Shown here: in pieces, positions 1 through 64,000 of the stretch
Layout: each line of letters begins with the position of its first letter
Numbering within the stretch: position 1 is the stretch's first letter
Origin: an uncultured Acidimicrobiales bacterium
GTDB lineage: Bacteria > Actinomycetota > Acidimicrobiia > Acidimicrobiales > SHLQ01
Direction of reading: 5' to 3'
NCBI GenBank assembly: GCA_938038815.1
Contig: CALHTF010000032.1
Coordinates: 62,001 to 126,000, forward strand
Length of the DNA: 64,000 bases
Notes under the pieces: model-generated
Databases searched by the model: none
The model's input: only the letters and a program-made list of their open reading frames with translations
Told to the model about the DNA's origin: nothing
Position numbers and translations under genes: made by a program

Positions 1-1
1 C

Positions 2-1336
2 CTCGGGCGCGACGACCCAGGTTCGTGCCTTCCTGAACGCACCATGGAAAACGCGAGGGCCAACGATGGCGCTGACGTGTTGGTAATCGGCGAAGAGTCG
101 ACCCAGTGGTACTCCGGCTCCAACAACGAACCACCCGTGCTCGTACCGGCCGCCGGCCGGGCATCGGCCGGAGGAGCGGTTGGCGAAGTCCTCCAAGGCG
201 TCGCGGCCGGCCAGGAGGTCGGCCACCAAGAGATCGTCACGTTGTTCAGCGCCCGGGGACCCGAGGTAAACGCGGTGGCCGAGGTCGCCGACCAACTCCG
301 CGCCGAAGCGGTCGGCGATGTAGTGACCTGGGTTTCGAACCGCAACATCAACTACACGAACGTGTGCACGTTCAAGTGCCGGTTCTGCGGCTTCTCCAAA
401 GGCCCGATGAGCCTCAACCTCCGCGGCACGCCCTACCTGCTCACCATCGATGACATCGCCGACCGAGTTCGCGAAGCCGCCGAAATGGGCGCTACCGAGG
501 TGTGCTTGCAAGGCGGTATTCACCCCGATTTCGACGGCGACTACTACATCGACGTGACCCAAGCAGTGAAGAACGCCGTGCCCGATATGCACGTGCATGG
601 CTTCACCGCCCTCGAAGTCACCGAAGGCGCGAAGCGACTCGACGAACCGCTGGCCGACTACCTCAAGCGCATGATGGCCGCCGGACTGCGGTCGCTGCCG
701 GGCACCGCCGCCGAGATCCTCGACGACGACATTCGCGAGATCCTGTGCCCCGACAAAACCAACTCCGAAGAGTGGCTCGAGGCGCACCGCATTGCCCACA
801 GCGTCGGCCTGCGCTCGAACATCACGATCATGTTCGGCACCGTCGAACAACCCGAACACTGGGCCACCCACATGATCCGTACCCGCGACCTCCAGAAAGA
901 AACGGGTGGCTTCACCGAGTTTGTCGGCCTGCCGTTTGTCCACATGGCGTCGCCCATCTACCTGCAACGCAAGGCCCGCCGAGGCCCGACCTTCCGAGAG
1001 ATGTTGCTCATGCACGCGGTCGCTCGCATTGCGTACCACGGCCTGATCGACAACATCCAAGGCTCGTGGGTCAAGGGCGGCTTCTCCACCATCCGCCAAC
1101 TCCTGCAAGCCGGGGTCAACGACCTGGGCGGAACGCTGATCAACGAGAACATCTCGCGAGCCGCAGGTGCCGAGCACGGCCAAGAAGTCGGTGCCGACGA
1201 CTTCGCCAAACTCGTCGAACCGCTGGGCCGCACCCTAGTGCAGCGCAGCACGCTCTACGACCGGCTCGACAACCCACCGAAGCTCGAAGTCGTCCCCGCC
1301 CGGACCCGCATCCCGCTGTCGCTCGCTAGCGACTAG
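2..1336 (+). CDS. fbiC: FO synthase, CofH (radical SAM) half; partial at left edge
   Basis: This is the CofH part of 7,8-didemethyl-8-hydroxy-5-deazariboflavin (FO) synthase. CofH joins a tyrosine-derived radical to 5-amino-6-ribitylaminouracil to start the deazaflavin of coenzyme F420. Counting from the ATG at 44, the radical-SAM cluster CTFKCRFC has Cys108, Cys112 and Cys115. It is followed by the CofH-typical stretches GATEVCLQGGIHPD, GTAAEILDD, TGGFTEFVGLPFVH and NDLGGTLINENISR. The frame is open to the window start, the ATG at 44 has no Shine-Dalgarno sequence, and about 90 residues precede the cluster. I therefore infer that this is the C-terminal half of a fused CofG-CofH protein (FbiC) whose first half lies upstream. 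A standalone CofH starting at 44 is the alternative. Confidence 0.88.
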   Translation, partial: LGRDDPGSCLPERTMENARANDGADVLVIGEESTQWYSGSNNEPPVLVPAAGRASAGGAVGEVLQGVAAGQEVGHQEIVTLFSARGPEVNAVAEVADQLRAEAVGDVVTWVSNRNINYTNVCTFKCRFCGFSKGPMSLNLRGTPYLLTIDDIADRVREAAEMGATEVCLQGGIHPDFDGDYYIDVTQAVKNAVPDMHVHGFTALEVTEGAKRLDEPLADYLKRMMAAGLRSLPGTAAEILDDDIREILCPDKTNSEEWLEAHRIAHSVGLRSNITIMFGTVEQPEHWATHMIRTRDLQKETGGFTEFVGLPFVHMASPIYLQRKARRGPTFREMLLMHAVARIAYHGLIDNIQGSWVKGGFSTIRQLLQAGVNDLGGTLINENISRAAGAEHGQEVGADDFAKLVEPLGRTLVQRSTLYDRLDNPPKLEVVPARTRIPLSLASD

Positions 1337-1390
1337 CGCCACGAGGCGGGCAAGAACCTGATTTCGGAGCCCGGCCAGTAGGATTCCAGC

Positions 1391-2428
1391 ATGGAATCAC
1401 TACCTCGATACCGCACGGGCGACGAAGGTCTCGACCGCGCAATTTCAGAGATCATTGAGCTCAGCGGCGCCGCCGATGACCACGACATGTTGTTCGAGAC
1501 CATCGTCTCGACGCTGCGCATGGGTCGCGAGCGGGTTGGGCGAGGCGATCTCAAGCTCGTCAACGCGGCGCTGAAAGAACTTCGCTACGCATTCCTGGTC
1601 TTTGAGCCGTACCGAAACTCCAAGAAGTGCACCATCTTCGGATCGGCTCGCACCCAGCCGTCGGAGGCCTCCTACGTGTGCGCTCGCGACTTTGGCGAGG
1701 CAATGGCCGCCCAAGACTGGATGGTCATGACCGGAGCCGGACCCGGCATTATGGCCGCCGGCCTCGAAGGCGCAGGCACCGAAAACAGCTTCGGCATCAA
1801 CATCCAGCTGCCGTTTGAGTCGGGAGCCAACGAGTTCATCGCCGGCGACCCCAAGCTCATCAACTTCCGGTACTTCTTCACCCGCAAACTCACCTTCATG
1901 AAGGAGTCGCACGGCTACGCCCTGCTTCCCGGTGGCTTCGGCACCATGGACGAGGCGTTCGAGCTGCTGACGCTGATGCAAACCGGCAAGACCTTCCTCG
2001 CGCCGGTCGTGCTTCTCGACCCGCCAGGCAACTCCTACTGGGATACCTGGAAGGACTTCGTAACCAGCGAGCTGCTGGGCCAGAACCTGATCAGCGAATC
2101 CGACCTCGACCTGGTGTACCTGACCGACGATGTCGACGCCGGGGTCGCCGAGATATGCAAGTTCTACAACAGCTACCACTCGTGCCGGTACGTCGGGAAC
2201 CGACTCATCATGCGCCTCACCCGCGAGCTCTCCGACAACGAAATCGCCGATCTCAACAACGAGTTCGGCGACATGCTCGAAGAAGGTCAGATCGAGCGAA
2301 CCGAAGTCACCAAGAGCGAACTCGACGACAACGACAGTGTCGACCTGCATCGGCTCGGCATGCGCTTTAACCGCATGTCCCATGCCCGGCTGCGCCAGAT
2401 GGTCGACGTCATCAACGAAACGGCCTAA
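1391..2428 (+). CDS. LOG-family (TIGR00730) Rossmann-fold nucleotide phosphoribohydrolase-like protein
   Basis: The protein has 345 residues. The family signature is clear: GAGPGIM at about 115-121 and PGGFGTMDE at 180-188, the PGGxGTxxE motif of LOG/cytokinin riboside 5'-monophosphate phosphoribohydrolases. It also carries the R/K-rich FFTRKLTFMKES segment found near the substrate site. Family members release the base from nucleoside monophosphates; the substrate here cannot be read from sequence. At 345 aa it is longer than the roughly 190-aa plant-like LOGs, with an extra N-terminal helical region (1-75) and an acidic C-terminal tail, as in actinobacterial long forms. Its stop overlaps the stop of the convergent small gene. 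Confidence 0.85.
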   Translation: MESLPRYRTGDEGLDRAISEIIELSGAADDHDMLFETIVSTLRMGRERVGRGDLKLVNAALKELRYAFLVFEPYRNSKKCTIFGSARTQPSEASYVCARDFGEAMAAQDWMVMTGAGPGIMAAGLEGAGTENSFGINIQLPFESGANEFIAGDPKLINFRYFFTRKLTFMKESHGYALLPGGFGTMDEAFELLTLMQTGKTFLAPVVLLDPPGNSYWDTWKDFVTSELLGQNLISESDLDLVYLTDDVDAGVAEICKFYNSYHSCRYVGNRLIMRLTRELSDNEIADLNNEFGDMLEEGQIERTEVTKSELDDNDSVDLHRLGMRFNRMSHARLRQMVDVINETA

Positions 2429-2634
2429 CCCCAATCGTCGGCGGATGGCGGCGGACTCAACAGGTGAACGGCCTTCTCGACCGCTCGGCGGGCCTGGGTC
2501 AGCTTCTTCTCGCTGATCGGCATCTCGCTCGCCCCCTCTTCGAGCGAGGCGCGCAGCACCTCCATCGCTCGATCGGCGAGTTCTTCACCGATCGACTCGA
2601 GCTTGATGCGAATATCGTCAAATTCACCAGTCAT
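2425..2634 (-). CDS. Small conserved helical protein, unknown function
   Basis: About 69 residues starting at MTGEFDDIRIKLES. The sequence is charged and helical with no Cys and no membrane segment: EELADRAMEVLRASLEEG, then EKKLTQARRAVEKAVHLL. Similar short proteins occur in actinobacteria, but I know of no function. I prefer the ATG at 2634; an in-frame ATG at 2640 and a GTG at 2670 are alternatives, and none has a good ribosome binding site. Its TAG overlaps the TAA of the upstream convergent gene. Its start faces the next gene across about 60 nt, which must hold both promoters. Confidence 0.6.
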   Translation of the reverse strand: MTGEFDDIRIKLESIGEELADRAMEVLRASLEEGASEMPISEKKLTQARRAVEKAVHLLSPPPSADDWG

Positions 2635-2693
2635 CGCCATTAGGTATAGCGCCCGGGTACGACACTGCACACCTCCACGCCTAACGTTTCGCC

Positions 2694-3413
2694 GTGGAAG
2701 ATCTACATGAGTGGGTGTCGTTCAAAGACGACGATGACGTGGTCTGGATGCTCGATGCGACCTTCCTCACCAGCAACTGGAACTGCATCTACGGCGCGGG
2801 TTGCCTGGGCGTACTCGACAACCCGACGCCCGAGCTCGAACAAGGGTGCTGCAGCCACGGCGCCCACTTCAGCGACGACGAAGACCACGACCGGGTGATG
2901 TCGTTCGTGCCCCGCCTTACCGCGGAGGACTGGCAACACATCGAGATCACCGAACTGACCCACGTCGATTCCGACGGCGACCGGCTCACCACCACCGTCG
3001 AGGGTGGCGGATGCGTGTTCTTGAACAACCCCGACTTCGCCGGTGGGGCGGGGTGTGCGCTTCACCGAGCAGCGCTTCGCCACGGCGAACGCCCCCTCGA
3101 CTGGAAGCCCGAGGTGTGTTGGCAATTGCCGTTGCGACTCGACAGCTACGAGGACGACAACGGCATCACGACGATGTTCCTGCGGGAGTGGAAACGGGCC
3201 GACTGGGGCACCGGGGGCGACGAGTTCCACTGGTGGTGCACCGAAGATGACCTGGCGTTTGTCGACCGAGAACCGGTGTATGTCACCCTCAAGGATGAAG
3301 TGAGCGAACTGGTGGGCGACGACGTGTACGAGGCCTTTCGCCAACACGTCGAGTCGAAGGGGACAGCCACCTTCTTGCCCCACCCAACCACTCGGGCGGA
3401 CGAAGCTCGCTAA
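2694..3413 (+). CDS. Cysteine-cluster protein (YkgJ/DUF3109-like), unknown role
   Basis: The protein has 239 residues and a GTG start. Six cysteines sit in the pattern Cys31-Cys37 (CIYGAGC), Cys52-Cys53 (GCCSHGAHF), Cys107 (GGGCVFLNN) and Cys121 (GAGCALHRAAL). This resembles the YkgJ/DUF3109 type of small Fe-S or zinc-binding module. The rest is acidic and rich in Trp and His (EFHWWCTEDD), consistent with a cytoplasmic metalloprotein. I infer metal binding only; no enzymatic role can be assigned. It stands alone, divergent from the small gene on its left. Confidence 0.65.
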   Translation: MEDLHEWVSFKDDDDVVWMLDATFLTSNWNCIYGAGCLGVLDNPTPELEQGCCSHGAHFSDDEDHDRVMSFVPRLTAEDWQHIEITELTHVDSDGDRLTTTVEGGGCVFLNNPDFAGGAGCALHRAALRHGERPLDWKPEVCWQLPLRLDSYEDDNGITTMFLREWKRADWGTGGDEFHWWCTEDDLAFVDREPVYVTLKDEVSELVGDDVYEAFRQHVESKGTATFLPHPTTRADEAR

Positions 3414-3487
3414 CCGGGCCCGGGCGCGCCACGTACGGAGGCTGCGCTTTTGCGGGTTGGGTCGATGAGACCGAAGGCGAAAGCCGC

Positions 3488-3820
3488 CTAGGCGGACTGG
3501 GCCTCGTCATCGATCGCCTCAGCGCCGTCGTCGCTCACGGCGGCCGACTCGGCCGCATCATCGACTTCGGCCGTGTCGTCGGTCGGCTTTGCCTGCTCAG
3601 CTTCGTATTCGGCGGCCACATCGGCCCACTGCGAATACTCGTCGGCAACATCGGCCCACTCGGTCTGGCCGGTGTTTGGCTCGTTGGAATCAAGGCTGTC
3701 AAGCAAACCGTCGAGGTCGACATTGTCCGAACGCTTCAGCGCTCGAGCCTCTTCAAATCTTCTGTGGCGGCCCTTTTTCACGGGAGGACGCTCCAAATGT
3801 TCTGCGTTCTGATCGAGCAC
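3488..3820 (-). CDS. Acidic low-complexity hypothetical protein
   Basis: The protein has 110 residues. A basic N-terminal segment (PVKKGRHRRFEEARALKR, about 13-30) is followed by a strongly acidic Ala/Asp/Glu-rich remainder. An internal near-repeat, EWADVADEYSQWADVAAEYEAE, places two WADVAxEY units side by side at about 54-75. No known domain is visible. The bipolar charge would suit a nucleic-acid or ribosome-associated protein, but that is speculation. Third-position GC bias on this strand supports coding, although the low complexity makes the call moderate. Confidence 0.5.
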   Translation of the reverse strand: MLDQNAEHLERPPVKKGRHRRFEEARALKRSDNVDLDGLLDSLDSNEPNTGQTEWADVADEYSQWADVAAEYEAEQAKPTDDTAEVDDAAESAAVSDDGAEAIDDEAQSA

Positions 3821-3905
3821 TAACTATACATCGCCGACCCGGCCAGGTCAGACCGGTCCGGCGAATTTGCCTGATTTTGCGGCTCTGCCCGCCACAACGG
3901 CCGAT

Positions 3906-5093
3906 CTAGGTAACGGCGGTGTGGCTTCGGGTCTCGAGCACCAGGCCATTCTTGGTGTCGAAGGCAAGCGCCGCCTCGCCACCCATCAGGGCCCGAATTG
4001 GCTCTCCGGCCAACTGGTTCCGCCAGCCGGTCGAGAGCCGGGCATCGTCGTCGCCCCGCACAAAAGCCTCAATGTCGTTGCGGCTACCCAACATTGCCGG
4101 GTCGATCGACAGATCCTTCGAAAGTTGGCTAATCCACGCCGAGATAAGGGTCACCGCCGGTCGAAGTTCGCGCAGCGACGTGCTGTTCGACGGCACCTTG
4201 AGCGATATCGGGTCGGTGTCCTTCGAGTTCTTGATGACGTCGAGAATCTGTTGCTTGGCGTCGCCGCGCAAGTGCCGGTCGTCGAGACCGCGAACCGATC
4301 GCAACTTCTCAACCGTCGCCGGGCGCTTTTGGGCCAAGGCCACGATCGCCAGATCGGGCAGCACAAACCGAATCGGCTGATCGATTTCGGCCGCTCGCGA
4401 CTCGCGCCACGCGGCGATCGCTTGGGCGACCGCAAGGTTGGTGCCGCGCAGGTGCCGTACATCTTTGATGCGTAGCCAGGCATCGGCCGGTTCGCGAGAC
4501 GGCCGGCCTCGTAGCCGAAAGTTCTCGCATTCTTGCAGCGCCCATTCGAGACGGCCTCGTTCCGCGAGTTCGTTGGTAAGCAGCTGGTGGATTTCGAGTA
4601 GGTCGGCCACGTCGGAAGCCGCGTATTTGCGTTGGCCGTCGGTGAGCGGTCGAGCTAACCAGTCGGTGAGGCGGTCGCCTTTGGGCAGCCGCTTGCCGAG
4701 AAACCGTTCGTGCAATGCCGACAGCGAGGGCGAGCTCATGCCCACAAACCCGGCCGCGATCTGCGTGTCGAACAACAGCGAGGGCAATGCCTTGGCCGAA
4801 AGGTCGAGTACTTCAAGGTCTTGTTGCGCGGCATGCATAACCGCAACGGCGGCACTCTCGAGTACGGGGGCTAGGGGTTCGAGCGATACGGCGAGCGGGT
4901 CGATCAGGTGCGGAACCCCTCCAGGCCAGATCACCTGAACCAGGGCGACCTTGGGGTAGTAGGTGCGCTCGCGATGAAACTCGGTGTCGAGGGCGTAAAT
5001 GTCGTGCTGCAGCATCTCTGCCACCACCTCGTCGAGGTGATCGGCGGTTTCTACCAGCACAGGTGGGGACGACTGTTCGGGGCTACCGCTCAC
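3906..5093 (-). CDS. rnd: Ribonuclease D (DEDDy 3'-5' exoribonuclease with HRDC region)
   Basis: The protein has 395 residues. The exonuclease core shows the DEDD residues of the RNase D family: Asp36 and Glu38 in ALDTEFHRE, an Asp in the AAQQDLEVL stretch at about 92, and YAASDVADL with Tyr157 and Asp161, which marks the DEDDy subtype. A C-terminal helical region (from about 205) is typical of HRDC domains. RNase D trims 3' ends of tRNA and other stable RNAs in the cytoplasm. The start overlaps the upstream rhodanese gene by four bases, so the two are co-transcribed and probably translationally coupled. Confidence 0.9.
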   Translation of the reverse strand: MSGSPEQSSPPVLVETADHLDEVVAEMLQHDIYALDTEFHRERTYYPKVALVQVIWPGGVPHLIDPLAVSLEPLAPVLESAAVAVMHAAQQDLEVLDLSAKALPSLLFDTQIAAGFVGMSSPSLSALHERFLGKRLPKGDRLTDWLARPLTDGQRKYAASDVADLLEIHQLLTNELAERGRLEWALQECENFRLRGRPSREPADAWLRIKDVRHLRGTNLAVAQAIAAWRESRAAEIDQPIRFVLPDLAIVALAQKRPATVEKLRSVRGLDDRHLRGDAKQQILDVIKNSKDTDPISLKVPSNSTSLRELRPAVTLISAWISQLSKDLSIDPAMLGSRNDIEAFVRGDDDARLSTGWRNQLAGEPIRALMGGEAALAFDTKNGLVLETRSHTAVT

Positions 5094-5416
5094 TCGGCTG
5101 GGCCAGAGGCGAACGGCTTGCCACTAGCGACCCATCCCTTGGTGCCGCCAGCCACGTTGATGGCCTCGATGCCTTGCGTACGGAGATAGTCGGCGGCTTG
5201 CATGCTGCGACCGCCGGCGGCACATATGACGTATACCGGCTGATCAGAAGGAACCTCCGAGGCCCGTTCGACGATTTCGCCGAGGGGAATATGTTGCCCG
5301 CCGGCCACCCGTTCTTCGAGCCATTCGTCGGGTTCTCGGACATCGAGAAGATGAGCTCCGCCACCCAAGGCGGCCGCCAAATCATCGACCGATACTTCTG
5401 GCGTTTCGCTCACCAT
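5090..5416 (-). CDS. Single-domain rhodanese-like sulfurtransferase
   Basis: The protein has 108 residues, the length of one rhodanese domain. It has the LLDVREPDEW entry motif, the active-site loop CAAGGRS with the catalytic Cys, and the terminal GGTKGW motif. Such proteins carry a persulfide on the loop Cys. The partner substrate is unknown. It lies directly upstream of rnd with a four-base overlap, and MobA lies upstream on the same strand after a 66-nt gap. A link to molybdenum cofactor sulfur chemistry is conceivable but is not shown by the sequence. Confidence 0.85.
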   Translation of the reverse strand: MVSETPEVSVDDLAAALGGGAHLLDVREPDEWLEERVAGGQHIPLGEIVERASEVPSDQPVYVICAAGGRSMQAADYLRTQGIEAINVAGGTKGWVASGKPFASGPAE

Positions 5417-5482
5417 GATCTCCTGTCTTCCATTGGGGACACCATAGTGTGCAACGGCTCGCGGCCCCGAGGTTGGAGGCGT

Positions 5483-6061
5483 TTAGGTGTCCAAATGAGC
5501 GCGAGCCGGGAGCTCTTCGGGAAGGTCGGCGTCGTGGAACCAACCCGCCTCACCGTCGAGTACTTCGACGACCGTCAGCTCGGCGATCGCTAGTCGAATC
5601 GAACGAACGCCACGTTCGAACTGGGCCCGGAGCTGCTCATAACACGTCGTCCGAAACGCGGCCTGCACGAAGTGGCCGTGGCCGTCGAACCAGGGCAACG
5701 CAACGTCGCCGTCACCCAACGCCTGCACCACCGCAGCGGGAGCCGCGGCCGACGCTTCGATCAGGTCACAAGGCGACAACACCACAACGCCGGTCGAGGC
5801 GTGCTCCATAGCGGTCAACAACCCACCGAGCGGGCCTTCGTCGGGGTAGTTGTCGGGTACGGCAGTCGCGACACCTAGGTCGCTAGCAAAGTCGGGGGCC
5901 CGACCCACCACCAGAATCTCGCTCGCTCCGGCCGACACCATTGCGTCGACCGCGTGCCGAACCAGCGGCTTCTCGTCGAGCACGATCAGTGCCTTGTCGG
6001 TGCCCATCCGCCGACTTCGGCCCCCGGCAAGTACCGCGCCGGTGAACGGGGTGAGCGCCAC
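5483..6061 (-). CDS. mobA: Molybdenum cofactor guanylyltransferase
   Basis: The protein has 192 residues. The nucleotidyltransferase signature LAGGRSRRMGTDKAL (about 11-25) and a later SPCDLIEA segment identify the MobA family, which transfers GMP from GTP to molybdopterin to form the guanine dinucleotide cofactor. No other Moco gene is in the window. The ATG directly abuts the stop of the upstream small membrane protein gene, sharing one base at 6061, so the two are co-transcribed. Confidence 0.82.
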   Translation of the reverse strand: MALTPFTGAVLAGGRSRRMGTDKALIVLDEKPLVRHAVDAMVSAGASEILVVGRAPDFASDLGVATAVPDNYPDEGPLGGLLTAMEHASTGVVVLSPCDLIEASAAAPAAVVQALGDGDVALPWFDGHGHFVQAAFRTTCYEQLRAQFERGVRSIRLAIAELTVVEVLDGEAGWFHDADLPEELPARAHLDT

Positions 6062-6387
6062 TAGTTGTCGTCGGACTCGGCCGGATCGCCGTCATCGCCG
6101 CGGCCGCAGCCGTATTCGACGTACTTCTCTTGGGTGATTTCGACATCGATGCCATACAGGCTGCATGCACACGACGTTGCACAGTCGCCGAGGTCGGCCC
6201 GTTGAAACCAGAGCGTCAGCAAAAACAGGCCAATGACGCCCCACATCGCAGCCTTAATGGCCAGCTTGGTGATGAGGCGCATGAACCAAAAGCCACCGGC
6301 CAACATCACCAAGGTGACGGCGGGAATGAGCCAACGCAAGGTTTCCGGGGTCAGAAACGACGGCAAAGAGACAGCAAAAGGAGCCAT
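6061..6387 (-). CDS. Small membrane protein, unknown function
   Basis: The protein has 108 residues starting at MAPFAVSLPSFLTPETL. Two hydrophobic segments are visible: about 16-31 (LIPAVTLVMLAGGFWF) and 39-56 (MWGVIGLFLLTLWF). A Cys-containing, Asp-rich C-terminal tail follows (CATSCACSLYGIDVEI, then ending DDGDPAESDDN). The frame stays open further upstream, but I chose the ATG at 6387 because longer versions run into the divergent DUF3151 gene. The mobA start touches this stop. Confidence 0.6.
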   Translation of the reverse strand: MAPFAVSLPSFLTPETLRWLIPAVTLVMLAGGFWFMRLITKLAIKAAMWGVIGLFLLTLWFQRADLGDCATSCACSLYGIDVEITQEKYVEYGCGRGDDGDPAESDDN

Positions 6388-6454
6388 GTCAGCCAGGCTA
6401 TCTGCACGACGGCCGACGCGACCGGACTCCAGCGCGACAACTATGGTTAGGCCG

Positions 6455-6904
6455 ATGTCTGACATGAACCCGGTAAACCTGACCGCCGGACCACCCGAAA
6501 CGGTGCTCCCTCCCGAACCAGCCGAAGCAACGGCGGCGCTCGACGCCGCGTTGGCGCTGCCCGAGGCCGACCAGCGAGCAGCGATCGGCGAAACCGTGTG
6601 CTCGAACCCGACCTTCCTCGCTGGGTGGGCTGCTTTGGGCGACAAAGCCCGAGCCGACGGCGACCGGGCGGGTGCCTACTCGGCGTACCGGGTTGGCTAT
6701 CACCGAGGCCTCGACCGGCTGCGCCAAAACGGCTGGCGCGGATCGGGATACGTGCGATGGCAGCACGAGACCAACCGCGGCTTTCTTCGGGCGCTTTCTG
6801 GCCTACAGCAAATGGCCGCCGAGATTGGCGAAACCGACGAAGACGAACGCTGCATGCACTTCTTGCACCAGCTCGATCCGGCGTGGCCGCCGGCCGACCG
6901 GTAG
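6455..6904 (+). CDS. DUF3151 family protein
   Basis: The protein has 149 residues. It matches what I recall of the actinobacterial DUF3151 family (Mycobacterium Rv0360c type): an N-terminal LxPEP-like segment, a central SAYRVGYHRGLDRLRQNGWRG, then NRGFLRALSGLQQMAAEIGETDED. The helical-repeat character resembles TPR-like folds. No function is known. The ATG at 6455 was chosen because upstream extensions overlap the divergent gene; 67 nt separate the two starts. Confidence 0.82.
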   Translation: MSDMNPVNLTAGPPETVLPPEPAEATAALDAALALPEADQRAAIGETVCSNPTFLAGWAALGDKARADGDRAGAYSAYRVGYHRGLDRLRQNGWRGSGYVRWQHETNRGFLRALSGLQQMAAEIGETDEDERCMHFLHQLDPAWPPADR

Positions 6905-6914
6905 GCCTCGTCGC

Positions 6915-8351
6915 CTAAGAGACTTTCACCAGGCGCAAGACGTTGGCCGACTGGCTCGTCGCGTTCGCACCTGCGAGCACCGCCACAGTTTCTCCGGCCG
7001 ACACATGGCCGAGGGCTTTCGCAACCGCGACCGCCTCGACGGCCATCTCTTCGTTACTGTTGGCCTGACCCGAGAGCGACACCGGCACGGTGCCCCACGA
7101 CAACGCCAGCTGCTTGACGGTGCGCGGGTCGGCGGAGAATCCCAGAATGTTGGCTTCGGGGCGGAACCTGGCCATCGAACGAACGGTGAAACCCGTACCA
7201 CTCACGGCGACGATGGTCTGCACGCCCAACTCGCTGGCGGCCCGCCACGCAGCCATGGTCATAGCGTCGGTGATCGCCGAGCTCGACCCGGCGCCGGCCG
7301 CGGTCATCCGCAGGTCGGCGATGCGGTGTGCCCAACCTTCGTGGTCGAATTCTTCGTCGGCTCGTCGGGCGATTCGGCCCATGGTGCGCACCACGTTGAT
7401 CGGGTCGGCGCCTACGGCGGTTTCCCCCGACAGCATCACGACCGACGATCCATCCCATACCGCGTTGGCGACATCGGAGGCTTCGGCTCGCGTCGGTGCC
7501 GGCGCATCGATCATCGACTCGAGCATCTGGGTGGCGGTGATCGCCGGACGCCCCAACGCAATGCACTTGGAGATGATCTCTTTTTGCAGGATGGGAAGTT
7601 CTTCGAGGGAGAGCTCGTTGCCCAAATCGCCGCGGGCGACCATCACCGCGCCTGACGCTTCGATGATGCCTTCAAGGTTCTCGACCGCGGCGCGGGTTTC
7701 GATCTTGGCGACGATGAGCGGACCACGAGGATGCGGCTCGGTACCGACTCGACGAATCTCATGGGCCGAACGCACGAACGACAACGCCACCATGTCGACC
7801 CCAACCTCAACAAAGGCGTCGAGGATTTCGAGGTCTTCGGGGGTCGGGGTGTTGATACGCAACCGGTCCGACGGCACGTGCATACCCGGACGGCCCGACA
7901 CCTTGCCGCCATGCACGATCGTGGCGAGCAACTTGTCGGGGTTCTTCTCGGTGATTTCCAAGATGGCCCGGCCATCGCCCATGTTCAGGCGGTCGCCAAC
8001 CTGAACGTCGGCGACCAAAGTGTCATAGTTGACCTCGATGACATCGGCGGTCGAGGTATCGTTGCCGACCCGCAGTTCGACAACCGACCCGGACTGGAGT
8101 CGAACCGACTCGTCGCCGAAGGTCGCACAGCGAACCTTCGGACCAGGAAGGTCGACCAGAATACCGACATGACGTCCGCATTCTTCGCTCAGTCGGCGAA
8201 TGTTGTGGAAGCGCTCGAGGCCCTCTTCGATCGAGCCGTGCGACATGTTGATGCGGGCGACATCCATGCCGGCATCGATCATGCCTTTTAGGGTGGCGTC
8301 GTCGTCGCAGGCTGGGCCGATGGTCGCAATTATCTTGGTGCGTCGTTTCAC
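6915..8351 (-). CDS. pyk: Pyruvate kinase
   Basis: The protein has 478 residues, the usual length. It has the N-terminal RRTKIIATIGPA, the substrate/metal region MVARGDLGNELSLEELPILQK, and ITATQMLESMIDAPAPTRAEASDVANAVWDG. The C-terminal allosteric-domain fold is also present. The enzyme converts phosphoenolpyruvate and ADP to pyruvate and ATP in glycolysis. The GTG at 8351 (VKRRTK) gives the standard N-terminus; an upstream ATG at 8468 would add 39 unrelated residues and overlap the preceding gene. It lies 40 nt after the flavin reductase-like gene on the same strand. Confidence 0.93.
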   Translation of the reverse strand: MKRRTKIIATIGPACDDDATLKGMIDAGMDVARINMSHGSIEEGLERFHNIRRLSEECGRHVGILVDLPGPKVRCATFGDESVRLQSGSVVELRVGNDTSTADVIEVNYDTLVADVQVGDRLNMGDGRAILEITEKNPDKLLATIVHGGKVSGRPGMHVPSDRLRINTPTPEDLEILDAFVEVGVDMVALSFVRSAHEIRRVGTEPHPRGPLIVAKIETRAAVENLEGIIEASGAVMVARGDLGNELSLEELPILQKEIISKCIALGRPAITATQMLESMIDAPAPTRAEASDVANAVWDGSSVVMLSGETAVGADPINVVRTMGRIARRADEEFDHEGWAHRIADLRMTAAGAGSSSAITDAMTMAAWRAASELGVQTIVAVSGTGFTVRSMARFRPEANILGFSADPRTVKQLALSWGTVPVSLSGQANSNEEMAVEAVAVAKALGHVSAGETVAVLAGANATSQSANVLRLVKVS

Positions 8352-8391
8352 CCGGTTCAGGCTAGCGGGCAACGTGGCCTTCGATGCTGGA

Positions 8392-8937
8392 TTACTCGGA
8401 CTCTTCCTCGAGTCGGGCGAGCAACTTGTCGCGAACCGACGTGCCGGGTTCGCGGGCCTTGTCGCCACTCGCCCGCCAACCCAGGCGCGACGAGTACAGA
8501 AGCGGCGGTTCTTTCAGGCGTCCCTCTTGCACCGCCACAACCTCGGCAAAGAACAAATCGTGGTCGTACCGCTCGAGACGGTCGGTAATGCGACAGTCGA
8601 GCCAGGCAATACAGTTTTTGACTCGAGGCAACCCGTCGACTTCGTCGAGGTAGTCGGCGCCGATGTATTTGAACTTGTGGCCGGGGTACGAAAAGTACTG
8701 GCCTTGCTCGACCTGATCGGCGGCAAGAATCGACACCGAAAAGCGACCCGACTCGACCATGAGCGGATACGTATCGTGCTTCGGCGATACCGACGCCATC
8801 ACGATGGGCTCCTCAAAGGAAACCTGCATCACCCAATGCGAGCAGTACGCCCGGCTGACACCGTCGTGCGAAGCACCGACCACCTGCACGGCGTGCATCA
8901 TCTGGCCAAGGCTGCGCTTGAGGTCGCGATCGATCAT
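8392..8937 (-). CDS. Flavin reductase-like (FMN-binding split-barrel) protein
   Basis: The protein has 181 residues. The N-terminal part (MMHAVQVVGASHDG, SHWVMQVSFEEPIVMASVSPKHDTY, SGRFSVSILAADQ) follows the flavin reductase-like split-barrel pattern, which binds FMN or, in some actinobacterial relatives, F420. The C-terminal YSSRLGW segment is also common in this family. It could serve a two-component oxygenase or act alone. A clear AAGGAG lies upstream of the ATG. The aldehyde dehydrogenase stop is only 12 nt away, which suggests one operon and a linked oxidative role. Confidence 0.8.
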   Translation of the reverse strand: MIDRDLKRSLGQMMHAVQVVGASHDGVSRAYCSHWVMQVSFEEPIVMASVSPKHDTYPLMVESGRFSVSILAADQVEQGQYFSYPGHKFKYIGADYLDEVDGLPRVKNCIAWLDCRITDRLERYDHDLFFAEVVAVQEGRLKEPPLLYSSRLGWRASGDKAREPGTSVRDKLLARLEEESE

Positions 8938-8949
8938 GTTGATTGCTCC

Positions 8950-10416
8950 TTAGGCAGAGGGCTGAACGCTACCGGGCCGGATGTAGGCGGTACGGGTGCG
9001 GGTAAAGAAGTCGACCGCGGTGTCGCCCTGCTCGCGAGCAGCGTGACCCGACGAGGCCTTTTCGCCCCCGAACGGGGCGTAGATCTCCGAACCGGTGGTC
9101 GGAGCATTGATCTTGAGGATGCCAGCCTGCAAGGTGTCGAGGGCCCGGGCGATCCGCCAGTGATCGTTGGTGTACACCGCGGCCGACAACCCGAATGCGG
9201 TGTCGTTGGCGAGGGCAAAGGCTTCGTCGTCGGTGTCGACCTGCATCACCGTCGAGATCGGGCCGAATACTTCTTCGGTGGCGATGGTGAGGTCGCGGTT
9301 GCCGGTGAGCAGGGTCGGGGTGAAGAACGAACCATCGCTGTCGGGCATCTGGCTGGTGGTGGCCACCACCTCGGCGCCTTCTGCGATCGCCGCATCGAGG
9401 GCCTGGGCAACCTGCGCGTGGGCTTCGGGCGAAATGAGCGGGCCGATCGCCGACTCGGGGTCCTGGCCGTCGCCGACCTTGAGTTCGCGGACCCCCGCCG
9501 CCATCCGCTCGACCACCTGGTCGTAGATGCCGGGAGTGCAGATGACCCGGCGGGTCGCCGTGCACTTTTGCCCGGTGGCGCCCATCGCGCCCGATACGAG
9601 CTGGGGAATAGCGAGGTCGAGGTCGGCGTCGTCGAACACCAACGCCGGGTTGTGACCGCCAAGTTCGAGCTGCACCCGGCCATTGCGGGAGGTAACCGCG
9701 TCGCGGATCGACTGCCCTACCGGCACCGATCCGGTGAAGGTCACGCCGTCGACCCGGTGATCGTTCACCAGCGCGGCGCCCGCTACACCGTCGCCGAGCA
9801 GCAGATTGAGCACGCCGTCGGGCAGGCCGACGCTTTGCATGATCTTGGCCAACTCGACCGACAACACCGGCGTGTCCTCGGCCGGCTTCCAGACCACCGT
9901 GTTGCCAGCGGCAAGTGCAGGAGCGATCTTCCACGCCGGGATCAGCACGGGAAAGTTCCACGGCGTAATCACACCCACCACGCCGAGGGGTCCTCGCACG
10001 GTACGAATCGTTTCGCCGGGCGCCCGCGACGGGTACACCTTTTCGGTGGAGGTCTTGGCGAGCGCGGCCTGGAAACGGAAGGTCTCGGCCGCGATCTGCA
10101 CTTCGCCACGAGATTCGGCAAGGGTCTTTCCCTCTTCTTGGGTGCACAGCAAGGTGAGCGCATCGAGGTTGCGATCGATCTCGGCTCCGATGGCCTCGAG
10201 CAACTCGGCCCGCACGGTGAAGGGGGTGGCGGCCCATCCGCTCAGGGCGTCGGCGGCTGCGCTCACGGCGTCGCTGGCGGTTGAGGAATCGCCGTTTGCG
10301 AACTGACCGACCGGTTCGGCGGGACGGGCCGGATTCGAGCTGGTGTCGGTGACCCCTGCACTGCTCCACGATCCGTTGATCAGGTGGCCGGCTACGTCGG
10401 TGTTTCCGCTCGTCAT
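8950..10416 (-). CDS. NAD(P)-dependent aldehyde dehydrogenase
   Basis: The protein has 488 residues, full length for the ALDH superfamily. Visible motifs are PWNFP (152-156), the nucleotide-site FTGSVPVG (about 227-234), the catalytic general-base Glu251 in LELGGHNP, and the nucleophile Cys285 in GQKCTATRR. It oxidises an aldehyde to the acid; its class resembles succinate-semialdehyde, vanillin or 2,5-dioxovalerate dehydrogenases, and the substrate cannot be fixed. An AGGAG lies about nine bases before the ATG. It is the first gene of a tight pair with the flavin reductase-like gene. Confidence 0.92.
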   Translation of the reverse strand: MTSGNTDVAGHLINGSWSSAGVTDTSSNPARPAEPVGQFANGDSSTASDAVSAAADALSGWAATPFTVRAELLEAIGAEIDRNLDALTLLCTQEEGKTLAESRGEVQIAAETFRFQAALAKTSTEKVYPSRAPGETIRTVRGPLGVVGVITPWNFPVLIPAWKIAPALAAGNTVVWKPAEDTPVLSVELAKIMQSVGLPDGVLNLLLGDGVAGAALVNDHRVDGVTFTGSVPVGQSIRDAVTSRNGRVQLELGGHNPALVFDDADLDLAIPQLVSGAMGATGQKCTATRRVICTPGIYDQVVERMAAGVRELKVGDGQDPESAIGPLISPEAHAQVAQALDAAIAEGAEVVATTSQMPDSDGSFFTPTLLTGNRDLTIATEEVFGPISTVMQVDTDDEAFALANDTAFGLSAAVYTNDHWRIARALDTLQAGILKINAPTTGSEIYAPFGGEKASSGHAAREQGDTAVDFFTRTRTAYIRPGSVQPSA

Positions 10417-10505
10417 ATCAGTTTCTCCTCGGCATTTCGCCCGTTGGCACGACGGTGTGCGAGGCGCAATCTAGTCGTAACTGCGGCGTTCGGTTGGTTT
10501 CGCGC

Positions 10506-11312
10506 CTAGTTGAGTTGCGCCCGCAACTTCTCCGCCCGCGCCCTGGCCTCTTCGGCGTGGGTCGGACTCTTGTCCGCCAGACGCTCCAGTTCCGACGCGG
10601 CTTCGTCGAACCGCGCCGCCTCGACCAGCATCGATGCCAACTTCGACGATGCATCGGGCGCGGCGTTAGGCACTCGGGTCATCAAGCGCAACACCCACAC
10701 GAGTCGAGTGCGGTCGCCGTCGCGCTCAGAAAGCGCACGGAGGTTGTTCAGACACCGGTAGACCAGCGCCCCTTTGGTGATGGGATCGAGATACGAATCG
10801 TCCCACGTCGCCGCCCGGCCATGCATCGAAACGAAGAGGCGCCGACATTGCTCGCCATCGATCACCGCTCCCCCATGAAATGGGTCGATGAACACATCGT
10901 TGAGCACTCGGTCGCGCACGAGAAAATGCCCCGGCATCCCCACCGGTGCCAACGGCACACCAAGTCGTCGCCCGACCTCAATCGCCAGCGTGGCAAGGGT
11001 GATCGGTATCCCGAGACGCCGGTCCAACACCTGGTCAAGCATCGAATTATCGGAGTCGTAATAGTTGCCCTGATTGCCCTCAAAGCCTTCGTACCCAAAG
11101 AGGTGGCGGGCCACCGCATCAAGGGTCGGGGCCGAACAACCGTTGGCGAGTTCGTCGATAACCCGTAGCTCCCCCACCACATCAAGATCGGGCCTTTCGT
11201 GGGCGGCGATGAGCAGCAGTGCCCGGTCGAGTTCAATCTCGGCATCAGGCTGGTTGAGCAACGTTTCGAATTCCGCTGTTGCGGTCGAGTTCGGGTTATC
11301 GAAAGAAGTCAT
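10506..11312 (-). CDS. SirB1-family transglutaminase-like protein
   Basis: The protein has 268 residues. The N-terminal transglutaminase-like core 2 is recognisable from LDQVLDRRLGIPITLATLAIEVGRRLGVPLAPVGMPGHFLVRD and the DPFHGG that follows. The C-terminal half is helical and TPR-like (LERLADKSPTHAEEARARAEKLRAQL). The SirB1 family is widespread and lacks a firm biochemical role. The usual protease-type Cys is not evident, and the His of PGHFLV is conserved. It is divergent from the glycerophosphodiesterase gene. Confidence 0.82.
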   Translation of the reverse strand: MTSFDNPNSTATAEFETLLNQPDAEIELDRALLLIAAHERPDLDVVGELRVIDELANGCSAPTLDAVARHLFGYEGFEGNQGNYYDSDNSMLDQVLDRRLGIPITLATLAIEVGRRLGVPLAPVGMPGHFLVRDRVLNDVFIDPFHGGAVIDGEQCRRLFVSMHGRAATWDDSYLDPITKGALVYRCLNNLRALSERDGDRTRLVWVLRLMTRVPNAAPDASSKLASMLVEAARFDEAASELERLADKSPTHAEEARARAEKLRAQLN

Positions 11313-11473
11313 TTACCTTGATGGGGGTGGGTCCGCTAACGCCAAGCTAGCGGCCCTATGTGAAATTCATCCGGTAGATCACGTTCGTTCGCCGATCGCG
11401 AATCCCGCGGTACTTGTTCACTCGCATCACCTACGGCACCTACTCGGCTAACCACCGAGTCGAGGAATTTTTC

Positions 11474-12271
11474 ATGCCCCAAAAGCCAAACGCCGGGTCG
11501 CCCCAAGACCGTCTCGGCGCCGCCGACTATCCCTACCTTGACCACGATGGACCGATCGCGTTCGCCCATCGCGGTGGCGCGAGCGCGGCACCCGAAAACA
11601 CGATGCCGGCGTTCCAACGGGCGGTCGACCTTGGCTACCGGTACCTCGAGACCGACGTCCACGCCACCGCCGACGACATTCTCGTCGCATTCCACGACGA
11701 CAAGCTCGACCGGGTAACCGACCGCGCTGGGGCCATTCGCGACCTACCATGGAGCGAAGTATCCAAAGCCCGGGTCGACGGACGCGAACCCATCCCGCTG
11801 CTCGCCGATCTCTTCACCGCATTCCCCGAGGCCCGAATCAACATCGACGCCAAGGCCGACTCGTCGGTCGAACCGTTGGTGAAAGCCATCATGGACCACA
11901 AGGCGCTCGACCGGGTGTGCGTTGGCTCGTTCTCCGACAGTCGACTGTCGACCATGCGCGACCGGCTCGGACCGCAACTGTGCACCTCGTTTGGACCCGC
12001 CGGGATCTTGGGGCTCACCACCGCCGCCCGAGGCCTCCCGAGCCGCATTCCGCCTGGCGCCTGTGCGCAGGTTCCGCCCGACTTCAACGGGGTCGACGTG
12101 GTTACCGAGGACTTTGTCGACCATTGCCACAGCCTTGGGCTAGCCGTACACGTGTGGACCATCGACGAACCCGACGACATGAACCAGCTCCTCGATCTCG
12201 AGGTCGACGGCATCATGACCGACGAGCCCCAAGTGCTGAAGACGGTTTTTCAAGCTCGCGGCATCTGGTAA
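11474..12271 (+). CDS. Glycerophosphodiester phosphodiesterase
   Basis: The protein has 265 residues and a GDPD TIM barrel. It shows His32-Arg33-Gly34 in AFAHRGGASAAPENT, the metal ligands Glu59 and Asp61 in YLETDVHAT, and the second His in VAFHDDKLDR (His74). The final barrel strand VHVWTIDEPDDMNQLL and the closing DGIMTDEP motif are present. It hydrolyses glycerophosphodiesters to glycerol-3-phosphate and an alcohol. No signal peptide is evident, so it is probably cytoplasmic. The ATG at 11474 is preceded by GAGGA; an upstream TTG at 11414 gives an unlikely extension. Confidence 0.9.
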   Translation: MPQKPNAGSPQDRLGAADYPYLDHDGPIAFAHRGGASAAPENTMPAFQRAVDLGYRYLETDVHATADDILVAFHDDKLDRVTDRAGAIRDLPWSEVSKARVDGREPIPLLADLFTAFPEARINIDAKADSSVEPLVKAIMDHKALDRVCVGSFSDSRLSTMRDRLGPQLCTSFGPAGILGLTTAARGLPSRIPPGACAQVPPDFNGVDVVTEDFVDHCHSLGLAVHVWTIDEPDDMNQLLDLEVDGIMTDEPQVLKTVFQARGIW

Positions 12272-12280
12272 GCACCGCAC

Positions 12281-12328
12281 AAAGGCGAAATGAGGATGGG
12301 TCGTTCGACCTAGTTTTCCTTCGCCTTT
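12281..12328. terminator. Inverted repeat after the GDPD gene
   Basis: AAAGGCGAA (12281-12289) pairs with TTCGCCTTT (12320-12328), enclosing a second hairpin GGTC-GTTC-GACC near 12300. It lies 10 nt after the GDPD stop and about 37 nt before the next GTG. It may be a terminator or a leader structure of the lytic transglycosylase gene. Confidence 0.5.
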
Positions 12329-12364
12329 CGCTTGTTCTGCCCGGTGACACGCCGATAGGTACAG

Positions 12365-13654
12365 GTGTTACTTCCTGGGCGATCGCGCATTTTGCGTGCC
12401 CTTCTTTGTCTCGTCTGCGTTACAACGCTGTTCGCAGCGACGCTCACCGCGCCCGTAAGCGCCCAAACGGGCGACGAAACCAGCACCAGCGACGGCGAAA
12501 CGAACGGTACCGACCTCGAAAACATCGGCGCCCTGGTCAAGGACCCGAACCTCAGCGAAGGGGTCGACGCGGTGGTCGCCACCAGCCCGGAATACGACCA
12601 AGCACTCGCCGACTTTGAACGCACGATCGAACTCATCGCCGAAGCCGAAGAGAACCTCGAGGCGGCAAAGCAGACGCTCGTTTCGATGGTCGCCACCCGC
12701 GACGAGATCCGAACCGACCTCGCGGTGCGGCGACGCGAGCGCCGAGTGCTTATTCGAGAACTCGACAAGATCGAGAACCACCTTCGCGAACTTGCCGTCT
12801 CCCAGTACGTCGGTTCGGGCGCTACTGAAGCAACCAACGCCATCGCCGGTCTCGACCCCGAACAACTCGCCTTGTCGGACCGGTCGTCGCATCTGATCGA
12901 AGAAGCCAGCGAGGTCAAGGTCGAGAACCGAGCCGTACTCGAAGCGACCCTCGAATCGCTCGACGCCGACCAACAGATCGATGCCGACCGACTCGCAAAG
13001 TTGGCCGAGAGCGTCATGCTCACCCAGAACGACATCGAGGACTGGTCGGCCGCGCTACTCGACAGCGAGACCCGGGTACCCGAACTTGCCGCCGAGGTCC
13101 GAGACCACCGCCTCTTGGCCATCGTGGTCGACCTCGAACTACCGGTCGTGGTTCTCGACGCCTACAACAACGCAGCAATCCGTAGCGAAACCCTGCATCC
13201 GGGTTGCGGCGTCGAATGGTGGATGCTAGCCGGTATCGGACGGGTGGAATCGGGTCACGGAACCTTTAAGGGGAGCGAGGTCACGGCGTCGGGCCGCACC
13301 ACCAACCCCATCATCGGCATTCCGCTCAACGGCGACTCCGAAACCGCAGTGATCACCGATACCGACGGCGGAACCCTCGACGGCGACCCGATCTTTGACC
13401 GGGCGGTCGGGCCAATGCAGTTCATTCCGTCGACGTGGGCCGGCAACGGACTCGACGGCAACGACGACGGATTCGTCGACCCCCACAACCTGTACGACGC
13501 TGCCTACGCTGCCGCCCATTACCTGTGCCGGACCGCAGGATCGGTAACCACGATCGAAGGACTACGGCGGGGCTACTTCGCCTACAACCACCACGACAGC
13601 TACGTGAACCTGGTGCTCGACTATGCGTTGGGCTACCGGGACTTCGAGTTCTAG
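12365..13654 (+). CDS. Secreted lytic transglycosylase-like protein with N-terminal coiled coil
   Basis: The protein has 429 residues and a GTG start (a TTG nine codons on is possible). It has a signal peptide (LRALLCLVCVTTLFAATLTAPVSAQ). A long coiled-coil stretch follows, roughly 75-265, resembling the helical spacers of NlpC/P60 and EnvC-like wall enzymes. The C-terminal SLT-like domain shows GCGVEWWMLAGIGRVESGHG, the catalytic-Glu context, then GPMQFIPSTW and YDAAYAAAHYLC. Such enzymes cleave peptidoglycan glycan strands outside the membrane. The coiled coil probably places the enzyme in a larger complex; the partner is unknown. Confidence 0.85.
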   Translation: MLLPGRSRILRALLCLVCVTTLFAATLTAPVSAQTGDETSTSDGETNGTDLENIGALVKDPNLSEGVDAVVATSPEYDQALADFERTIELIAEAEENLEAAKQTLVSMVATRDEIRTDLAVRRRERRVLIRELDKIENHLRELAVSQYVGSGATEATNAIAGLDPEQLALSDRSSHLIEEASEVKVENRAVLEATLESLDADQQIDADRLAKLAESVMLTQNDIEDWSAALLDSETRVPELAAEVRDHRLLAIVVDLELPVVVLDAYNNAAIRSETLHPGCGVEWWMLAGIGRVESGHGTFKGSEVTASGRTTNPIIGIPLNGDSETAVITDTDGGTLDGDPIFDRAVGPMQFIPSTWAGNGLDGNDDGFVDPHNLYDAAYAAAHYLCRTAGSVTTIEGLRRGYFAYNHHDSYVNLVLDYALGYRDFEF

Positions 13655-14599
13655 AGCCGAAATTCTGAAGCATCCACCAGTTGTGATCTAGCGGCCAGTA
13701 ATATTCCCGCTCTTTGTGGGTAAACCTGTGAACATCGCGGGTCGATCTGGGGATTTCTTCACAAGCCTGTGGAGCACTCTGGGGAAATCGGTTTTTACCT
13801 TGACTATCGGTCGGACGAGTGACAGTTTCGATCTTGTCGAGAGACGCAAGCGATCCGAAACCGGAACGACTGCGAATCGGGCAGCAAAGAACGAAAGCGG
13901 ATCTTTCGCTTGGGGAGGGCTTCGGCTCAATCTGAGTGGCTGGTCTGCCAGAAGTCGGAGCCGCCGGAGCCGTAGCCACCTGGTTGAGGTGAGCGAGCCG
14001 ATCGAAACACTCGAACCAAGACAAGCTAAACTCACCGGATGAACGGACGAGGTCAAGCGCAAAGGAACGGGGCTCTTCGGAGCACTGAACTCGAGCAATC
14101 GATCAAGACCCGGAAGCCACCGAGGGCGGCGAGTTGACCAGCTTGCACGTTGGGGTTGTCGAGAGCACTGCAGAACTTCACTGACGGGTGAGGGGCTCAT
14201 AGGGCTCAGAGATAACGCCGAGTTTGCAGTAGATTACGACAGGGCGAACGCCCAACTTCGACGGAGGTTGAGCCGACTACCTGGAGTGCCTGCCGCATAG
14301 CTGTTGCCACATGAAGAGACACAGATGGATCGCCGTCGGGCGGACCGGAGCGTCACTTCGAAGCGATTGGGGTCGCCCGATCACTGGACAACTCAGATCT
14401 GACCTGACGGAGTACGTGCCGAAAGGGCCAGAGGATCAAGAGGTCGGCTGCTTGCAGCTAACTTCCTCGAAATTCCGGGTCGTGCCGGAGGATCGAATGT
14501 TAAGGAACGTCCGAGACCCGAGGAGTTGAGCGGCGCAAGCTGCGAGGCTACTCGGGTCTCCTCTATTTTTCGCCCGACACCGTCTGCTAGAACACATCG
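13655..14599. other. ORF-poor interval, candidate structured RNA locus
   Basis: These 945 bases contain no convincing protein gene: the longest frames are arginine-rich shadows with no ribosome binding site. The interval has many short hairpins, for example AAGCG...CGCTT near 13890, CTGG-TCTG-CCAG near 13945, GGGC-GAAC-GCCC near 14254 and GCTGC-TT-GCAGC near 14445. It ends in the terminator-like hairpin at 14513-14569. I found no hallmark of RNase P RNA, tmRNA, SRP RNA or tRNA on either strand. I infer a transcribed non-coding RNA on + but cannot name it. Confidence 0.4.
14513..14569 (+). terminator. Strong intrinsic-terminator-like hairpin with no gene upstream
   Basis: A perfect 10-bp stem is formed by GAGACCCGAG (14513-14522) and CTCGGGTCTC (14551-14560). 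It encloses a nested stem capped by a GCAA tetraloop near 14534-14537 and is followed by CTCTATTTTT. This is the best U-tract terminator in the window, yet no coding gene ends just before it. Confidence 0.7.
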
Positions 14600-15367
14600 A
14601 TGGACGCCAACGATTTCGCCGACCGGCCCGGGACTGCTCTTGTCACTGGAGGGACCGGAGGTATCGGCGCAGCAATCTGCAAAATGCTGCATGCCCGCGG
14701 GGCAAAGGTCGCCTTTACCTACCGGTCGAATCATGAACGGGCGGCCGAGCTCCAGGCCGAGCTCGCACCTACCACCTACGGGCACTCGCTCGACCTCAAC
14801 GACTCCGAATCGGTCGCCGGATTTGTCGAAGGAGTGGTCGAACGGGTCGGCCCGATCCACACCCTGGTGCACGCCGCCGGACCAGAGGTGCGCCAAACCC
14901 ACCTCAGTAAGGTCAGCCCCGACCAATACCGAGAGGCGCTCGAGAACGAAGCTGCCGCCTTCTTTACCATCGCCCACCACGCACTCCCCCACCTGCGCGA
15001 GGCCAACGGCTCGCTCGTAGCCGTGACCACCGCAGCCACCCGCCGCTACCCGGTGCGAGACGGCCTGTCGTCGGGCACCAAAGCAGCGATCGAGGCAACC
15101 GTGAAAGGCCTCGCCGCCGAGGAAGGGCGCTTCGGGGTCCGAGCCAACTGTGTAGGGCCCGGCATGCTCACCGATGGCATGGCCGAACGCCTCATTGCCT
15201 CGGGCGAACTCGACGATGCAGCGCTCGACGTCACCCGAGCCAACATCCCGTTGCGCCGCTTCGGCCGCGCAACCGACATCGCCGAAGCGGTGTGCTTCCT
15301 CGCCTCGGACCGAGCAAACTTCATCACCGGCCAATGCCTAGACGTAGACGGCGGCTACACGGTCTAG
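14600..15367 (+). CDS. Short-chain dehydrogenase/reductase-like protein lacking the catalytic Tyr
   Basis: The protein has 255 residues and a FabG-like Rossmann fold. The cofactor motif TGGTGGIG (16-23), the HAAG motif (91-94) and a C-terminal DIAEAVCFLASDRANFITGQCLDVDGG match the classical SDR family. The active site is altered: the usual YxxxK reads S157-S-G-T-K161, and the catalytic Ser position, 13 residues earlier, is Thr144. The only nearby Tyr is Tyr150. It may therefore be a non-classical or inactive reductase; the substrate is unknown. It begins 30 nt after the orphan terminator and is followed by repeat copy A. Confidence 0.85.
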   Translation: MDANDFADRPGTALVTGGTGGIGAAICKMLHARGAKVAFTYRSNHERAAELQAELAPTTYGHSLDLNDSESVAGFVEGVVERVGPIHTLVHAAGPEVRQTHLSKVSPDQYREALENEAAAFFTIAHHALPHLREANGSLVAVTTAATRRYPVRDGLSSGTKAAIEATVKGLAAEEGRFGVRANCVGPGMLTDGMAERLIASGELDDAALDVTRANIPLRRFGRATDIAEAVCFLASDRANFITGQCLDVDGGYTV

Positions 15368-15444
15368 CTTGTTCCGCCCACGGCTCCACGCCTTCGGCAT
15401 CGGGCTCCACCGCCATCTCACCCTTGCTCCGACCCCTTCCGCAC

Positions 15445-15495
15445 ATTTTTCGCGTGGAACCCGCTCAGAGCGGGTCAAACGCGATCAGAATCCCG
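15445..15495 (-). repeat. Post-stop hairpin repeat, copy A
   Basis: Read on -, it starts with TTCTGATCGCG, forms a hairpin with a CCCGCT/AGCGGG core, and ends in CGCGAAAAAT. It begins about four nucleotides after the stop of the - zinc-ribbon gene, in that gene's orientation. It is one of four related copies (15445, 16225, 29594 and 63731). Confidence 0.7.
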
Positions 15496-15498
15496 TAC

Positions 15499-15723
15499 CT
15501 AGTCTTTGAGTGCCACGGCGTTGGGAGTGACGTTCATCTTTGGTTCGTAGGCGGCAGCGGTTACCTCGCGGGCCTCGCCGGCGTAGGTCGCCCGAAGCTC
15601 AGCCATGCAGCTCACACACGGGCCGTAGTACTCCTCGGTGACCGCCGTCGAGCACCGAGGGCAGTCAAAGGAATGCGGCTGGTTCGGCGCGCTCAAGAGT
15701 GAGTCGCTGGCGGTCTGTTCCAT
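15499..15723 (-). CDS. Small zinc-ribbon-like protein
   Basis: About 74 residues starting at MEQTASDSLL. Two CxxC pairs, Cys21-Cys24 (CPRC) and Cys36-Cys39 (CVSC), form a probable zinc ribbon around TAVTEEYYGP. The C-terminal half (AELRATYAGEAREVTAAAYEPKM) is probably helical. No function is known. I chose the ATG at 15723 because GGAAGG lies just ahead of it; the ATG at 15735 adds four residues. Confidence 0.65.
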   Translation of the reverse strand: MEQTASDSLLSAPNQPHSFDCPRCSTAVTEEYYGPCVSCMAELRATYAGEAREVTAAAYEPKMNVTPNAVALKD

Positions 15724-15735
15724 CTGGCCTTCCAT

Positions 15736-16028
15736 GGCATTGAACCTAGCCGCAGGAGCGCCCCCAAACCGTCACTTGTGTGCCTGAGCCAGGGTTTTTG
15801 GCTTTCCCACAGGATTCTGGGGGTTATCCACAGAACGTTCGACGATTTCCCCGAAATCTTTTCGATTTCCCGAACGTCTTCCTCTTCCTTCCCACAGGGC
15901 ACTTGGTCAACAATGAACTCACACCGCCCACCGGCAACAGCAACAGCAACAGCAACAACCCCACAAACAACACACCCCACTACACCCACAAGCAACACAC
16001 CCACAAACAAGTGAGACAGGAGCCAACC
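15736..16028. other. Intergenic leader with a TTATCCACA site and a CA-rich tract
   Basis: This interval holds a perfect DnaA-box-like TTATCCACA near 15825. Pyrimidine-rich segments with GATTTCC repeats lie at about 15845-15870. From about 15933 to 16011 there is a nearly G-free C/A-rich tract that begins with four CAACAG-type units. It ends at the AGGAG of the next gene, so it is probably an unstructured 5' untranslated leader. Confidence 0.5.
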
Positions 16029-16220
16029 ATGGCGAACTACCAAATCACCCTCCGAGACGGCGTCCGGGAGAACATCACCGAAGCCGATGCCTATTGCCAA
16101 GAAGGAACGATGACCACCTTCTTCAAGACCAGCACCGACCGTCGAGTCATCGACAGTTGGTCGACTCGGCTCGCCAGCTTTCGCACCACCGAGGTCATGA
16201 CCATCAAGCGTTGTCTCTAG
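16029..16220 (+). CDS. 63-aa hypothetical protein
   Basis: Sixty-three residues: a beta-rich N-terminus (MANYQITLRDGVRENI), then ADAYCQEGTMTTFF, and a basic C-terminus (SFRTTEVMTIKRCL). The ATG has an AGGAG six bases upstream, which makes the start convincing despite the small size. The mix of strands and polar residues suggests a small cytoplasmic domain; no family function is known to me. It is preceded by an unusual CA-rich leader and followed within ten bases by hairpin repeat copy B. Confidence 0.7.
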   Translation: MANYQITLRDGVRENITEADAYCQEGTMTTFFKTSTDRRVIDSWSTRLASFRTTEVMTIKRCL

Positions 16221-16224
16221 ATCC

Positions 16225-16280
16225 CAAGATCTGATCGCGTTTGACCCGCTTCAGGCGGGTCAAACGCGACAATTTCGGGA
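16225..16280 (+). repeat. Post-stop hairpin repeat, copy B
   Basis: A perfect 14-bp stem (16236-16249 with 16255-16268, loop TTCAG) is preceded by TCTGAT and followed by ACAATTTCGGGA. It begins directly after the 63-aa gene and points the same way. It is the best-paired member of the four-copy family and separates two convergent genes. Confidence 0.75.
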
Positions 16281-17270
16281 TCAGCAGGAGCGAATCTTCT
16301 TGCCTCGGTAGCAGGAGTCATCGCCGGGGCCGGGGCGGTAGCGGTCTTTGCCTGGCCCGCCCTTCAACCGGTCGTCACCGTCGCCGCCCCGCAGCACGTC
16401 ACGGCCCGGACCGCCCTTGAGAACGTCGTTCCCCTCTTCGCCGACAACCACGTCATCGCCGCCGCCGCCGAGAACAGTGTCGTTTCCGGCCTCACCGTTG
16501 AGGGTCTCCGATGCATCGCTACCGATGATGGTGTCGTCGCCTTCGCCACCGATGCTCCACGGGAAACTGTTCTCGATATTGAAGAGACCACTCAGGTGAT
16601 CATTGCCTTCCCGACCAAACTGATGGTTTCCACCGACAATCGTGTCGTTGCCCGGCCCGCCATCGAGATCCCAGTGCCCGCCAAGCTTTTCCAGCTCGGA
16701 AGCCTCTTCATCGGTGAGCTCGACGGTCAGCAGGTCGTCGCCATCACCGCCGTTCAGCCAGTCTGGCAAGGAGAACCAGCACTCATCGATCGTTTCGATG
16801 ACCCAGGTCATCGTGTCGTCGCCTTCGCCGCCGGTCATCTGCCCCATACCGGACATCGTGTCGTTCCCCTCCTCACCGTGGAGGTGCTTCTCCGAATATG
16901 CCGGACGCTCCTGGCCCTCACAAGTGACGTCGGTGGTGATGATGTCGTCACCTGCTCCGCCGCCAACCCACCCCTTCCCGGGGCCATCGTTGATGAGGTC
17001 GTCTCCATCGCCGCCACAGATGATGTCGTATCCGCCGAGTCCGTTGATTACGTCGTCGTCTGGCGTGCCCAAGATGACGTCGTCACCTTCGGTGGGCAGT
17101 TCGCCGGCCGCGAGGTCGACGGTCACGCCTATCCGTTTGCAATTCGGCGCTGCATGTTGACTCCTTTGCGCCTCCGCCGGAGCGCCGGGCAGCACCAGCA
17201 CCGCGGCCAGCATGGCCACAAAAACGCCTAAAGTGAGCGCCGACTTCGGTTGAGACAGCAGGGGGGACAT
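16281..17270 (-). CDS. Secreted RTX-like calcium-binding repeat protein
   Basis: The protein has 329 residues with an N-terminal signal peptide (LTLGVFVAMLAAVLVLPGAPAEAQ). Many GGxGxDxI/L-type nonapeptides of the hemolysin Ca-binding class follow, such as GGDGDDLI, GGEGDDTM, GGDGDDLL and GGPGNDTI. A final block of back-to-back repeats (GGGGDDVV, GGPGRDVL, GGDGDDRL) lies at about 265-310. It has no catalytic domain. Scattered Cys, including a C-terminal RSC, suggest disulfides. It is probably a Ca-stabilised beta-roll at the cell surface or released; its role is unknown. Confidence 0.8.
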   Translation of the reverse strand: MSPLLSQPKSALTLGVFVAMLAAVLVLPGAPAEAQRSQHAAPNCKRIGVTVDLAAGELPTEGDDVILGTPDDDVINGLGGYDIICGGDGDDLINDGPGKGWVGGGAGDDIITTDVTCEGQERPAYSEKHLHGEEGNDTMSGMGQMTGGEGDDTMTWVIETIDECWFSLPDWLNGGDGDDLLTVELTDEEASELEKLGGHWDLDGGPGNDTIVGGNHQFGREGNDHLSGLFNIENSFPWSIGGEGDDTIIGSDASETLNGEAGNDTVLGGGGDDVVVGEEGNDVLKGGPGRDVLRGGDGDDRLKGGPGKDRYRPGPGDDSCYRGKKIRSC

Positions 17271-17520
17271 AAAAACTCTCGTTCTGTAGCGGTTGATAAC
17301 GGGGAAGTGGGTACGCCCTCATGTATGCGGCTGCTGTGACAATCAACCAAGCCGGTCGGACTCGACCCGTCACGCCAGCAAGGGCGAGATGAAGACGGCG
17401 TCCTATGCCGTAGGAGCGGAGCCGAAGTCGCGGAGCGCAGGCGGAACCGAGCAACACAGCACCAACAAATTACACATCGCAATGCATACTCTGCGCTGGC
17501 GTCGTTACTAAGCTGCGCCA

Positions 17521-19077
17521 ATGCCTGATCCAGCGACTTCACCGCACGGCGACGTTCAACCAGTGATCATCGGTGCAGGGCCGGCGGGCCTTACGGCGGC
17601 TTACCAACTGACCAAGGCCGGCGTCACCAGCACGGTGCTTGAAGCCGACTCGGTAGTGGGCGGAATTAGCCGCACGGCCGAGCGCAACGGCTGGCGATTC
17701 GACATTGGTGGTCACCGCTTCTTCACCAAGGTGAAAGTGGTCGAAGAGCTATGGCATGAAATCCTCGAAGACGACGAATTTCTACTGCGGCCGCGCATGA
17801 GCCGCATCTTCTACCAAGGCGACTTTTACGACTACCCCCTCAAGGCGATGAACGCCTTGCGCAACCTCGGCCCGGTCGAGGCCGTGCGCTGTGTACTCAG
17901 CTACGCGTGGGTCAGGGTTCGCCCGCCCGCCGACACGTCGAACTTTGAAGGCTGGACGGCTTCGAGGTTTGGTTGGCGGTTGTACGGCAAGTTCTTCAAG
18001 ACCTACACCGAGAAGGTCTGGGGGGTTCCCGCCGACAGCATTGAGGCCGACTGGGCCGCCCAGCGCATCAAGAATCTGTCGCTGTTTAGCGCCATCGTGA
18101 ACTCGCTGACCCCGAGCCGGAACCAAAAAGAGATCACCTCGCTCATCGAAGAGTTCGAGTACCCAAAGTTTGGTCCGGGAATGATGTGGGAGCGGTGCCA
18201 CGAACTGGTCGAGGAGGCTGGCAGCACCGTCGAACTCGAATCGCCGGTCGTGTCGATCAACCACGACGGCGGGGTTGCGACCTCGGTCGTCTCCAGCCAC
18301 GACGGCACCGAAACGACCCACGACTGCACCCACGTGCTGTCATCGATGCCGTTGCCGCTACTGGTCAAAGCAATGAACCCGGCACCACCCGCCGAGGTGG
18401 TTGCTGCCGCCGATGGTCTGAAGTTTCGCGACTTCCTCACCGTCGCCCTGGTGGTGCCCGAAGAAGACGGTTTCCCCGATAACTGGATCTACATCCATTC
18501 ACCCGAGGTCGAGGTCGGACGGGTACAGAACTTTGGCCAGTGGTCGGAGCATCTGGTCAAAGACGGCCGCACGTGTCTGGGGCTCGAGTACTTCGTGACC
18601 GAAGGCGACAACCTTTGGACCATGGACGACGACGACCTCATCGAGCTCGGCAAGGCTGAACTCGCCAAGCTGAACCTTCTCGACCCATCGCGAGTAACCG
18701 AGGGGTACGTGGTGCGGATGCCCAAGGCGTACCCGATGTACGACTCGACCTACGTCGATCACGTCGAGACCCTTAAGGGTTGGTTGGCCGAGCACGCCAG
18801 CAACGTGATGCCCGTTGGCCGCAATGGCATGCACAAGTACAACAACCAAGATCACTCGATGTACACCGCCATGTTGTCGGTCGAGAACATCCTCGGCGCC
18901 GATCACGACGTGTGGTCGGTAAATGTCGAGGAGGAGTACCACGAGACGGTGACCTCGACGCCCTCTGGTTCGAGCGACAGGAACGAAACCCCGACCGGAA
19001 CAACCCCGGTTATTTCGCTCACCGATCAGGGTCCCCGCACCGACGGCATCGCCGAGGCCTCCGCCCGGGTGATCTGA
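17521..19077 (+). CDS. FAD-dependent oxidoreductase of the UDP-galactopyranose-mutase/amine-oxidase type
   Basis: The protein has 518 residues. The N-terminal FAD site is clear (VIIGAGPAGLTAAYQL with G18xG20xxG23, then LEADSVVGGISRT). The IGGHRFFTK and KFFKTYTEKVWGVP segments are those seen in polysaccharide-locus FAD proteins related to UDP-galactopyranose mutase and protoporphyrinogen oxidase-like enzymes. It heads the surface-glycan operon, so a sugar-nucleotide or lipid-sugar modification is likely; true mutase activity is not shown. The disordered C-terminal 40 residues (TSTPSGSSDRNETPTGTT) are unusual. The next gene starts five bases after its stop. Confidence 0.82.
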   Translation: MPDPATSPHGDVQPVIIGAGPAGLTAAYQLTKAGVTSTVLEADSVVGGISRTAERNGWRFDIGGHRFFTKVKVVEELWHEILEDDEFLLRPRMSRIFYQGDFYDYPLKAMNALRNLGPVEAVRCVLSYAWVRVRPPADTSNFEGWTASRFGWRLYGKFFKTYTEKVWGVPADSIEADWAAQRIKNLSLFSAIVNSLTPSRNQKEITSLIEEFEYPKFGPGMMWERCHELVEEAGSTVELESPVVSINHDGGVATSVVSSHDGTETTHDCTHVLSSMPLPLLVKAMNPAPPAEVVAAADGLKFRDFLTVALVVPEEDGFPDNWIYIHSPEVEVGRVQNFGQWSEHLVKDGRTCLGLEYFVTEGDNLWTMDDDDLIELGKAELAKLNLLDPSRVTEGYVVRMPKAYPMYDSTYVDHVETLKGWLAEHASNVMPVGRNGMHKYNNQDHSMYTAMLSVENILGADHDVWSVNVEEEYHETVTSTPSGSSDRNETPTGTTPVISLTDQGPRTDGIAEASARVI

Positions 19078-19082
19078 GCACC

Positions 19083-20285
19083 ATGACCGCTGTCGACTCT
19101 GCGGCTGCGGCGACCGCTCGACCCACCCGCCCGTACTTCGATCGCATCAACGGACTGCGGGCGCTCGCCGCCCTTGCGGTGTTCTTTCACCACATTGGGT
19201 TCCAGACCGGCGCCACCTTCAACACCCGTATAGGCAATTTCCTTGGGCGGCTCGACGTCGGTGTGCCAATCTTCTTTGCCATCTCGGGATTTTTGTTGTT
19301 CCGGCCCCATGTTGTTGCGCTGTTCGACGAGACCGAGTTCGGTGATCTCAAGACGCTTTACCGCAAGCGGTTCTTCCGCATCTACCCGGCGTACTGGGTG
19401 GTGTTGGGCAGCATTGCGCTCACCGTCGGCCTTCGGGCCAAAGCCCAAGACACGGTGCTTCATGTGCTGTTGCTGCAGATCTACAAGGGCGAAGCATTTC
19501 TCGATGGGATGAGCCAGTCGTGGAGCTTGGCGGTTGAGGTTTCGTTCTACCTTCTGCTGCCGCTGTTCGCCCGATTTCTCCGGAGGGCAACCGAGTTCCA
19601 GCACGTGTCCGAACGGGCGATCGCCATCGGCGGTTACCTGGCGTTACTGATTGCCGGCAGCGTGGTGTGGCGGGTGTTCGTCTACGGGGTTGGGCTCGAC
19701 GACCGGGCCGTTTTCTGGCTGCCGGGCACCATCGATTACTTCGCGATCGGCATGGGCTTAGCCACCGTCTCGGCGTGGGCCGAGCGCAGCGACGTTGGTC
19801 GCCAGATCGCTGACGCTTTGGGCCGCAACGATCTGGTGTGGTGGCTGTCTGGACTCGCCATTCTGGTGTTTGTTTCGTACCAACTCGAGCTCGAACTCGG
19901 ACTCGACCGGGCAGCGTGGCACAAAGAGCTCTTCCGCCAAGCGGGTTATGGGGCGGTCACGCTGTGCGCACTGGTGCCGGCAACCTTCGGCGACTCATCG
20001 GGTGTCGTGCGACGGCTCCTCGCGTGGAAACCACTGGCGTGGCTCGGCACCATCTCGTACAGCTTCTATCTCTGGCACCTGGTGGTGATCGAGAAGTGGA
20101 TCGAATGGCGCGACCACGCAACGTCGCTCGGCTTCCTCGACTGGGCCACCGAAACCTTGTTGGGTGCCACGATGGCCGAGATCACCATCGGTAGCTTCAT
20201 CGTCACCACGATCCTCGCCGCCGTTACCTACCGACTCGTCGAGAAACCAACCCAGCAGTGGTCACGTTCGAAGGCCTCATCGTGA
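19083..20285 (+). CDS. Membrane acyltransferase (acyltransferase 3 family)
   Basis: The protein has 400 residues and about ten membrane segments. The family signature is present: RINGLRALAALAVFFHHIGF with the catalytic His, VGVPIFFAISGFLLFRP, RFFRIYPAYWVV, and SLAVEVSFYLLLP near mid-protein. Such proteins O-acylate sugars of surface polysaccharides from a cytoplasmic acyl donor. The ATG at 19083 follows the previous stop closely. Its stop overlaps the GTG of the next gene (GTGA), consistent with an operon. Confidence 0.88.
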   Translation: MTAVDSAAAATARPTRPYFDRINGLRALAALAVFFHHIGFQTGATFNTRIGNFLGRLDVGVPIFFAISGFLLFRPHVVALFDETEFGDLKTLYRKRFFRIYPAYWVVLGSIALTVGLRAKAQDTVLHVLLLQIYKGEAFLDGMSQSWSLAVEVSFYLLLPLFARFLRRATEFQHVSERAIAIGGYLALLIAGSVVWRVFVYGVGLDDRAVFWLPGTIDYFAIGMGLATVSAWAERSDVGRQIADALGRNDLVWWLSGLAILVFVSYQLELELGLDRAAWHKELFRQAGYGAVTLCALVPATFGDSSGVVRRLLAWKPLAWLGTISYSFYLWHLVVIEKWIEWRDHATSLGFLDWATETLLGATMAEITIGSFIVTTILAAVTYRLVEKPTQQWSRSKASS

Positions 20286-21676
20286 CCGATACGCTGATCG
20301 CCCGCGAAGCCGCAACCCCCGCTCCCACCGATCGGCGCGACCCCAACCGTCAGTGGTGGCGGCTCATCGGCCTCATCACGCTGCTCGGTCTCGCCGTGCG
20401 GGTTTGGTACATCCTTCAGTTCCGCCAAGATCCTTTCGTCAACCAACTGCCGAGTGGCCAACTGTACGAAACCACGGTGTGGGGCGATGGCCTGGTCTTT
20501 CACCAGCAAGCCAACATGCTCGCCGACGGTGAAGGCCTCATCTCGCCGCTGCCGTTCGAGTTGCAAGGCATCCGCCAAGAGTCGGCCGACCATCCGCCCG
20601 TCTACACGATTTTCCTCACCTTCTTCTCGATGCTCGGCGTGCGAAGCGAACTCGGCCACATGCTGGTCTCGGCGCCGCTCGGAGCGATGACCGCCGTGGT
20701 GTTTGGGCTCCTAGGCCGCCGGGTCGGCGGACCGACCGTCGGACTGATCGCTGCGCTCTTCGGTGCGCTCGACCCCAACATCTGGCCGTACCCGGGCTTC
20801 GTGCTGAGCGAGACGGTAACGATCCCGCTCGCCGGACTCGTGGCGCTGTTCTCGTACCGACTCTGGGACAACCCGTCGAAGCGAGAAGCCGCCGGCCTGG
20901 GGGTGATGTTGGGCCTAGCCATCCTCGCTCGAGCCGAGTTAGCGATCGTGGCGGTGGTGGGTGTTGTCCCGTTGGTGATGCTGCTGCGCCACATCGACTT
21001 CCGCCGAAAGGTCGCCCTTTTAACCCTCACCGCCCTCGTGTCGGGGGCCATCGTTGCCCCGTGGGTCGGGTACAACCTGAGCCGCTTTGACGAGCCCGTG
21101 TACCTGTCGATCGGCCTCGACTACTCGCTCGTGCAAGGCAACTGCGACGAGAGCTACTCCGACGACCTGCTCGGCTACTACTGGCTGAAGTGCCAAAGCC
21201 AAGCCCTTGAAGGAACCGGCCTCGACGTCGCCGACCAGGCCGTTGGCTCGTTGCGGTTGCGCGAGGTGGCGTTCAACTACATCGCCGACCATCCCAAACG
21301 GGCCACCCAAGCGGTGTTTGCCCGGGTCGGGCGCATCACTGGTGTGTTCCACCCCATGCAGCAGGCGCGACTCAACGCATTGATCGCCGGTCGCGAAAAT
21401 TGGGTCGCCAACGCCGCCGTGCTCACGTACTACCCGATGGCCTTGCTGTCGCTGCTCGGCGCCAGCATTCTTCGCCGTCGAGGGGTCCCGATCGTGCCGC
21501 TTGTCGGGTTGGTCGTGACCTCGATCATTGCGGTGGCCATGACCTTGGCCGTGCTGCGGTACCGGGCGTCGGCCCAGCCGGCCCTCGCGGTGCTCGCAGC
21601 CGTCGCGCTCGAGCGATTGTGGCGCATAGTCGACCAGGCGCGGGCCGAAGCCTCAGCGGCTCGCGCTGGCGGTTAG
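20282..21676 (+). CDS. GT-C fold membrane glycosyltransferase (ArnT/GT39/GT83-like)
   Basis: About 464 residues. The N-terminal membrane segment (LIGLITLLGLAVRVWYILQF) is followed by a periplasmic-loop GDGLVFHQQANMLADGEG and ADHPPVYTIFLTFFS, the D..HPP arrangement of polyprenyl-phosphate-sugar-dependent GT-C enzymes. At least eight more hydrophobic helices follow. It probably transfers a sugar from a lipid carrier on the outer face of the membrane. The start chosen is the GTG at 20282, which overlaps the previous stop and has AAGG upstream; a GTG at 20258 is also possible. Confidence 0.8.
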   Translation: MTDTLIAREAATPAPTDRRDPNRQWWRLIGLITLLGLAVRVWYILQFRQDPFVNQLPSGQLYETTVWGDGLVFHQQANMLADGEGLISPLPFELQGIRQESADHPPVYTIFLTFFSMLGVRSELGHMLVSAPLGAMTAVVFGLLGRRVGGPTVGLIAALFGALDPNIWPYPGFVLSETVTIPLAGLVALFSYRLWDNPSKREAAGLGVMLGLAILARAELAIVAVVGVVPLVMLLRHIDFRRKVALLTLTALVSGAIVAPWVGYNLSRFDEPVYLSIGLDYSLVQGNCDESYSDDLLGYYWLKCQSQALEGTGLDVADQAVGSLRLREVAFNYIADHPKRATQAVFARVGRITGVFHPMQQARLNALIAGRENWVANAAVLTYYPMALLSLLGASILRRRGVPIVPLVGLVVTSIIAVAMTLAVLRYRASAQPALAVLAAVALERLWRIVDQARAEASAARAGG

Positions 21677-21685
21677 GTTGTGGCT

Positions 21686-22414
21686 ATGTCGAGTGCGCCG
21701 CGGACGATCATCGTCATCCCCGCCTTTAACGAGGAAGAAGCCCTTCCCGATGTTCTCGCGCACCTGGCCACCGTGGTTCCTGACTACGACATCGTGGTGG
21801 TCGACGACGGATCCTCGGACTCGACCTATTCGGTTGCCCATGCATCGGGCGCCAACGCCCTGAAGTTGCCGTTTAACCTCGGCATCGGTGGTGCGCTGCG
21901 GGCCGGGTTTCGGTTCGCCTCCGAGAACGGGTACGACCGAGCGGTCCAGTTCGACGCCGACGGCCAGCACGAGGCCACCGAGATCGCCCGACTGCTCGCC
22001 GAAATCGACAACGGCGCCGACTTGGTAATCGGCAGCCGCTTTGCCGGCGTCGGCGACTACGAAGCCGGCCGCACGCGCACCGCCGGAATGGGAATCTTAC
22101 GGGTGCTGGTGCGCATGCTCAGCGGTCGCCGTTTCAGCGATACCTCGTCGGGCTTCCGAGCCATCAGCGCCGACCTGTTGGCCCACTTCGCCACCGACTA
22201 CCCGCTCGAATACATGGACTCGACCGAAACGCTCATCACGGCCTGTCGCCTCGGCTACGACGTTCGTGAAGTGCCGGTCACGATGCACCAGCGGGCCGGC
22301 GGCGAGCCGTCAAACCGCAACTTCAAACTGTTCTACAACTACGCCCGGCTACTCGTCGTGCTCGCAACCAGCGCCCGACGACGCCCGAACAGCATGGTGG
22401 TGAAACCGTCATGA
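21686..22414 (+). CDS. Family 2 glycosyltransferase, dolichol/polyprenyl-phosphate mannose synthase-like
   Basis: The protein has 242 residues. The GT2 core shows IVIPAFNEEEALPDVL, VVDDGSSDST (Asp40-Asp41), the DxD motif QFDADGQH (Asp90, Asp92), and IGSRFAG with a later TSSGFRAIS. There is no C-terminal membrane domain, as in soluble DPM1-type enzymes. It probably charges a polyprenyl phosphate with a hexose from a nucleotide sugar, which would supply the donor for the neighbouring GT-C enzymes. It overlaps the next gene by four bases. Confidence 0.88.
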   Translation: MSSAPRTIIVIPAFNEEEALPDVLAHLATVVPDYDIVVVDDGSSDSTYSVAHASGANALKLPFNLGIGGALRAGFRFASENGYDRAVQFDADGQHEATEIARLLAEIDNGADLVIGSRFAGVGDYEAGRTRTAGMGILRVLVRMLSGRRFSDTSSGFRAISADLLAHFATDYPLEYMDSTETLITACRLGYDVREVPVTMHQRAGGEPSNRNFKLFYNYARLLVVLATSARRRPNSMVVKPS

Positions 22415-22788
22415 GTACCGGCGCACACCTCCTGCTGATCGCGGTCACCGGAGGCACGATCTACGCCATCTTGCGGCTCGTACGTCGCCAGGTTCTTCGG
22501 GCCAAGTACTCGCTGTTGTGGGTCACGGTTGGGTTCAGCTTGCTGGTGGTGGCTGCCTGGCCGGCGCTGCTCGACCTCATCGCCGATTCGCTGGGCGTCA
22601 GCTACCAACCGGCGCTGTTCTTGATGCTGGCGGTCGCCTTCTTGTTGATCATCGTGGTGCACTTCTCGTTCGAGCTTTCGCGGCTCGAAAGTCGGGTCCG
22701 CACGTTGGCGGAAGAAACCGCCTTGCTCCGCCACGAAGCCGAGCTTGCCCTGGGCGACCATGCAGGCGAGACCACCGACGCCGATTAA
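22411..22788 (+). CDS. DUF2304 membrane protein
   Basis: The protein has 125 residues. Three hydrophobic stretches (LLLIAVTGGTIYAILRLV, SLLWVTVGFSLLVVAAW, ALFLMLAVAFLLIIVVHFSF) and a short C-terminal coiled coil (LSRLESRVRTLAEETALLRHE) match DUF2304. Members are routinely encoded right after a DPM-like GT2 and may act as its membrane partner; that role is inference. ATGA overlaps the gene before it, and TAATG links it to the gene after it. Confidence 0.85.
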   Translation: MSTGAHLLLIAVTGGTIYAILRLVRRQVLRAKYSLLWVTVGFSLLVVAAWPALLDLIADSLGVSYQPALFLMLAVAFLLIIVVHFSFELSRLESRVRTLAEETALLRHEAELALGDHAGETTDAD

Positions 22789-24041
22789 TGCTCACCCCGC
22801 GCCGCAAGACCACTGCCCCATCGGTGCAGCTCGACTCGACCGAGATCACCAAACTCGGCGATCTTGCTGCCTCGGCCGGGATCCAACGGATTCATATGCT
22901 GGCGTGGCGCGACCTCGCCGATGTCGAGGCGGGCGGTTCGGAGATTCACGCCGCGATGGTGGCCAAACTTTGGGCCCAAGCCGGCCTCGACGTCACGATG
23001 CGCACCAGTTGGGCGCAAGGCTCCCCCACCGAAGCCACCCGCGACGGCTACAAGGTGGTCCGCCGAGCCGGGCGCTACATGGTGTTCCCTCGGGCGGTGC
23101 TGTCCGAACTTGCTGGTCGACTCGGCCCCAAAGACGCGGTGGTCGAGATCTGGAATGGTGTGCCGTTTCTATCGCCGGTCTGGGCCCGCCAACCCCGCAT
23201 GGTCTTTCTGCATCACCACCACGACAAGATGTGGCCGCTCGTACTCGGACCCAAGCTCGCTCAAGTCGGCGTAACCCTCGAAACCAAGATCGCCCCGCCC
23301 TTCTACCGCAACACGCCGATCGTCACCCTCTCGAACTCGTCGCGCGACGAACTCGTCGAACACCTCGGATTCAGCCAACAACAGATGCACGTCGTGCCAC
23401 CCGGGGTCGACCCGCGGTTCTCGCCCGGCGAGAAAAGCCCCACACCGCTCATCGTGGCGGTCGGCCGGTTGATGACCTCGAAGCGCTTCGACATGTTGAT
23501 TCATCTGGTCGATCGGGTCCGGATGACCATTCCCGATGTCGAGTTGGCCATCGTGGGCGAAGGCTACGAACAGGACAACCTCGACGCCTTGGTCCGCAAC
23601 CTCGACGCCGAGTCGTGGGTGCACATGATGGGCAGCGTGTCCGACGACGAGTTGGTCGACCTGTACCGTCGGGCCTGGGTCGTCGCCAGCGCGTCGATCT
23701 CTGAAGGCTGGGGCATGACCCTGACCGAAGCCGCAGCCTGTGGCACCCCGTCGGTCGCCACCAGCATCGCGGGCCACCGCGACGCCGTCGACGATGGCGT
23801 CTCTGGCCTTTTGTCGACCAACGACGAAGAGTTCGTGGCGCACCTCGTGTCGATCTTGGGCGACGCAGACACTCGCCAAACCTTGAGCGACGGAGCGATC
23901 GGCCACGCCGGCCGATTCACGTGGGCCAACACCGCCCGCCAAGCGCTCGAGGTGCTCGTCGCCGATGCCCACACCAAGCAACAACGGTCCGGCGGCCTAG
24001 GCGCAAACCTGAGCAGGATCTCGGGCCTCGGACGCCGCTAA
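22788..24041 (+). CDS. GT4-type glycosyltransferase
   Basis: The protein has 417 residues in two Rossmann domains. The N-terminal ADVEAGGSEIHAAMVAKLW resembles the acceptor-side loop of GT4 enzymes. The C-terminal donor domain has VAVGRLMTSKRFDMLI, the ELAIVGEGYEQDNL strand, and SISEGWGMTLTEAAACGTPSVA with the EGxGxTxxEA nucleotide-sugar motif. It probably adds a sugar to a lipid-linked glycan on the cytoplasmic face. The start shares a base with the previous stop. A LHHHHDK stretch near 140 is a striking His run. Confidence 0.87.
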   Translation: MLTPRRKTTAPSVQLDSTEITKLGDLAASAGIQRIHMLAWRDLADVEAGGSEIHAAMVAKLWAQAGLDVTMRTSWAQGSPTEATRDGYKVVRRAGRYMVFPRAVLSELAGRLGPKDAVVEIWNGVPFLSPVWARQPRMVFLHHHHDKMWPLVLGPKLAQVGVTLETKIAPPFYRNTPIVTLSNSSRDELVEHLGFSQQQMHVVPPGVDPRFSPGEKSPTPLIVAVGRLMTSKRFDMLIHLVDRVRMTIPDVELAIVGEGYEQDNLDALVRNLDAESWVHMMGSVSDDELVDLYRRAWVVASASISEGWGMTLTEAAACGTPSVATSIAGHRDAVDDGVSGLLSTNDEEFVAHLVSILGDADTRQTLSDGAIGHAGRFTWANTARQALEVLVADAHTKQQRSGGLGANLSRISGLGRR

Positions 24042-24047
24042 GCCCCT

Positions 24048-27000
24048 ATGCCGCTCTGGTCGCGCCTCGATCGACACACCTCATCGCCCCGGCTCGACAT
24101 TGCGGTGCTGGCGGTCCTGTCGTACATCCCGCTGTTGCTCACCGCTCCCGGTGTCGTGGGCGCCGATACCAAGCCGTACCTGTACCTCGACCCGGCCAAG
24201 CTGCTTTCTGGCGCGCCCTACATGTGGCTAGAGAACGTGGGCATGGGAACCGTGCCCCACCAGAACATTGGCTACCTGTGGCCCATGGGCCCGTTCTTCT
24301 GGGTGTTCGACACGCTCGGTTTCCCCGACTGGGTAGCCCAGCGCCTCTGGCTCGCCACCATCATGTTCGCTGCCGGTCTGGGCGTGCGCTACATGCTTCG
24401 AGCGATCGGTTGGGCAAACGGGGGCATCCTCATCGCATCGATGGCGTACATGCTCAGCCCGTATCCGCTGTCGTACGTCGCCCGGATCTCGGTGCTGTTG
24501 CTGCCGTGGGCCGGTCTGCCATGGCTTGTTGGTCTGGCCGCCAAGGCGTTGCGTCACGGGGGGTGGCGCTACCCGGCCGGGTTCGCGCTGGCCACCATGA
24601 CGATCGGCGGCACCAACGCCACGTCGCTGTTGCTTATCGGGTTGGGGCCGGTCGCTTGGCTTATCCACCATTGGCTGACCGACGACGACATCACGATCGG
24701 ACGACTCGTGGCAACGGTGGTCCGCATCGGGGTTCCGACCGCGGCCACGGCCCTGTGGTGGGTGATCGGGCTTCAGGTCCAGGGTTCGTTTGGCCCGTCG
24801 GTGCTTCGTTACACCGAAACGTATCGAGCGGTCGCCGACTCCTCGACCGCCACCGAAGCGTTCCGCGGGCTCGGCTACTGGTTTTTCTACGGCAACGATG
24901 CCCTCGGCGCCTGGATCGAACCCAGCGACGACTACACCGCCCGCGTCCTGCTCATGATTCTGAGCTTCGGATTGCCGATCCTGGCGCTGGCCGCCGCGGC
25001 GATCACCCGGTGGCGCCACCGCAGTTTCTTTCTGGTGCTCATCGTGCTCGGCGGTTTCATCACCGTCGGCGGCCATCCGTACGAAGACGGTTCGCTGCTC
25101 GGCAACTGGTTCACCGAGTTCACCCGAACCGATACCGGCTTAGCGTTGCGAAGCACGCCTCGTGCGGCTCCTCTGCTCGTGCTGGGCACGTCGGTGCTGC
25201 TCGGCGCCGCGGTGGCGGCCTTCGCCCGTTGGCGACCGCCAGCCCAGTTGCCGCTGCGGCTGGGGGTGGGGCTGCTCATCATCGCCAACCTGCCTCCGCT
25301 GTGGACCGGCCAGATGGTGGCCAAGCAGCTGCAACGCCCTGAAGAGATCCCCGACTATTGGCGCCAGGCGATCGCCGAAGTCGACGCCCAGCCTCACGAC
25401 ACGCGAATCCTCGAGGTTCCCGGCAGCGACTTCTCGAGCTACCGATGGGGCAACACCGTCGAACCGATTACGCCCGGCCTCACCGATCGGCCCTACGTGG
25501 CCCGCGAGTTGGTGCCGTTCGGGTCCGAACCGGCCACCAGCCTGCTCATCGAACTCGACAAAGGCTTCCAGGAGGGCCTGTATTCCCCCGAGGCGTTTAC
25601 CCGGATCGCCCGCCTCATGGGAGTTGGCGACGTGGTCTTCCGAGGCGACCTTCAGTACGAACGCTTCCGCACCCCTCGACCGGTCGAAACGTTGCGCGAC
25701 CTTCGCACCACGCCCGGGCTCGAACAGCCGACGTTCTTTGGCGACGAAGGACCCAACGTGGCCGGCCCCGAACAGACCCTCATCGACGGGCTCGAACTGG
25801 GTCGAAACCACTCCGCTGATCTACCAGGCCAGGTAGCGGTGTTTCCCGTGGGCGACCCCCTACCGATCGTTCGCACCCGCACCACCGACCGACCGCTCAT
25901 CGTGGGCGGCGACGCCGCCGGACTCATCGACGCCGCAGCGTTCGGCCTCCTCGAGCGCGACCAGATGACGGTCTTCGCGGCAACGTTTGCCGACCGACCC
26001 GACGATCTCACCGCCTTAATCGGTCCGGCCGACAACAGCGCCACCTTGATCATCACCGACTCAAACCGCCGACAAGCCCGCCGGTGGGGCACGATCCGAG
26101 AAAACACCGGGTACATCGAGCGAGCCGACGAGGACCCAGCGATCGACCCAGGCGATTATCGCCTTGTGGTGTTCGACAACCCGTCGGCCGAGCTACAAAC
26201 CGTGGCGATCCACCAAGGCGCCACGATTACCGCTTCGAACTACGGCAACCCGGTCAGCCTGGTGGTCGACACCCGACCCGCACTTTCGGCCGACGGCAAC
26301 CGACGTACCGCGTGGCGAGTCGGCGCGTTCGACGACGTTCGCGGAGAATCGCTAGGGATCGAACTCGACGAGCCGACCACCGCCGACTCGGTCCGCCTGC
26401 TCCAGCCGGTGAACGGCGACCGCAACCGATGGATTACCCGAGCCCAGATAACCGTCGGCCGTACCGGCCAGCCCGACATTTCCTTTGTGGTCGACCTCGA
26501 CCGGACGTCTCGACGCGGGCAGGGCCAGGATTTTGCCGTGCCGATGGGAGCCAGCGCCATCGAAAACGTGAGCATCGAAATCCTGGCGACCAACATCGGC
26601 GAGCGCAGCAGCTACCTCGGCCTGAGCGGCGTGGGGTTCGCCGAGGTGGGTCTGGTCTCCGCAGGCGACTCGGTCCTGAACTTCTCCGAGATCATTCGAC
26701 TGCCGAGCGGACTGTTTGCGGCGGCCGACAACCTCGACGAGCGCCCGGTGGCGGTGACGCTAAACCGACAACGATCCGATCCTCGTGAGCCGGTGCGCAG
26801 CGACGGCGAAGTAGCGATGCACCGCCGGTTCGATCTTCCCGTCGAGATGGACTTTTCGATTCACGGCGAAGCGCGACTTAGCGCCGCGGCGACCGACAAG
26901 GCAGTCCTGGCGTTGCTTCGGTCCAACGACGGCCCGAACCAACAATTCCCGAGCGGCATGGTCACCACGAGTTCAAGCCGACTGGCTGGCGACTTCGACT

Positions 27001-28466
27001 CCCGCCCGCTCGCCGCCTTTGACCACGATGTCACCACCATCTTCCAGACCGAGTTTGGCCCTCAGCCCGGCGGCTGGATCGAAGCAACGCTCGACACGCC
27101 CCAGACCATCACGAGCCTCGACCTCGCCCTGGTGCTCGACGAGCGCCATTCGCGCCCCACCGAGGTCGAGTTGATCGTCGATGGAGCCTCCCAAGGCCTG
27201 CTCGCTTTACCGAGAGTCGCTGGAACAACCGCTCAGAACGCGAGCGAGCCGCTCAGCATCTCGATTCCGCCGGTTACTGGCTCGACCTTTCGCCTGGTCT
27301 TCACCCAGGTCGACGAGGCGATCACCAAAGAGTGGTACTCGCGCAGCTTTGTCGCCCTGCCGATCGGTATCGCCGAGTGGGATCTCGGAACCGCAGAACC
27401 AACACCGGTCGCGTCAGCCGCCTTCGAGTTCGACTGCCGCGACGACCTGTTGTCGATAAACGGCCAACCGGTCGGACTCACCGGATTCGGGTCGATCGCC
27501 GACCTGATCGAACGCAAGCCGATCACGATCTCGTCGTGTGATCCCCAGGTTCGACTCCCGGCCGGCCCCGTCGACATCGTTACCGCCGACGGGTTCGCCA
27601 CGGCGCTCGACATCGACCGCCTGCTCCTCGCCTCGCTCGACGTCAGGCTCAACCGCGACACCTTGCCTGAGCCCCGCACTTCCAGCCCGGCACCGACGAC
27701 GGTCGACGACGGGCGAACCCATACCACCTTGTCGATTCCGCCGGCCGACGAGCCCTACTGGTTGGTGCTCGGGCAAAGCTACAACGACGGCTGGAAAGCA
27801 ACGTCGGACCAGCTCGGCGATCTCGGGCCTCCGACCCTGGTCGACGGGTTCGCCAACGGCTGGCTCATCGATCCAGCCACGTTTGCCAACCCTAACCAGC
27901 CGCTCGAAGTTTCGATCGAGTGGACCCCCCAACGCCGGGTATGGATCGCGCTACTCCTGACCGTTCTTGCGGCCGCCGCCTGTGTCGCGCTGTGGTGTAC
28001 CGGTAGCCGCGAAGCCCGCGACGGCGCGCCATATGACGACCCACGCCTCGTCCGGCTCGAACCGCCAGCCCGCCCTCGGTTGCCGGTGCTTGCGTTTGGC
28101 GTGATCGCCACCATTGCCTTCTCGGCCCTCAACCTGCCACGCTGGCACCTTGCAGCACTCGGCATTGGCGGGCTGCTCGTCGTCGCCACCCGGGCACCGC
28201 AACTGGCGAGGGTTCTGCCGTGGCTAGCCACTGCTTGTCTGATCGTGTCGGGTTCGTACACCACGATCAGCCGGTACCGAAACGCCTACCCGAGTGGCTT
28301 TGGTTGGCCGTCGTTCTTCGAGTCGGTGCATGTGGTCAGTGTTCTTGCGCTCCTGTTGCTTGCCGCCGAGGTAGTTCGGGTGCATCTGACGGGAGGCGAA
28401 ACGCCGCGTGGCGTACCGCCGGAGAACCCGACCGCCGCCGAGCCAGTAGGCACCGAGAGCGCATAG
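24048..28466 (+). CDS. aftD: AftD-like alpha-(1->3)-arabinofuranosyltransferase (GT-C with carbohydrate-binding modules)
   Basis: The protein has 1472 residues, the size range of mycobacterial AftD. The N-terminal GT-C domain (about 1-430) has roughly eleven membrane helices. A first-loop acidic residue, GADTKPYLYLDP with Asp40, sits where GT-C catalytic Asp residues lie. A large outside region follows. It contains two discoidin-like beta-sandwich stretches (about 745-870 and 975-1125) that resemble carbohydrate-binding modules. A second membrane block occupies about 1300-1440. AftD branches arabinan with Araf from decaprenyl-phosphoryl-arabinose. It is the last GT of the operon, seven bases after the GT4 stop. 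The presence of arabinan is inferred, since no Araf donor gene is in the window. Confidence 0.82.
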   Translation: MPLWSRLDRHTSSPRLDIAVLAVLSYIPLLLTAPGVVGADTKPYLYLDPAKLLSGAPYMWLENVGMGTVPHQNIGYLWPMGPFFWVFDTLGFPDWVAQRLWLATIMFAAGLGVRYMLRAIGWANGGILIASMAYMLSPYPLSYVARISVLLLPWAGLPWLVGLAAKALRHGGWRYPAGFALATMTIGGTNATSLLLIGLGPVAWLIHHWLTDDDITIGRLVATVVRIGVPTAATALWWVIGLQVQGSFGPSVLRYTETYRAVADSSTATEAFRGLGYWFFYGNDALGAWIEPSDDYTARVLLMILSFGLPILALAAAAITRWRHRSFFLVLIVLGGFITVGGHPYEDGSLLGNWFTEFTRTDTGLALRSTPRAAPLLVLGTSVLLGAAVAAFARWRPPAQLPLRLGVGLLIIANLPPLWTGQMVAKQLQRPEEIPDYWRQAIAEVDAQPHDTRILEVPGSDFSSYRWGNTVEPITPGLTDRPYVARELVPFGSEPATSLLIELDKGFQEGLYSPEAFTRIARLMGVGDVVFRGDLQYERFRTPRPVETLRDLRTTPGLEQPTFFGDEGPNVAGPEQTLIDGLELGRNHSADLPGQVAVFPVGDPLPIVRTRTTDRPLIVGGDAAGLIDAAAFGLLERDQMTVFAATFADRPDDLTALIGPADNSATLIITDSNRRQARRWGTIRENTGYIERADEDPAIDPGDYRLVVFDNPSAELQTVAIHQGATITASNYGNPVSLVVDTRPALSADGNRRTAWRVGAFDDVRGESLGIELDEPTTADSVRLLQPVNGDRNRWITRAQITVGRTGQPDISFVVDLDRTSRRGQGQDFAVPMGASAIENVSIEILATNIGERSSYLGLSGVGFAEVGLVSAGDSVLNFSEIIRLPSGLFAAADNLDERPVAVTLNRQRSDPREPVRSDGEVAMHRRFDLPVEMDFSIHGEARLSAAATDKAVLALLRSNDGPNQQFPSGMVTTSSSRLAGDFDSRPLAAFDHDVTTIFQTEFGPQPGGWIEATLDTPQTITSLDLALVLDERHSRPTEVELIVDGASQGLLALPRVAGTTAQNASEPLSISIPPVTGSTFRLVFTQVDEAITKEWYSRSFVALPIGIAEWDLGTAEPTPVASAAFEFDCRDDLLSINGQPVGLTGFGSIADLIERKPITISSCDPQVRLPAGPVDIVTADGFATALDIDRLLLASLDVRLNRDTLPEPRTSSPAPTTVDDGRTHTTLSIPPADEPYWLVLGQSYNDGWKATSDQLGDLGPPTLVDGFANGWLIDPATFANPNQPLEVSIEWTPQRRVWIALLLTVLAAAACVALWCTGSREARDGAPYDDPRLVRLEPPARPRLPVLAFGVIATIAFSALNLPRWHLAALGIGGLLVVATRAPQLARVLPWLATACLIVSGSYTTISRYRNAYPSGFGWPSFFESVHVVSVLALLLLAAEVVRVHLTGGETPRGVPPENPTAAEPVGTESA

Positions 28467-28538
28467 AATCCCTAGCGCACAGTTGTCTGCCAACACTGAC
28501 TCCGCCAACACTGTCTGCGCCAGTAGGTCTTACCCGAT

Positions 28539-29582
28539 ATGCATCGCCTCGTCCTCGCCTGTCTTTTGCTTTTGGCATTAGCTGCTTCGGCCTGCGCGTC
28601 GACGACCCCGAGCGCCGCGACCGAGGTCCAGGACCCGCCACCCAAGACCGTCGCTGCGACCACCACCACCGAGGACGAACCCGAAACCATCACCACGACC
28701 GAAGCACCCGAGTCCGACGACGACGATGACGTCGAACCGGAAGAACCTCCGGTTGAAGAATGGCTGCTGCTCGATGGCGACAAACGAGCCGAGACCCCCG
28801 ATTCGGCCTCTCGTTACGTGGTCACCTACTACGGCGACAGCCTGGCGTCGTCGGCCCAGGAATGGGTAGGCACCTACCTCGATCTCGGTGGCCGGATCCG
28901 GTTCCGTCCCTCAACCTTCCCCGGCTCAGCGATCTGCGACTGGAACGGCGCGTTCGAGCGCGACATCGCCCGGTTCGACATTTGGGCCACCGTCATCTTG
29001 TTCTCGAACAACACCTTCACCGATTGCATGAAGGATGATTCCGGCGAGCCGCTCAACGACCAAGCAGCGATCCGCAAGTTCCGGGTCGACCTCAACCGGG
29101 TGATCGAACTATTCGAGGACGAGGGCACCACCGTGTACTTGCCGACCATCCCCGAATCTCGTGGCGACATCATCAACGAGGTCGAGCCCTCGTTGCTGCT
29201 GAACCGCATCTTTGCCGAGAGCGCCGACAAGTACGACCACGTGCTGTTGGTCGATGCCGCGGCGGCGGTGCTCGACGAGAACGGCCGGTACACCGAAACC
29301 TTGCCGTGCCTGCCGGTCGAGCCCTGCACCGGCGGTGTCGACGAAAATGGTGTGCCGGTCAACCTGGTGCGCGAGTGGGACGGCGTGCACTTCTGCAGCG
29401 GCGGATACGCCCCCAACCTGGCACCCGACGTCGGCAACTGCCCCTCCTGGTCGAGCGGCGCCTACCGGTACGCCGGAGCGCTCACCGCGCCGATCATCGA
29501 AGCAGCCCAAAAGGCATGGGTCACCGACAACCCCCCAGCAAAGATCTTCGACCCAATAGTCACCGACCGCCCCACCGAATAA
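28539..29582 (+). CDS. Secreted SGNH-hydrolase-like lipoprotein
   Basis: The protein has 347 residues. The signal peptide ends in a lipobox (LAASAC, Cys19), followed by a Thr/Glu/Asp-rich linker to about residue 75. The SGNH domain shows the nucleophile GDS at 99-101 (VVTYYGDSLASS) and the C-terminal catalytic pair Asp281/His284 in EWDGVHF. Four or more Cys in the domain could form disulfides. It probably removes or transfers acyl groups on the surface glycan made by the upstream operon. A 72-nt gap with a repeated CCAACACTG precedes it, so it may have its own promoter. Confidence 0.8.
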   Translation: MHRLVLACLLLLALAASACASTTPSAATEVQDPPPKTVAATTTTEDEPETITTTEAPESDDDDDVEPEEPPVEEWLLLDGDKRAETPDSASRYVVTYYGDSLASSAQEWVGTYLDLGGRIRFRPSTFPGSAICDWNGAFERDIARFDIWATVILFSNNTFTDCMKDDSGEPLNDQAAIRKFRVDLNRVIELFEDEGTTVYLPTIPESRGDIINEVEPSLLLNRIFAESADKYDHVLLVDAAAAVLDENGRYTETLPCLPVEPCTGGVDENGVPVNLVREWDGVHFCSGGYAPNLAPDVGNCPSWSSGAYRYAGALTAPIIEAAQKAWVTDNPPAKIFDPIVTDRPTE

Positions 29583-29593
29583 CCCCCAACCCC

Positions 29594-29649
29594 CGAAATT
29601 TTCGTAGTTGAGCCGCGCTGCGCGGTTCAACTGCAATCAGAATCCGGGG
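29594..29649 (-). repeat. Post-stop hairpin repeat, copy C
   Basis: Read on -, ATTCTGATTGC leads into the stem GTTGAACCGCG/CGCGGCTCAAC (one mismatch) and ends in ACGAAAATTTCGGGG. It lies directly after the stop of the - acyltransferase-SGNH gene and has the same orientation. It divides two convergent genes. Confidence 0.7.
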
Positions 29650-29656
29650 GGTTTGG

Positions 29657-31768
29657 TTACCGGTCGAGGAATTCTCGGGCGATGTGTGCTTCTCGGGCGA
29701 CGTCTTGGGCCAGCGAATTGTTCACAAATTCGCTGAAGTGCAGACCATCTTCGCGAGCCTCGGGATCGTCACGAACGTCTTGGGTGAACTCGCCGTTATC
29801 GCACACCTCTTCGTAGAGGTCGAAGAGGCGAACACCGGGTCCGCCTTCGTCGACCACCCGACGGATCGCCTCGTTCACCCGCTCGACGGCGGTCGGCAAG
29901 ATACCGAGTTCCTCAGCTTTTGTGGGTTCGATGCACGGAATCGTCATCCACACGACCGCCACGTCTTGATCGAGGAAATGCTCGGTCATCGACCGATAGT
30001 CGTTCTCGACCCGCTCGACGAACGAATCGTTGGTGGGCACATCGAACTCGTCGTCCGGGTCGAACCGACGAGGCAGCAGATCGACCGGGGCTCCGGCAAA
30101 TACGATCGCCTGGGCCCCAGCGCTATCGACCGCACCCTGGGCCGACTCGTTATCTTGGCGACACGCCGGTCGAATGGCGTCGAACCACTGCGCTTCGCCA
30201 CCAAAGGCCAGGCCGCAACCACCAAAGGTTGCGTTGCCAACGGCGGACAGATCGAGCGCCTCAGCCCGGCGCGACAGACCGTTAAACAAGTCGAAGGCAA
30301 CCGAGTCGCCGACCACGGCGAGCACCGGTTCGGGTTCGGCCAAGGTCGGTGGAGCGGTCGTGGTGGTGGCCGGTACCGTGGTGCCCGTTTCGGCCTCGCC
30401 AGGGTCATCCCCGGGATCATCTTCTACGTTGGGAGCAACGGTGGTTTTCGGCACGGTCACCGTCGTGACGTCGGCCGACTCCTCGAACTCAAACTCAGGT
30501 TCAACGTCGCGGCCAATGTCGGAGTACGCAACGCCCATACCGACCAAGAAGAAGGCAGAAGCGCCCACGGCGAGCAGCGGCGAAGCCACCTTGAGACCGG
30601 GACGGGTGCCACGGCGGATCGGGTCTTCGAGGTAGTGGTACGACACCCAAGCGAACGCAAACGTCAACGCCATCCGCACGACAAACAACGGCCAGATCGA
30701 CAGCCCGGTCGAGTCTTCGTCGACCCAGCGAAAGATCGGCCAGTGGTACAGGTAGGCGCCGTAGGAGATTGCCCCGAGCCAACGCAGCGGCCGCAGGCTC
30801 AAGAAGGCCACCACCGGCCCCGTCGACTGGGTCGATGCATAGATCAGCGCACCGGTGATGACGCCGTAGATAAGCAGTCCGCCGTTGAGCAACAGCGGTG
30901 TGGCGAGGTCGAAAACCACCCAGCTGATGAACGACAGCACAAGGCCGATGGCACCAAGGCCCATAATCGCCGGACTCGACGTAATTGCTTGCCGGCCCTT
31001 CTTGCTGGCGAACCCGACCGCCATCAGGGCACCGATCAGGATCTCGGCGGCCCGAACGTCGGTGCCGTTGTAGATCCGGTCGAAGCCTTCGAGAAAGAAT
31101 GGTGTGGCGGCCGACGCTGCGAGGGCCACCGCAAGCACGATGCCGAACGCCTTCTTCGATAGGTTCATCCGGCTCAGCAGCATCATGGCGATCAGTGGGA
31201 AGAACACATAGAACTGCTCTTCCACCGACAACGACCAGAAGTGAGCGGCCGGGCTGGCATCGCCGCCTTCGTCGAAGAGGTTCTCGTAACCCGCACCCTC
31301 AGGAGGGAACGCAAAGCGCCAGTTGGCGACGTAGACCAGCGCCGCCAGGAGGTCGCCGTTGAGTCGGTCGAGTACCCCGGTTCCAGTGAAGTTGGCCTCG
31401 CCGGCGGTGAGCTTGTCGAGCAGGTTCCAGAAGATGAAGATCAGGCCAATCGCCACTACTGCGGCTGGCATGAGGCGCTTGAACCGCCGGACCCAGAAGG
31501 CACCGAGGGCGATATTGCCGTCGCGTTCTTGTTCGGCCAGGAGCAACGACGTGATCAAGAAGCCCGAAAGGGTGAAGAAGGTCGACACGCCGAGATAGCC
31601 ACCGGTCGCCCAGGTAAAGCCACCGTGGAACACCAAAACCGCGGCGACGGCCAGGCCTCGCAGTCCGTCGAGGGCGGGAAAATGCGGGAACCGGTTGAGG
31701 TCGCTTAGAGCGTCAGCTTTCGACGGTTCAGCAGCGGACGCGGTGGTGGTTGAGGTGTCGGCGGACAT
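29657..31768 (-). CDS. Acyltransferase 3 - SGNH fusion (OafB/OatA-like O-acyltransferase)
   Basis: About 703 residues. The N-terminal acyltransferase-3 domain has HFPALDGLRGLAVAAVLVFHGG with the catalytic His, STFFTLSGFLITSLLL, RRFKRLMPAAVV and HFWSLSVEEQFYVFFPL. About ten helices precede residue 415. A Thr/Glu linker (about 420-470) leads to a periplasmic SGNH domain with VVGDSVAFDLFN and a closing DGLHF catalytic pair. This architecture O-acetylates surface polysaccharide or peptidoglycan. It is convergent with the SGNH lipoprotein, whose catalytic His motif (WDGVHF) is alike, so both may act on one glycan. The ATG at 31768 is preferred over the GTG one codon upstream. Confidence 0.88.
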   Translation of the reverse strand: MSADTSTTTASAAEPSKADALSDLNRFPHFPALDGLRGLAVAAVLVFHGGFTWATGGYLGVSTFFTLSGFLITSLLLAEQERDGNIALGAFWVRRFKRLMPAAVVAIGLIFIFWNLLDKLTAGEANFTGTGVLDRLNGDLLAALVYVANWRFAFPPEGAGYENLFDEGGDASPAAHFWSLSVEEQFYVFFPLIAMMLLSRMNLSKKAFGIVLAVALAASAATPFFLEGFDRIYNGTDVRAAEILIGALMAVGFASKKGRQAITSSPAIMGLGAIGLVLSFISWVVFDLATPLLLNGGLLIYGVITGALIYASTQSTGPVVAFLSLRPLRWLGAISYGAYLYHWPIFRWVDEDSTGLSIWPLFVVRMALTFAFAWVSYHYLEDPIRRGTRPGLKVASPLLAVGASAFFLVGMGVAYSDIGRDVEPEFEFEESADVTTVTVPKTTVAPNVEDDPGDDPGEAETGTTVPATTTTAPPTLAEPEPVLAVVGDSVAFDLFNGLSRRAEALDLSAVGNATFGGCGLAFGGEAQWFDAIRPACRQDNESAQGAVDSAGAQAIVFAGAPVDLLPRRFDPDDEFDVPTNDSFVERVENDYRSMTEHFLDQDVAVVWMTIPCIEPTKAEELGILPTAVERVNEAIRRVVDEGGPGVRLFDLYEEVCDNGEFTQDVRDDPEAREDGLHFSEFVNNSLAQDVAREAHIAREFLDR

Positions 31769-31848
31769 CACTTCTCAGATCGGCGAATACCCCCTCCAAT
31801 GTAGGCGGGATACAGCCTCGAACCGGACCACACCGCAACGGCGGGCGG

Positions 31849-32262
31849 TTAGTCGTCGTAGCTGGGCCGCCGCCGCGACGACTTCACCGCGCTGCGCTGG
31901 CGTTTCGCCTTCAGACGACGCTCTTTGGCCCCTCGGCTCGGCTTTGATTTTCGACGTTGTTTCACCACGACCCGGGCGCCAGCCACCTTGGCCTTGAGCC
32001 GGTCGAGGGCAATCTCGCGGTTGCGGTGCTGCGAGCGGGTCTCGTCGACACTGATCAACAGCTCCTCGCCGTACTGCTCGATCATCTTGGCTCGTTGGTC
32101 GCCACGCAGTCCCTCGATAGCCGAAATGGGCAAACGAGCGATGGCGCGGGTGTTCGACCGGTTGGCGTGCTGGCCACCGGGGCCTTGGCTGGTCGTAAAG
32201 GTCCACTCGATGGAATCGAGGGGGATTCGACAGCCGTCGTCGACGATCAAGAAGCTGGACAT
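31849..32262 (-). CDS. arfB: Alternative ribosome-rescue hydrolase ArfB (YaeJ)
   Basis: The protein has 137 residues. The release-factor GGQ loop is at 29-31 in TSQGPGGQHANRSNT. A single RF-1-type domain follows, then a basic C-terminal tail (VVVKQRRKSKPSRGAKERRLKAKRQR) that in ArfB enters the empty mRNA channel of stalled ribosomes. There is no codon-recognition domain, as expected for stop-codon-independent rescue. It stands alone on -, divergent from the next gene across 56 nt. Confidence 0.9.
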   Translation of the reverse strand: MSSFLIVDDGCRIPLDSIEWTFTTSQGPGGQHANRSNTRAIARLPISAIEGLRGDQRAKMIEQYGEELLISVDETRSQHRNREIALDRLKAKVAGARVVVKQRRKSKPSRGAKERRLKAKRQRSAVKSSRRRPSYDD

Positions 32263-32318
32263 GAGGACTTTCGCGCTGGTGTTTCGGGGATAAGCGTACC
32301 CAGAGCTACGCTGCGCCG

Positions 32319-32999
32319 ATGTCAGATATTCCCGTCATCTTGCTGCACGGACTCGCCGGAACCGCTGCCACTACCTGGCAGAGCAACGGTTGGTACGACC
32401 TTTTGGCCGAGGGCGGCCGCACCCCGGTCGGCATCGACATGCTCGGTCACGGCACGGCACCCAAGCCCCACGACCCCGCCGATTATGAGGCGTTTGAGCA
32501 GTATGTGCTCGACCAAGCGCCCGACGGACCCCTCGACGGGATTGGCTTCTCCATGGGCGCCCGCACCTTGCTGTACCTTGCGGCGACCAACCCCGGCCGC
32601 TTCACCAAGTTGGTGGTGAGCGGCGTGGGCAACAACTTGTTCGAGCCGTCGGGTCACCAGGAAATCGCCAACGCGATTCGAGGCGAGGCCGAATCGGACA
32701 ATCCGGTCGCCCAGTACTTTGCCGGGCTCGCCGCCTCGCCCGACGTTGATGCCGAGGCACTCAGCGCCCTGATGGGCCGCACCTCTCCCGCGTTGACGGC
32801 CGAAATGATCTCGGGCATCGACATCCCGGTGCTGGTCGTCCTCGGCGACAACGACTTCGCCGGGCCGGCGCAACCACTCGTCGACGCACTCCCCCAGGCC
32901 ACCCACGTCGAGCTGCGCAACACCGACCATTTCGCCACACCGAAAAATTTCGACTTCATCGACGCCGCACTCGCGTTCCTCGACGCCCAACCGTTCTAA
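32319..32999 (+). CDS. Alpha/beta hydrolase
   Basis: The protein has 226 residues. The fold is shown by VILLHGLAGTAATTW (oxyanion region), the nucleophile elbow GFSMGA with Ser78, and the late VLVVLGDNDF and DHFATP segments that supply acid and His. The short length and lack of a large lid fit small esterases of the MenH/YfbB kind; the substrate is unknown. No signal peptide is visible. An SD-like sequence is weak before the ATG. Confidence 0.82.
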   Translation: MSDIPVILLHGLAGTAATTWQSNGWYDLLAEGGRTPVGIDMLGHGTAPKPHDPADYEAFEQYVLDQAPDGPLDGIGFSMGARTLLYLAATNPGRFTKLVVSGVGNNLFEPSGHQEIANAIRGEAESDNPVAQYFAGLAASPDVDAEALSALMGRTSPALTAEMISGIDIPVLVVLGDNDFAGPAQPLVDALPQATHVELRNTDHFATPKNFDFIDAALAFLDAQPF

Positions 33000-33017
33000 C
33001 CGCTCATTTGAATATTT

Positions 33018-33032
33018 CGGGGCCAGGCCCCG
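33018..33032. terminator. Palindromic hairpin between convergent genes
   Basis: CGGGGCC and GGCCCCG flank a single A, with AATATTT on the left side. It lies between the stops at 32999 (+) and 33034 (-) and probably terminates the - gene, whose transcript would continue into an A/T-rich stretch. A related 13-mer, GGCCAGGCCCCGG, recurs at 44752-44764 after another stop. Confidence 0.5.
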
Positions 33033-33033
33033 G

Positions 33034-33930
33034 TTAGCGGAGTTCGAAGACCTCGTCGGGTGGCGGACCCCAGCGGCGAAGCGCGGCGTCTCGAAGCGCG
33101 TAGACCCGAGCTTTCCCCGACCAGTAATCGGCCCGGGTCGACGGTTTCACCACACCGGCAACCAACTGCCAGACCGCCACGACCGTCCGGAAAGCAACTT
33201 GGCGCTTCCCGAAGTGCTCGGCGAGCAACAACAGCGTGTTGCGTTCTTTGAGGTAGTCGACGATCGGAGCCGGGGTGTTGACATGCTGATTGTGCACCCG
33301 TGCCCCATGGACAAGCCCCACCTGCCAGCCGGCCGCCTTTGCCCGAAGACCAAGGTCGGCTTCCTCGCAGTAGGCAAAGTACCGCTCATCGAAGAGTCCG
33401 ATCTCCTCCAGGCAGGCGCGGCTCGCCATCATGAGGGTGCCGTGTGGGTAATCGGCGTCCTCGAACCCAATTTCGACCGCCGGCACCGCATCGATCGCCC
33501 CGAGGAACGGGTCGACCTTCGGCGTGAACCCATCGCCCACATCGGCGCTCATCAGTCCAACATGGCGACCATCGGCGGCGGCCAACATCTTGGCGATCGT
33601 GCCGTCAGCGGGATGACCGTCGTGCGGGGCAACAACACTCCAGGTAGTGTCGTCGTCGGTTGCAAGCCAATGCTCCCAGCCCCGGTTGGCTCCTGGGCCA
33701 AACCCACTGTTGTGACCCACCTCCACCAGGTCGATCGGATGCTCGCTGCCATGAAGCGCCCGATGCGTGTCGATACCGGCCCGCAGCGTTTCCAGCTCAG
33801 CCGGGCGCGATCCGTTGTCGACCACAATAAATCGGGCGACATCGGGGTGACCGAGGAACTTCTCGACGGTGGTCAGGCACGGTTCGGCTTGATTCCAATG
33901 GATCAAGATCACCGCAACGGTTCGTGGCAC
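33034..33930 (-). CDS. Family 2 glycosyltransferase (rhamnosyltransferase-like)
   Basis: The protein has 298 residues and a GTG start. The GT2 features are VAVILIHWNQAEPCLTTV, FIVVDNGSRPAEL, GHNSGFGPGANRGW and a late FDERYFAYCEEADLGLRAKAAGW, which is the ED...RxxxxGW pattern of rhamnosyltransferase-like GT2 enzymes. There is no membrane helix. It is 34 nt downstream of the histidine-kinase-like gene on the same strand. It may modify the cell envelope; the sugar is unknown. Confidence 0.85.
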   Translation of the reverse strand: MPRTVAVILIHWNQAEPCLTTVEKFLGHPDVARFIVVDNGSRPAELETLRAGIDTHRALHGSEHPIDLVEVGHNSGFGPGANRGWEHWLATDDDTTWSVVAPHDGHPADGTIAKMLAAADGRHVGLMSADVGDGFTPKVDPFLGAIDAVPAVEIGFEDADYPHGTLMMASRACLEEIGLFDERYFAYCEEADLGLRAKAAGWQVGLVHGARVHNQHVNTPAPIVDYLKERNTLLLLAEHFGKRQVAFRTVVAVWQLVAGVVKPSTRADYWSGKARVYALRDAALRRWGPPPDEVFELR

Positions 33931-33964
33931 GGCTCAACACTAGGTTTCGCCGTCGGCCGGTGCC

Positions 33965-36754
33965 CTACTGGTCGTCGTCGAGGTACCCGAGGTCTGGTTC
34001 GTCGGTTGGCACTGGCTTCGAAGCGGGCGTTCCGGCTTGACCGCTGCGATAGCGAGACAGCATCGTCCGCACGTCTTCGGGCGACTTTGGGCTATCGACC
34101 TCAGCTCGTGTGCGGTTTCGCCCTGCCCGGAGGCCCCCGGGCTTCACCGTCGAGCCGCCGGTTGGAATCCGCTGGGCGAATTGAGCCGGTCGGGCCGGAG
34201 CGCTGGGCTTGTCGTCGACCTCGTCGGGCACTCGGGCCAACAAGCTGTCGAGGGCCGCAAATTTCGAACCGCCGGTCTCGGGTTCGGGGCTTGATTGCTC
34301 CGACGCCATCGCAGGGCGTGGGCGAAGGGGTTTGGCTGTCGAACCGGCGATCGGCTTACCCGAACCGCCGGGAAGCCGGGTGCCTGGGGTGGCTCGTTTG
34401 CCGAGCGCCGATGGGCGCACCGGCGCAGGCTGTGGTTCGGGCGCCGAGGTGGGCTCGGGCTCATCCGCCGCAAGGCCACTGTTGGTGAAGGGGTCGTCGG
34501 CGAAGGGATCGGCGGAAAGGTCGACGCTCGTCGAGGCGTTGTGGCCGACCACGTCTTCTTGATCTTCTTCATCGGGTTCGCCATGCGAACTCGCATCGTC
34601 AAAGGGCGACGTGTCGAGGCTGGCGAAGGCAAACTCCTCGGCGTCATCAACGTCACCGTCTAGGTCGTCATCGTCGTCGGTGTTGACCAAGTCGAACAAG
34701 GCAGAAATCGATGCATCGCCGCCGACCTCGCCACCTTCGGGACCAGAGATACCCGCGTCGGGCTCGTCATCGGTCGTGGCCATCATGGCCATCAGAGCGG
34801 CACCATCGATTTCCAACTCTTCGTCTACCTGGGGTTCGTACTCGAACTCGGCAACGGGAAGATCGCGGTTGAACTCGGTTGAGGTGGCCGGAATTTGGCC
34901 AAGCACCGGCCCAGCATGGTTCACCGCTGGGTCACCAAACCTCGACGTCGATGGGCTGGCGATGTTGTCGTCGCCAATGACGGTTGGTTCGTCGGTTTCG
35001 GTGACGGCACTGACCGGCACGGTAACCAAGCCGGTCGTGCCGCCTTCGGGCGACGGCGTGAACCGCACTTGGAGCGCTGCCCGTTCGGCAATGGTCGCCA
35101 TGGCAACAACACCGAGCGACCCGGCAGTCGCAAGCGACACCGACGGGGCTGAGGCGAGGATCTGGTTGAGACCATCGAGCTGCTCGTCAGCCATGCCGAC
35201 GCCCGCATCGGCGACCGACAGCAACATCGATCCCTCAGCGGTCAGGTTGGCCATGATCTCGACCATCGACTCTGGGGCCGAGTGTTCGAGTGCGTTCTCG
35301 ATCAGCTCGGAGATGATGTGTTCGAGATCGACAACACACCGACTGTCGATCAACGCCGAGTCGACACTCAGGGTGCGAACTCGACCAGGAGCCGGCGATC
35401 CGGTAGCCGCCGACGCGACGATGCTCGCCATCGATTGGTCTTGCACAAAGCGGGCTTCGGACTCTTTCCCAGCGAGCGCACGGTACATGTGCACGTCGCG
35501 TTGGCGTCGGTCGAGGGCGTTCGAGAGTTCTCGAACTCGCAACTGGGAGTTCGGGTCGTCGTAGTTGTCGATCTCTTGGGCAATGTCGGCCAGGGCGACC
35601 CGCTCGACCTTGAGGGTTTCGGTGTTTCGGTCGGCCATCGAACGGAACAACCGCTCGAACGCGCCCTGTTGGTCGGCGCGCTGGCGATCGATCACGTAGG
35701 CCGCATTGCGTTGCAACGAGTTAAAGGCCTCGGCCGCTTCGGACCGCTCGCCCTCCATGTCGAGCAGTTCGATCTGTTCGCACAGTTCGTAGGCCGACGG
35801 CGACGACAGCGTGGCGGGCACTTGCTCGTTTCCGAAGCGTTGCATCGCCTCGACCAACTCTGCTTCGGAGCGTTCACCAAGGCGCCCCATCAACAACCAA
35901 CCCAAGGCAGCACTCAGCACCGCAGCAACCGCCGCTACGGCGAACAGCGGCGTAAGCGACACCGAGTCGGCGAGTTCGGGTTCTTCGGCGATAGCACCGA
36001 TTTCGGGGGCCGAGGCAACGTCGCCCATCGCTTGTTGACGCGAGATGTGGGCCTCGATCCATTCGCCCAAGGTGACCGCATCACCCTCGACGAGCGACGT
36101 GCGGATCTCGCCGGTGGAGGCGAGGACCGACCCAAGGTTGGTAGCCGCGGTCTCGGGTGCCGAAGAGAGCAACAGGTCAGAAACGTCGACCATGCCGGCG
36201 ACTCGGGTGCGCTTGGCCTTACTGCTCGAGGTTGCGTTCGCTTGGGTCGCTCCGGTTACGGCAACCTCGGCGTCGGCACGGGCGGCGGTCAGCAACGGCG
36301 ATACCGCATTTGGCCCGGTCGACTCGGCGGCGACGACCACGGCGTCGGCGGTATCGAGCAGTTCGCGGGCTTGGTTCAGGTCGGCTGCGTCGCGGGCGGC
36401 CTCCACGAGCACCATCAGGCGCCCGGCATCGGGGCCGCCAGCGGCCTGCCAAGCCTGCATCGATGCGTCGGTGGCCAACTGTTGTTCGCTCAGGGCTTCG
36501 AGGCTGGCCGAGCCCTCGGCCAACGTGGCTTGGGCAGCGAGCAACGACTCCACGTGCAGGTCAGCAACAACCTCGGCGGTTGTCGACCAGAGGGCTTCAG
36601 GACCAACGCCCCGGGTGTCCTCGAGCAACATGTTGTCGCTCACCGACTGCGACACGGCGTTCTGAGACGTGACGAGACCAACGATTGCCAGGATCGCGAC
36701 GACCGGAATGACCATCGCCAAAATGACCAGGTTACGGGTAGACGTAGACGCCAT
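33965..36754 (-). CDS. Orphan membrane-bound histidine-kinase-like ATPase (conservon CvnA-like)
   Basis: About 929 residues starting at MASTSTRNLV, with GAGGA upstream. Two membrane helices (about 7-29 and 268-290) enclose an Ala-rich helical sensor region like the nitrate/sulfonate-sensing type. A HATPase domain carries an N-box SELIENALEHS (Asn487), DAGVGM (516-521) and a GSLGVVAMATIAERA lid. The usual phosphoacceptor helix reads RVRELSNALDRRQ, with no DH pair. A 300-residue acidic, disordered tail ends in QAGTPASK and DLGYLDDDQ. Roadblock, DUF742 and GTPase genes normally accompany this family, but none is present here. Confidence 0.72.
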   Translation of the reverse strand: MASTSTRNLVILAMVIPVVAILAIVGLVTSQNAVSQSVSDNMLLEDTRGVGPEALWSTTAEVVADLHVESLLAAQATLAEGSASLEALSEQQLATDASMQAWQAAGGPDAGRLMVLVEAARDAADLNQARELLDTADAVVVAAESTGPNAVSPLLTAARADAEVAVTGATQANATSSSKAKRTRVAGMVDVSDLLLSSAPETAATNLGSVLASTGEIRTSLVEGDAVTLGEWIEAHISRQQAMGDVASAPEIGAIAEEPELADSVSLTPLFAVAAVAAVLSAALGWLLMGRLGERSEAELVEAMQRFGNEQVPATLSSPSAYELCEQIELLDMEGERSEAAEAFNSLQRNAAYVIDRQRADQQGAFERLFRSMADRNTETLKVERVALADIAQEIDNYDDPNSQLRVRELSNALDRRQRDVHMYRALAGKESEARFVQDQSMASIVASAATGSPAPGRVRTLSVDSALIDSRCVVDLEHIISELIENALEHSAPESMVEIMANLTAEGSMLLSVADAGVGMADEQLDGLNQILASAPSVSLATAGSLGVVAMATIAERAALQVRFTPSPEGGTTGLVTVPVSAVTETDEPTVIGDDNIASPSTSRFGDPAVNHAGPVLGQIPATSTEFNRDLPVAEFEYEPQVDEELEIDGAALMAMMATTDDEPDAGISGPEGGEVGGDASISALFDLVNTDDDDDLDGDVDDAEEFAFASLDTSPFDDASSHGEPDEEDQEDVVGHNASTSVDLSADPFADDPFTNSGLAADEPEPTSAPEPQPAPVRPSALGKRATPGTRLPGGSGKPIAGSTAKPLRPRPAMASEQSSPEPETGGSKFAALDSLLARVPDEVDDKPSAPARPAQFAQRIPTGGSTVKPGGLRAGRNRTRAEVDSPKSPEDVRTMLSRYRSGQAGTPASKPVPTDEPDLGYLDDDQ

Positions 36755-36778
36755 GGAGTGTCCTCGAGCTTGGTAACA

Positions 36779-36798
36779 GGCCCAACCGTCGTTGGGCC
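36779..36798. promoter_or_regulatory. Perfect palindrome upstream of the kinase-like gene
   Basis: GGCCCAAC and GTTGGGCC form an 8-bp perfect inverted repeat around CGTC, 25 bases before the chosen ATG at 36754 on -. It could be an operator or a 5' leader hairpin. Confidence 0.4.
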
Positions 36799-36836
36799 GT
36801 ACCAATTGATCGACGCGACACGCCTGCGTCTTGAGC

Positions 36837-36890
36837 GTCCGCCAAACTGAATCAGGTGTCAGACACCCGATTCAGTTTGGGCGTTTCGGA
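36837..36890 (-). terminator. Long hairpin terminating gltBD
   Basis: CGCCAAACTGAATC (36840-36853) pairs with GATTCAGTTTGGGCG (36869-36883, one bulged G). An inner GGTGT-CAG-ACACC stem caps it, and an outer GTCC/GGAC pairing extends it. It starts right after the gltD stop at 36891. Confidence 0.65.
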
Positions 36891-38354
36891 CTAGCCGATT
36901 GGTCGGTCGGTGGGCTTCACCGGCGAGGGCAACTGCGTCGAACCCATCAATTGGGCATCGACGGCGGCTGCGCAGGCCCGACCTTCGGCGATCGCCCAAA
37001 CGATGAGCGACTGGCCACGCCCGGTGTCGCCACACACAAAAACATCGTCGACCGAGCTACGCCACTGGGCGTCGCGGGCAACGTTGCCTCGTTCGTCGAG
37101 GTCGACATCGAGGTCGGTGAGCAGCGGGCCCTTCTCGGGGCCGACAAAACCCATCGCCAGAAGCACGAGCTGAGCCGGGAACACTTCTTCGGTTCCTTCA
37201 ACCGGCACAAACGACATGCGTCCGTCGACCATCTGTTGTTCGACCCGCACAGTCTTGAGACCCGAAACGTGATCGTTATCGTCGCCCTCAAACTCCACGG
37301 TGTTGATGGCGTAGACCCGTTCGCCGCCTTCTTCGTGCGCCGACGAAACCCGGTGCATGAGCGGCCACATTGGCCACGGGGTTTGTTCGGCCCGCTCGGA
37401 AGGCGCTTGGGGCATGATCTCGAACTGGTGAACCGACCGCGCACCGTGGCGGTGCGACGTGCCCAAGCAGTCGGCGCCGGTGTCGCCGCCGCCGATGATG
37501 ACCACGTCTTTGTCGGTGGCGGCGAAGGGGTGCTCGGTAGCGTCGCCCTCTTGTACCCGGTTGGCTGGCGGAAGGAAGTCCATCGCCTGGTGGATACCGC
37601 CGAGCTCTCGGCCCGGAATCGGCAGATCGCGAGCCGCCGTAGCGCCACCGGCCAGAACGACGATGTCGAACTCGGCCCGTAGCTCGGCGGCGGTGATGTC
37701 GGTGCCAACATCGACGTTGGTGCGGAACTCGGTACCCTCGGCGATCATCTGATCGAGGCGTCGGTCGAGGACCTTCTTCTCCATTTTGAATTCGGGGATG
37801 CCGTAGCGCAGGAGTCCGCCGATGCGATCGGCGCGCTCGAACACGACCACGTCGTGCCCGGAACGGGTGAGCTGCTGGGCGGCGGCCAAGCCGGCCGGGC
37901 CCGAACCAACAACCGCAATGCGCTTGCCGGTCTTGACGGTGGAAAGTTCGGGGGTAACCCAACCTTCGGCCCAGGCTCGTTCGATGATCTCGACCTCGAC
38001 CTGTTTGATCGTGACCGGATCGTCGCCGATGCCAAGCACGCACGACCCTTCGCACGGCGCCGGGCAGAGCCGGCCCGTGAACTCAGGGAAGTTGTTGGTG
38101 GCGTGCAACCGGTCGATCGCCTCTCGCCAGTTGTCTCGGTAGACCAGGTCGTTCCAGTCCGGAATCAGGTTGCCGAGCGGGCAGCCGTTGTTGCAGAACG
38201 GGATCCCGCAGTCCATGCACCGAGATGCTTGTGCTTTGAGCTCGCCCTCGTCGAACGGCTCGTACACCTCATCCCAGTCGAGGATGCGCACCGGAACGGG
38301 CCGGCGGGTCGGGGTCTTGCGCCCGGTCTTGAGAAAGCCTCGTGTGTCGCCCAT
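36891..38354 (-). CDS. gltD: Glutamate synthase (NADPH) small subunit
   Basis: The protein has 487 residues starting at MGDTRGFLKT, with GGGAGAGA upstream. N-terminal Cys46, Cys49, Cys54 and Cys58 (CMDCGIPFCNNGC) and a CPAPCEGSC pair bind the Fe-S clusters. AVVGSGPAGLAAAQQL is the FAD site, and GGGDTGADC the NADPH site. It feeds electrons from NADPH to the large subunit for glutamate formation from glutamine and 2-oxoglutarate. It lies 11 nt after gltB, so the pair is an operon. Confidence 0.94.
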   Translation of the reverse strand: MGDTRGFLKTGRKTPTRRPVPVRILDWDEVYEPFDEGELKAQASRCMDCGIPFCNNGCPLGNLIPDWNDLVYRDNWREAIDRLHATNNFPEFTGRLCPAPCEGSCVLGIGDDPVTIKQVEVEIIERAWAEGWVTPELSTVKTGKRIAVVGSGPAGLAAAQQLTRSGHDVVVFERADRIGGLLRYGIPEFKMEKKVLDRRLDQMIAEGTEFRTNVDVGTDITAAELRAEFDIVVLAGGATAARDLPIPGRELGGIHQAMDFLPPANRVQEGDATEHPFAATDKDVVIIGGGDTGADCLGTSHRHGARSVHQFEIMPQAPSERAEQTPWPMWPLMHRVSSAHEEGGERVYAINTVEFEGDDNDHVSGLKTVRVEQQMVDGRMSFVPVEGTEEVFPAQLVLLAMGFVGPEKGPLLTDLDVDLDERGNVARDAQWRSSVDDVFVCGDTGRGQSLIVWAIAEGRACAAAVDAQLMGSTQLPSPVKPTDRPIG

Positions 38355-38365
38355 GTGTTCTCTCC

Positions 38366-41300
38366 CTAGCTTCGCGCCGCGGCCATGACCGCTTCGATTT
38401 CGTCGGTGCCGTCCGCGGCGGCCTGTTCCATTGCTTCGAGCACCCGGCGATAGTCGCGAGGCATCACCTTGGCGAACGCTGCGGCCTGAGTGACCGGCCA
38501 CGCTTCGAGAATCCGGGCCGCAACCTCGGATCCGGTGAGCTTTTGGTGCTGGGTGATGAGGTCGTGCAAGAACTCCTCATCGGCTTCGGTGGGCTGTTCG
38601 ATTTCGACCATCTCGTCGTTGAGGCGGCCGGCCAGCTTTCCTTCTGGGTCATACACGTAGGCGATTCCGCCCGACATGCCGGCGCCGAAGTTGCGACCGG
38701 TTTCGCCAAGAATGACGGCTCGGCCACCAGTCATGTACTCACAACCATGGTCGCCGATGCCTTCGACAACCGCCGTGGCTCCCGAGTTCCGCACGCAGAA
38801 CCGTTCACCGACCAAGCCCCGCAAGAAGGCGGTACCGCCGGTGGCGCCGTACAAGATGACGTTGCCGGCGATCACGTTGTCGTGGGCGACAAAGTCGGGG
38901 TGAGTGTTTTCGGGCGGGGCCACCACGATGTGGCCACCGGACAGGCCCTTGCCCACATAATCGTTGGCATCGCCGGAAAGCCGCAGGCTGATGCCGCGAG
39001 GCACAAAGGCCCCAAAGCTGTTGCCGGCCGAGCCGGTGAAGTTGGCCTGAATCGTGCCCGGGGGCAGCCCCTCGGCGCCCCACTTCTTGGTCACCTCGTG
39101 GCCCAGCATCGTTCCGACCGTGCGGTTCTGGTTACTGATCGCCAGGTCGATAGTGACCGGATCGCGGTTCTCGATCGCTGACGCCGACAGCTCGATGAGC
39201 TTCACGTCGAGCGCCTTGTCGAGGCCGTGATCTTGGGTGAACTTCTGGTAGCGATACGAACCTTCGGCCACCGGCGGGCTGTACAGGATCGGCGACAGGT
39301 CGAGACCGCTCGCCTTCCAGTGCGCTTCGGCGTTCGAGGTGTCGAGCACGTCGGCCTGGCCGATCGCTTCCTCGATACTGCGGAAGCCGAGTTCGGCCAG
39401 CAGCTCTCGAACCTCGAGGGCGATGAACTCGAAGAAGTTCTCGACAAATTCGGGTTCGCCCGTAAACCGTTTGCGTAGCTCTGGGTCCTGGGTGGCGACG
39501 CCGACCGGGCAGGTGTCGAGGTGACAAACCCGCATCATGACGCAGCCCATCACGACCAGCGGTGCGGTAGCAAAACCAAACTCGTCGCCACCGAGCAGCG
39601 CGGCGATCACGACGTCGCGACCGGTCTTGAGCTGACCGTCGACCTGAACCGAAATTCGGTCGCGCAAGCCGTTGAGCATCAGGGTCTGCTGGGTCTCGGC
39701 CAAGCCGATCTCCCACGGCGCTCCGGCGTGCTTGATCGAGGTGAGCGGCGATGCGCCCGTGCCTCCATCGAAGCCCGAGATCAACACGGCGTCGGCGTGA
39801 GCCTTCGAGACTCCGGCGGCCACGGTACCGACCCCGAGTTCGGCCACGAGCTTCACGTGGACCCGAGCTGCCGGGTTGGCGTTCTTGAGGTCGTGGATCA
39901 GCTGGGCGAGATCTTCGATCGAGTAGATGTCGTGGTGCGGTGGAGGCGAGATCAGCCCAACACCAGGGGTGCTGTGGCGCACCTCGGCGATCCATGGCCA
40001 CACCTTGTGCGCTGGGAGCTGTCCGCCCTCACCGGGCTTGGCGCCCTGGGCCATCTTGATCTGGATGTCGTCGGCATTGGTCAGGTAGTTGGCGGTAACA
40101 CCAAAGCGTCCCGACGCAACCTGCTTGATCGACGAGCGGCGAAGGTCGCCGTTTTCGTCGGGGGTAAACCGGGCTGGGTCTTCGCCACCCTCGCCGGTGT
40201 TCGACTTGCCGCCGATGCGGTTCATGGCGATCGCCAAGGTCTCGTGCGCTTCGGCCGAGATCGATCCGTACGACATGGCGCCGGTGGCGAACCGTTTGAT
40301 GATTTCGCTCGCCGGTTCCACTTCGTCGAGCGGCACAGGCGGGCGCTGGGAGTTAAAGGTGAACAGGCCGCGCAGGGTGGCGAGCCGTTCGGCTTGGTCG
40401 TTGACCCGTTGGGTGTACTCGCGGAACACATCCATCCGCCCCTCACGGGTTGCGTGCTGGAGCTTAAAGACCGTCTCGGGGTTGAACAGGTGGTATTCGC
40501 CTTCGCGACGCCACTGGTATTCGCCACCGACCTCAAGGGACCGGTGCGCCCGCTGGCTCGCCACGGTGGGGAACGCGAGCGCGTGACGCGATGCGACCTC
40601 GTCGGCCAACACGTCGAGGCTCACCCCGCCCAGCCGGGTAACCGCGCCACGGAAGTACTCGTCGACCACGTCGGCGTTCAGGCCAAGCGCCTCAAAGATC
40701 TGGGCGCCGGTGTAGGACGCCACGGTCGAGATGCCCATCTTCGACATGATCTTGAGGATGCCCTTGTCGGTGGCCTTCACGTAGTTCTTGTAGGCCGCCT
40801 GAGTATCGATGTTGGCGGGGAAACCGGACGACGGGTCGGCGATGAGCTGATCGATGGTCTGATACGCCACGTACGGACACACCGCCGAGGCACCAAAGCC
40901 AAGCAGCAGTCCAAGGTGGTGAACCTCGCGGGCGTCGCCGGCGTCGGCCACCAGGCCTACCCGGGTGCGGGTCCGCTCGGCGATGAGGTGGTGATGCACC
41001 GCCGCGGTGGCGAGCAACGATGGCACGGGGGCCAGCTCTTTGGTTACGCCTCGATCCGAAAGCACGATGATCGTGGCACCGTCGGCTACGGCGGCGGCCG
41101 CTTCGGCACGGATCGCTTCGACGGCGTTCGCTAACCCGGCGCCGCCCTCGGCTACCGGGTACAGCGTGGTGATGACTCGGGTCGACATGTCGCTGATGCC
41201 ATCGGCGTGGTCGATACCGATCAGCCGGTCGAGTTCATCAGGGGTGATCACCGGGTGCGGCAAGAACACCTGACGGCACGACGCCGGACCAGGGTCGAAC

Positions 41301-42997
41301 AGGTTGCCTTCGGCGCCAAGTTTGGTGAATACCGAGGTGACCAGCTCTTCGCGCATAGCGTCGAGCGGCGGGTTGGTTACCTGGGCGAACAGCTGCTTGA
41401 AATAGTCGAACAGCAACCGCGGCCGGTCCGAAAGCACGGCGATGGGCGTGTCGGTGCCCATCGAACCAATCGCCTCTTTGCCGTCGCGTCCCATTGGGGC
41501 GATCAGCATCTTGACCTCTTCGTGGGTGTAGCCAAACACCTGCTGAAGTTGGGTGACCGAGTTTTCGGTTACCCGAGGAATCGTGCGACGCGGCAGGTCG
41601 GCGATGTCGACCAGGTTCTTGTCGAGCCACTCCTGATACGGACGTGCCTTTTCGAGACCCGCCTTGATCTCGTCGTCGCGAATGATGCGACCTTGGGTCG
41701 TGTCGATGAAGAACATACGGCCCGGCTGCAACCGCCCCTTTTCGATGACCTTGGCCTGGTCGATATCGACCACCCCAACTTCGCTGGCCATGATCACCAG
41801 GTCGTCTTCGGTGACCCAGTACCGCGAGGGGCGCAGACCGTTGCGGTCGAGCACCGCGCCGATACCTTCGCCGTCGGTAAAGGCGATCGAGGCCGGGCCA
41901 TCCCATGGCTCCATGAGCGCTGCATGGTACCGGTAGAACGCCTTGCGCTCGGGGCTCATCGACTCATGGTTCTCCCACGGTTCGGGAATCATCATGAGCA
42001 TCGCTTCTTGCAGCGAGTAGCCGCCCATGTAGAGCAGTTCGAGCGCCTCGTCGAAGCTGGCGGTATCGCTGGCTCCGGGGGTGCACACCGGAAAGACCCG
42101 GTCGAGCTTGCCGCCAAAGTCGTCGCTGGCGAGCAGCGATTCGCGCGCCGCCATCCAGTTCCGGTTGCCCTGCACCGTGTTGATTTCACCGTTGTGAGCC
42201 ACGAACCGGTAGGGGTGAGCGAGCGGCCACGACGGGAACGTGTTGGTGCTGAAGCGGCTGTGCACCAGCGCCAGCGCCGACTCGACCCGGGTGTCGGTGA
42301 GCTCGGGGTAAAACGCCGCCAACTGCGGCGTCGTGAGCATGCCCTTGTAGATGATGGTCCGCGAGGACAGCGACGGGAAGTACACGCCGTCGTGCAGTTC
42401 GCTCTGGCCGCCCATGGCCTCGTTGACCTCGTCGGGTCCGGCGGGCACGCTGATCTCGTGTTCGATCCGCTTGCGCAGGATGTAGCCCAACCGGTCGAGG
42501 TCGCGACCGGTGGCTTTTTGGTCGGCGGTGGTGATGAAGACCTGCTTGAACTGCGGCATCGTCGAGATGGCTTCGTTGCCGAGCGACGACGCATCGGTGA
42601 TGACCTCGCGCCAGCCGAGGACCACGAGTCCTTCGTCGGCAGCCAGGCGCTCGATCTCGACCTTGGCGGCTTTGGCGGCCACTTCGTGTTGGGGCAGGAA
42701 GGCAATGCCGGTGAGGTACGTGCCGGCGGGCGAGAGGTCGAAGTCGACGACGTCGCGGTAGTAGGCGTCGGGAACCTGGATCAAGATGCCGGCGCCGTCG
42801 CCGGTGTTGACCTCGGCCCCGGAGGCGCCACGGTGCTCAAGCGCGCACAGCGCGCCGATTCCGTAGGCCACGATGTCGTGGCTCGGGCGACCCTTGAGGT
42901 CACACACAAAGTTCAGACCACAGGCATCGTGTTCGAAGCGTGGGTCGTACAGGCCCTGGGGTGCGGGCAGGTCGCGGTTGCGAGGGGTGGTTGACAT
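38366..42997 (-). CDS. gltB: Glutamate synthase large subunit
   Basis: The protein has 1543 residues, full length. The class II glutaminase nucleophile is Cys26 in [10 protein letters not shown], implying removal of a 25-residue propeptide. Downstream are the FMN/substrate barrel segment [16 protein letters not shown], the [36 protein letters not shown] region, and the 3Fe-4S ligands in [12 protein letters not shown]. The C-terminal beta-helix carries GGTAFLRG-type repeats. It releases ammonia from glutamine and makes glutamate. AGGAG precedes the ATG. Confidence 0.95.
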
Positions 42998-43434
42998 AGG
43001 ACTCCTAAGTCGAAGAATCGTTACCGGGTCGACGGTGACCCGATGCGGTTTCGGCTACAGACCCAACAACGAAGAATCGGTGTCGGGGATGGCTTGCCAC
43101 ACGTACGGAGCTTGCGGCCCGAAGGCGGCAAGCGCAGTTGCACTCGTGGTTTGCCGCTGGCCACGTCGTCGTTGACTGGGCGCGATGCGGACGTTGGGCG
43201 AGCAGCGGGCTGCTCGTTGCCCCGCCACAACGTCGTTGTTGTCGCCCGCTCTGGCGTACGGTGAGACTCTGACCGGGCACATCGTCGGCGTTGACGAAGG
43301 TTGCTCGAGACAAAAGGGAAGTTTCTCACCCGCCACTAGCGGGAGGCGGATTGCTCGAAAGAGTAGCAGCGGATCGCCCATTTCCACGACCGGAAAGGCG
43401 GGGATCTGAGCCGAACCGGGCACACTGAAGGTCT
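42998..43434. other. 437-nt intergenic region upstream of gltB with palindromes
   Basis: I see no credible ORF here. It contains an 18-bp perfect palindrome, CGAGCAGC-GG-GCTGCTCG (43199-43216), about 200 nt upstream of gltB. A CTTGC...GCAAG hairpin lies near 43110-43132, and CCCGC-CACTA-GCGGG near 43336-43350. It must hold the gltBD promoter on - and that of the aminopeptidase on +. The length and inverted repeats suggest operators or a small RNA. Confidence 0.45.
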
Positions 43435-44742
43435 ATGGCTAACCCGAAAACCGCCACCGCAACGCCCGATCTTGAGTTCGCCCGCTCGCTCTGCGGGTTT
43501 ATCGACCGCTCACCATCACCATTTCACGTGGTCGCGACGGCGGTTGAAGCACTCGAAGCCGCCGGTTTCTCCCCCGTCGACCTTGAAGCTGCTTGGCCCG
43601 GAGGGGGCAAACATTATGTCGCTCGGGGCGGCGCCTTGGTGGCCTGGATCGATACCGACGCCGACGCCATAACACCGTTCACGATCGTGGGTGCTCACAC
43701 CGACAGTCCAAACCTGCGGGTGAAACCCCAGCCCGACATGGGACGAGCCAACTTCCGCCAACTCGGCGTCGAAATCTATGGCGGCGTGCTGCTCAATTCC
43801 TGGCTCGACCGCGACCTAGGAATCTCGGGCCGAGTCGCCGTGCGCGGATCAGGCAAAAAGAAGGACCAGATCACCGAACAGCTCGTGCTGGTCGACCGAC
43901 CGGTCGCCCGACTCCCCCAGCTCGCCATCCACCTCGACCGCAAGGCCAACGAAGGCTTGGCCCTCAACAAGCAGACGCACATGGCGCCGGTGTGGGGCAT
44001 CGGGGTCGCCGAAGACGGCGATTTCGCCAACTTCATCGCCGCCGAGGCCGGCATCAAAGCCGCCGACATCGTGTCCTGGGACCTGATGTTTCACGACACC
44101 GCGCCAAGCGCCCTCGTCGGCCCAGAGGAAGAGTTTGTGTCGGCGCCGCGGCTCGACAACCAACTCTCGTGTTTCATCGCGCTCGAAGCTCTGCTGGCCA
44201 CCAAGGGAGCAGCATCGAGCATTCCGATGATTGCGTTCTTCGATCATGAAGAGGTGGGCTCGACCTCGGCGACCGGCGCCAGCTCGCCCCTGCTCGGATC
44301 GATCGTCGAACGCAGCGTGGCCGGCCGAGGCGGCTCGGCCGACGATCACCACCGGGCCATTGCGTCGTCGTTGGTGGTTTCGAGCGATAACGCTCACGCC
44401 ACCCACCCCAACTACGCCGACCGTCACGAACCCGATCACCACATCACGCTCAACGACGGTCCGGTGATAAAGATCAACGCCAACGAGCGCTACGCAACCG
44501 ACGCCACCACCGCCGCCCGTTTCCAGGTGGCCTGCGAACAAGCGGGCGTGCCGTTCCAGAAGTTCGTCAACCGCACCGACCTCGGATGCGGATCGACGAT
44601 CGGCCCGATCACCGCCGCCGAACTCGGCGCCGACACGGTCGATATCGGCTGCCCGCAGCTGGCCATGCATTCGGCTCGAGAGCTGTCGGGTTCGCACGAC
44701 CCCGGCTACCTTCGAGACGCCTTGCTACAACTGCTGGGTTAG
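43435..44742 (+). CDS. M18 family aminopeptidase
   Basis: The protein has 435 residues. M18 metal-ligand motifs are visible: IVGAHTDSPNLRVKP (His/Asp), FFDHEEVGSTSATGA (Asp, Glu-Glu) and a C-terminal PQLAMHSARE (His). The N-terminal SLCGFIDRSPSPFHVV is typical. These dinuclear zinc enzymes form large cytoplasmic dodecamers and remove N-terminal residues, often acidic ones, from peptides. AAGG lies a few bases before the ATG. Confidence 0.92.
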   Translation: MANPKTATATPDLEFARSLCGFIDRSPSPFHVVATAVEALEAAGFSPVDLEAAWPGGGKHYVARGGALVAWIDTDADAITPFTIVGAHTDSPNLRVKPQPDMGRANFRQLGVEIYGGVLLNSWLDRDLGISGRVAVRGSGKKKDQITEQLVLVDRPVARLPQLAIHLDRKANEGLALNKQTHMAPVWGIGVAEDGDFANFIAAEAGIKAADIVSWDLMFHDTAPSALVGPEEEFVSAPRLDNQLSCFIALEALLATKGAASSIPMIAFFDHEEVGSTSATGASSPLLGSIVERSVAGRGGSADDHHRAIASSLVVSSDNAHATHPNYADRHEPDHHITLNDGPVIKINANERYATDATTAARFQVACEQAGVPFQKFVNRTDLGCGSTIGPITAAELGADTVDIGCPQLAMHSARELSGSHDPGYLRDALLQLLG

Positions 44743-44816
44743 ACAGCAACGAGGCCAGGCCCCGGATTGCCCATTTGGACACCCGAAGCCTGGCCGTGGT
44801 TACTGGTGGAGGAACG

Positions 44817-47150
44817 CTAGAGCTTGGCGCACAGGTCGAACCCGAACGGCTTCACGCACACTTCGAAGTAGTCGCCGGCGACCTTCACCGAAGCTGCGAC
44901 AAGGTCCTTGCAGTTGTTGCCATCGCCGTCGCAGTGCTTGGCCGAAGCCGAAGCGTCGAGACCTTTCGTTCCGACCGAGAAGTACAGTGCCACGTGGACG
45001 TTGCCACCGAGATCGATCACCTTCGCCGCCTCGGTTGCCAGGTCGAGGGCCAGCGTGGCGGCTTCCCGAGCAGTGATGAGGGCAATAATGCGAGGATCGA
45101 GGTCGGTGGGCAGCGCATCGAGGCCTCGGCGGATCCGCTCGACCAACCATTCGGCCGCCTTTAGCACCTCAACCGCGGCATCCTTGGCGACGATCTCGCC
45201 GTTGACGACTATCTCAAGCGCTGCGATCTCCGCCAGAATCCCCATGCACCGGAAGAAGGCGCAGGTTCGATACTCGACGTGGAGCGCCCTGATCAGACCC
45301 CGGTTGTAGTCGATCGTCTTCTGGATCTTGCGCACATCGGCCTGCGCGGTGCGCAGCGCCGCCGACGCATTGCGGAACGCCCGGTCGGTGGATCGGCGCT
45401 CGACCTTCACCTGCTTGCGCATCGCAACGATCTCTCCGTCGAGCTTTGCAATCTCTCGACGGGCGTCGGCGATACCAGCATGGGCCGCATCGGCGATAGC
45501 GCTGAGTCCCAACTTGGCCTCAGCCGATCCGGTGAGCTGCACGCCGGCGTCGTCGATGAAGCCCGAGACTGCTACCCGGGAAATCGGCGTTACCAACTCG
45601 CCGGAAATTTCGAAGCCGCCCTTGCCGATGTACATGCGGGCATCAGCACCGATGCCGACGCCGCCAACATCGAAGGTGCCCTTCGCCTCAACCCAGGAGT
45701 CCGAGAAGTTCTCGAAGCTGACGAACCCATCGAGTTCGGCGGTGCCCTTGACGCCCACCGTCGGATGCATTCCCTTGCTCACCATGCCCGAGAAGGCAAT
45801 GCCGGTTCGATCGAGGTGAAGCTTTGCTCGAGCCACGTTGAGGTCGCCCAGGCCGGTCCCGGCGAGCGTGCCGAGCCCGCCCATGCCAAACGAGAACGTG
45901 CCCTCAGCGTGAACGTTGGACCGGGGCCCGATTCGCCACACACCAGCTGCGTCGGGAGCAGCCTCGAAGAACAGACTGAATCGACGATCCTCGCCATTGG
46001 CGGGAAAGACGAAGTCGACACCATCGGTCGACAGGGTGACCGGGTCGGTGTTCGACCCAGCGGCGGCCCAGAACTCAAGGCCGGCAGATGCGGGCCGAGC
46101 GTCGGCGCGAAATCCGAAGGCGCCGTGGCCTAGCGCCACCGAGCCGACTCCCGACATACCAGCCTGCAACACGCCTTCGCCGCCGACTTTCACGGTGCCG
46201 GGTTGAATCTGGAAGATGGCCGTACCGTCGACCTCAAGTTGCTTGTGAACCGGCACCACAGCGTCGACGATTACGTGCCCGGCGAAGCTCTCGGCGCCGT
46301 TTGGTAGGTTCGGCGTGTCGTAAGTGAAGTCGATGTTGCCGCCAACGGAGAACCCGATACCGCAATCCTGACCGGACGGAGTGGTGGTCGCTCCCGCAAC
46401 CTGGAGGGCCTGGGTGGTCACGTCGTAGTCGCGCTGTTCGTTCGAATCCGGAATGCTCCAGTCGGGGCATGCGCCACCGATGTAGACGTAATCGTCGGGG
46501 TCGATGACCAACACGCCGTCGGTGCCTTTGGCCACCACGATCGTCGTGGGCAAACCACCCAACGCATCCGGTAGAAGTTTGTCGAGGCCGGTGTCGATGT
46601 GAAGCCCGTCATCGAACTCGAGGTACTGGTACTCGGTGTCGGGGTTCAGGTGTGCTCGGAGATGATCGAGGTCGCGGCCAAACCCGGTCTTGAAAATCCC
46701 ACTCGGCAGGTCGTGGACCACTACGTGACGTAGCACTCCGGTGTTAGGGATCTCGATCGCTAGCTCATCGGTGTCGCCATCGTTCTTCTCATCGTTGTTC
46801 CCGTCGTTCTTCTTCTTGGCCTTTTTCTTGTCTTGGTTGTCTTTTTTCGCTTTCTTCTTCTGGTCTTTCTTCTTCTTTGCTTTGGCCTTTTTCTTGGCCT
46901 TTTTGTTCTTCTTGGCCTTCTTCTTGGTGTCGACCACCTCGTTGGCGGGCACCTCATCGATCGCCATCGCCTCAGCGGAATCGTCGACTCGTTCGGCGGC
47001 CGGTGCATCGGCCACGACCATCGAACCCTCGGCCGAAGCTTCGGGCGCCAGGGCGGTTACCCCGAGCAGCAACGTCACCACCAGCAATAGAACCGTGGCG
47101 AGCCGCAGTGGCCCTTGTGTCATCCTTGCGTGGATACTTGCTTCATTCAT
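44817..47150 (-). CDS. Large secreted protein with N-terminal poly-lysine tract, unknown function
   Basis: About 777 residues starting at MNEASIHARM, with GGGAG upstream. The signal peptide ends near ASA (residue 40). A short acidic region is followed by a Lys/Ala tract at about 76-114, in which 26 of 39 residues are Lys. A switch to Asp/Asn/Glu follows. The middle (150-530) is Gly-rich and beta-rich (KVGGEGVLQAGMSGVGSVALG, GTFDVGGVGIGADARMYIG). A coiled coil occupies about 560-690. A Cys-containing beta C-terminus (HCDGDGNNCKDL, ending FDLCAKL) closes it. No family is recognised. Charge suggests binding to anionic wall polymers, which is speculative. Confidence 0.65.
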   Translation of the reverse strand: MNEASIHARMTQGPLRLATVLLLVVTLLLGVTALAPEASAEGSMVVADAPAAERVDDSAEAMAIDEVPANEVVDTKKKAKKNKKAKKKAKAKKKKDQKKKAKKDNQDKKKAKKKNDGNNDEKNDGDTDELAIEIPNTGVLRHVVVHDLPSGIFKTGFGRDLDHLRAHLNPDTEYQYLEFDDGLHIDTGLDKLLPDALGGLPTTIVVAKGTDGVLVIDPDDYVYIGGACPDWSIPDSNEQRDYDVTTQALQVAGATTTPSGQDCGIGFSVGGNIDFTYDTPNLPNGAESFAGHVIVDAVVPVHKQLEVDGTAIFQIQPGTVKVGGEGVLQAGMSGVGSVALGHGAFGFRADARPASAGLEFWAAAGSNTDPVTLSTDGVDFVFPANGEDRRFSLFFEAAPDAAGVWRIGPRSNVHAEGTFSFGMGGLGTLAGTGLGDLNVARAKLHLDRTGIAFSGMVSKGMHPTVGVKGTAELDGFVSFENFSDSWVEAKGTFDVGGVGIGADARMYIGKGGFEISGELVTPISRVAVSGFIDDAGVQLTGSAEAKLGLSAIADAAHAGIADARREIAKLDGEIVAMRKQVKVERRSTDRAFRNASAALRTAQADVRKIQKTIDYNRGLIRALHVEYRTCAFFRCMGILAEIAALEIVVNGEIVAKDAAVEVLKAAEWLVERIRRGLDALPTDLDPRIIALITAREAATLALDLATEAAKVIDLGGNVHVALYFSVGTKGLDASASAKHCDGDGNNCKDLVAASVKVAGDYFEVCVKPFGFDLCAKL

Positions 47151-47290
47151 TTGAGAACTCCCGCTTCCCGCTCGGGCGCTCGTCGATGAGTGCCCTGTTG
47201 GAAGTAGTCTCACGAAATCGCTGACGTCGTTCGATAGTGCCTAGGGGCATCTACGGGTGGTGCGGGCACCACCGCCGGGCTGCTGCCCCG

Positions 47291-48883
47291 CTACGACAGT
47301 TGTTTGCGGGGCCGCAACCTCCGGAACATCCGCCTCGGCGTAACGAGCATGAGCACCATGGGGAAGATTTCGAGTCGCCCGACCAGCATCAACAAGGCCA
47401 ACACCATGCGAGCCGGGCGGGAAAACCCGTCGATAAATGAGTTTGCTGGGCCAACCTCGCCCAGCGCCGGGCCGCTGTTCCCCATCGAGCCGACCACGCC
47501 GCCGACCGCAGTCATCAGGTCGGCACCAAGCGCGGTGACGACCAAGATGCCGATCACCACGATGGTGATGTGCAGCACGATGAAACCCATCACCTTCTCA
47601 ACCAGATGGTCAGCTACTCGCCGACCGTTCACTTTGACCGGCAAGACCAGATTGCGGTGTCGGATCTGTTGCAGAAACCGGTGCACCTGGCGGAACAAGA
47701 TCTGAAGCCGGATTACCTTCACGCCTCCCGAGGTCGAACCCGACGATGCGCCGAGGAACATAAAGAAGATCAACACGACCTGCGGGCCCGGAATCCACTG
47801 CACGAAGTCGCCCGGGCTACCTGCGCCGGTCGCGTTACCGAACCCCGTCGAGGTGGCCAGCGCGATCGTGTTGAACGCCCCGGAGCGCAAAGAATCACCG
47901 AACCCAAAGTCGCTGTCGAGCCAGAGCAGCCCAACCACCAAGGTCACACCGGCGATCACGAACCCGATGTACACCCGGAACTCCCGGTCGCGGAAGTACG
48001 CCAACCAGTCACCGAGGCCAAAGCGATAGTGCAGCGCAAAGTTGATGCCGCCGATCACCATGCCCAACATGACCACGACCTCAATCAGCACGCTGTCGAA
48101 GCCGCCGATAGACGAGTCTTGGGTACTAAAGCCGCCGGTGGCTGCCGTGCTGAGACCGTGAGCAAACGCGTCGAATGGCCCCATCCCGGCGGCAAGAAAT
48201 GCCACGGCAAGCAAGCCCGTGACTGCGAGATACACGTACCAAAGCCGCTTCGCCGTCTCGTTCAGCCGCGGCACCAGGTGCTCCGAGGACGGACCGGGGG
48301 CCTCGGCCCCGATCAGACCAAGTCCACCTCGACCCAACGAAGGAAGCACGGTAATCGCCAGGAGCACAATTCCCATTCCGCCAACCCAGTTGGTGAGCTG
48401 GCGGTACATCAAGATGCCGTGGCCCTGGTCAGAGATGTTGGGGTTGTAGTTAAAGAACACCGTCGACCCGGTACAGGAGAATCCCGATACCGACTCAAAG
48501 ATCGCATCGTCGATGTGCATGAACGTACCGGCGAGGATGTAGGGGATCGCGCCGGCGAGCGACACGATCAGCCACGTTCCGCCGACAGCGGCAAACGATC
48601 CGGCCGTGTCGAGTTGGTCGACCTTGGTGAACCGCATCAACAAGTAGCCCGTCACCGCGAACAACGCCGTGGCAAGCAGGAGCGCAACCCCGTCAGGGTC
48701 GCCGTACAGGTACTCGACGATTGCCGAGAATGCAGTGGTGACCGACAGCCACATCAGCGACAGACCAGTGATGTGCAGCAGGGGCGAGGAGATCCGTCCG
48801 TCGTCATCGTCGAGCGCGTCGCTCGCAACCAGAGTCGGGCTCATACTGCGACGCACCTGCTGGAACCGACTCGCTACCGCCAT
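47291..48883 (-). CDS. trkH: Trk-type potassium channel subunit (first of two)
   Basis: About 530 residues. Four pore loops of the TrkH/KtrB superfamily are present: SGFSCTGSTVF, STAATGGFSTQ, ALATSTGFGNA and VGSMGNSGPALG, each with its filter Gly. Ten or so helices surround them. It imports K+ under control of a TrkA ring. The ATG at 48883 overlaps the upstream trkH stop by ten bases. Pairing two full TrkH paralogs with one trkA is unusual. Its N-terminal 45 residues include a polar SDALDDDDGRISS segment absent from its paralog. Confidence 0.88.
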   Translation of the reverse strand: MAVASRFQQVRRSMSPTLVASDALDDDDGRISSPLLHITGLSLMWLSVTTAFSAIVEYLYGDPDGVALLLATALFAVTGYLLMRFTKVDQLDTAGSFAAVGGTWLIVSLAGAIPYILAGTFMHIDDAIFESVSGFSCTGSTVFFNYNPNISDQGHGILMYRQLTNWVGGMGIVLLAITVLPSLGRGGLGLIGAEAPGPSSEHLVPRLNETAKRLWYVYLAVTGLLAVAFLAAGMGPFDAFAHGLSTAATGGFSTQDSSIGGFDSVLIEVVVMLGMVIGGINFALHYRFGLGDWLAYFRDREFRVYIGFVIAGVTLVVGLLWLDSDFGFGDSLRSGAFNTIALATSTGFGNATGAGSPGDFVQWIPGPQVVLIFFMFLGASSGSTSGGVKVIRLQILFRQVHRFLQQIRHRNLVLPVKVNGRRVADHLVEKVMGFIVLHITIVVIGILVVTALGADLMTAVGGVVGSMGNSGPALGEVGPANSFIDGFSRPARMVLALLMLVGRLEIFPMVLMLVTPRRMFRRLRPRKQLS

Positions 48884-50454
48884 GGGTCGACCTTGCGCCG
48901 GGTCAAGAAGTGCGAGGCCCACACGAGGCGGGCGTAGACCGGAGCAAACGCGTCGCCGAGCGCCACCAGCGCTGGGTAGACGCCCAGTCGTCCAGCGATC
49001 ATGAGGCCAGCGAGTACGAACCGACTAAAGCCCGAAAGGCCGCGAACATTCTCGAAACACGACACGGCTTCCGGGCGGCACGCGTCGACCCCAAACACCG
49101 GCCCGACGTTCGACAGTGCGCTGATCGCGGCGATGAACGACAGGTGTAGCGACGACCCAAACGTCGCGACGCCGAGCGACCCGACCAAAGCCAACGAGAT
49201 GTACAGCGCCGCCGAACCTACCGTGTTGTTAATGACGTATTCGTCGACCTTCTTCCCGTTGGCTTTGACGTGCATCGTTGCCGCCGGATGCACCTGGTGG
49301 GTGAGCACGCGGCGCAGGTAGAGCAGAAGCAATCGGATCCGCGAGATGTGCAGACCTCCGCCCGCCGATCCGGACATCGAGCCGATCACCATGAGCGAGA
49401 ACAGCAGCGCATCGAGGAAAGGATGCCACGCACCCGCGTCTACCACTTCGAAACCGGTCGTCGTGGAGTACGAGACAACGGTAAAGATCGACCGCCGGAT
49501 GCCGTCGGCGTCGCCCCCGTTGATAGCTGCGGTCACCAGCGACACCAACAAGATGAGGCCCAAATACGACCGCAGCTGAACCGATTTGAGCGCCCGTTTG
49601 GTCGACCCGCTCAGCGCCCACCACCAGATGGCAACCGACGTGCCCGCGAGCAACATACCAACGATGGCGACCCACTCGATCGCTGCGTTGTCGTAGGCCC
49701 GGAACGATCCCGCTTGGTTGGTGAACCCGCCGGTCGAAACGGTGGTAAACGACAACACCATCGCGTCGAACGATTCCACACCAGCGAGCACGTAGGCCAC
49801 GAACATAGCGATCGTGAAGCCGAGGTAGATGACGCCGATCCGACGGGCTACCTCATCGAACTTGTCACCAAGAGTTCCTGAGGGACCGGGGCGGCCCTGA
49901 CCGGCGCGCATCCGATACGCACCGCCGAATAGCGGCAGTACGCCGAACCCAACCACCATGATTCCGTACCCGGCCATCCACTGGGTCATAGCTCGCCAGG
50001 TGAGCAGTGCGGTGCTCGCCTGACTCGGGTCGGCCAAAACGGTCATGCCCGTCGTGGTAAACCCCGACGCCGACTCGAACAGCGCATCGGCGACCCGAAG
50101 TTCGCCGCTCACAACGAAGCCAACCGTCGATACGACGATCATCGTCACCCAGACCGAGGTCACCAGAGCCATCGCATCTCGCGAACTCAGCCGCCGGACC
50201 ATGCGGTAGTAGCGAGACACCACAAGCCCGATCACCATCGACACACCCCCGACGACGAGGAAGGCCACGCCGTCGTGCAGGTGCTTGCCGGTGGAGTCCG
50301 TAATGCCCGCAATCCCGGCCACCACCATCGCAACACCGACGCTCATCATCGTGACGGCAACGGGCAAGATGGTTGCCGACCGCTTCCGAACGAATCGGTA
50401 GGGGTCGAGTTGCGAACCCCGAATAACCCCGCGATGGGGCGTTACTTCAATCAC
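48874..50454 (-). CDS. trkH: Trk-type potassium channel subunit (second paralog)
   Basis: The protein has 526 residues and a GTG start. The pore loops are SGFTTTGMTV, TTVSTGGFTN, VSYSTTTGFEVV and ALSNVGPVFG, so all four filter glycines are kept. The paralogs differ in sequence around the loops, so they are probably specialised copies and not a recent duplication. The GTG overlaps the trkA stop by four bases (GTGA), indicating translational coupling in the order trkA-trkH-trkH. Confidence 0.88.
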   Translation of the reverse strand: MIEVTPHRGVIRGSQLDPYRFVRKRSATILPVAVTMMSVGVAMVVAGIAGITDSTGKHLHDGVAFLVVGGVSMVIGLVVSRYYRMVRRLSSRDAMALVTSVWVTMIVVSTVGFVVSGELRVADALFESASGFTTTGMTVLADPSQASTALLTWRAMTQWMAGYGIMVVGFGVLPLFGGAYRMRAGQGRPGPSGTLGDKFDEVARRIGVIYLGFTIAMFVAYVLAGVESFDAMVLSFTTVSTGGFTNQAGSFRAYDNAAIEWVAIVGMLLAGTSVAIWWWALSGSTKRALKSVQLRSYLGLILLVSLVTAAINGGDADGIRRSIFTVVSYSTTTGFEVVDAGAWHPFLDALLFSLMVIGSMSGSAGGGLHISRIRLLLLYLRRVLTHQVHPAATMHVKANGKKVDEYVINNTVGSAALYISLALVGSLGVATFGSSLHLSFIAAISALSNVGPVFGVDACRPEAVSCFENVRGLSGFSRFVLAGLMIAGRLGVYPALVALGDAFAPVYARLVWASHFLTRRKVDPWR

Positions 50455-51794
50455 CCGAAGACGTGCGCCGCTTCTTCGATCTCGCCTGGCATGGCAATCG
50501 CCACGATGTGGTCGCGTGCCCGCAGCGTCGAGCGACCTCGAGCGATCTGGGCGTTACCATCGCGCACGATCGCACCGATCAAGACATCGTGATCGAGGTG
50601 GAGATCGCGGACCTTCATGCCGTCGGCCTTGCTGTCCTTGGTGATCTCGAACTCGACCACTTCGGCCTCGCCTTCGAGGAACGTCTTTACCTGAGCGACG
50701 TTGCCGCGCAACTGGCGCAGCACACCGTTTGCTGCCGCCGTGCGCGGTGAGGTTGCGGCGTCGATGCCGACCTCGTGCAGCAGGGGTAAAAGTTCGAGTC
50801 GGTGAGCGAGCGAGATCGTCTCGTTGGCGCCTTCGGACTTGGCGAACAGGCAGGCCAAAATGTTGGCGTGGTCCTCGCCGGTAAGGGCAATAACCACATC
50901 GAAGGACCCGACCTGGGCATCTCGCAGCAGTTCGCTGTCGGTGATATCGCCATTGAGCACGAGGACGTTTTTGAGCCGCTCGGCGAGTTCGTCGCACCGG
51001 TCGGGGTCGCGCTCGACCACCACGACCTCTGAACCTCGGTCGTGCAGCAGTTTGGCCAGAATCTCGGCGGTGCGACCACCGCCGAGCAACATGATCCGGC
51101 GCAGCTCACCACCCTCGAGACCCAGCAGCGAGGTCACCTCACGACGCGCTTCGGTCCGCACGACCATGCGCAGGCCATCGTCGGCTTCGAGCACGTGGTC
51201 TCGGCGGGGGATCACCGTCTTGTTGTTTCGGGTTATCGCCCCGACGAGGAACTGCCAGTCGGGCTCGAACATCTCGCCCACCTCGGAGAGTTGCATGCCA
51301 ACCAACGGTGCCCCGGATTGAAGACGAGCGCCGAGCACCACAACCTCGCCGTCGCACAACTTCACGACCTCGCTGGCGCCCGGGTACTCGAGCAGGCTCA
51401 GCAATTCCCGGGCGGTTTCGTCGTCGGGGTCGATGACCAGATCGACCTCCATGGCGTCGCGCACCTTAGCGGCGTTGCGCCCCCGCAATTCCTCGGACTC
51501 GATCCGAATGACCGTCTCGGGAACCCCCGCTTGTTTCGCGAGTTTCGATGCCACCAGGTTCACTTCGTCGTTGGTGGTAACCGCCACCAACATGTCGCAC
51601 TTTTCGAGGCCCGCCATAGCGAGAACCGAGGGATGGGTTCCGCTTCCGGCGAGAACCGGAACACCCAGCTCTGCTTCGACGCGGCGGCGCTGTTTCGAGC
51701 TCTTTTCGATGATGACGACATCGTGGCCTTCGCGACTCAGCGTGGCCGCAACGTGAGTTCCGACTTCGCCGGCACCGACGACAATGATGTGCAT
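50451..51794 (-). CDS. trkA: Trk system potassium uptake regulator TrkA
   Basis: About 447 residues with two RCK units. The first NAD site is HIIVVGAGEVGTHVAATL, with an acidic strand end VVIIEKSS. The second is RIMLLGGGRTAEILAKLL, with VVVVERD. Each is followed by a TrkA-C domain (for example SGAPLVGMQLSEVGEMFEPDW and ADGMKVRDLHLDHDVLIGAI). It gates the TrkH channels through NAD(H)/ATP. An ATG at 51803 adds three residues. Gene order suggests it serves both channels. Confidence 0.92.
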   Translation of the reverse strand: MHIIVVGAGEVGTHVAATLSREGHDVVIIEKSSKQRRRVEAELGVPVLAGSGTHPSVLAMAGLEKCDMLVAVTTNDEVNLVASKLAKQAGVPETVIRIESEELRGRNAAKVRDAMEVDLVIDPDDETARELLSLLEYPGASEVVKLCDGEVVVLGARLQSGAPLVGMQLSEVGEMFEPDWQFLVGAITRNNKTVIPRRDHVLEADDGLRMVVRTEARREVTSLLGLEGGELRRIMLLGGGRTAEILAKLLHDRGSEVVVVERDPDRCDELAERLKNVLVLNGDITDSELLRDAQVGSFDVVIALTGEDHANILACLFAKSEGANETISLAHRLELLPLLHEVGIDAATSPRTAAANGVLRQLRGNVAQVKTFLEGEAEVVEFEITKDSKADGMKVRDLHLDHDVLIGAIVRDGNAQIARGRSTLRARDHIVAIAMPGEIEEAAHVFG

Positions 51795-51822
51795 AGGACC
51801 CATCTTTGCCCAGCGCGGGTGA

Positions 51823-52455
51823 TCAGTGCGCCATCCAGCCAGGAAACGGCCCGAAGATTTCGTTCTCGGTCACGATGTAGTCGAGCGGCACATCCCAGCT
51901 CTCGGCCACCACTTCGTCGACCTGTTGCAAGCCGTGGGCGACCCCGACCAATACCGGACGCTCGCCCGTCGCCCCGATCCGGAACCCGAACGCCCGGTCG
52001 TAGTAGCCGCCTCCCATTCCCACCCGGTGACCGAGTCGATCGAATGCGACCAGGGGCACGAGCACGGCGTCGAGGTCGGGGGCCTCGATTGCCTGCACAC
52101 CGGCCGGAGGTTCGAGGATTCCGTATTTGTTCTTTACCAGTGGTTGCTTGCCCGCATCGCCAAGGCCGCCCGCCGCAGCGAACAACCGGAACTCCATCGT
52201 GAAGTCCTCCCCCACGACCGGCACGAACACCGCGGCGGCAAGCATTGCTGTGGTGGGGCCCGGGTCGAGTTCGCCCGCCATCGGGAGGTACGAACCAACG
52301 GTTTGGGCCGAGGTGAGCGCCTCGATCTGCAGGCACTGCTGGGCTACCGCCTGACCATGTTCGGTGGCGATCTCGGGCGACAGGTTTCGACGGGCAGCCC
52401 GCATCGTGCGTCGGAGTTGCTCGGTATCACCCTTTTCGGGCGTGTGATCGGCCAT
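51823..52455 (-). CDS. 5-formyltetrahydrofolate cyclo-ligase
   Basis: About 210 residues starting at MADHTPEKGD, with GAGGAA six bases ahead. The basic N-terminal LRRTMRAARRNLSPE, the strand KNKYGILEPPAGVQ, and the phosphate/folate loop RVGMGGGYYDRAF identify the MthfS family. The enzyme converts 5-formyl-THF to 5,10-methenyl-THF using ATP. It sits just upstream of trkA on - but has no clear functional tie; the hppA gene diverges from it. Confidence 0.9.
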   Translation of the reverse strand: MADHTPEKGDTEQLRRTMRAARRNLSPEIATEHGQAVAQQCLQIEALTSAQTVGSYLPMAGELDPGPTTAMLAAAVFVPVVGEDFTMEFRLFAAAGGLGDAGKQPLVKNKYGILEPPAGVQAIEAPDLDAVLVPLVAFDRLGHRVGMGGGYYDRAFGFRIGATGERPVLVGVAHGLQQVDEVVAESWDVPLDYIVTENEIFGPFPGWMAH

Positions 52456-52637
52456 CATTTCCTCGCTCTCGGGCACAAGCGGACGACTAACTGCCTTACC
52501 GGGCAGTAACGGCAGAACCTTTGGGGGGTTTCTGTGTTTGTGCCCATGGGCCTGCAATATTACCTTTGCTCTGTTACCAACTGGCGGGTTTGGGTTCCCC
52601 GAGCCGACACGCCAGCCATGTTGAAGGAGACAACCTT

Positions 52638-54734
52638 TTGAGTTCCATTCCGTATCTTGCGATCGTGTCGGCGCTAGCCGCCCTCGGTCTTGCAGGCTTT
52701 TTCTTTGCCGATGTGAAGAAGGCCTCGCCAGGCAACGACCGCATGGTCTTCCTGATGACCGAAATCCAGAAGGGTGCCCGGGCTTTCCTGAAGGCCGAGT
52801 ACACGTGGGTTTCGGTGTTCGTTGCGGTCATGCTCGTGCTGATCGCCATCGTGATCACGCCGTTCGCTGCGGTGTCCTACCTCATCGGGGCGGTGCTCTC
52901 GGCCCTCGCTGGCTATGTCGGTATGACCGTCGCGACCATGGCGAACGCCCGAACCACCGAAGCGGCCAAAGACGGCCCAGGAAAGGCGCTACCGATCGCC
53001 TTCCGCGGCGGAGCGGTTATGGGCTTCTCGGTCGCCGGCCTAGCGCTGCTTGGCCTGATGGTCGTCTACGCCATCTTCGTGCTGTTGATGGAACACGAAC
53101 GAGCCTTTGAGATCGTTACGGCCTACGGCCTTGGCGCATCCTCGATCGCATTATTCTCCCGTGTGGGTGGTGGCATCTTCACCAAAGCCGCCGATGTGGG
53201 CGCCGACCTCGTCGGCAAGGTTGAGGCCGGAATCCCTGAAGACGACCCTCGGAACCCGGCCACCATCGCCGACAACGTGGGCGACAATGTCGGCGACGTG
53301 GCCGGTATGGGTGCCGACCTGTTCGAGTCGTACGCCGGATCGATCATTGCGCCCATCTCACTCGTCGCCTTCGCTATTGGGGTAAACGCCGACGCAATCG
53401 GCGACGACGCCCTCCCGCTGTTGATGTTCCCGATCGCAATTGCGTTCGTCGGAATGATCGCATCCATTATTGGTTCGTTCCTCGTTAAGGGCGGCGAAAG
53501 CACCGACTCGAAGGCGTTGAGTAAGGCGCTTCACATGGGCACCAACGTGGCGATGGGACTCACTATTGCGGCCACGGTCGGTATCGCGTTCTGGCTGTTC
53601 AACGACAGCACGCTCTTTGAGAACCCTATCGGCCTCGCCATCTCGGTCATCGGCGGTCTCATCGTTGGTTGGGCGCTCGGCAAGGTGGCCGAGTACTACA
53701 CCTCTGACCACTACGCGCCGGTGCAAAAGATTGCTGCGCAGTCCGAGACCGGTCCCGCCACCACCATCCTGGCCGGTATCAGCGCCGGCATGGTCTCGGT
53801 TGCGTCGTCGGTTGCTCTGATTCTCGTCGGCGTGCTCGTGGCCTACTGGGGCGGCGAATATGCGTTTGCCGACGACATCAGCAACCTCGAAGGCGGCATC
53901 TACGGCATTGCCGTCGCTGCGATCGGCATGTTGGCAACCACCGGCGTCGTCGTTTCGGTCGACGCCTACGGACCGATCGCCGACAACGCTGGCGGTATTG
54001 CCGAAATGGCCGAGCTCGATCCCTCGGTTCGCGAAGTAACCGATGCCCTCGACAGCCTCGGCAACACCACCGCCGCAGTCGCCAAGGGCTTCGCCGTTGG
54101 TTCTGCGGCCCTCACAGCCCTCGCATTGTTCAAGAGCTTTGAGTTTGCGGTCAGAGAGGCCGGCGGCGAACTAAACCTCAACATTGGCGAAGTCGATGTC
54201 TTCATTGGCTTGTTCCTAGGTGCGGGTCTGCCGTTCTTGTTTGCCGCCCTGACCATCGATGCCGTTGGCCGGGCAGCCAACGAGATGATCGAAGAGGTCC
54301 GGCGCCAGTTCCGGGAGATTCCGGGACTACGCGAAGGTAAAGAGGGAGTCATTCCCGACTCGGCTCGTTGTGTTGCCATCTCAACCCAAGCGTCGCTGAA
54401 GGAAATGATCATTCCTGGCGCCCTCGCGGTTGTTGTACCACTCGTCGTTGGGTTCATCAGCGTCAACACCCTCGGCGGTCTCTTGGCTGGTTCGTTGGTA
54501 ACCGGCTTTGCTTTGGCGATCTTTATGGCCAACGCTGGTGGCGCCTGGGACAACGCCAAGAAATACATCGAAGCGGGCGCCCACGGTGGCAAGGGCGGCG
54601 ACCAGCACAAAGCTGCAGTGGTCGGTGACACCGTTGGTGACCCCTTCAAGGACACCTCGGGACCGGCCATGAACATCTTGCTCAAGGTCATGACCATCGT
54701 GTCGCTGGTGTTCGCATCGGCGTTCGTGGGTTAA
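52638..54734 (+). CDS. hppA: Membrane-bound pyrophosphatase, K+-dependent type
   Basis: About 698 residues and 16 helices. Conserved PPi-site segments GGGIFTKAADVGADLVGKVE, IPEDDPRNPATIADNVGDNVGDVAGMGADLFESY and SDAYGPIADNAGG-like stretches are present. The K+-dependence motif reads GNTTAA with Ala at about 479, where K+-independent enzymes have Lys; this is family knowledge. It couples PPi hydrolysis to H+ or Na+ export; the ion is not decided. The TTG at 52638 is chosen because AAGGAGA ends seven bases before it and the protein then starts at the family-usual place. Confidence 0.93.
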   Translation: MSSIPYLAIVSALAALGLAGFFFADVKKASPGNDRMVFLMTEIQKGARAFLKAEYTWVSVFVAVMLVLIAIVITPFAAVSYLIGAVLSALAGYVGMTVATMANARTTEAAKDGPGKALPIAFRGGAVMGFSVAGLALLGLMVVYAIFVLLMEHERAFEIVTAYGLGASSIALFSRVGGGIFTKAADVGADLVGKVEAGIPEDDPRNPATIADNVGDNVGDVAGMGADLFESYAGSIIAPISLVAFAIGVNADAIGDDALPLLMFPIAIAFVGMIASIIGSFLVKGGESTDSKALSKALHMGTNVAMGLTIAATVGIAFWLFNDSTLFENPIGLAISVIGGLIVGWALGKVAEYYTSDHYAPVQKIAAQSETGPATTILAGISAGMVSVASSVALILVGVLVAYWGGEYAFADDISNLEGGIYGIAVAAIGMLATTGVVVSVDAYGPIADNAGGIAEMAELDPSVREVTDALDSLGNTTAAVAKGFAVGSAALTALALFKSFEFAVREAGGELNLNIGEVDVFIGLFLGAGLPFLFAALTIDAVGRAANEMIEEVRRQFREIPGLREGKEGVIPDSARCVAISTQASLKEMIIPGALAVVVPLVVGFISVNTLGGLLAGSLVTGFALAIFMANAGGAWDNAKKYIEAGAHGGKGGDQHKAAVVGDTVGDPFKDTSGPAMNILLKVMTIVSLVFASAFVG

Positions 54735-54746
54735 CCGAGCGCTATC

Positions 54747-54763
54747 ACGGGGTTTTGCCCCGT
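54747..54763 (+). terminator. Hairpin after hppA
   Basis: ACGGGG and CCCCGT form a 6-bp stem with loop TTTTG, 12 bases after the hppA stop. No long U-tract follows. Confidence 0.5.
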
Positions 54764-54777
54764 TGAACAGGTAGTTT

Positions 54778-54809
54778 GAAGGGGTGTGGCAACAGTGTCA
54801 CACCCCTTC
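54778..54809 (+). promoter_or_regulatory. 11-bp hairpin just upstream of the 171-aa protein gene
   Basis: GAAGGGGTGTG (54778-54788) pairs perfectly with CACACCCCTTC (54799-54809), 14 bases before the ATG. Between hairpin and ATG there is no ribosome binding site. A CAGTAT at 54812-54817 may be a -10 element of a leaderless transcript. It could also be a second terminator for hppA. Confidence 0.45.
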
Positions 54810-54823
54810 TGCAGTATTGGTAC

Positions 54824-55339
54824 ATGGCTACCTTTCCTCCCCACAACAATCACAAGAACCGGTCCCGTACCCCCACCTTTGCTGCCCTCGACGGCGGCGA
54901 GGAGCGGATCCGGACCGATGAAAGCCCCGACGCCTTCGTTCGCCAGCTCACCCCGAACGAGTTCTTGTCGGTTGAACATCGCCAGATCCGCCGCCAGATT
55001 GTCGAGGTGTGCTTCGCCACCGGCGTCACGATCGACCGCGACGTGCTCACCATCATCTTGGCCACCAAAGCGGGACGCGACGAGGCGTTTGGCCTGTGGA
55101 CCCCCACCACGGTTCGAGAGCTGTTGTGGGTCGACATCGTCGAGTGGTGCTTGATGCACGAAGTCGATGTTCCCGGCGACGTCCCCGAGACCCTGTGGGC
55201 CATGCTCGGGTGCCTCGCCGTGCCCGACGAGGAGATCGCGGCGCTGCGCGAACCGCTGACCCTCGAGGCCGGCCTCGACCGCAACGGCCGCCGCAAGCCC
55301 AACAAGCGTCGCCACCCCAGCCGCAAACGGGTCAGCTAA
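54824..55339 (+). CDS. Conserved hypothetical protein with basic C-terminus
   Basis: The protein has 171 residues. The N-terminus is polar and His/Asn-rich (FPPHNNHKNRSRTPTF). The centre is helical (FLSVEHRQIRRQIVEVCFATG, TTVRELLWVDIVEWCLMHEVDVPGDVPETLWAMLGCLA). The tail is strongly basic (RNGRRKPNKRRHPSRKRVS), suggesting nucleic-acid contact. I do not recognise a named domain. The ATG at 54824 is the first reasonable start. It lies 12 nt before a GNAT gene, so the two form a pair. Confidence 0.6.
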   Translation: MATFPPHNNHKNRSRTPTFAALDGGEERIRTDESPDAFVRQLTPNEFLSVEHRQIRRQIVEVCFATGVTIDRDVLTIILATKAGRDEAFGLWTPTTVRELLWVDIVEWCLMHEVDVPGDVPETLWAMLGCLAVPDEEIAALREPLTLEAGLDRNGRRKPNKRRHPSRKRVS

Positions 55340-55351
55340 CCTCAGCGCAGT

Positions 55352-56005
55352 ATGAGGCTGCACTGGGAACTTCCGCTTTCTACCGCCGGTATCGAAACCG
55401 AGCTCGGTGACGGTACTCCCGTGCGGATTCGACCCATCGATGCCGACGATGGCCCCGCCCTCGACGCGGCGTTTCAGCGCATGTCGCCTCGGTCGCGCTA
55501 TCTGCGGTTCTTTACCATTCGCGACGAACTCAGCGCATCGATGATCGATGGCTTTACCGACATCGACCACCGGCTGCATAGGGCGTGGGTGGTGATCGAT
55601 CCGGCAGTTCCCGGCGAACTCGATCGCGAAGCCGATGGCATCGGCATCGCGGTGGCCCGGCTGATTGGCTTGGCCGACGAACCCACCGTTGCCGAGGCAT
55701 CGCTGGCGGTGATCGACGACTACCAGAAACGAGGCGTGGGCCGCCTGTTGCTCGACTTGTTGGTGAGCACCGCCGCCATCGCCGGCGTCGAGAAGCTGCG
55801 GTTTGAAACCTTGTGGGAGAATCGGGGCATGCGCCGCCTTTTGGGCACGCTCGACGCGCAACAAAACAAGGAACTCAGCGACGCAACGGTGTTGGTGTAT
55901 GACGTCCCCATCAGCGATGGCGACGACGACACTGCGGGTGCCCTCTACGAAATCCTTCGCTGGATTGCCCGCTCGGAAAGCCAAGCCGAGGCCGCCGAAC
56001 ACTAG
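55352..56005 (+). CDS. GNAT-family N-acetyltransferase
   Basis: The protein has 217 residues. The acetyl-CoA motif A appears as EASLAVIDDYQKRGVGRLLLDLLVSTA, the Q/RxxGxG/A pattern, with the preceding beta strand GIAVARLIGL. The N-terminal VRIRPIDADDGPALDAAFQRMSPRSRYLRFF resembles the GNAT domains of Pat-type lysine acetyltransferases, but the cyclic-nucleotide and CoA-ligase modules of those proteins are absent. The acceptor is unknown. Confidence 0.85.
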   Translation: MRLHWELPLSTAGIETELGDGTPVRIRPIDADDGPALDAAFQRMSPRSRYLRFFTIRDELSASMIDGFTDIDHRLHRAWVVIDPAVPGELDREADGIGIAVARLIGLADEPTVAEASLAVIDDYQKRGVGRLLLDLLVSTAAIAGVEKLRFETLWENRGMRRLLGTLDAQQNKELSDATVLVYDVPISDGDDDTAGALYEILRWIARSESQAEAAEH

Positions 56006-56009
56006 GGCG

Positions 56010-56789
56010 CTAGTGCTCGGCCAAGAACTCCAGAACGCGGTCGGCGAGCTCGTCGGCGTGAGCACGGTTCGAGAACATGTGGTCGGCGCCATCGATCACC
56101 ACTTTGGTGGCGTGGCTTCCCGCGGCGTCGGCCAGCGCATGGCCATTGGCTGGCTCGACCACCGTGTCGTTGCCGGCAATCACCACCAGGTACGGCCGGC
56201 CGATCGATGCCGCCGCTTCGAGCACATCGTGGTTGTTGAGGTCGTCAAGAAACCCCGTGCCTAGGCAGAACGGCCGCCCGCCGAGCGACACTTCGGCTTT
56301 TCCTTGGCGAGCAATTTCGTCCACTTTGTGGGTGAACAGGTGACGCACATGATCGACCGCGCTCGGCGCCGCGAGGGTGATAATGGAGCTCACGGTCTTG
56401 AGCCGGTGAGCGGCCAACAACGCGGCCGCTCCACCCAAGCTGTGGCCGATGAGCACACAGGGGCCATAACCGCGTTCGATCAACGTTGTTGCGGCTCGGG
56501 TGAGATCGGACACATTCGACGACACCGATGTGGATTCAAAGGCCCCACCCGACTCTCCGAGTCCAGTGAAGTCGAATCGCAGCACCGCATACCCAGCGTC
56601 GGCGAGCGCCTTGGCCAGCCGCAGCGTCGTACGGATGTCTTTGCCGCAGCTAAAGCAATGGGCGATCAAAACCGATCCGAGGACCGGCGTTTGGGCTGCG
56701 GGGTGGTGCAAAACACCCGACAATTTGGCACCTGCTCCGCCCACAAAGGTCAGTTCTTCGGTGGTCGGCATATCACTTTGTGTGCTCAC
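56010..56789 (-). CDS. Alpha/beta hydrolase of the OsmC-associated type
   Basis: About 259 residues. The sequence LIAHCFSCGKDIRTTLRLAKALADAGYAVLRFDFTGLGESGG, followed by the nucleophile elbow GHSLGGA and a late HMFSN, is the variety often found as the N-terminal half of hydrolase-OsmC fusions; here no OsmC domain follows. The substrate is unknown. The GTG at 56789 is preferred because GAAGAG precedes it; a GTG at 56807 and an ATG at 56771 are alternatives. It is convergent with the GNAT gene, with four bases between stops. Confidence 0.8.
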   Translation of the reverse strand: MSTQSDMPTTEELTFVGGAGAKLSGVLHHPAAQTPVLGSVLIAHCFSCGKDIRTTLRLAKALADAGYAVLRFDFTGLGESGGAFESTSVSSNVSDLTRAATTLIERGYGPCVLIGHSLGGAAALLAAHRLKTVSSIITLAAPSAVDHVRHLFTHKVDEIARQGKAEVSLGGRPFCLGTGFLDDLNNHDVLEAAASIGRPYLVVIAGNDTVVEPANGHALADAAGSHATKVVIDGADHMFSNRAHADELADRVLEFLAEH

Positions 56790-56947
56790 GGCGAGCTCTT
56801 CTTTCACAGTGGGTGAGAATTAGGGATTTTGGCCTAGATGACCGGGTCGAATTGCTCATAAGCGGCCCCAACCCGCCGAACACCTACCTATCGGGCAACC
56901 GGGCGGAACCGGGCCGAAAACAGCAACCGATTCACTTTGGACAGATC

Positions 56948-57439
56948 ATGTCAGCTCATACCTCGAACAACACGAACCCCGTCGGCAATTCCCCTGCCGC
57001 TCGTGCCTCGACTGGCGCCCGGCGCCAGGCACCGGTCCTTTCGGGTGCCGATTCCTGGCGACGACTCCTGGCCGAAGAGGATCAGCGGTGCGAACGCACG
57101 GGCTTTCGGGCCGGAGTGATCAGCATCGATCACGGTCCAGCAGACCAAGCCTCCACCCGAACCGCCGCGGTGGTTCGAGTCCTGGGCGAAACGCTCAGCC
57201 TCACCGACCGAGCCTGCATCCTCAACGACAACGAAATCGCCATCTTGATGATGCCGGTAGCCGACACCGGAGCAACCGAACGACTGGCTCGCACCATCAA
57301 CACCCAACTCGAGCAACGGGGCATCTCGGCGGCGATTGGCTTCGCCCTGCGCCGAGATGACGGTTCGGGACTCAGCGGCGCGTCGGCTCGTGCCGATGCC
57401 TGCGCAGCCATCGCTCACGCTCGCAAGATTCGCCTGTAG
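56948..57439 (+). CDS. Degenerate GGDEF-like protein
   Basis: The protein has 163 residues. After a Ser/Ala/Asn-rich N-terminus (1-35) come DSWRRLLAEEDQRCERTGFRAGVISIDHG and LGETLSLTDRACILNDNEIAILMM, then LARTINTQLEQRGISAAIGFALRRDDG and an ADACAAIAHARK ending. The order matches the last part of a GGDEF domain, but the signature loop is replaced by NDNE. It is therefore unlikely to synthesise cyclic di-GMP. It may be a remnant or a non-catalytic binder. The start is uncertain because no good ribosome binding site is seen. Confidence 0.6.
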   Translation: MSAHTSNNTNPVGNSPAARASTGARRQAPVLSGADSWRRLLAEEDQRCERTGFRAGVISIDHGPADQASTRTAAVVRVLGETLSLTDRACILNDNEIAILMMPVADTGATERLARTINTQLEQRGISAAIGFALRRDDGSGLSGASARADACAAIAHARKIRL

Positions 57440-57447
57440 ACCCGAGG

Positions 57448-57987
57448 TTAGGACGGCGTTGTGGCTAGAACTTCAGCGATCGCCGCAACAACATCAGCTA
57501 GGTCGGGCGGTTGCTCGACCCCCAAGGCCTCCAGGGTAAAGAAGGCTTCGGTATGAGCACCTCTCCCCTGCAAGCTGACGACCAACTGACTGGGGCTGGG
57601 ATTGCCCATGGCGACCACCGCCTCGAGGTAACCCGACGAAGCGTCGGCGTAGGTGAGGTCGCCGACGATATCGAGGGCGTGCGCAAGACGGGCGTAAAGC
57701 TCATCGGGTGGCGCCTCGACCCGGAGCGCGTCGTCGACCACCTCGACCGGATCGACGGTTGGCTCGGGAAGAAGCGCATGGGAATCTCCCGGGTGGGCGA
57801 GGTGGGCCTCAAACGCCTGCATCGCCAGGTTCAACCGAATGGTCGCCTCCGCACCCTGCTCACCCGCAATGTCGGGGTGGCTCTCGCGGACGAGCCGTCG
57901 ATACCGGTCTTGGGCCTCGGCCAAGCTGACACTCGGATCGACACCGAGTATCTGACACGCTTGGCGGAAATCGACCACGTTACTCAC
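57448..57987 (-). CDS. J-domain (DnaJ-like) protein
   Basis: The protein has 179 residues and a GTG start. Residues about 10-60 form a J-domain with the diagnostic HPD at 37-39 (YRRLVRESHPDIAGEQG). The remainder (70-179) is acidic and helical with no Cys-rich zinc region or substrate-binding beta domain. It is probably a specialised Hsp70 co-chaperone; clients are unknown. It is convergent with the GGDEF-like gene. Confidence 0.78.
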   Translation of the reverse strand: MSNVVDFRQACQILGVDPSVSLAEAQDRYRRLVRESHPDIAGEQGAEATIRLNLAMQAFEAHLAHPGDSHALLPEPTVDPVEVVDDALRVEAPPDELYARLAHALDIVGDLTYADASSGYLEAVVAMGNPSPSQLVVSLQGRGAHTEAFFTLEALGVEQPPDLADVVAAIAEVLATTPS

Positions 57988-58088
57988 CGAGCCATCGTCG
58001 CATGGTTAACCAACGATGCACGACCCAAACCAAGCCCCGCTCAGGCCAGCCTGTTCATACGCCTCGCCGGTAGGCTGGCGTGCTGCCC

Positions 58089-59549
58089 ATGAGTCGTTCA
58101 CGAAAAGTTCTCGCCCTCGCCCTTCCCACCGCCGCCGCCGCTGCATGGTTCGCCCGCCAATCGGCCGCCGAATCTGGTCAAGGCGGGGTCAGCCACGTCA
58201 CCCGGTTCGACCGCAACCGCAAAATGGCCCAAATGTCGGCCCGGCTCGGCGCAGAGACCGCAGTCCACAAAGCCCGCCGGGCCGTTACGCCAAAGGCCCG
58301 CCGCGAAGACCTCGACGCCGAGTTCCAGGCCCGCACCGCCCAACACATCGCCGACGAACTCGGCGACATGAAGGGCGCGTTGATGAAACTCGGCCAAATG
58401 GCCAGCTACCTCGACGATGGCCTTCCCGAACCGGTTCGGTTGGCGCTTGGCCAGCTACAACAAGACGCTCCGCCGATGGATTTCGAGCTCACCCGCTGGG
58501 CGGTCGAGAAAGAGCTCGGGTTCGACCTCGACTCGGTGTTCTCGTATTTCTCGCCCGAACCGATCGCCGCCGCATCGATTGGCCAGGTCCACCGAGCCAC
58601 CACCCACGACGGCCGCGAAGTCGTCGTGAAAGTCCAGTACCCCGGCATCGACGAGGCCATCGCCTCCGACCTCGACAACACCGACATGGTGGCTCGCATC
58701 ATGTCGATGATCTTCCCGGGCCTCGAACCAGCACCCCTCGCCGAAGAACTCAAAGAACGGATCGGTGAAGAACTCGACTACGAGACCGAGGCCGACAACC
58801 AGGAGTTGTTCGCCAACTTCTACGCCGACCACCCGTTCATCCACATTCCCGAGGTGCAGCGCGATCTGTCCTCAAAGCGGGTTCTGACCTCCTCGTTCGC
58901 CGAAGGGTCTCGTTTCTCCGAAGTCGAAACGTGGAGCGAAGACGAACGGAACCTGGCGGCCGAAACCATGTTCCGGTTCGTCTTCCGAAGCTTGTATCGA
59001 CTCCTCGCCTTCAACGGCGACCCACACCCCGGCAACTACCTGTTCCGGCCTGGCGGTCACATTACGTTCCTCGACTTTGGTTTGGTGCGACGGTTCGACC
59101 CCGACGAAACCGACTTCTTTGGCGTGTTGATCCGCACGGTCCTCGCCGGCGATCAGGCCGCATTCCGCAAGGCTCTCGAGGACGGCGAACTGTTGCGAGC
59201 CGACGCACCGTTCACCGACGCCGAGATCCACGAATGGTTCATGCACTTCTATGAGATTGTGCGCAACGACGGGCCAACCTCGCTCGACGCCGAATACGCG
59301 TCAGAAACCTTGCGCCGCACGTTCGATCACAAAACCAACGAGATCCTCAAATACGCCAACGTCCCGCCCTCGTTTGCCCTGATTCAACGAATCAACCTAG
59401 GTATCTATGCACTGCTCGCCCACCTGGAAGCAACCGCGAACTGGCGCCGCATCGCCAACGAACTTTGGCCGTGGGTCGACGGGCCGCCGGCCACCCCAAT
59501 GGGCGAACAAGAAGCCGCCTGGCTCGCCCAAAAACCCAAGGCCAGCTAA
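58089..59549 (+). CDS. ABC1/UbiB-family atypical kinase
   Basis: About 486 residues. Family motifs are visible: GALMKLGQMASYLDD (the KxGQ region), the Ala-rich loop PIAAASIGQVHRA, VVVKVQYPG with the ATP-binding Lys, FNGDPHPGNYLF (catalytic) and ITFLDFGLVRR (metal-binding DFG). Members bind ATP and assist prenylquinone or lipid metabolism; the exact reaction is unproven. The N-terminus has a hydrophobic stretch (VLALALPTAAAAAWFA). A GTG three codons earlier is an alternative start. Confidence 0.88.
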   Translation: MSRSRKVLALALPTAAAAAWFARQSAAESGQGGVSHVTRFDRNRKMAQMSARLGAETAVHKARRAVTPKARREDLDAEFQARTAQHIADELGDMKGALMKLGQMASYLDDGLPEPVRLALGQLQQDAPPMDFELTRWAVEKELGFDLDSVFSYFSPEPIAAASIGQVHRATTHDGREVVVKVQYPGIDEAIASDLDNTDMVARIMSMIFPGLEPAPLAEELKERIGEELDYETEADNQELFANFYADHPFIHIPEVQRDLSSKRVLTSSFAEGSRFSEVETWSEDERNLAAETMFRFVFRSLYRLLAFNGDPHPGNYLFRPGGHITFLDFGLVRRFDPDETDFFGVLIRTVLAGDQAAFRKALEDGELLRADAPFTDAEIHEWFMHFYEIVRNDGPTSLDAEYASETLRRTFDHKTNEILKYANVPPSFALIQRINLGIYALLAHLEATANWRRIANELWPWVDGPPATPMGEQEAAWLAQKPKAS

Positions 59550-59551
59550 CC

Positions 59552-59601
59552 GAACTGGCCCGCCTACGCGTACCTAGAGGTACGCGTTTCATCCCCAGTT
59601 C
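59552..59601. terminator. Bidirectional terminator between convergent genes
   Basis: ACGCGTACC (59566-59574) and GGTACGCGT (59579-59587) form a 9-bp stem with loop TAGA. An outer GAACTGG/CCAGTTC pair (59552-59558 with 59595-59601) extends it. It lies between the stops of the ABC1 kinase and psuG genes. Confidence 0.65.
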
Positions 59602-60508
59602 AGGTCGATTCGGGTGGGTTAGGGAGATGGCGGGCGATTTCGATTGCTACCCGGGCGTTGTTTTCGGCCAACGCAAGATTGGCGGGCACCGTCGCTCCGC
59701 CAGTAGCGGCGGCGATGGCCGCCAACACGTAGGGTGTCGTGGCGGCACCGACCACACCTTCGGCTTCGGCTTCGGCGAGTGATGTCTCGATCGCTGCGTC
59801 GATGGTCTCCTCGGCGATGGCATCGGCTTCGGGGATCGGCACCGTCACCAGAATCCCGCCAGCGCGTCCGAGGCCGAACTGCGCCGCCGCAACCTCCGCC
59901 GCTTGCTTCGGTGTCTCGATAGTGCGAGGCACCGGCACCCCGCTCGATCGGGCATAGAACGCCGGGAAGGTGTCGGTGTTGAGTCCGAGAACCGGAACTC
60001 CTTGCGTTTCGAGCAACTCGACCGTGCGGGCAATGTCGAGAAAGTTCTTGGCGCCCGCACATACCGTCACCACATCGTGGGCCCCGAGCGCTCCGATGTC
60101 GGCGCTTACGTCGAGTCCGTCGCCCCGGTGGACCCCGCCGATGCCGCCGGTCGCAAACACTCGGATGCCAACCGCGGCGGCCAGAAACAGCGAGGCCGAT
60201 ACCGTCGTTGCGCCGACCGGCCATTTCTCGGCGACGGCAACCGGGAGTTCGCGTTCGGCAGCTTTTTGGGCCGGGCCGAGAATGCGGTCGTGTTCGTGCT
60301 CGGCCAGTCCAATCCGGGGTACGCCGTCGATGACCGCGGTTATCGCCGCGGTTCCTCCCCCAGCCTCGATGGCGCCGATGCAGCGATCGAGCGCTTCCTG
60401 GTTGGCCGGCGACGGCAGTCCCAGATTGGAAAAGATGGTGCTTTCAAGCGCCACAACCGGACGCCCCTCGGCCAGTGCGGACTCGACCGCTTCAGATACG
60501 TTGATCAC
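59600..60508 (-). CDS. psuG: Pseudouridine-5'-phosphate glycosidase
   Basis: The protein has 302 residues and a GTG start. PsuG features are ALESTIFSNLGLPSPANQE, the GGTAAITAVIDGVPRIGL region, FATGGIGGVHRG and SSGVPVPRTIETPKQAAEV. The enzyme splits pseudouridine monophosphate into uracil and ribose-5-phosphate in RNA nucleoside catabolism. It is nine bases downstream of a PfkB kinase gene, matching the usual psuK-psuG pair. No nucleoside transporter is nearby. Confidence 0.92.
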   Translation of the reverse strand: MINVSEAVESALAEGRPVVALESTIFSNLGLPSPANQEALDRCIGAIEAGGGTAAITAVIDGVPRIGLAEHEHDRILGPAQKAAERELPVAVAEKWPVGATTVSASLFLAAAVGIRVFATGGIGGVHRGDGLDVSADIGALGAHDVVTVCAGAKNFLDIARTVELLETQGVPVLGLNTDTFPAFYARSSGVPVPRTIETPKQAAEVAAAQFGLGRAGGILVTVPIPEADAIAEETIDAAIETSLAEAEAEGVVGAATTPYVLAAIAAATGGATVPANLALAENNARVAIEIARHLPNPPEST

Positions 60509-60517
60509 CCCGACAAT

Positions 60518-61375
60518 CTAGGCGGTCAAGGTGGCGCCTGGCGCCTGCACACAACGGGCGGCGAGCTTGTGGGCCCGATCGACCGCTACTCGAGGCGACG
60601 ACCCGTCGAGCAGGGCGCCCAAATACCCGGCGGCAAACGCATCGCCGGCGCCGGTGGTGTCGACGACCTCGAGCGATTTTACCGGCACCTCCATCACGTC
60701 GCCTTTGGCCGACACGATCAGCGTCGGATCAGCGCCTTGCTTGACGATGGTGGTTCCTGCGCCACGAATCGGAGCGCCCACTTCGTAGCCGAGGGCACCA
60801 TGTTCGTCGTCGTTCGCGAACACCGTCGCTGGCTGAACCGTTTCGAGAAAGGCGCGCAATTCTGCCGGACCAAACTCCTCGATCATCGCCGTCGACGACA
60901 GGTCGATCGTGATCGCGCACCCCAACTCGCTCGCATCGCCGATCAGTCTCGATGTGGTGCGGGCCAGCGGATCGGTAACCAAGCTGTAGACCGGCACGTG
61001 CAGTACATCGGCGCCGTCGAGCACGTCGTCGGCGGTTATCGCCAACTGCACGCTGGCCCCTCGGTCGGTCAGGAAGGTCCGTTCGCCACGGGAGTCGACC
61101 AACACGATGATCGATCCGGTCGAACCTTGATGAGTGACCCGAGTGTCGACCCCGCAGTCGCCGAGTTCGGCGGCCAAGCGTCGGCCGAGCGGGTCATCGC
61201 CCACCTGGCCCACGAACCTGACCGGCGTGTTGTCCTGGGCGGCAAACGCCGCCACGTTGGCCGCACTACCACCGCGTCGACGAAACACCTGGGTGGGGGT
61301 ATCGGTACCTTTGCGAGGGTCGGCCCGCAGATGCGCGACAACGTCCTCTACTAAATCGCCTATCGAAACAAGCAC
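60518..61375 (-). CDS. psuK: PfkB-family carbohydrate kinase, probable pseudouridine kinase
   Basis: The protein has 285 residues and a GTG start. The GGSAANVAAFAA substrate motif and VVDTTGAGDAFAAGYLGALL, with the catalytic Asp and anion hole, identify PfkB kinases. The position beside psuG makes pseudouridine the likely substrate, giving pseudouridine monophosphate; sequence alone would also allow ribose or another nucleoside. A GGTCAA-ACCTGG-TTGACC hairpin (61378-61395) overlaps its upstream region. Confidence 0.85.
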   Translation of the reverse strand: MLVSIGDLVEDVVAHLRADPRKGTDTPTQVFRRRGGSAANVAAFAAQDNTPVRFVGQVGDDPLGRRLAAELGDCGVDTRVTHQGSTGSIIVLVDSRGERTFLTDRGASVQLAITADDVLDGADVLHVPVYSLVTDPLARTTSRLIGDASELGCAITIDLSSTAMIEEFGPAELRAFLETVQPATVFANDDEHGALGYEVGAPIRGAGTTIVKQGADPTLIVSAKGDVMEVPVKSLEVVDTTGAGDAFAAGYLGALLDGSSPRVAVDRAHKLAARCVQAPGATLTA

Positions 61376-61404
61376 CGGGTCAAACCTGGTTGACCGGAGC
61401 GACC

Positions 61405-62133
61405 TTAGGAGGTTGTTGCGTCGGTATTGTCGCCGCTCGATGCAGTGAGATCGATGATCTCGGCATCGTCGCTGGCCGGTACTGGTTCGGGCGGGCTGTA
61501 GGCGCCGGCCAGTTCCATGAGGTCATCAGCCATCTGCTTGAGACGGTGCTGTTCGACAATGATCGTGCCCTGGACCCGTTCGAGGTCGAGGTTGCGCTGT
61601 TCGATATCGCCTTCGAGTTCGCGAAGGTCGTTCTGCAACCGACTGGCGGCCTCGAAGGCTTTGCGGTCGCCATCGCGGCTGATCTCGGCGGCCCGAACCT
61701 CGGCTTCGGCCAAGATCTCGTCGGCACGGACTCGGGCTTCGCCGATTGCGTCGGCCGATGCCTTTTGCGCCATGCGCAAGATAACTTCGGCGGCCTCTTC
61801 GTTGGCGAGGCGCTGGGCCGGGCCAATCTCGGCTTCTTTGGCAACCGCTACTTCTTCAACGACATCTTCTTCGACCTCGGCGACCGGAGCGGCAACCGCC
61901 GCCACTGCTGGCTCAGGTGCTGGTGCCGGCGCTGCCGCGAGCTTTGCCTTTTCGGCCTGGCAGGCTTCAAGCTCGGCGCCGACCCGACCAATCTCGGCGT
62001 GCAGCGAATCGATCTGCGCAGCGACCTGTTCGAGATAGGCGTCGACTTCGGCTGGGTCGTACCCCTTGCGAGCTTTCGCGGTGAACGCCTTTGCGATTAC
62101 GTCGCGTCCGGTAAGGCCTCTATCAACTGCCAT
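61405..62133 (-). CDS. DivIVA-domain coiled-coil protein
   Basis: The protein has 242 residues. The N-terminal DivIVA-type region reads FTAKARKGYDPAEVDAYLEQVAAQIDSLHAEIG. An Ala/Pro/Glu linker (about 68-100) follows, then a long coiled coil (LANEEAAEVILRMAQKASADAIGEARVRADEILAEAE to LKQMADDLMELA). The acidic C-terminus ends DATTS. Such proteins bind curved membrane and organise polar or septal wall growth in actinobacteria; this may be the Wag31 equivalent or a paralog. The upstream neighbour on the same strand is a LytM endopeptidase gene. Confidence 0.82.
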   Translation of the reverse strand: MAVDRGLTGRDVIAKAFTAKARKGYDPAEVDAYLEQVAAQIDSLHAEIGRVGAELEACQAEKAKLAAAPAPAPEPAVAAVAAPVAEVEEDVVEEVAVAKEAEIGPAQRLANEEAAEVILRMAQKASADAIGEARVRADEILAEAEVRAAEISRDGDRKAFEAASRLQNDLRELEGDIEQRNLDLERVQGTIIVEQHRLKQMADDLMELAGAYSPPEPVPASDDAEIIDLTASSGDNTDATTS

Positions 62134-62324
62134 CTAAGTACTCTCTCCATGTATCGCCGAGAGCCAATTTTGACTCACCAACAACGGCTTTACCAGTAGC
62201 CAACCCGCAAATGGGCCGGATGACCTAGGGCCAAAACCGGTCTTTACTCTGGCAACATTGCTAACACATCCCCCGTGAGTCCCGCCAAGTGGGCTATAAG
62301 GAAGCAATTCTCACGCAATGTGGC

Positions 62325-62343
62325 GCACCGCTCACCGCGGTGC
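62325..62343 (-). terminator. Hairpin after the first LytM gene
   Basis: GCACCGC and GCGGTGC form a perfect 7-bp stem with a 5-base loop, 14 bases after the M23 gene stop on -. It probably separates that gene from divIVA. Confidence 0.55.
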
Positions 62344-62356
62344 TCGAGGGTGCGTA

Positions 62357-63508
62357 CTAGCCGATGTACTGGCGAGGATCGACCGGAGTTCCGTTCTGGC
62401 GGATCTCAAAGTGAAGGTGCGGACCGGTCGAGAGGCCGGTCGAGCCAATCTCGCCGATCTTTTCGCCCTTGTTCACCGACGCGCCAACCGAGGTCTTGAT
62501 GCCGCCCTCACGCTGGTGGCAGTACACCGACGTGAGACCGCCACCGTGGGAGATGATGACGGTGTTACCACAGCCGCCGTTCCAACCGGCGAGAATGACC
62601 TTGCCGTTCGCCGCGGCAACAATTGTCGTGCCCGATGCGCCGCTGATGTCGACGCCGTTGTGCATCCGGGTGTACCCAAGGATCGGGTGACGACGAGGCC
62701 CGAACGGTGAACCGATTCGGCCCGCGGTGGGCTTGGTCCAGCCATCGGCCGACGGCGGGTTGAGCAACTCATCGAGTTCGGCTTCCTTCTGGCGGATGAT
62801 CGCCTTCAGCTCATCCTCTTCAGCGATCGCATGTTCGAACTGTTGATTCCACTCGTCGAGACGACGTTGAACATCGGCCTTGAGCCGCTCCTGGGTTGCC
62901 TGACGCTCGGCCAGCACCTCAAGCTCGCTCGCCCGACGCTCGGTGATGGTCTTCACCTCGGCACGGGCGATCGCTGCCTCGGCGGTTACGTCGGCTAGGT
63001 CGGCCTGGAGTTGGCGAAGATCGTCAAAGGCATCGTCGCGGTTCTGGTTCGCCACGTCGATGTAGGACACCTTGCGAACCGTCTGGCTCAGGTCGGCCGA
63101 CTCAAACCACACATCGTTCGACTGGGCGGCACCGGTGTAGGCATCGACGGCAAACTGCTTGGCCGCCAGCCGGGCCTCGCTGATCTCGCCTTGGAGGGCT
63201 TCTTCAGCCTTCTTCGAACGGCGCACAAACCGCTTCGCGTTAGCGAGGTCGACCTCGGCGGCTTCGACTCGGGCCAGCTGCGCCTCAACCGACGCAATCG
63301 CCGCGTCGAGCGCCTCTTGGACCTCGGCGTTCTCGGCTTTGAGGACATCAACTTTGGCCGCTGCTGCTGCTTTGGCAGCCGCTGCCTCCTCGCGTTCTTG
63401 ACGGGCCCGATCGATCTCGCTTTTGAGATCAGCTTCCTCAGACGCAACAGCGGTAGACACCAGCACCATCATCAGCGCCATCAGGGCAGCAAGAAGACGC
63501 GCACTCAT
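62357..63508 (-). CDS. Secreted M23 (LytM) endopeptidase with coiled coil
   Basis: About 383 residues starting at MSARLLAALM, a signal peptide that ends near AVASEE. A coiled coil spans about 28-245 (EIDRARQEREEAAAAKAAAA, then VKTITERRASELEVLAERQ). The C-terminal LytM domain has the zinc motifs HNGVDISG and HLHFE, with YCHQ between them, so the catalytic residues are intact. The EnvC/RipC-like arrangement suggests control by an FtsEX-like partner, not present in this window. It cleaves peptide cross-links of the wall. Confidence 0.88.
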   Translation of the reverse strand: MSARLLAALMALMMVLVSTAVASEEADLKSEIDRARQEREEAAAAKAAAAAKVDVLKAENAEVQEALDAAIASVEAQLARVEAAEVDLANAKRFVRRSKKAEEALQGEISEARLAAKQFAVDAYTGAAQSNDVWFESADLSQTVRKVSYIDVANQNRDDAFDDLRQLQADLADVTAEAAIARAEVKTITERRASELEVLAERQATQERLKADVQRRLDEWNQQFEHAIAEEDELKAIIRQKEAELDELLNPPSADGWTKPTAGRIGSPFGPRRHPILGYTRMHNGVDISGASGTTIVAAANGKVILAGWNGGCGNTVIISHGGGLTSVYCHQREGGIKTSVGASVNKGEKIGEIGSTGLSTGPHLHFEIRQNGTPVDPRQYIG

Positions 63509-63730
63509 GCTCGTTCGAAAATGGAGATACACCCAGGAAATCCTTGTTGCGGTTCCGCCCGCAGCGGACCAATCTATCGCCGCTCAAGCCCTAAGGGACC
63601 TCACCAGCCCAAATCTGTCAAACCCGGCCTTTTTGGTCGGTCGCTCGCAAGCTCGCTCCCTCTGCGCTTCGCTATGACGCTCAACCTGTGCCCCTCGCCC
63701 TCCGCGAGCTCCGGGCTCTTTGCCTTATTC

Positions 63731-63790
63731 CCCTTGAAATTTTCGCGCTTGACTGGCTCTTAGCGGGTTAAGCGCGATCAGAAACTGGGT
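63731..63790 (-). repeat. Post-stop hairpin repeat, copy D
   Basis: Read on -, TTTCTGATCGCGCTTAACCC leads into a partly paired arm (CGCGCTT/AAGCGCG outer stem, 63744-63750 with 63770-63776) and ends in CGCGAAAATTTCAAGGGG. It begins directly after the stop of the edge M23 gene and has its orientation. Confidence 0.65.
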
Positions 63791-64000
63791 TTACAGGTAT
63801 TCGAGGGGGTTTACCGGGGCGCCGCCTTGTCGGATTTCGAAATGCAGGTGTGGCCCGGTTGACGCGCCGGTTGAGCCAACATCGCCAACCCGGTTGCCCG
63901 CCGAAACTTCGGCGCCGACGCTGGTGCGGATCGCCGACATGTGGCAGTACACCGAGGTCAACCCGCCACCGTGGCTGATCATCACCGTGTTGCCGCAGTT
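63791..64000 (-). CDS. M23 (LytM) endopeptidase, C-terminal end; partial at right edge
   Basis: The last 69 residues of a second LytM protein are visible. They include [22 protein letters not shown] and the zinc motif [12 protein letters not shown], closing with NPLEYL. The frame runs off the window edge, so its N-terminus is unknown. It resembles the neighbouring M23 protein closely over this stretch, which suggests tandem duplication. A 282-nt spacer with repeat copy D lies between them. Confidence 0.85.

Follow-up and report, generated by a model that had tools for sequence, protein, structure and literature searches.

What is made from an intergenic gap that has a protein gene on either side and ends in a strong intrinsic terminator? 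The question is raised by positions 13655-14575 of a 64,000-nt stretch of DNA from an uncultured Acidimicrobiales bacterium (the window), which lie between a transglycosylase-like gene and an SDR gene on the + strand (Table 1). From the letters alone, the original prediction took the whole gap for a structured non-coding RNA locus without a credible ORF. Mechanical ORFs are present in the gap (170 aa on the - strand and 108 aa on the + strand), and no Pfam match was found for them. When they were compared by tblastn with three relatives of the same genus, only partial matches were obtained, several of them interrupted by stops. A protein-coding gene in the gap was rejected on these grounds, so the predicted lack of a credible ORF was borne out; neither Pfam nor the three relatives revealed the missed protein with homologs that had been named as evidence against an RNA.

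The 3' end of the gap reads as described: a 10-bp stem (GAGACCCGAG at 14513-14522 and CTCGGGTCTC at 14551-14560) encloses a nested stem with a GCAA loop and is followed by CTCTATTTTT at 14561-14570. It had been argued that so strong a terminator with no gene before it implies a transcript other than an mRNA. A simple terminator scan found 3 sites in 3 kb where 2.6 were to be expected. By itself the terminator was therefore insufficient for this conclusion, and it is conservation that decides the matter and upholds it.

Three genomes of the same genus (G001, G002 and G003) have a homologous gap at the same locus, preceded by the same gene. Counted from a conserved start, TTGTCGAGAGACGCAA, as far as the T tract, the RNA is 737 nt long in the window and 736, 729 and 733 nt long in the relatives, despite a strongly diverged middle. 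The MFE fold of 13800-14575 was more stable than that of shuffled sequences (z = -3.2, none of 20 shuffles equal), and the folds of two homologs gave z-scores of -3.6 and -3.4 (none of 20 shuffles as good in either case). The consensus fold of the four sequences contains 162 pairs, and its 5' end pairs with the segment just 5' of the terminal hairpin. On recounting, 92.9% of the cells were paired. Cells that had changed on both sides and still paired numbered 51, compared with 19.0 (sd 3.5) when the 3' letters were shuffled (0 of 500 shuffles as high) and with 6-9 when the partners were slid by 1-3 columns; without the terminal hairpin the count was 47 versus 17.5 (sd 3.2), all of these for a fold derived from the same four related sequences. 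A 7-sequence family alignment (A6) showed double changes in 11 of 182 predicted pairs, because its sequences are too alike, and an 11-sequence alignment, in which the terminator was shifted in part of the rows, was left out of the counts.

These results showed that 13834-14570 is a stand-alone gene of a predicted structured non-coding RNA. The claim of such a locus with an intrinsic terminator is supported by the position and length kept within the genus, by the compensatory changes and by a hairpin that covaries across the order. The RNA does lie inside the interval first proposed for it; the first part of that interval (13655-13833) is a control region, and the RNA starts near 13834.

Table 1. 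Predicted features of the RNA locus and its neighbouring genes (window positions)
Feature	Position	Strand	Basis or remark
GDPD gene	11414..12271	+	commonest neighbour in common (36/114 loci)
Transglycosylase-like gene, SLT_2	12365..13654	+	Pfam PF13406; upstream of the RNA
Two outer DnaA-box-like sites, TGTGGGTAA (13715-13723) and TGTGAACAT (13727-13735)	13715..13735	+	sequence
Inner boxes TGGGGATTT (13748), TGTGGAGCA (13768) and TGGGGAAAT (13780)	13748..13788	+	conserved in the genus
Promoter: -35 TTGACT (13800-13805), 17-bp spacer, -10 CAGTTT (13823-13828)	13800..13828	+	consensus match
Structured non-coding RNA, ~737 nt	13834..14570	+	homologs of 736, 729 and 733 nt; MFE z -3.2; covariation
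Long-range closing helix, 5' strand	13846..13876	+	consensus columns 13-44 pair with 667-692
Long-range closing helix, 3' strand (CCGGGTCGTGCCGGAGG...)	14475..14500	+	consensus structure
Terminal hairpin CCCGAG-R-AGY..RGCU-A-CUCGGG and U-rich tail	14513..14570	+	terminator and family signature; order-wide matches
SDR gene	14600..15367	+	downstream of the RNA
Small zinc-ribbon-like protein (weak match)	15499..15735	-	convergent with the RNA in relatives

The neighbouring genes were compared to see what travels with the RNA. The SLT_2 gene adjoins it across the genus and in some other families. In the window, 30 bp separate the terminator from the start of the SDR gene on the same strand, and no match to this gene was found beside the RNA at any of the three same-genus loci. 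It is therefore outside the RNA unit, and it seems to have been inserted or moved here. When two locus sets were pooled with their overlaps still in (114 loci), the neighbours most often found were the GDPD gene (36 loci), the transglycosylase-like gene (13) and the convergent small gene (11), and clustering of conserved neighbours gave a signal blurred by antisense ORFs. The remaining loci are flanked by different genes, which argues that the RNA is an independent unit. Further downstream in the window, a gap at 16029-16220 (+) may encode a 63-aa small protein (MANYQITLRDG...), and 131 nt inside it have 80% identity in one same-genus genome (G001).

How far does the RNA reach within the order? 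Its body can be aligned only within families, so there is no order-wide full-length model, and among 198 genomes a model of the 5'-terminal 109 nt recovered no more than two of the same genus plus three weak matches. The 3' end is kept much more widely. Of 198 genomes in the order, 50 were matched by a covariance model covering the last 132 positions. A second model, 59 positions long and derived from 32 hairpins, gave matches in 145 of 397 genomes, as a rule one match in each. The consensus of the hairpin is CCCCGAG-R-AGY ... GA-stem-loop-stem-GA ... RGCU-A-CUCGGGG, with an R.A mismatch and a GA/GA internal loop. Among the 32 hairpins, 94.2% of the cells were paired and double changes occurred at 11 of 19 pairs, and none of 500 shuffles was as high by any measure. 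Several inner letters are nearly invariant in these 32 sequences. Since the hairpin is conserved in sequence beyond its pairing, it probably binds a protein as well.

A search for the array-plus-promoter pattern described below matched 98 of 397 genomes, some matches resembling coding sequence; five of them belong to the same family (genus g5) and have no hairpin-model match. Twenty places were fetched and 18 of them read. At 12 of the 18 we found a different conserved 3' module, namely a compensating hairpin followed by GGUGGAY and a terminator of its own, with double changes at 5 of 10 predicted pairs of the hairpin. Eleven loci of this kind were searched with Rfam, and nothing scored above gathering. 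Places missed by the hairpin model can thus carry a sister form of the RNA that differs at its 3' end. Downstream of the RNA in genus g5 lies the gene of a small protein that by eye resembles an S4-type RNA-binding protein.

The promoter was predicted from its consensus match, and its position is conserved in the genus and in the order. Starting from 122 loci, we kept 84 that had the hairpin, a sufficient promoter score and a distinct promoter sequence. At these the RNA is 159-745 nt long and the promoter has the form TTGAC, usually 17 bp, CANNNT, the spacer being exactly 17 bp in 67 of 84. Ahead of the promoter lies a row of boxes on the same strand, with the sequence TGKGGA or TGTGNAYAA. Relative to the -35 hexamer of the window, the inner boxes stand at -52, -32 and -20, in agreement with the order-wide histogram, and the outer boxes, which read TGTGAATGA / TGTGTATAA in the homologs, stand at -85 and -73, in phase with the order-wide array. 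Over the order the box starts gather at about -21, -32, -53, -74, -85, -96 and -107. The phasing is strong: at a period of 10.7 bp, 238 sites in the 84 loci gave a vector strength of 0.926, where the null reached at most 0.225, and 67 less redundant loci still gave 0.918.

The boxes are also strongly enriched. The 82 upstream regions contain 183 TGGGGA against 15.5 expected and 18 TGTGNAYAA against 0.2 expected, and TGKGGA occurs 212 times on the promoter strand (+) but 6 times on the - strand, counts that are not independent since the loci are related; 165 control windows contain 12 TGGGGA. At least two boxes were found in 68 of the 84 loci, a set in which promoters were picked partly by nearby boxes. 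Under a strict rule blind to boxes, one promoter was recovered at 71 of 116 hairpin loci, 55 of which still have at least two boxes, and none was recovered at the other 45. Boxes are missing altogether from 12 of the 84 loci, so at some loci the array can be dispensed with. The -10 hexamer differs between the two groups: its first base is T at 5 of 72 loci with boxes and at 6 of 12 without (p = 7e-4). A weak first base where boxes are present is what one would expect if the boxes serve an activator that offsets the weak hexamer.

Which protein reads the boxes? The promoter has clustered DnaA-box-like sites, as is typical of DnaA-regulated promoters. The usual DnaA box is TGTGGATAA. TGGGGA deviates from it, yet it is the commoner form in the array. 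For 14 genomes of the order we counted both forms over the 350 nt that follow dnaA and found TGTGGA 32 times (3.6 expected) and TGGGGA 31 times (3.9 expected). The flanks of these dnaA-dnaN boxes lean to A/T, like the flanks in the array and unlike those of control sites. This enrichment makes DnaA, or another protein that prefers the same sites, the most likely activator of the RNA promoter. The locus as the replication origin itself was rejected. On chromosome-sized contigs, the hairpin is about 1.44 Mb from dnaA of 3.59 Mb in one genome (G189), 1.05 of 3.8 Mb in another (G254) and 2.33 of 4.94 Mb in a third (G278), so the RNA locus, more than 1 Mb from dnaA in all three, is not oriC.

Taken as a whole, the explanation that we favour, with moderate confidence, is a large RNA gene whose phased boxes are read by a protein that prefers DnaA sites and whose product would work together with protein, away from its own locus. 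A protein with the site preference of DnaA, most likely DnaA itself, would occupy the helically phased same-strand boxes, in a row that would end about 15 bp ahead of the -35 hexamer. The bound protein would activate a promoter whose -10 is weak at its first base (CANNNT), and the transcript would fold into a closed multi-helix RNA ending at the sequence-conserved hairpin. Work in trans, as an RNA-protein particle, would be our guess for what follows. The body varies from 159 to 745 nt while the array and the 3' module stay, which argues that the working parts may be the timing of synthesis and the partner of the 3' end. A more far-reaching version, possible rather than probable in our view, is that ATP-DnaA on an array far from oriC switches on an abundant RNA whose 3' hairpin binds RNA polymerase, the ribosome or DnaA, and so ties the initiation of replication to global expression throughout the order.

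Other readings of the same locus have to be weighed against the DnaA-read RNA gene. The boxes may bind an activator other than DnaA, such as a regulator of stable RNA, a reading that we regard as unlikely but which deserves attention. It would account for the dominance of TGGGGA in the array, where position 3 of TGKGGA is G in 85%, while TGGGGA and TGTGGA are equal at dnaA-dnaN, and a 10.7-bp phasing suits any cooperative activator; against it, TGGGGA is strongly enriched at dnaA-dnaN too, and the outer sites conform to TGTGNAYAA, which has the same free position as DnaA boxes. DnaA-titrating and DnaA-reactivating loci such as datA and DARS suggest another reading, in which the locus is primarily a DNA element and the RNA a by-product. 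Clustered DnaA-like boxes distant from dnaA agree with this, but the boxes lie nearly all on one strand and are locked to the promoter, and the transcribed region has compensatory changes and a conserved 3' module, so that we consider a DNA element quite improbable. That the RNA is a long leader, or an attenuator, for the gene downstream is hardly to be expected at all: the short distance from the terminator to the SDR gene on the same strand would fit it in the window, but SDR is unmatched near the RNA in the three relatives, the downstream genes vary between families, and at the same-genus loci the next common gene runs convergently on the other strand. The differing downstream genes and the convergent one argue that the RNA is not the leader of the next gene.

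It is also very improbable that the locus holds a known RNA in diverged form (6S, Ms1, RNase P, tmRNA, SRP RNA, a group I or II intron, or OLE, GOLLD or ROOL), although its size, ornate fold, usually single copy and terminator resemble them. Rfam covariance models found no match in the window at gathering and none at E<=5 in 13600-14640, and 34 related loci gave none at the limits used, with 3 weak matches far below the gathering scores. In the original prediction, hallmarks of RNase P, tmRNA or SRP RNA had been sought without success, which agrees with the lack of an Rfam match here and with the place of these RNAs on other contigs of the same genome (C43, C40 and C13, respectively; the window is on C32). 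No match to 6S RNA (RF00013) was found in the window or the related loci, 6S RNA being a single long hairpin with a central open-promoter-like bubble; the consensus fold of the four sequences is multi-branched with a long-range closing helix. OLE, GOLLD and ROOL, as commonly described, share the size class and the ornate, long-range-closed fold, but their Rfam models gave no match in the window, and the present RNA varies from 159 to 745 nt. This large structured RNA of the order is absent from Rfam. In the open-licence literature we found no report of such an RNA in Acidimicrobiia or Acidimicrobiales, or of one linked to DnaA boxes.

The nearest published cases are RNAs of other lineages. Ms1, as its paper describes it (PMC9130861), is a 6S-like RNA of about 300 nt that adjoins HAD hydrolase genes; like ours it is a stand-alone actinobacterial RNA found through conserved context, but here the neighbours are SLT_2, GDPD and SDR genes and the RNA has 737 nt, and the main text of that paper contains no word beginning with Acidimicrob. 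CoRP of Corynebacterium, according to its description (PMC11077062), has 516 nt, binds RNA polymerase and has close homologs only within the genus. Compared by description, both are large structured intergenic RNAs of an actinobacterial lineage with close homologs in near relatives only, but CoRP lies between tRNA genes in Corynebacterium and was shown on RNA polymerase, whereas the present RNA is known from sequence, has protein-coding neighbours in another order, and occurs order-wide with phased boxes. Because Ms1, on the core enzyme, and CoRP are bound to RNA polymerase in other actinobacterial lineages, RNA polymerase can be named as the partner here, a doubtful guess against which we count both the Rfam result and the fold, in which no 6S-like open bubble was seen among the four sequences. 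CcnA of Caulobacter is likewise a non-coding RNA gene linked to replication-control boxes, but in the passages that describe it (PMC8959179) it has 182 nt, lies within the origin and is presumably activated by CtrA, whereas the present RNA is far from dnaA.

Sponge RNAs such as CsrB and RsmZ have numerous small hairpins, GGA-rich single strands and variable length. The present RNA resembles them in all three respects, but a CsrB-type sponge was rejected since CsrA (PF02599) is missing from the genus (absent from 4 of 4 genomes) and lacking in 35 of 40 genomes searched.

The locus therefore adds an order-wide large structured RNA outside Rfam, in which a control region and a 3' module are fixed and the body varies freely. 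If DnaA reads the array, the initiator would control a non-coding RNA far away from the origin, and it could be tested at one promoter whether replication is linked to global regulation. The array, the promoter and the terminal hairpin together provide a signature by which such RNAs can be traced when sequence searches fail.

Hairpin matches were also found outside the order, in 29 of 296 genomes in all, the best outside the class having E 5e-9; they are treated as leads and excluded from the member count. A separate scan listed at least 80 named public loci, whose contigs are partly identical to those of the genome set. By eye, 47 titles of the 80 listed read Acidimicrobi-, Ilumatobacter- or Microthrix, 22 are other actinobacterial ones and 11 are others, several of which resemble chance matches or misnamed contigs. 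In two contigs with Chloroflexi titles, the hairpin ends a stretch of 273 and 350 nt, respectively, after a TTGACA-17-TATNNT promoter without boxes; either the hairpin has spread beyond the phylum or these bins are mislabelled. Elsewhere in the phylum, in different classes, a similar mismatch hairpin and a terminator come almost directly after a TTGAC promoter, and these short forms look like the RNA reduced to about 55 nt. One genome (G297) carries two tandem copies of the hairpin about 355 nt apart, each with a promoter-like site.

Follow-up and report, generated by a model that had tools for sequence, protein, structure and literature searches.

Our results suggested that the hairpin found four times in the 64-kb window (the whole stretch of 64,000 nucleotides of an uncultured Acidimicrobiales bacterium analysed here) probably represents a REP-like family, a short non-autonomous palindrome that spread recently in one Acidimicrobiales lineage. 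It is a previously undescribed family of a known repeat kind.

The first-pass annotation had placed four copies in the window, and a covariance-model search recovered all of them within a few nucleotides of those places (Table 1; 51.7-69.5 bits, E from 3.9e-10 to 2.6e-14), each with the common head, hairpin stem and tail that had been described. The model was made from 29 genome copies, including the 29594 and 63735 copies; the 15442 and 16219 copies were left out and nevertheless scored E = 3.9e-10 and 5.2e-13, respectively. The next-best matches in the window were the same stems read on the reverse strand (E from 2e-5 to 0.03) or noise (E of 1). Rfam gave no gathering match in the window and no match with E<=1 at 15300-16400. 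In the 16219 copy the 15-bp stem is fully paired, with an outer GATCCC/GGGATC pair besides, and its RNA fold reaches -43.3 kcal/mol (z -9).

Table 1. Coordinates of the hairpin copies, of the second repeat and of the repeats at the Y1 genes of the same genome (window positions, except where a locus is named)
Feature	Position	Strand	Remarks
Hairpin copy	15442-15500	-	CCCGC/GCGGG type; 51.7 bits, E 3.9e-10 (cmsearch over the window)
Hairpin copy	16219-16277	+	64.0 bits, E 5.2e-13 (cmsearch over the window)
Hairpin copy	29594-29652	-	TGCA-type stem; 60.7 bits, E 3e-12 (cmsearch over the window)
Hairpin copy	63735-63793	-	69.5 bits, E 2.6e-14 (cmsearch over the window)
Second dispersed repeat, AAAGAGCCCGGAGCTCGCGGAGGGCGAGGGGC...ATAGCGAAGCGCAG...	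63630-63721	-	3' limit approximate, read from the alignment
Y1 gene L133	L133:1190-1256 and 1944-2062		13-bp tandem repeats TGGAGCCTGGCAC
Y1 gene L134	L134:914-976 and 1908-1970		long self-complementary inverted repeats
Y1 gene L135	L135:979-1016 and 1897-1934		long self-complementary inverted repeats

All four window copies lie 8-15 nt behind a stop codon and follow genes unrelated to each other, two points on which the annotation was right. The 15442 copy starts 9 nt past the stop of a 78-aa zinc-ribbon gene (15499-15735, -), and the 63735 copy 8 nt past that of an M23-type ORF (63791-63982, -). Convergent genes enclose the 16219 copy (16029-16220, +, and 16281-17126, -) and the 29594 copy (28539-29582, +, and 29657-31768, -, an acyltransferase). 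As a G+C-rich hairpin directly behind stops, between convergent genes, the repeat resembles an intrinsic (Rho-independent) terminator. However, no copy has a T-tract on either strand, in agreement with the missing U-tract reported before; one strand has AAAATTTCGGGG as its tail and the opposite strand ATCAGAA. Moreover, no terminator-like site was present at the 15442 and 16219 copies.

The covariance-model scan proposed in the annotation gave about 103 full-length matches in the 4.58-Mb metagenome-assembled genome, representing at least 102 distinct copies, a lower bound from 150 scored candidates in an assembly that is 92% complete. Ninety-seven of the 102 are exactly 47 nt long and consist of TCTGAT, a stem of 15 bp closed by a loop of 5 nt, and AAATTTC, positions 6-20 pairing with 26-40. 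The unpaired ends, TCTGA and AAATTTC, are near-invariant over these 97 copies, and several stem subtypes coexist (CCCGC in 43, TGCA in 33, others in 20). A search with the core pattern TCTGATNGC...CGAAAATTTC found 52 matches in the 4.58-Mb genome, against none in the reversed control. Although a range of lengths was permitted, 51 of the 52 measured 47 nt. Dimers are rare. The hairpin is commonly flanked by AACCC(C) on one side and GGGG on the other, also at copies without an adjacent stop codon; because of these flanks the exact edges of the element are uncertain, and no target-site duplication was demonstrated.

The 63735 copy is a composite with a AAAGAGCCCGG repeat, this second repeat coming after the hairpin. 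About 10-11 of the aligned hairpin copies, 63735 among them, are followed by the AAAGAGCCCGGAGCTCGCGGAGGGCGAGGGGC... repeat (the 11 alignment rows include one tandem hairpin pair sharing a single AAAGAGCCCGGAGCTCGCGGAGGGCGAGGGGC copy). With an exact core, the AAAGAGCCCGGAGCTCGCGGAGGGCGAGGGGC... repeat occurs at 20 places in the genome, at some of them without a hairpin. Other repeats were seen in the window. GGCCAGGCCCCGG, common to two hairpin-free convergent spacers (window 33000-33033 and 44743-44816), is possibly another intergenic repeat. One more, about 38 nt long, lies at window 15369-15407 and recurs with about 90% identity at many places in three congeners.

Next to the fixed ends, the stem changes but stays paired. 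In the first 29 copies, 86% of the stem cells were paired, 48 cells were changed on both sides (20 in shuffles), stem covariation was 0.356 versus 0.184 in shuffles, and shifting the pairing partners along the stem abolished pairing. The hairpin folds strongly on both strands, and the stem contains 77 G-U and 60 A-C cells, with the sense and antisense sets alike. Since these cells were the same whatever the context, there is no strand-specific tolerance of G-U in the stem, and strand-specific RNA selection was rejected. Hairpin correction during replication could also yield compensatory stem changes, and so could selection on an RNA.

The copies are sited non-randomly with respect to genes, which at the fetched loci were taken from a codon-usage gene caller with approximate gene starts. 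No copy was enclosed entirely by a called gene; the hairpin head or stem was overlapped by the ends of about 11 genes, and promoter-side spacers and coding sequence were avoided. Convergent neighbours enclosed 42 copies, codirectional ones 48 and divergent ones 6, against 8.7, 52 and 35 expected from window spacer length. Within the codirectional pairs, 32 of the 48 copies were <=15 nt from the stop, compared with 8.7 when each was placed at random in its own spacer (P about 1e-16), and only one was <=15 nt from a start. The copies in these pairs were antisense to both genes in 32 cases and sense to both in 16. The annotation had also stated that each copy points with its gene. This is true of the four in the window, where it tells little, since three of them lie between convergent genes and either orientation would qualify. 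Genome-wide it does not hold, because the stop-abutting copies in codirectional pairs were antisense in 23 cases and sense in 14 (two-sided p = 0.19), and the gene-oriented 3'-end element that had been suggested was rejected on these counts. On the sense side, the TGA of the head ends 6 genes and a stop inside the stem ends 5. On the antisense side, TAA is the stop in 47 of 59 cases, compared with 75 of 225 in genes distant from any copy, and is followed by a C-tract of variable length; this TAA-C-tract may be an edge of the element.

We then come to the distribution of the repeat. Copies whose cores are at least 95% identical have unrelated flanks (24-42% identity). Among the relatives, G002 carries 19 copies, G004 four and G006 one; the congeners G001 and G003 carry none, and a sample of 394 further genomes of the class contained no match to the core pattern. 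Stems of the G002 and G004 copies are mostly CCACC/GGTGG, the ends being unchanged. A pattern search of genome contigs gave matches in G002 (CALGZB01, uncultured Acidimicrobiales), G006 (CALHYX01) and eight unrelated singletons. The latter, together with one match in a viral contig, were rejected as close to the number due to chance, estimated from the information content of the pattern; the viral match has no stem either. At three window sites, the syntenic spacers located in congeners carry unrelated sequence and no hairpin: the comparison of the 15442 site covered G001 and G002, and for 29594-29652 the spacers of three congeners were empty. One of the empty sites, that of G003 (L180, syntenic to window 29583-29656), has a short tandem repeat of its own, of the CAGACAGTGCC type. 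Two sites common to G000 and G002 (L077/L145 and L072/L150) were set aside, since the neighbouring sequence differs on one side and leaves common descent unproven; locus L080, used for a second synteny comparison, had little conserved synteny. With copies in only a few relatives, none in two congeners and 394 genomes, and empty syntenic sites, the hairpins are in our judgement likely to be recently dispersed, non-autonomous REP-like palindromes. Presence and absence at syntenic sites is the behaviour of a mobile element. Of the possibilities raised in the annotation, restriction to a clade was thus confirmed, and the REP-like repeat gained support from the absence of copies in two congeners and at three syntenic sites.

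The genome encodes three Y1 transposases (Table 1), whose genes are flanked by other palindromes or by a 13-bp tandem repeat. None of the 14 Y1 loci in seven genomes (three own and 11 in relatives) has a hairpin copy within about 1.5 kb, and one of the three own Y1s has its closest relative in a genome that lacks the repeat. Since no copy lies beside any of the 14, a link to these transposases was rejected. L134 and L135, located between long palindromic inverted repeats, are reminiscent of TIRtrons (TIR-associated tyrosine transposase units), but those palindromes are not the hairpin repeat. At another locus, L105, a palindrome of the L134 type abuts a hairpin copy. Inverted pairs of copies (C49 and C28) were considered as transposon ends and rejected, as ordinary host genes lie in between.

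In the broad sense, the hairpin is a REP: a short palindrome in about 100 dispersed, extragenic, lineage-specific copies, placed behind coding regions near 3' ends, favouring convergent and codirectional pairs, with termini that provide stop codons and several stem subtypes that keep complementarity. For the GTAG and CGTC REPs described by Di Nocera and colleagues, convergent ones are separated by <20 bp from the 3' end of either gene, and stop codons can be supplied by the repeat termini (PMC3733652); the same authors reported no dedicated transposase for CGTC REPs. In contrast to these superfamilies, which have an unpaired tag at one end, nearly all 97 hairpin copies have TCTGA and AAATTTC ends and no GTAG or CGTC tag. 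The 15-bp stem in a 47-nt unit also differs from CGTC stems of 8-9 bp and from REPs of usually 20-40 bp. Furthermore, the copies are mostly singletons, none is beside the Y1/RAYT-like genes, and none of the 14 Y1 loci is flanked by the hairpin, whereas RAYT-mobilised REPs flank their RAYT gene.

We considered other explanations. A functional bidirectional 3'-end element, a U-tract-less terminator or RNA-stability hairpin that separates convergent transcripts and multiplied because it is useful, would account for the very tight siting behind stops, the strong folds from both strands, the fixed 47-nt length, the head and tail kept while the stem drifts, and the antisense-side TAA and C-tract. 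We regard it as unlikely, since only about 100 copies serve several thousand genes, two congeners do without any, the syntenic sites are empty with unrelated spacers, orientation is indifferent, and the 15442 and 16219 copies have no terminator-like site.

Much less probable still is the gene-oriented element in the form of a site on the sense transcript that is bound by a riboregulator or a strand-specific RNA-binding protein. The near-invariant head and tail and the alignment of the four window copies with a gene would fit it, but the antisense and sense counts in codirectional pairs, which show orientation to be random relative to transcription genome-wide, and the equal G-U and A-C behaviour of sense and antisense sets speak against it. 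Similarly, we give very little credence to a MITE with AACCCC...GGGGTT terminal repeats moved by a conventional DDE transposase rather than by a hairpin-recognising one. The flanks do occur where no stop adjoins; however, their pairing as an outer, copy-specific stem was rejected (10.6 observed versus 10.4 by permutation), their lengths vary, target duplication was not seen, and a non-systematic look met no DDE element with such ends.

For the recently dispersed REP-like family, we infer a hairpin-recognising enzyme, given that the unpaired ends are conserved and that the stem drifts yet stays paired. This enzyme would act in trans to copy the element, probably recognising the single-stranded hairpin together with its unpaired ends, and copies would persist mainly where they are least harmful, a few nucleotides behind stop codons. 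Once settled, a copy would be transcribed from either strand as a stable 3' hairpin, which could slow 3' exonucleases, opposing polymerases or ribosomes at the stop, effects reported for REPs of E. coli. At the end of the mRNA, a copy may plausibly act on physiology; E. coli REPs located <=15 nt from the stop are reported to stall ribosomes (discussed in PMC12306157). Tentatively, and with more doubt than conviction, the hairpins might form an untagged Acidimicrobiales REP superfamily whose mover is some enzyme other than a linked RAYT, co-opted as a bidirectional boundary of convergent genes and supplying stop codons to host genes.

The family is sharply defined, lies outside both tagged superfamilies and comes from a poorly studied actinobacterial order. 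For gene callers and searches for RNA elements it carries a caution, that covarying hairpins adjacent to stops are not necessarily gene-oriented regulatory RNAs. It also offers a natural case for asking what moves REPs that carry no tag, and why repeats of this sort come to lie right behind stops.
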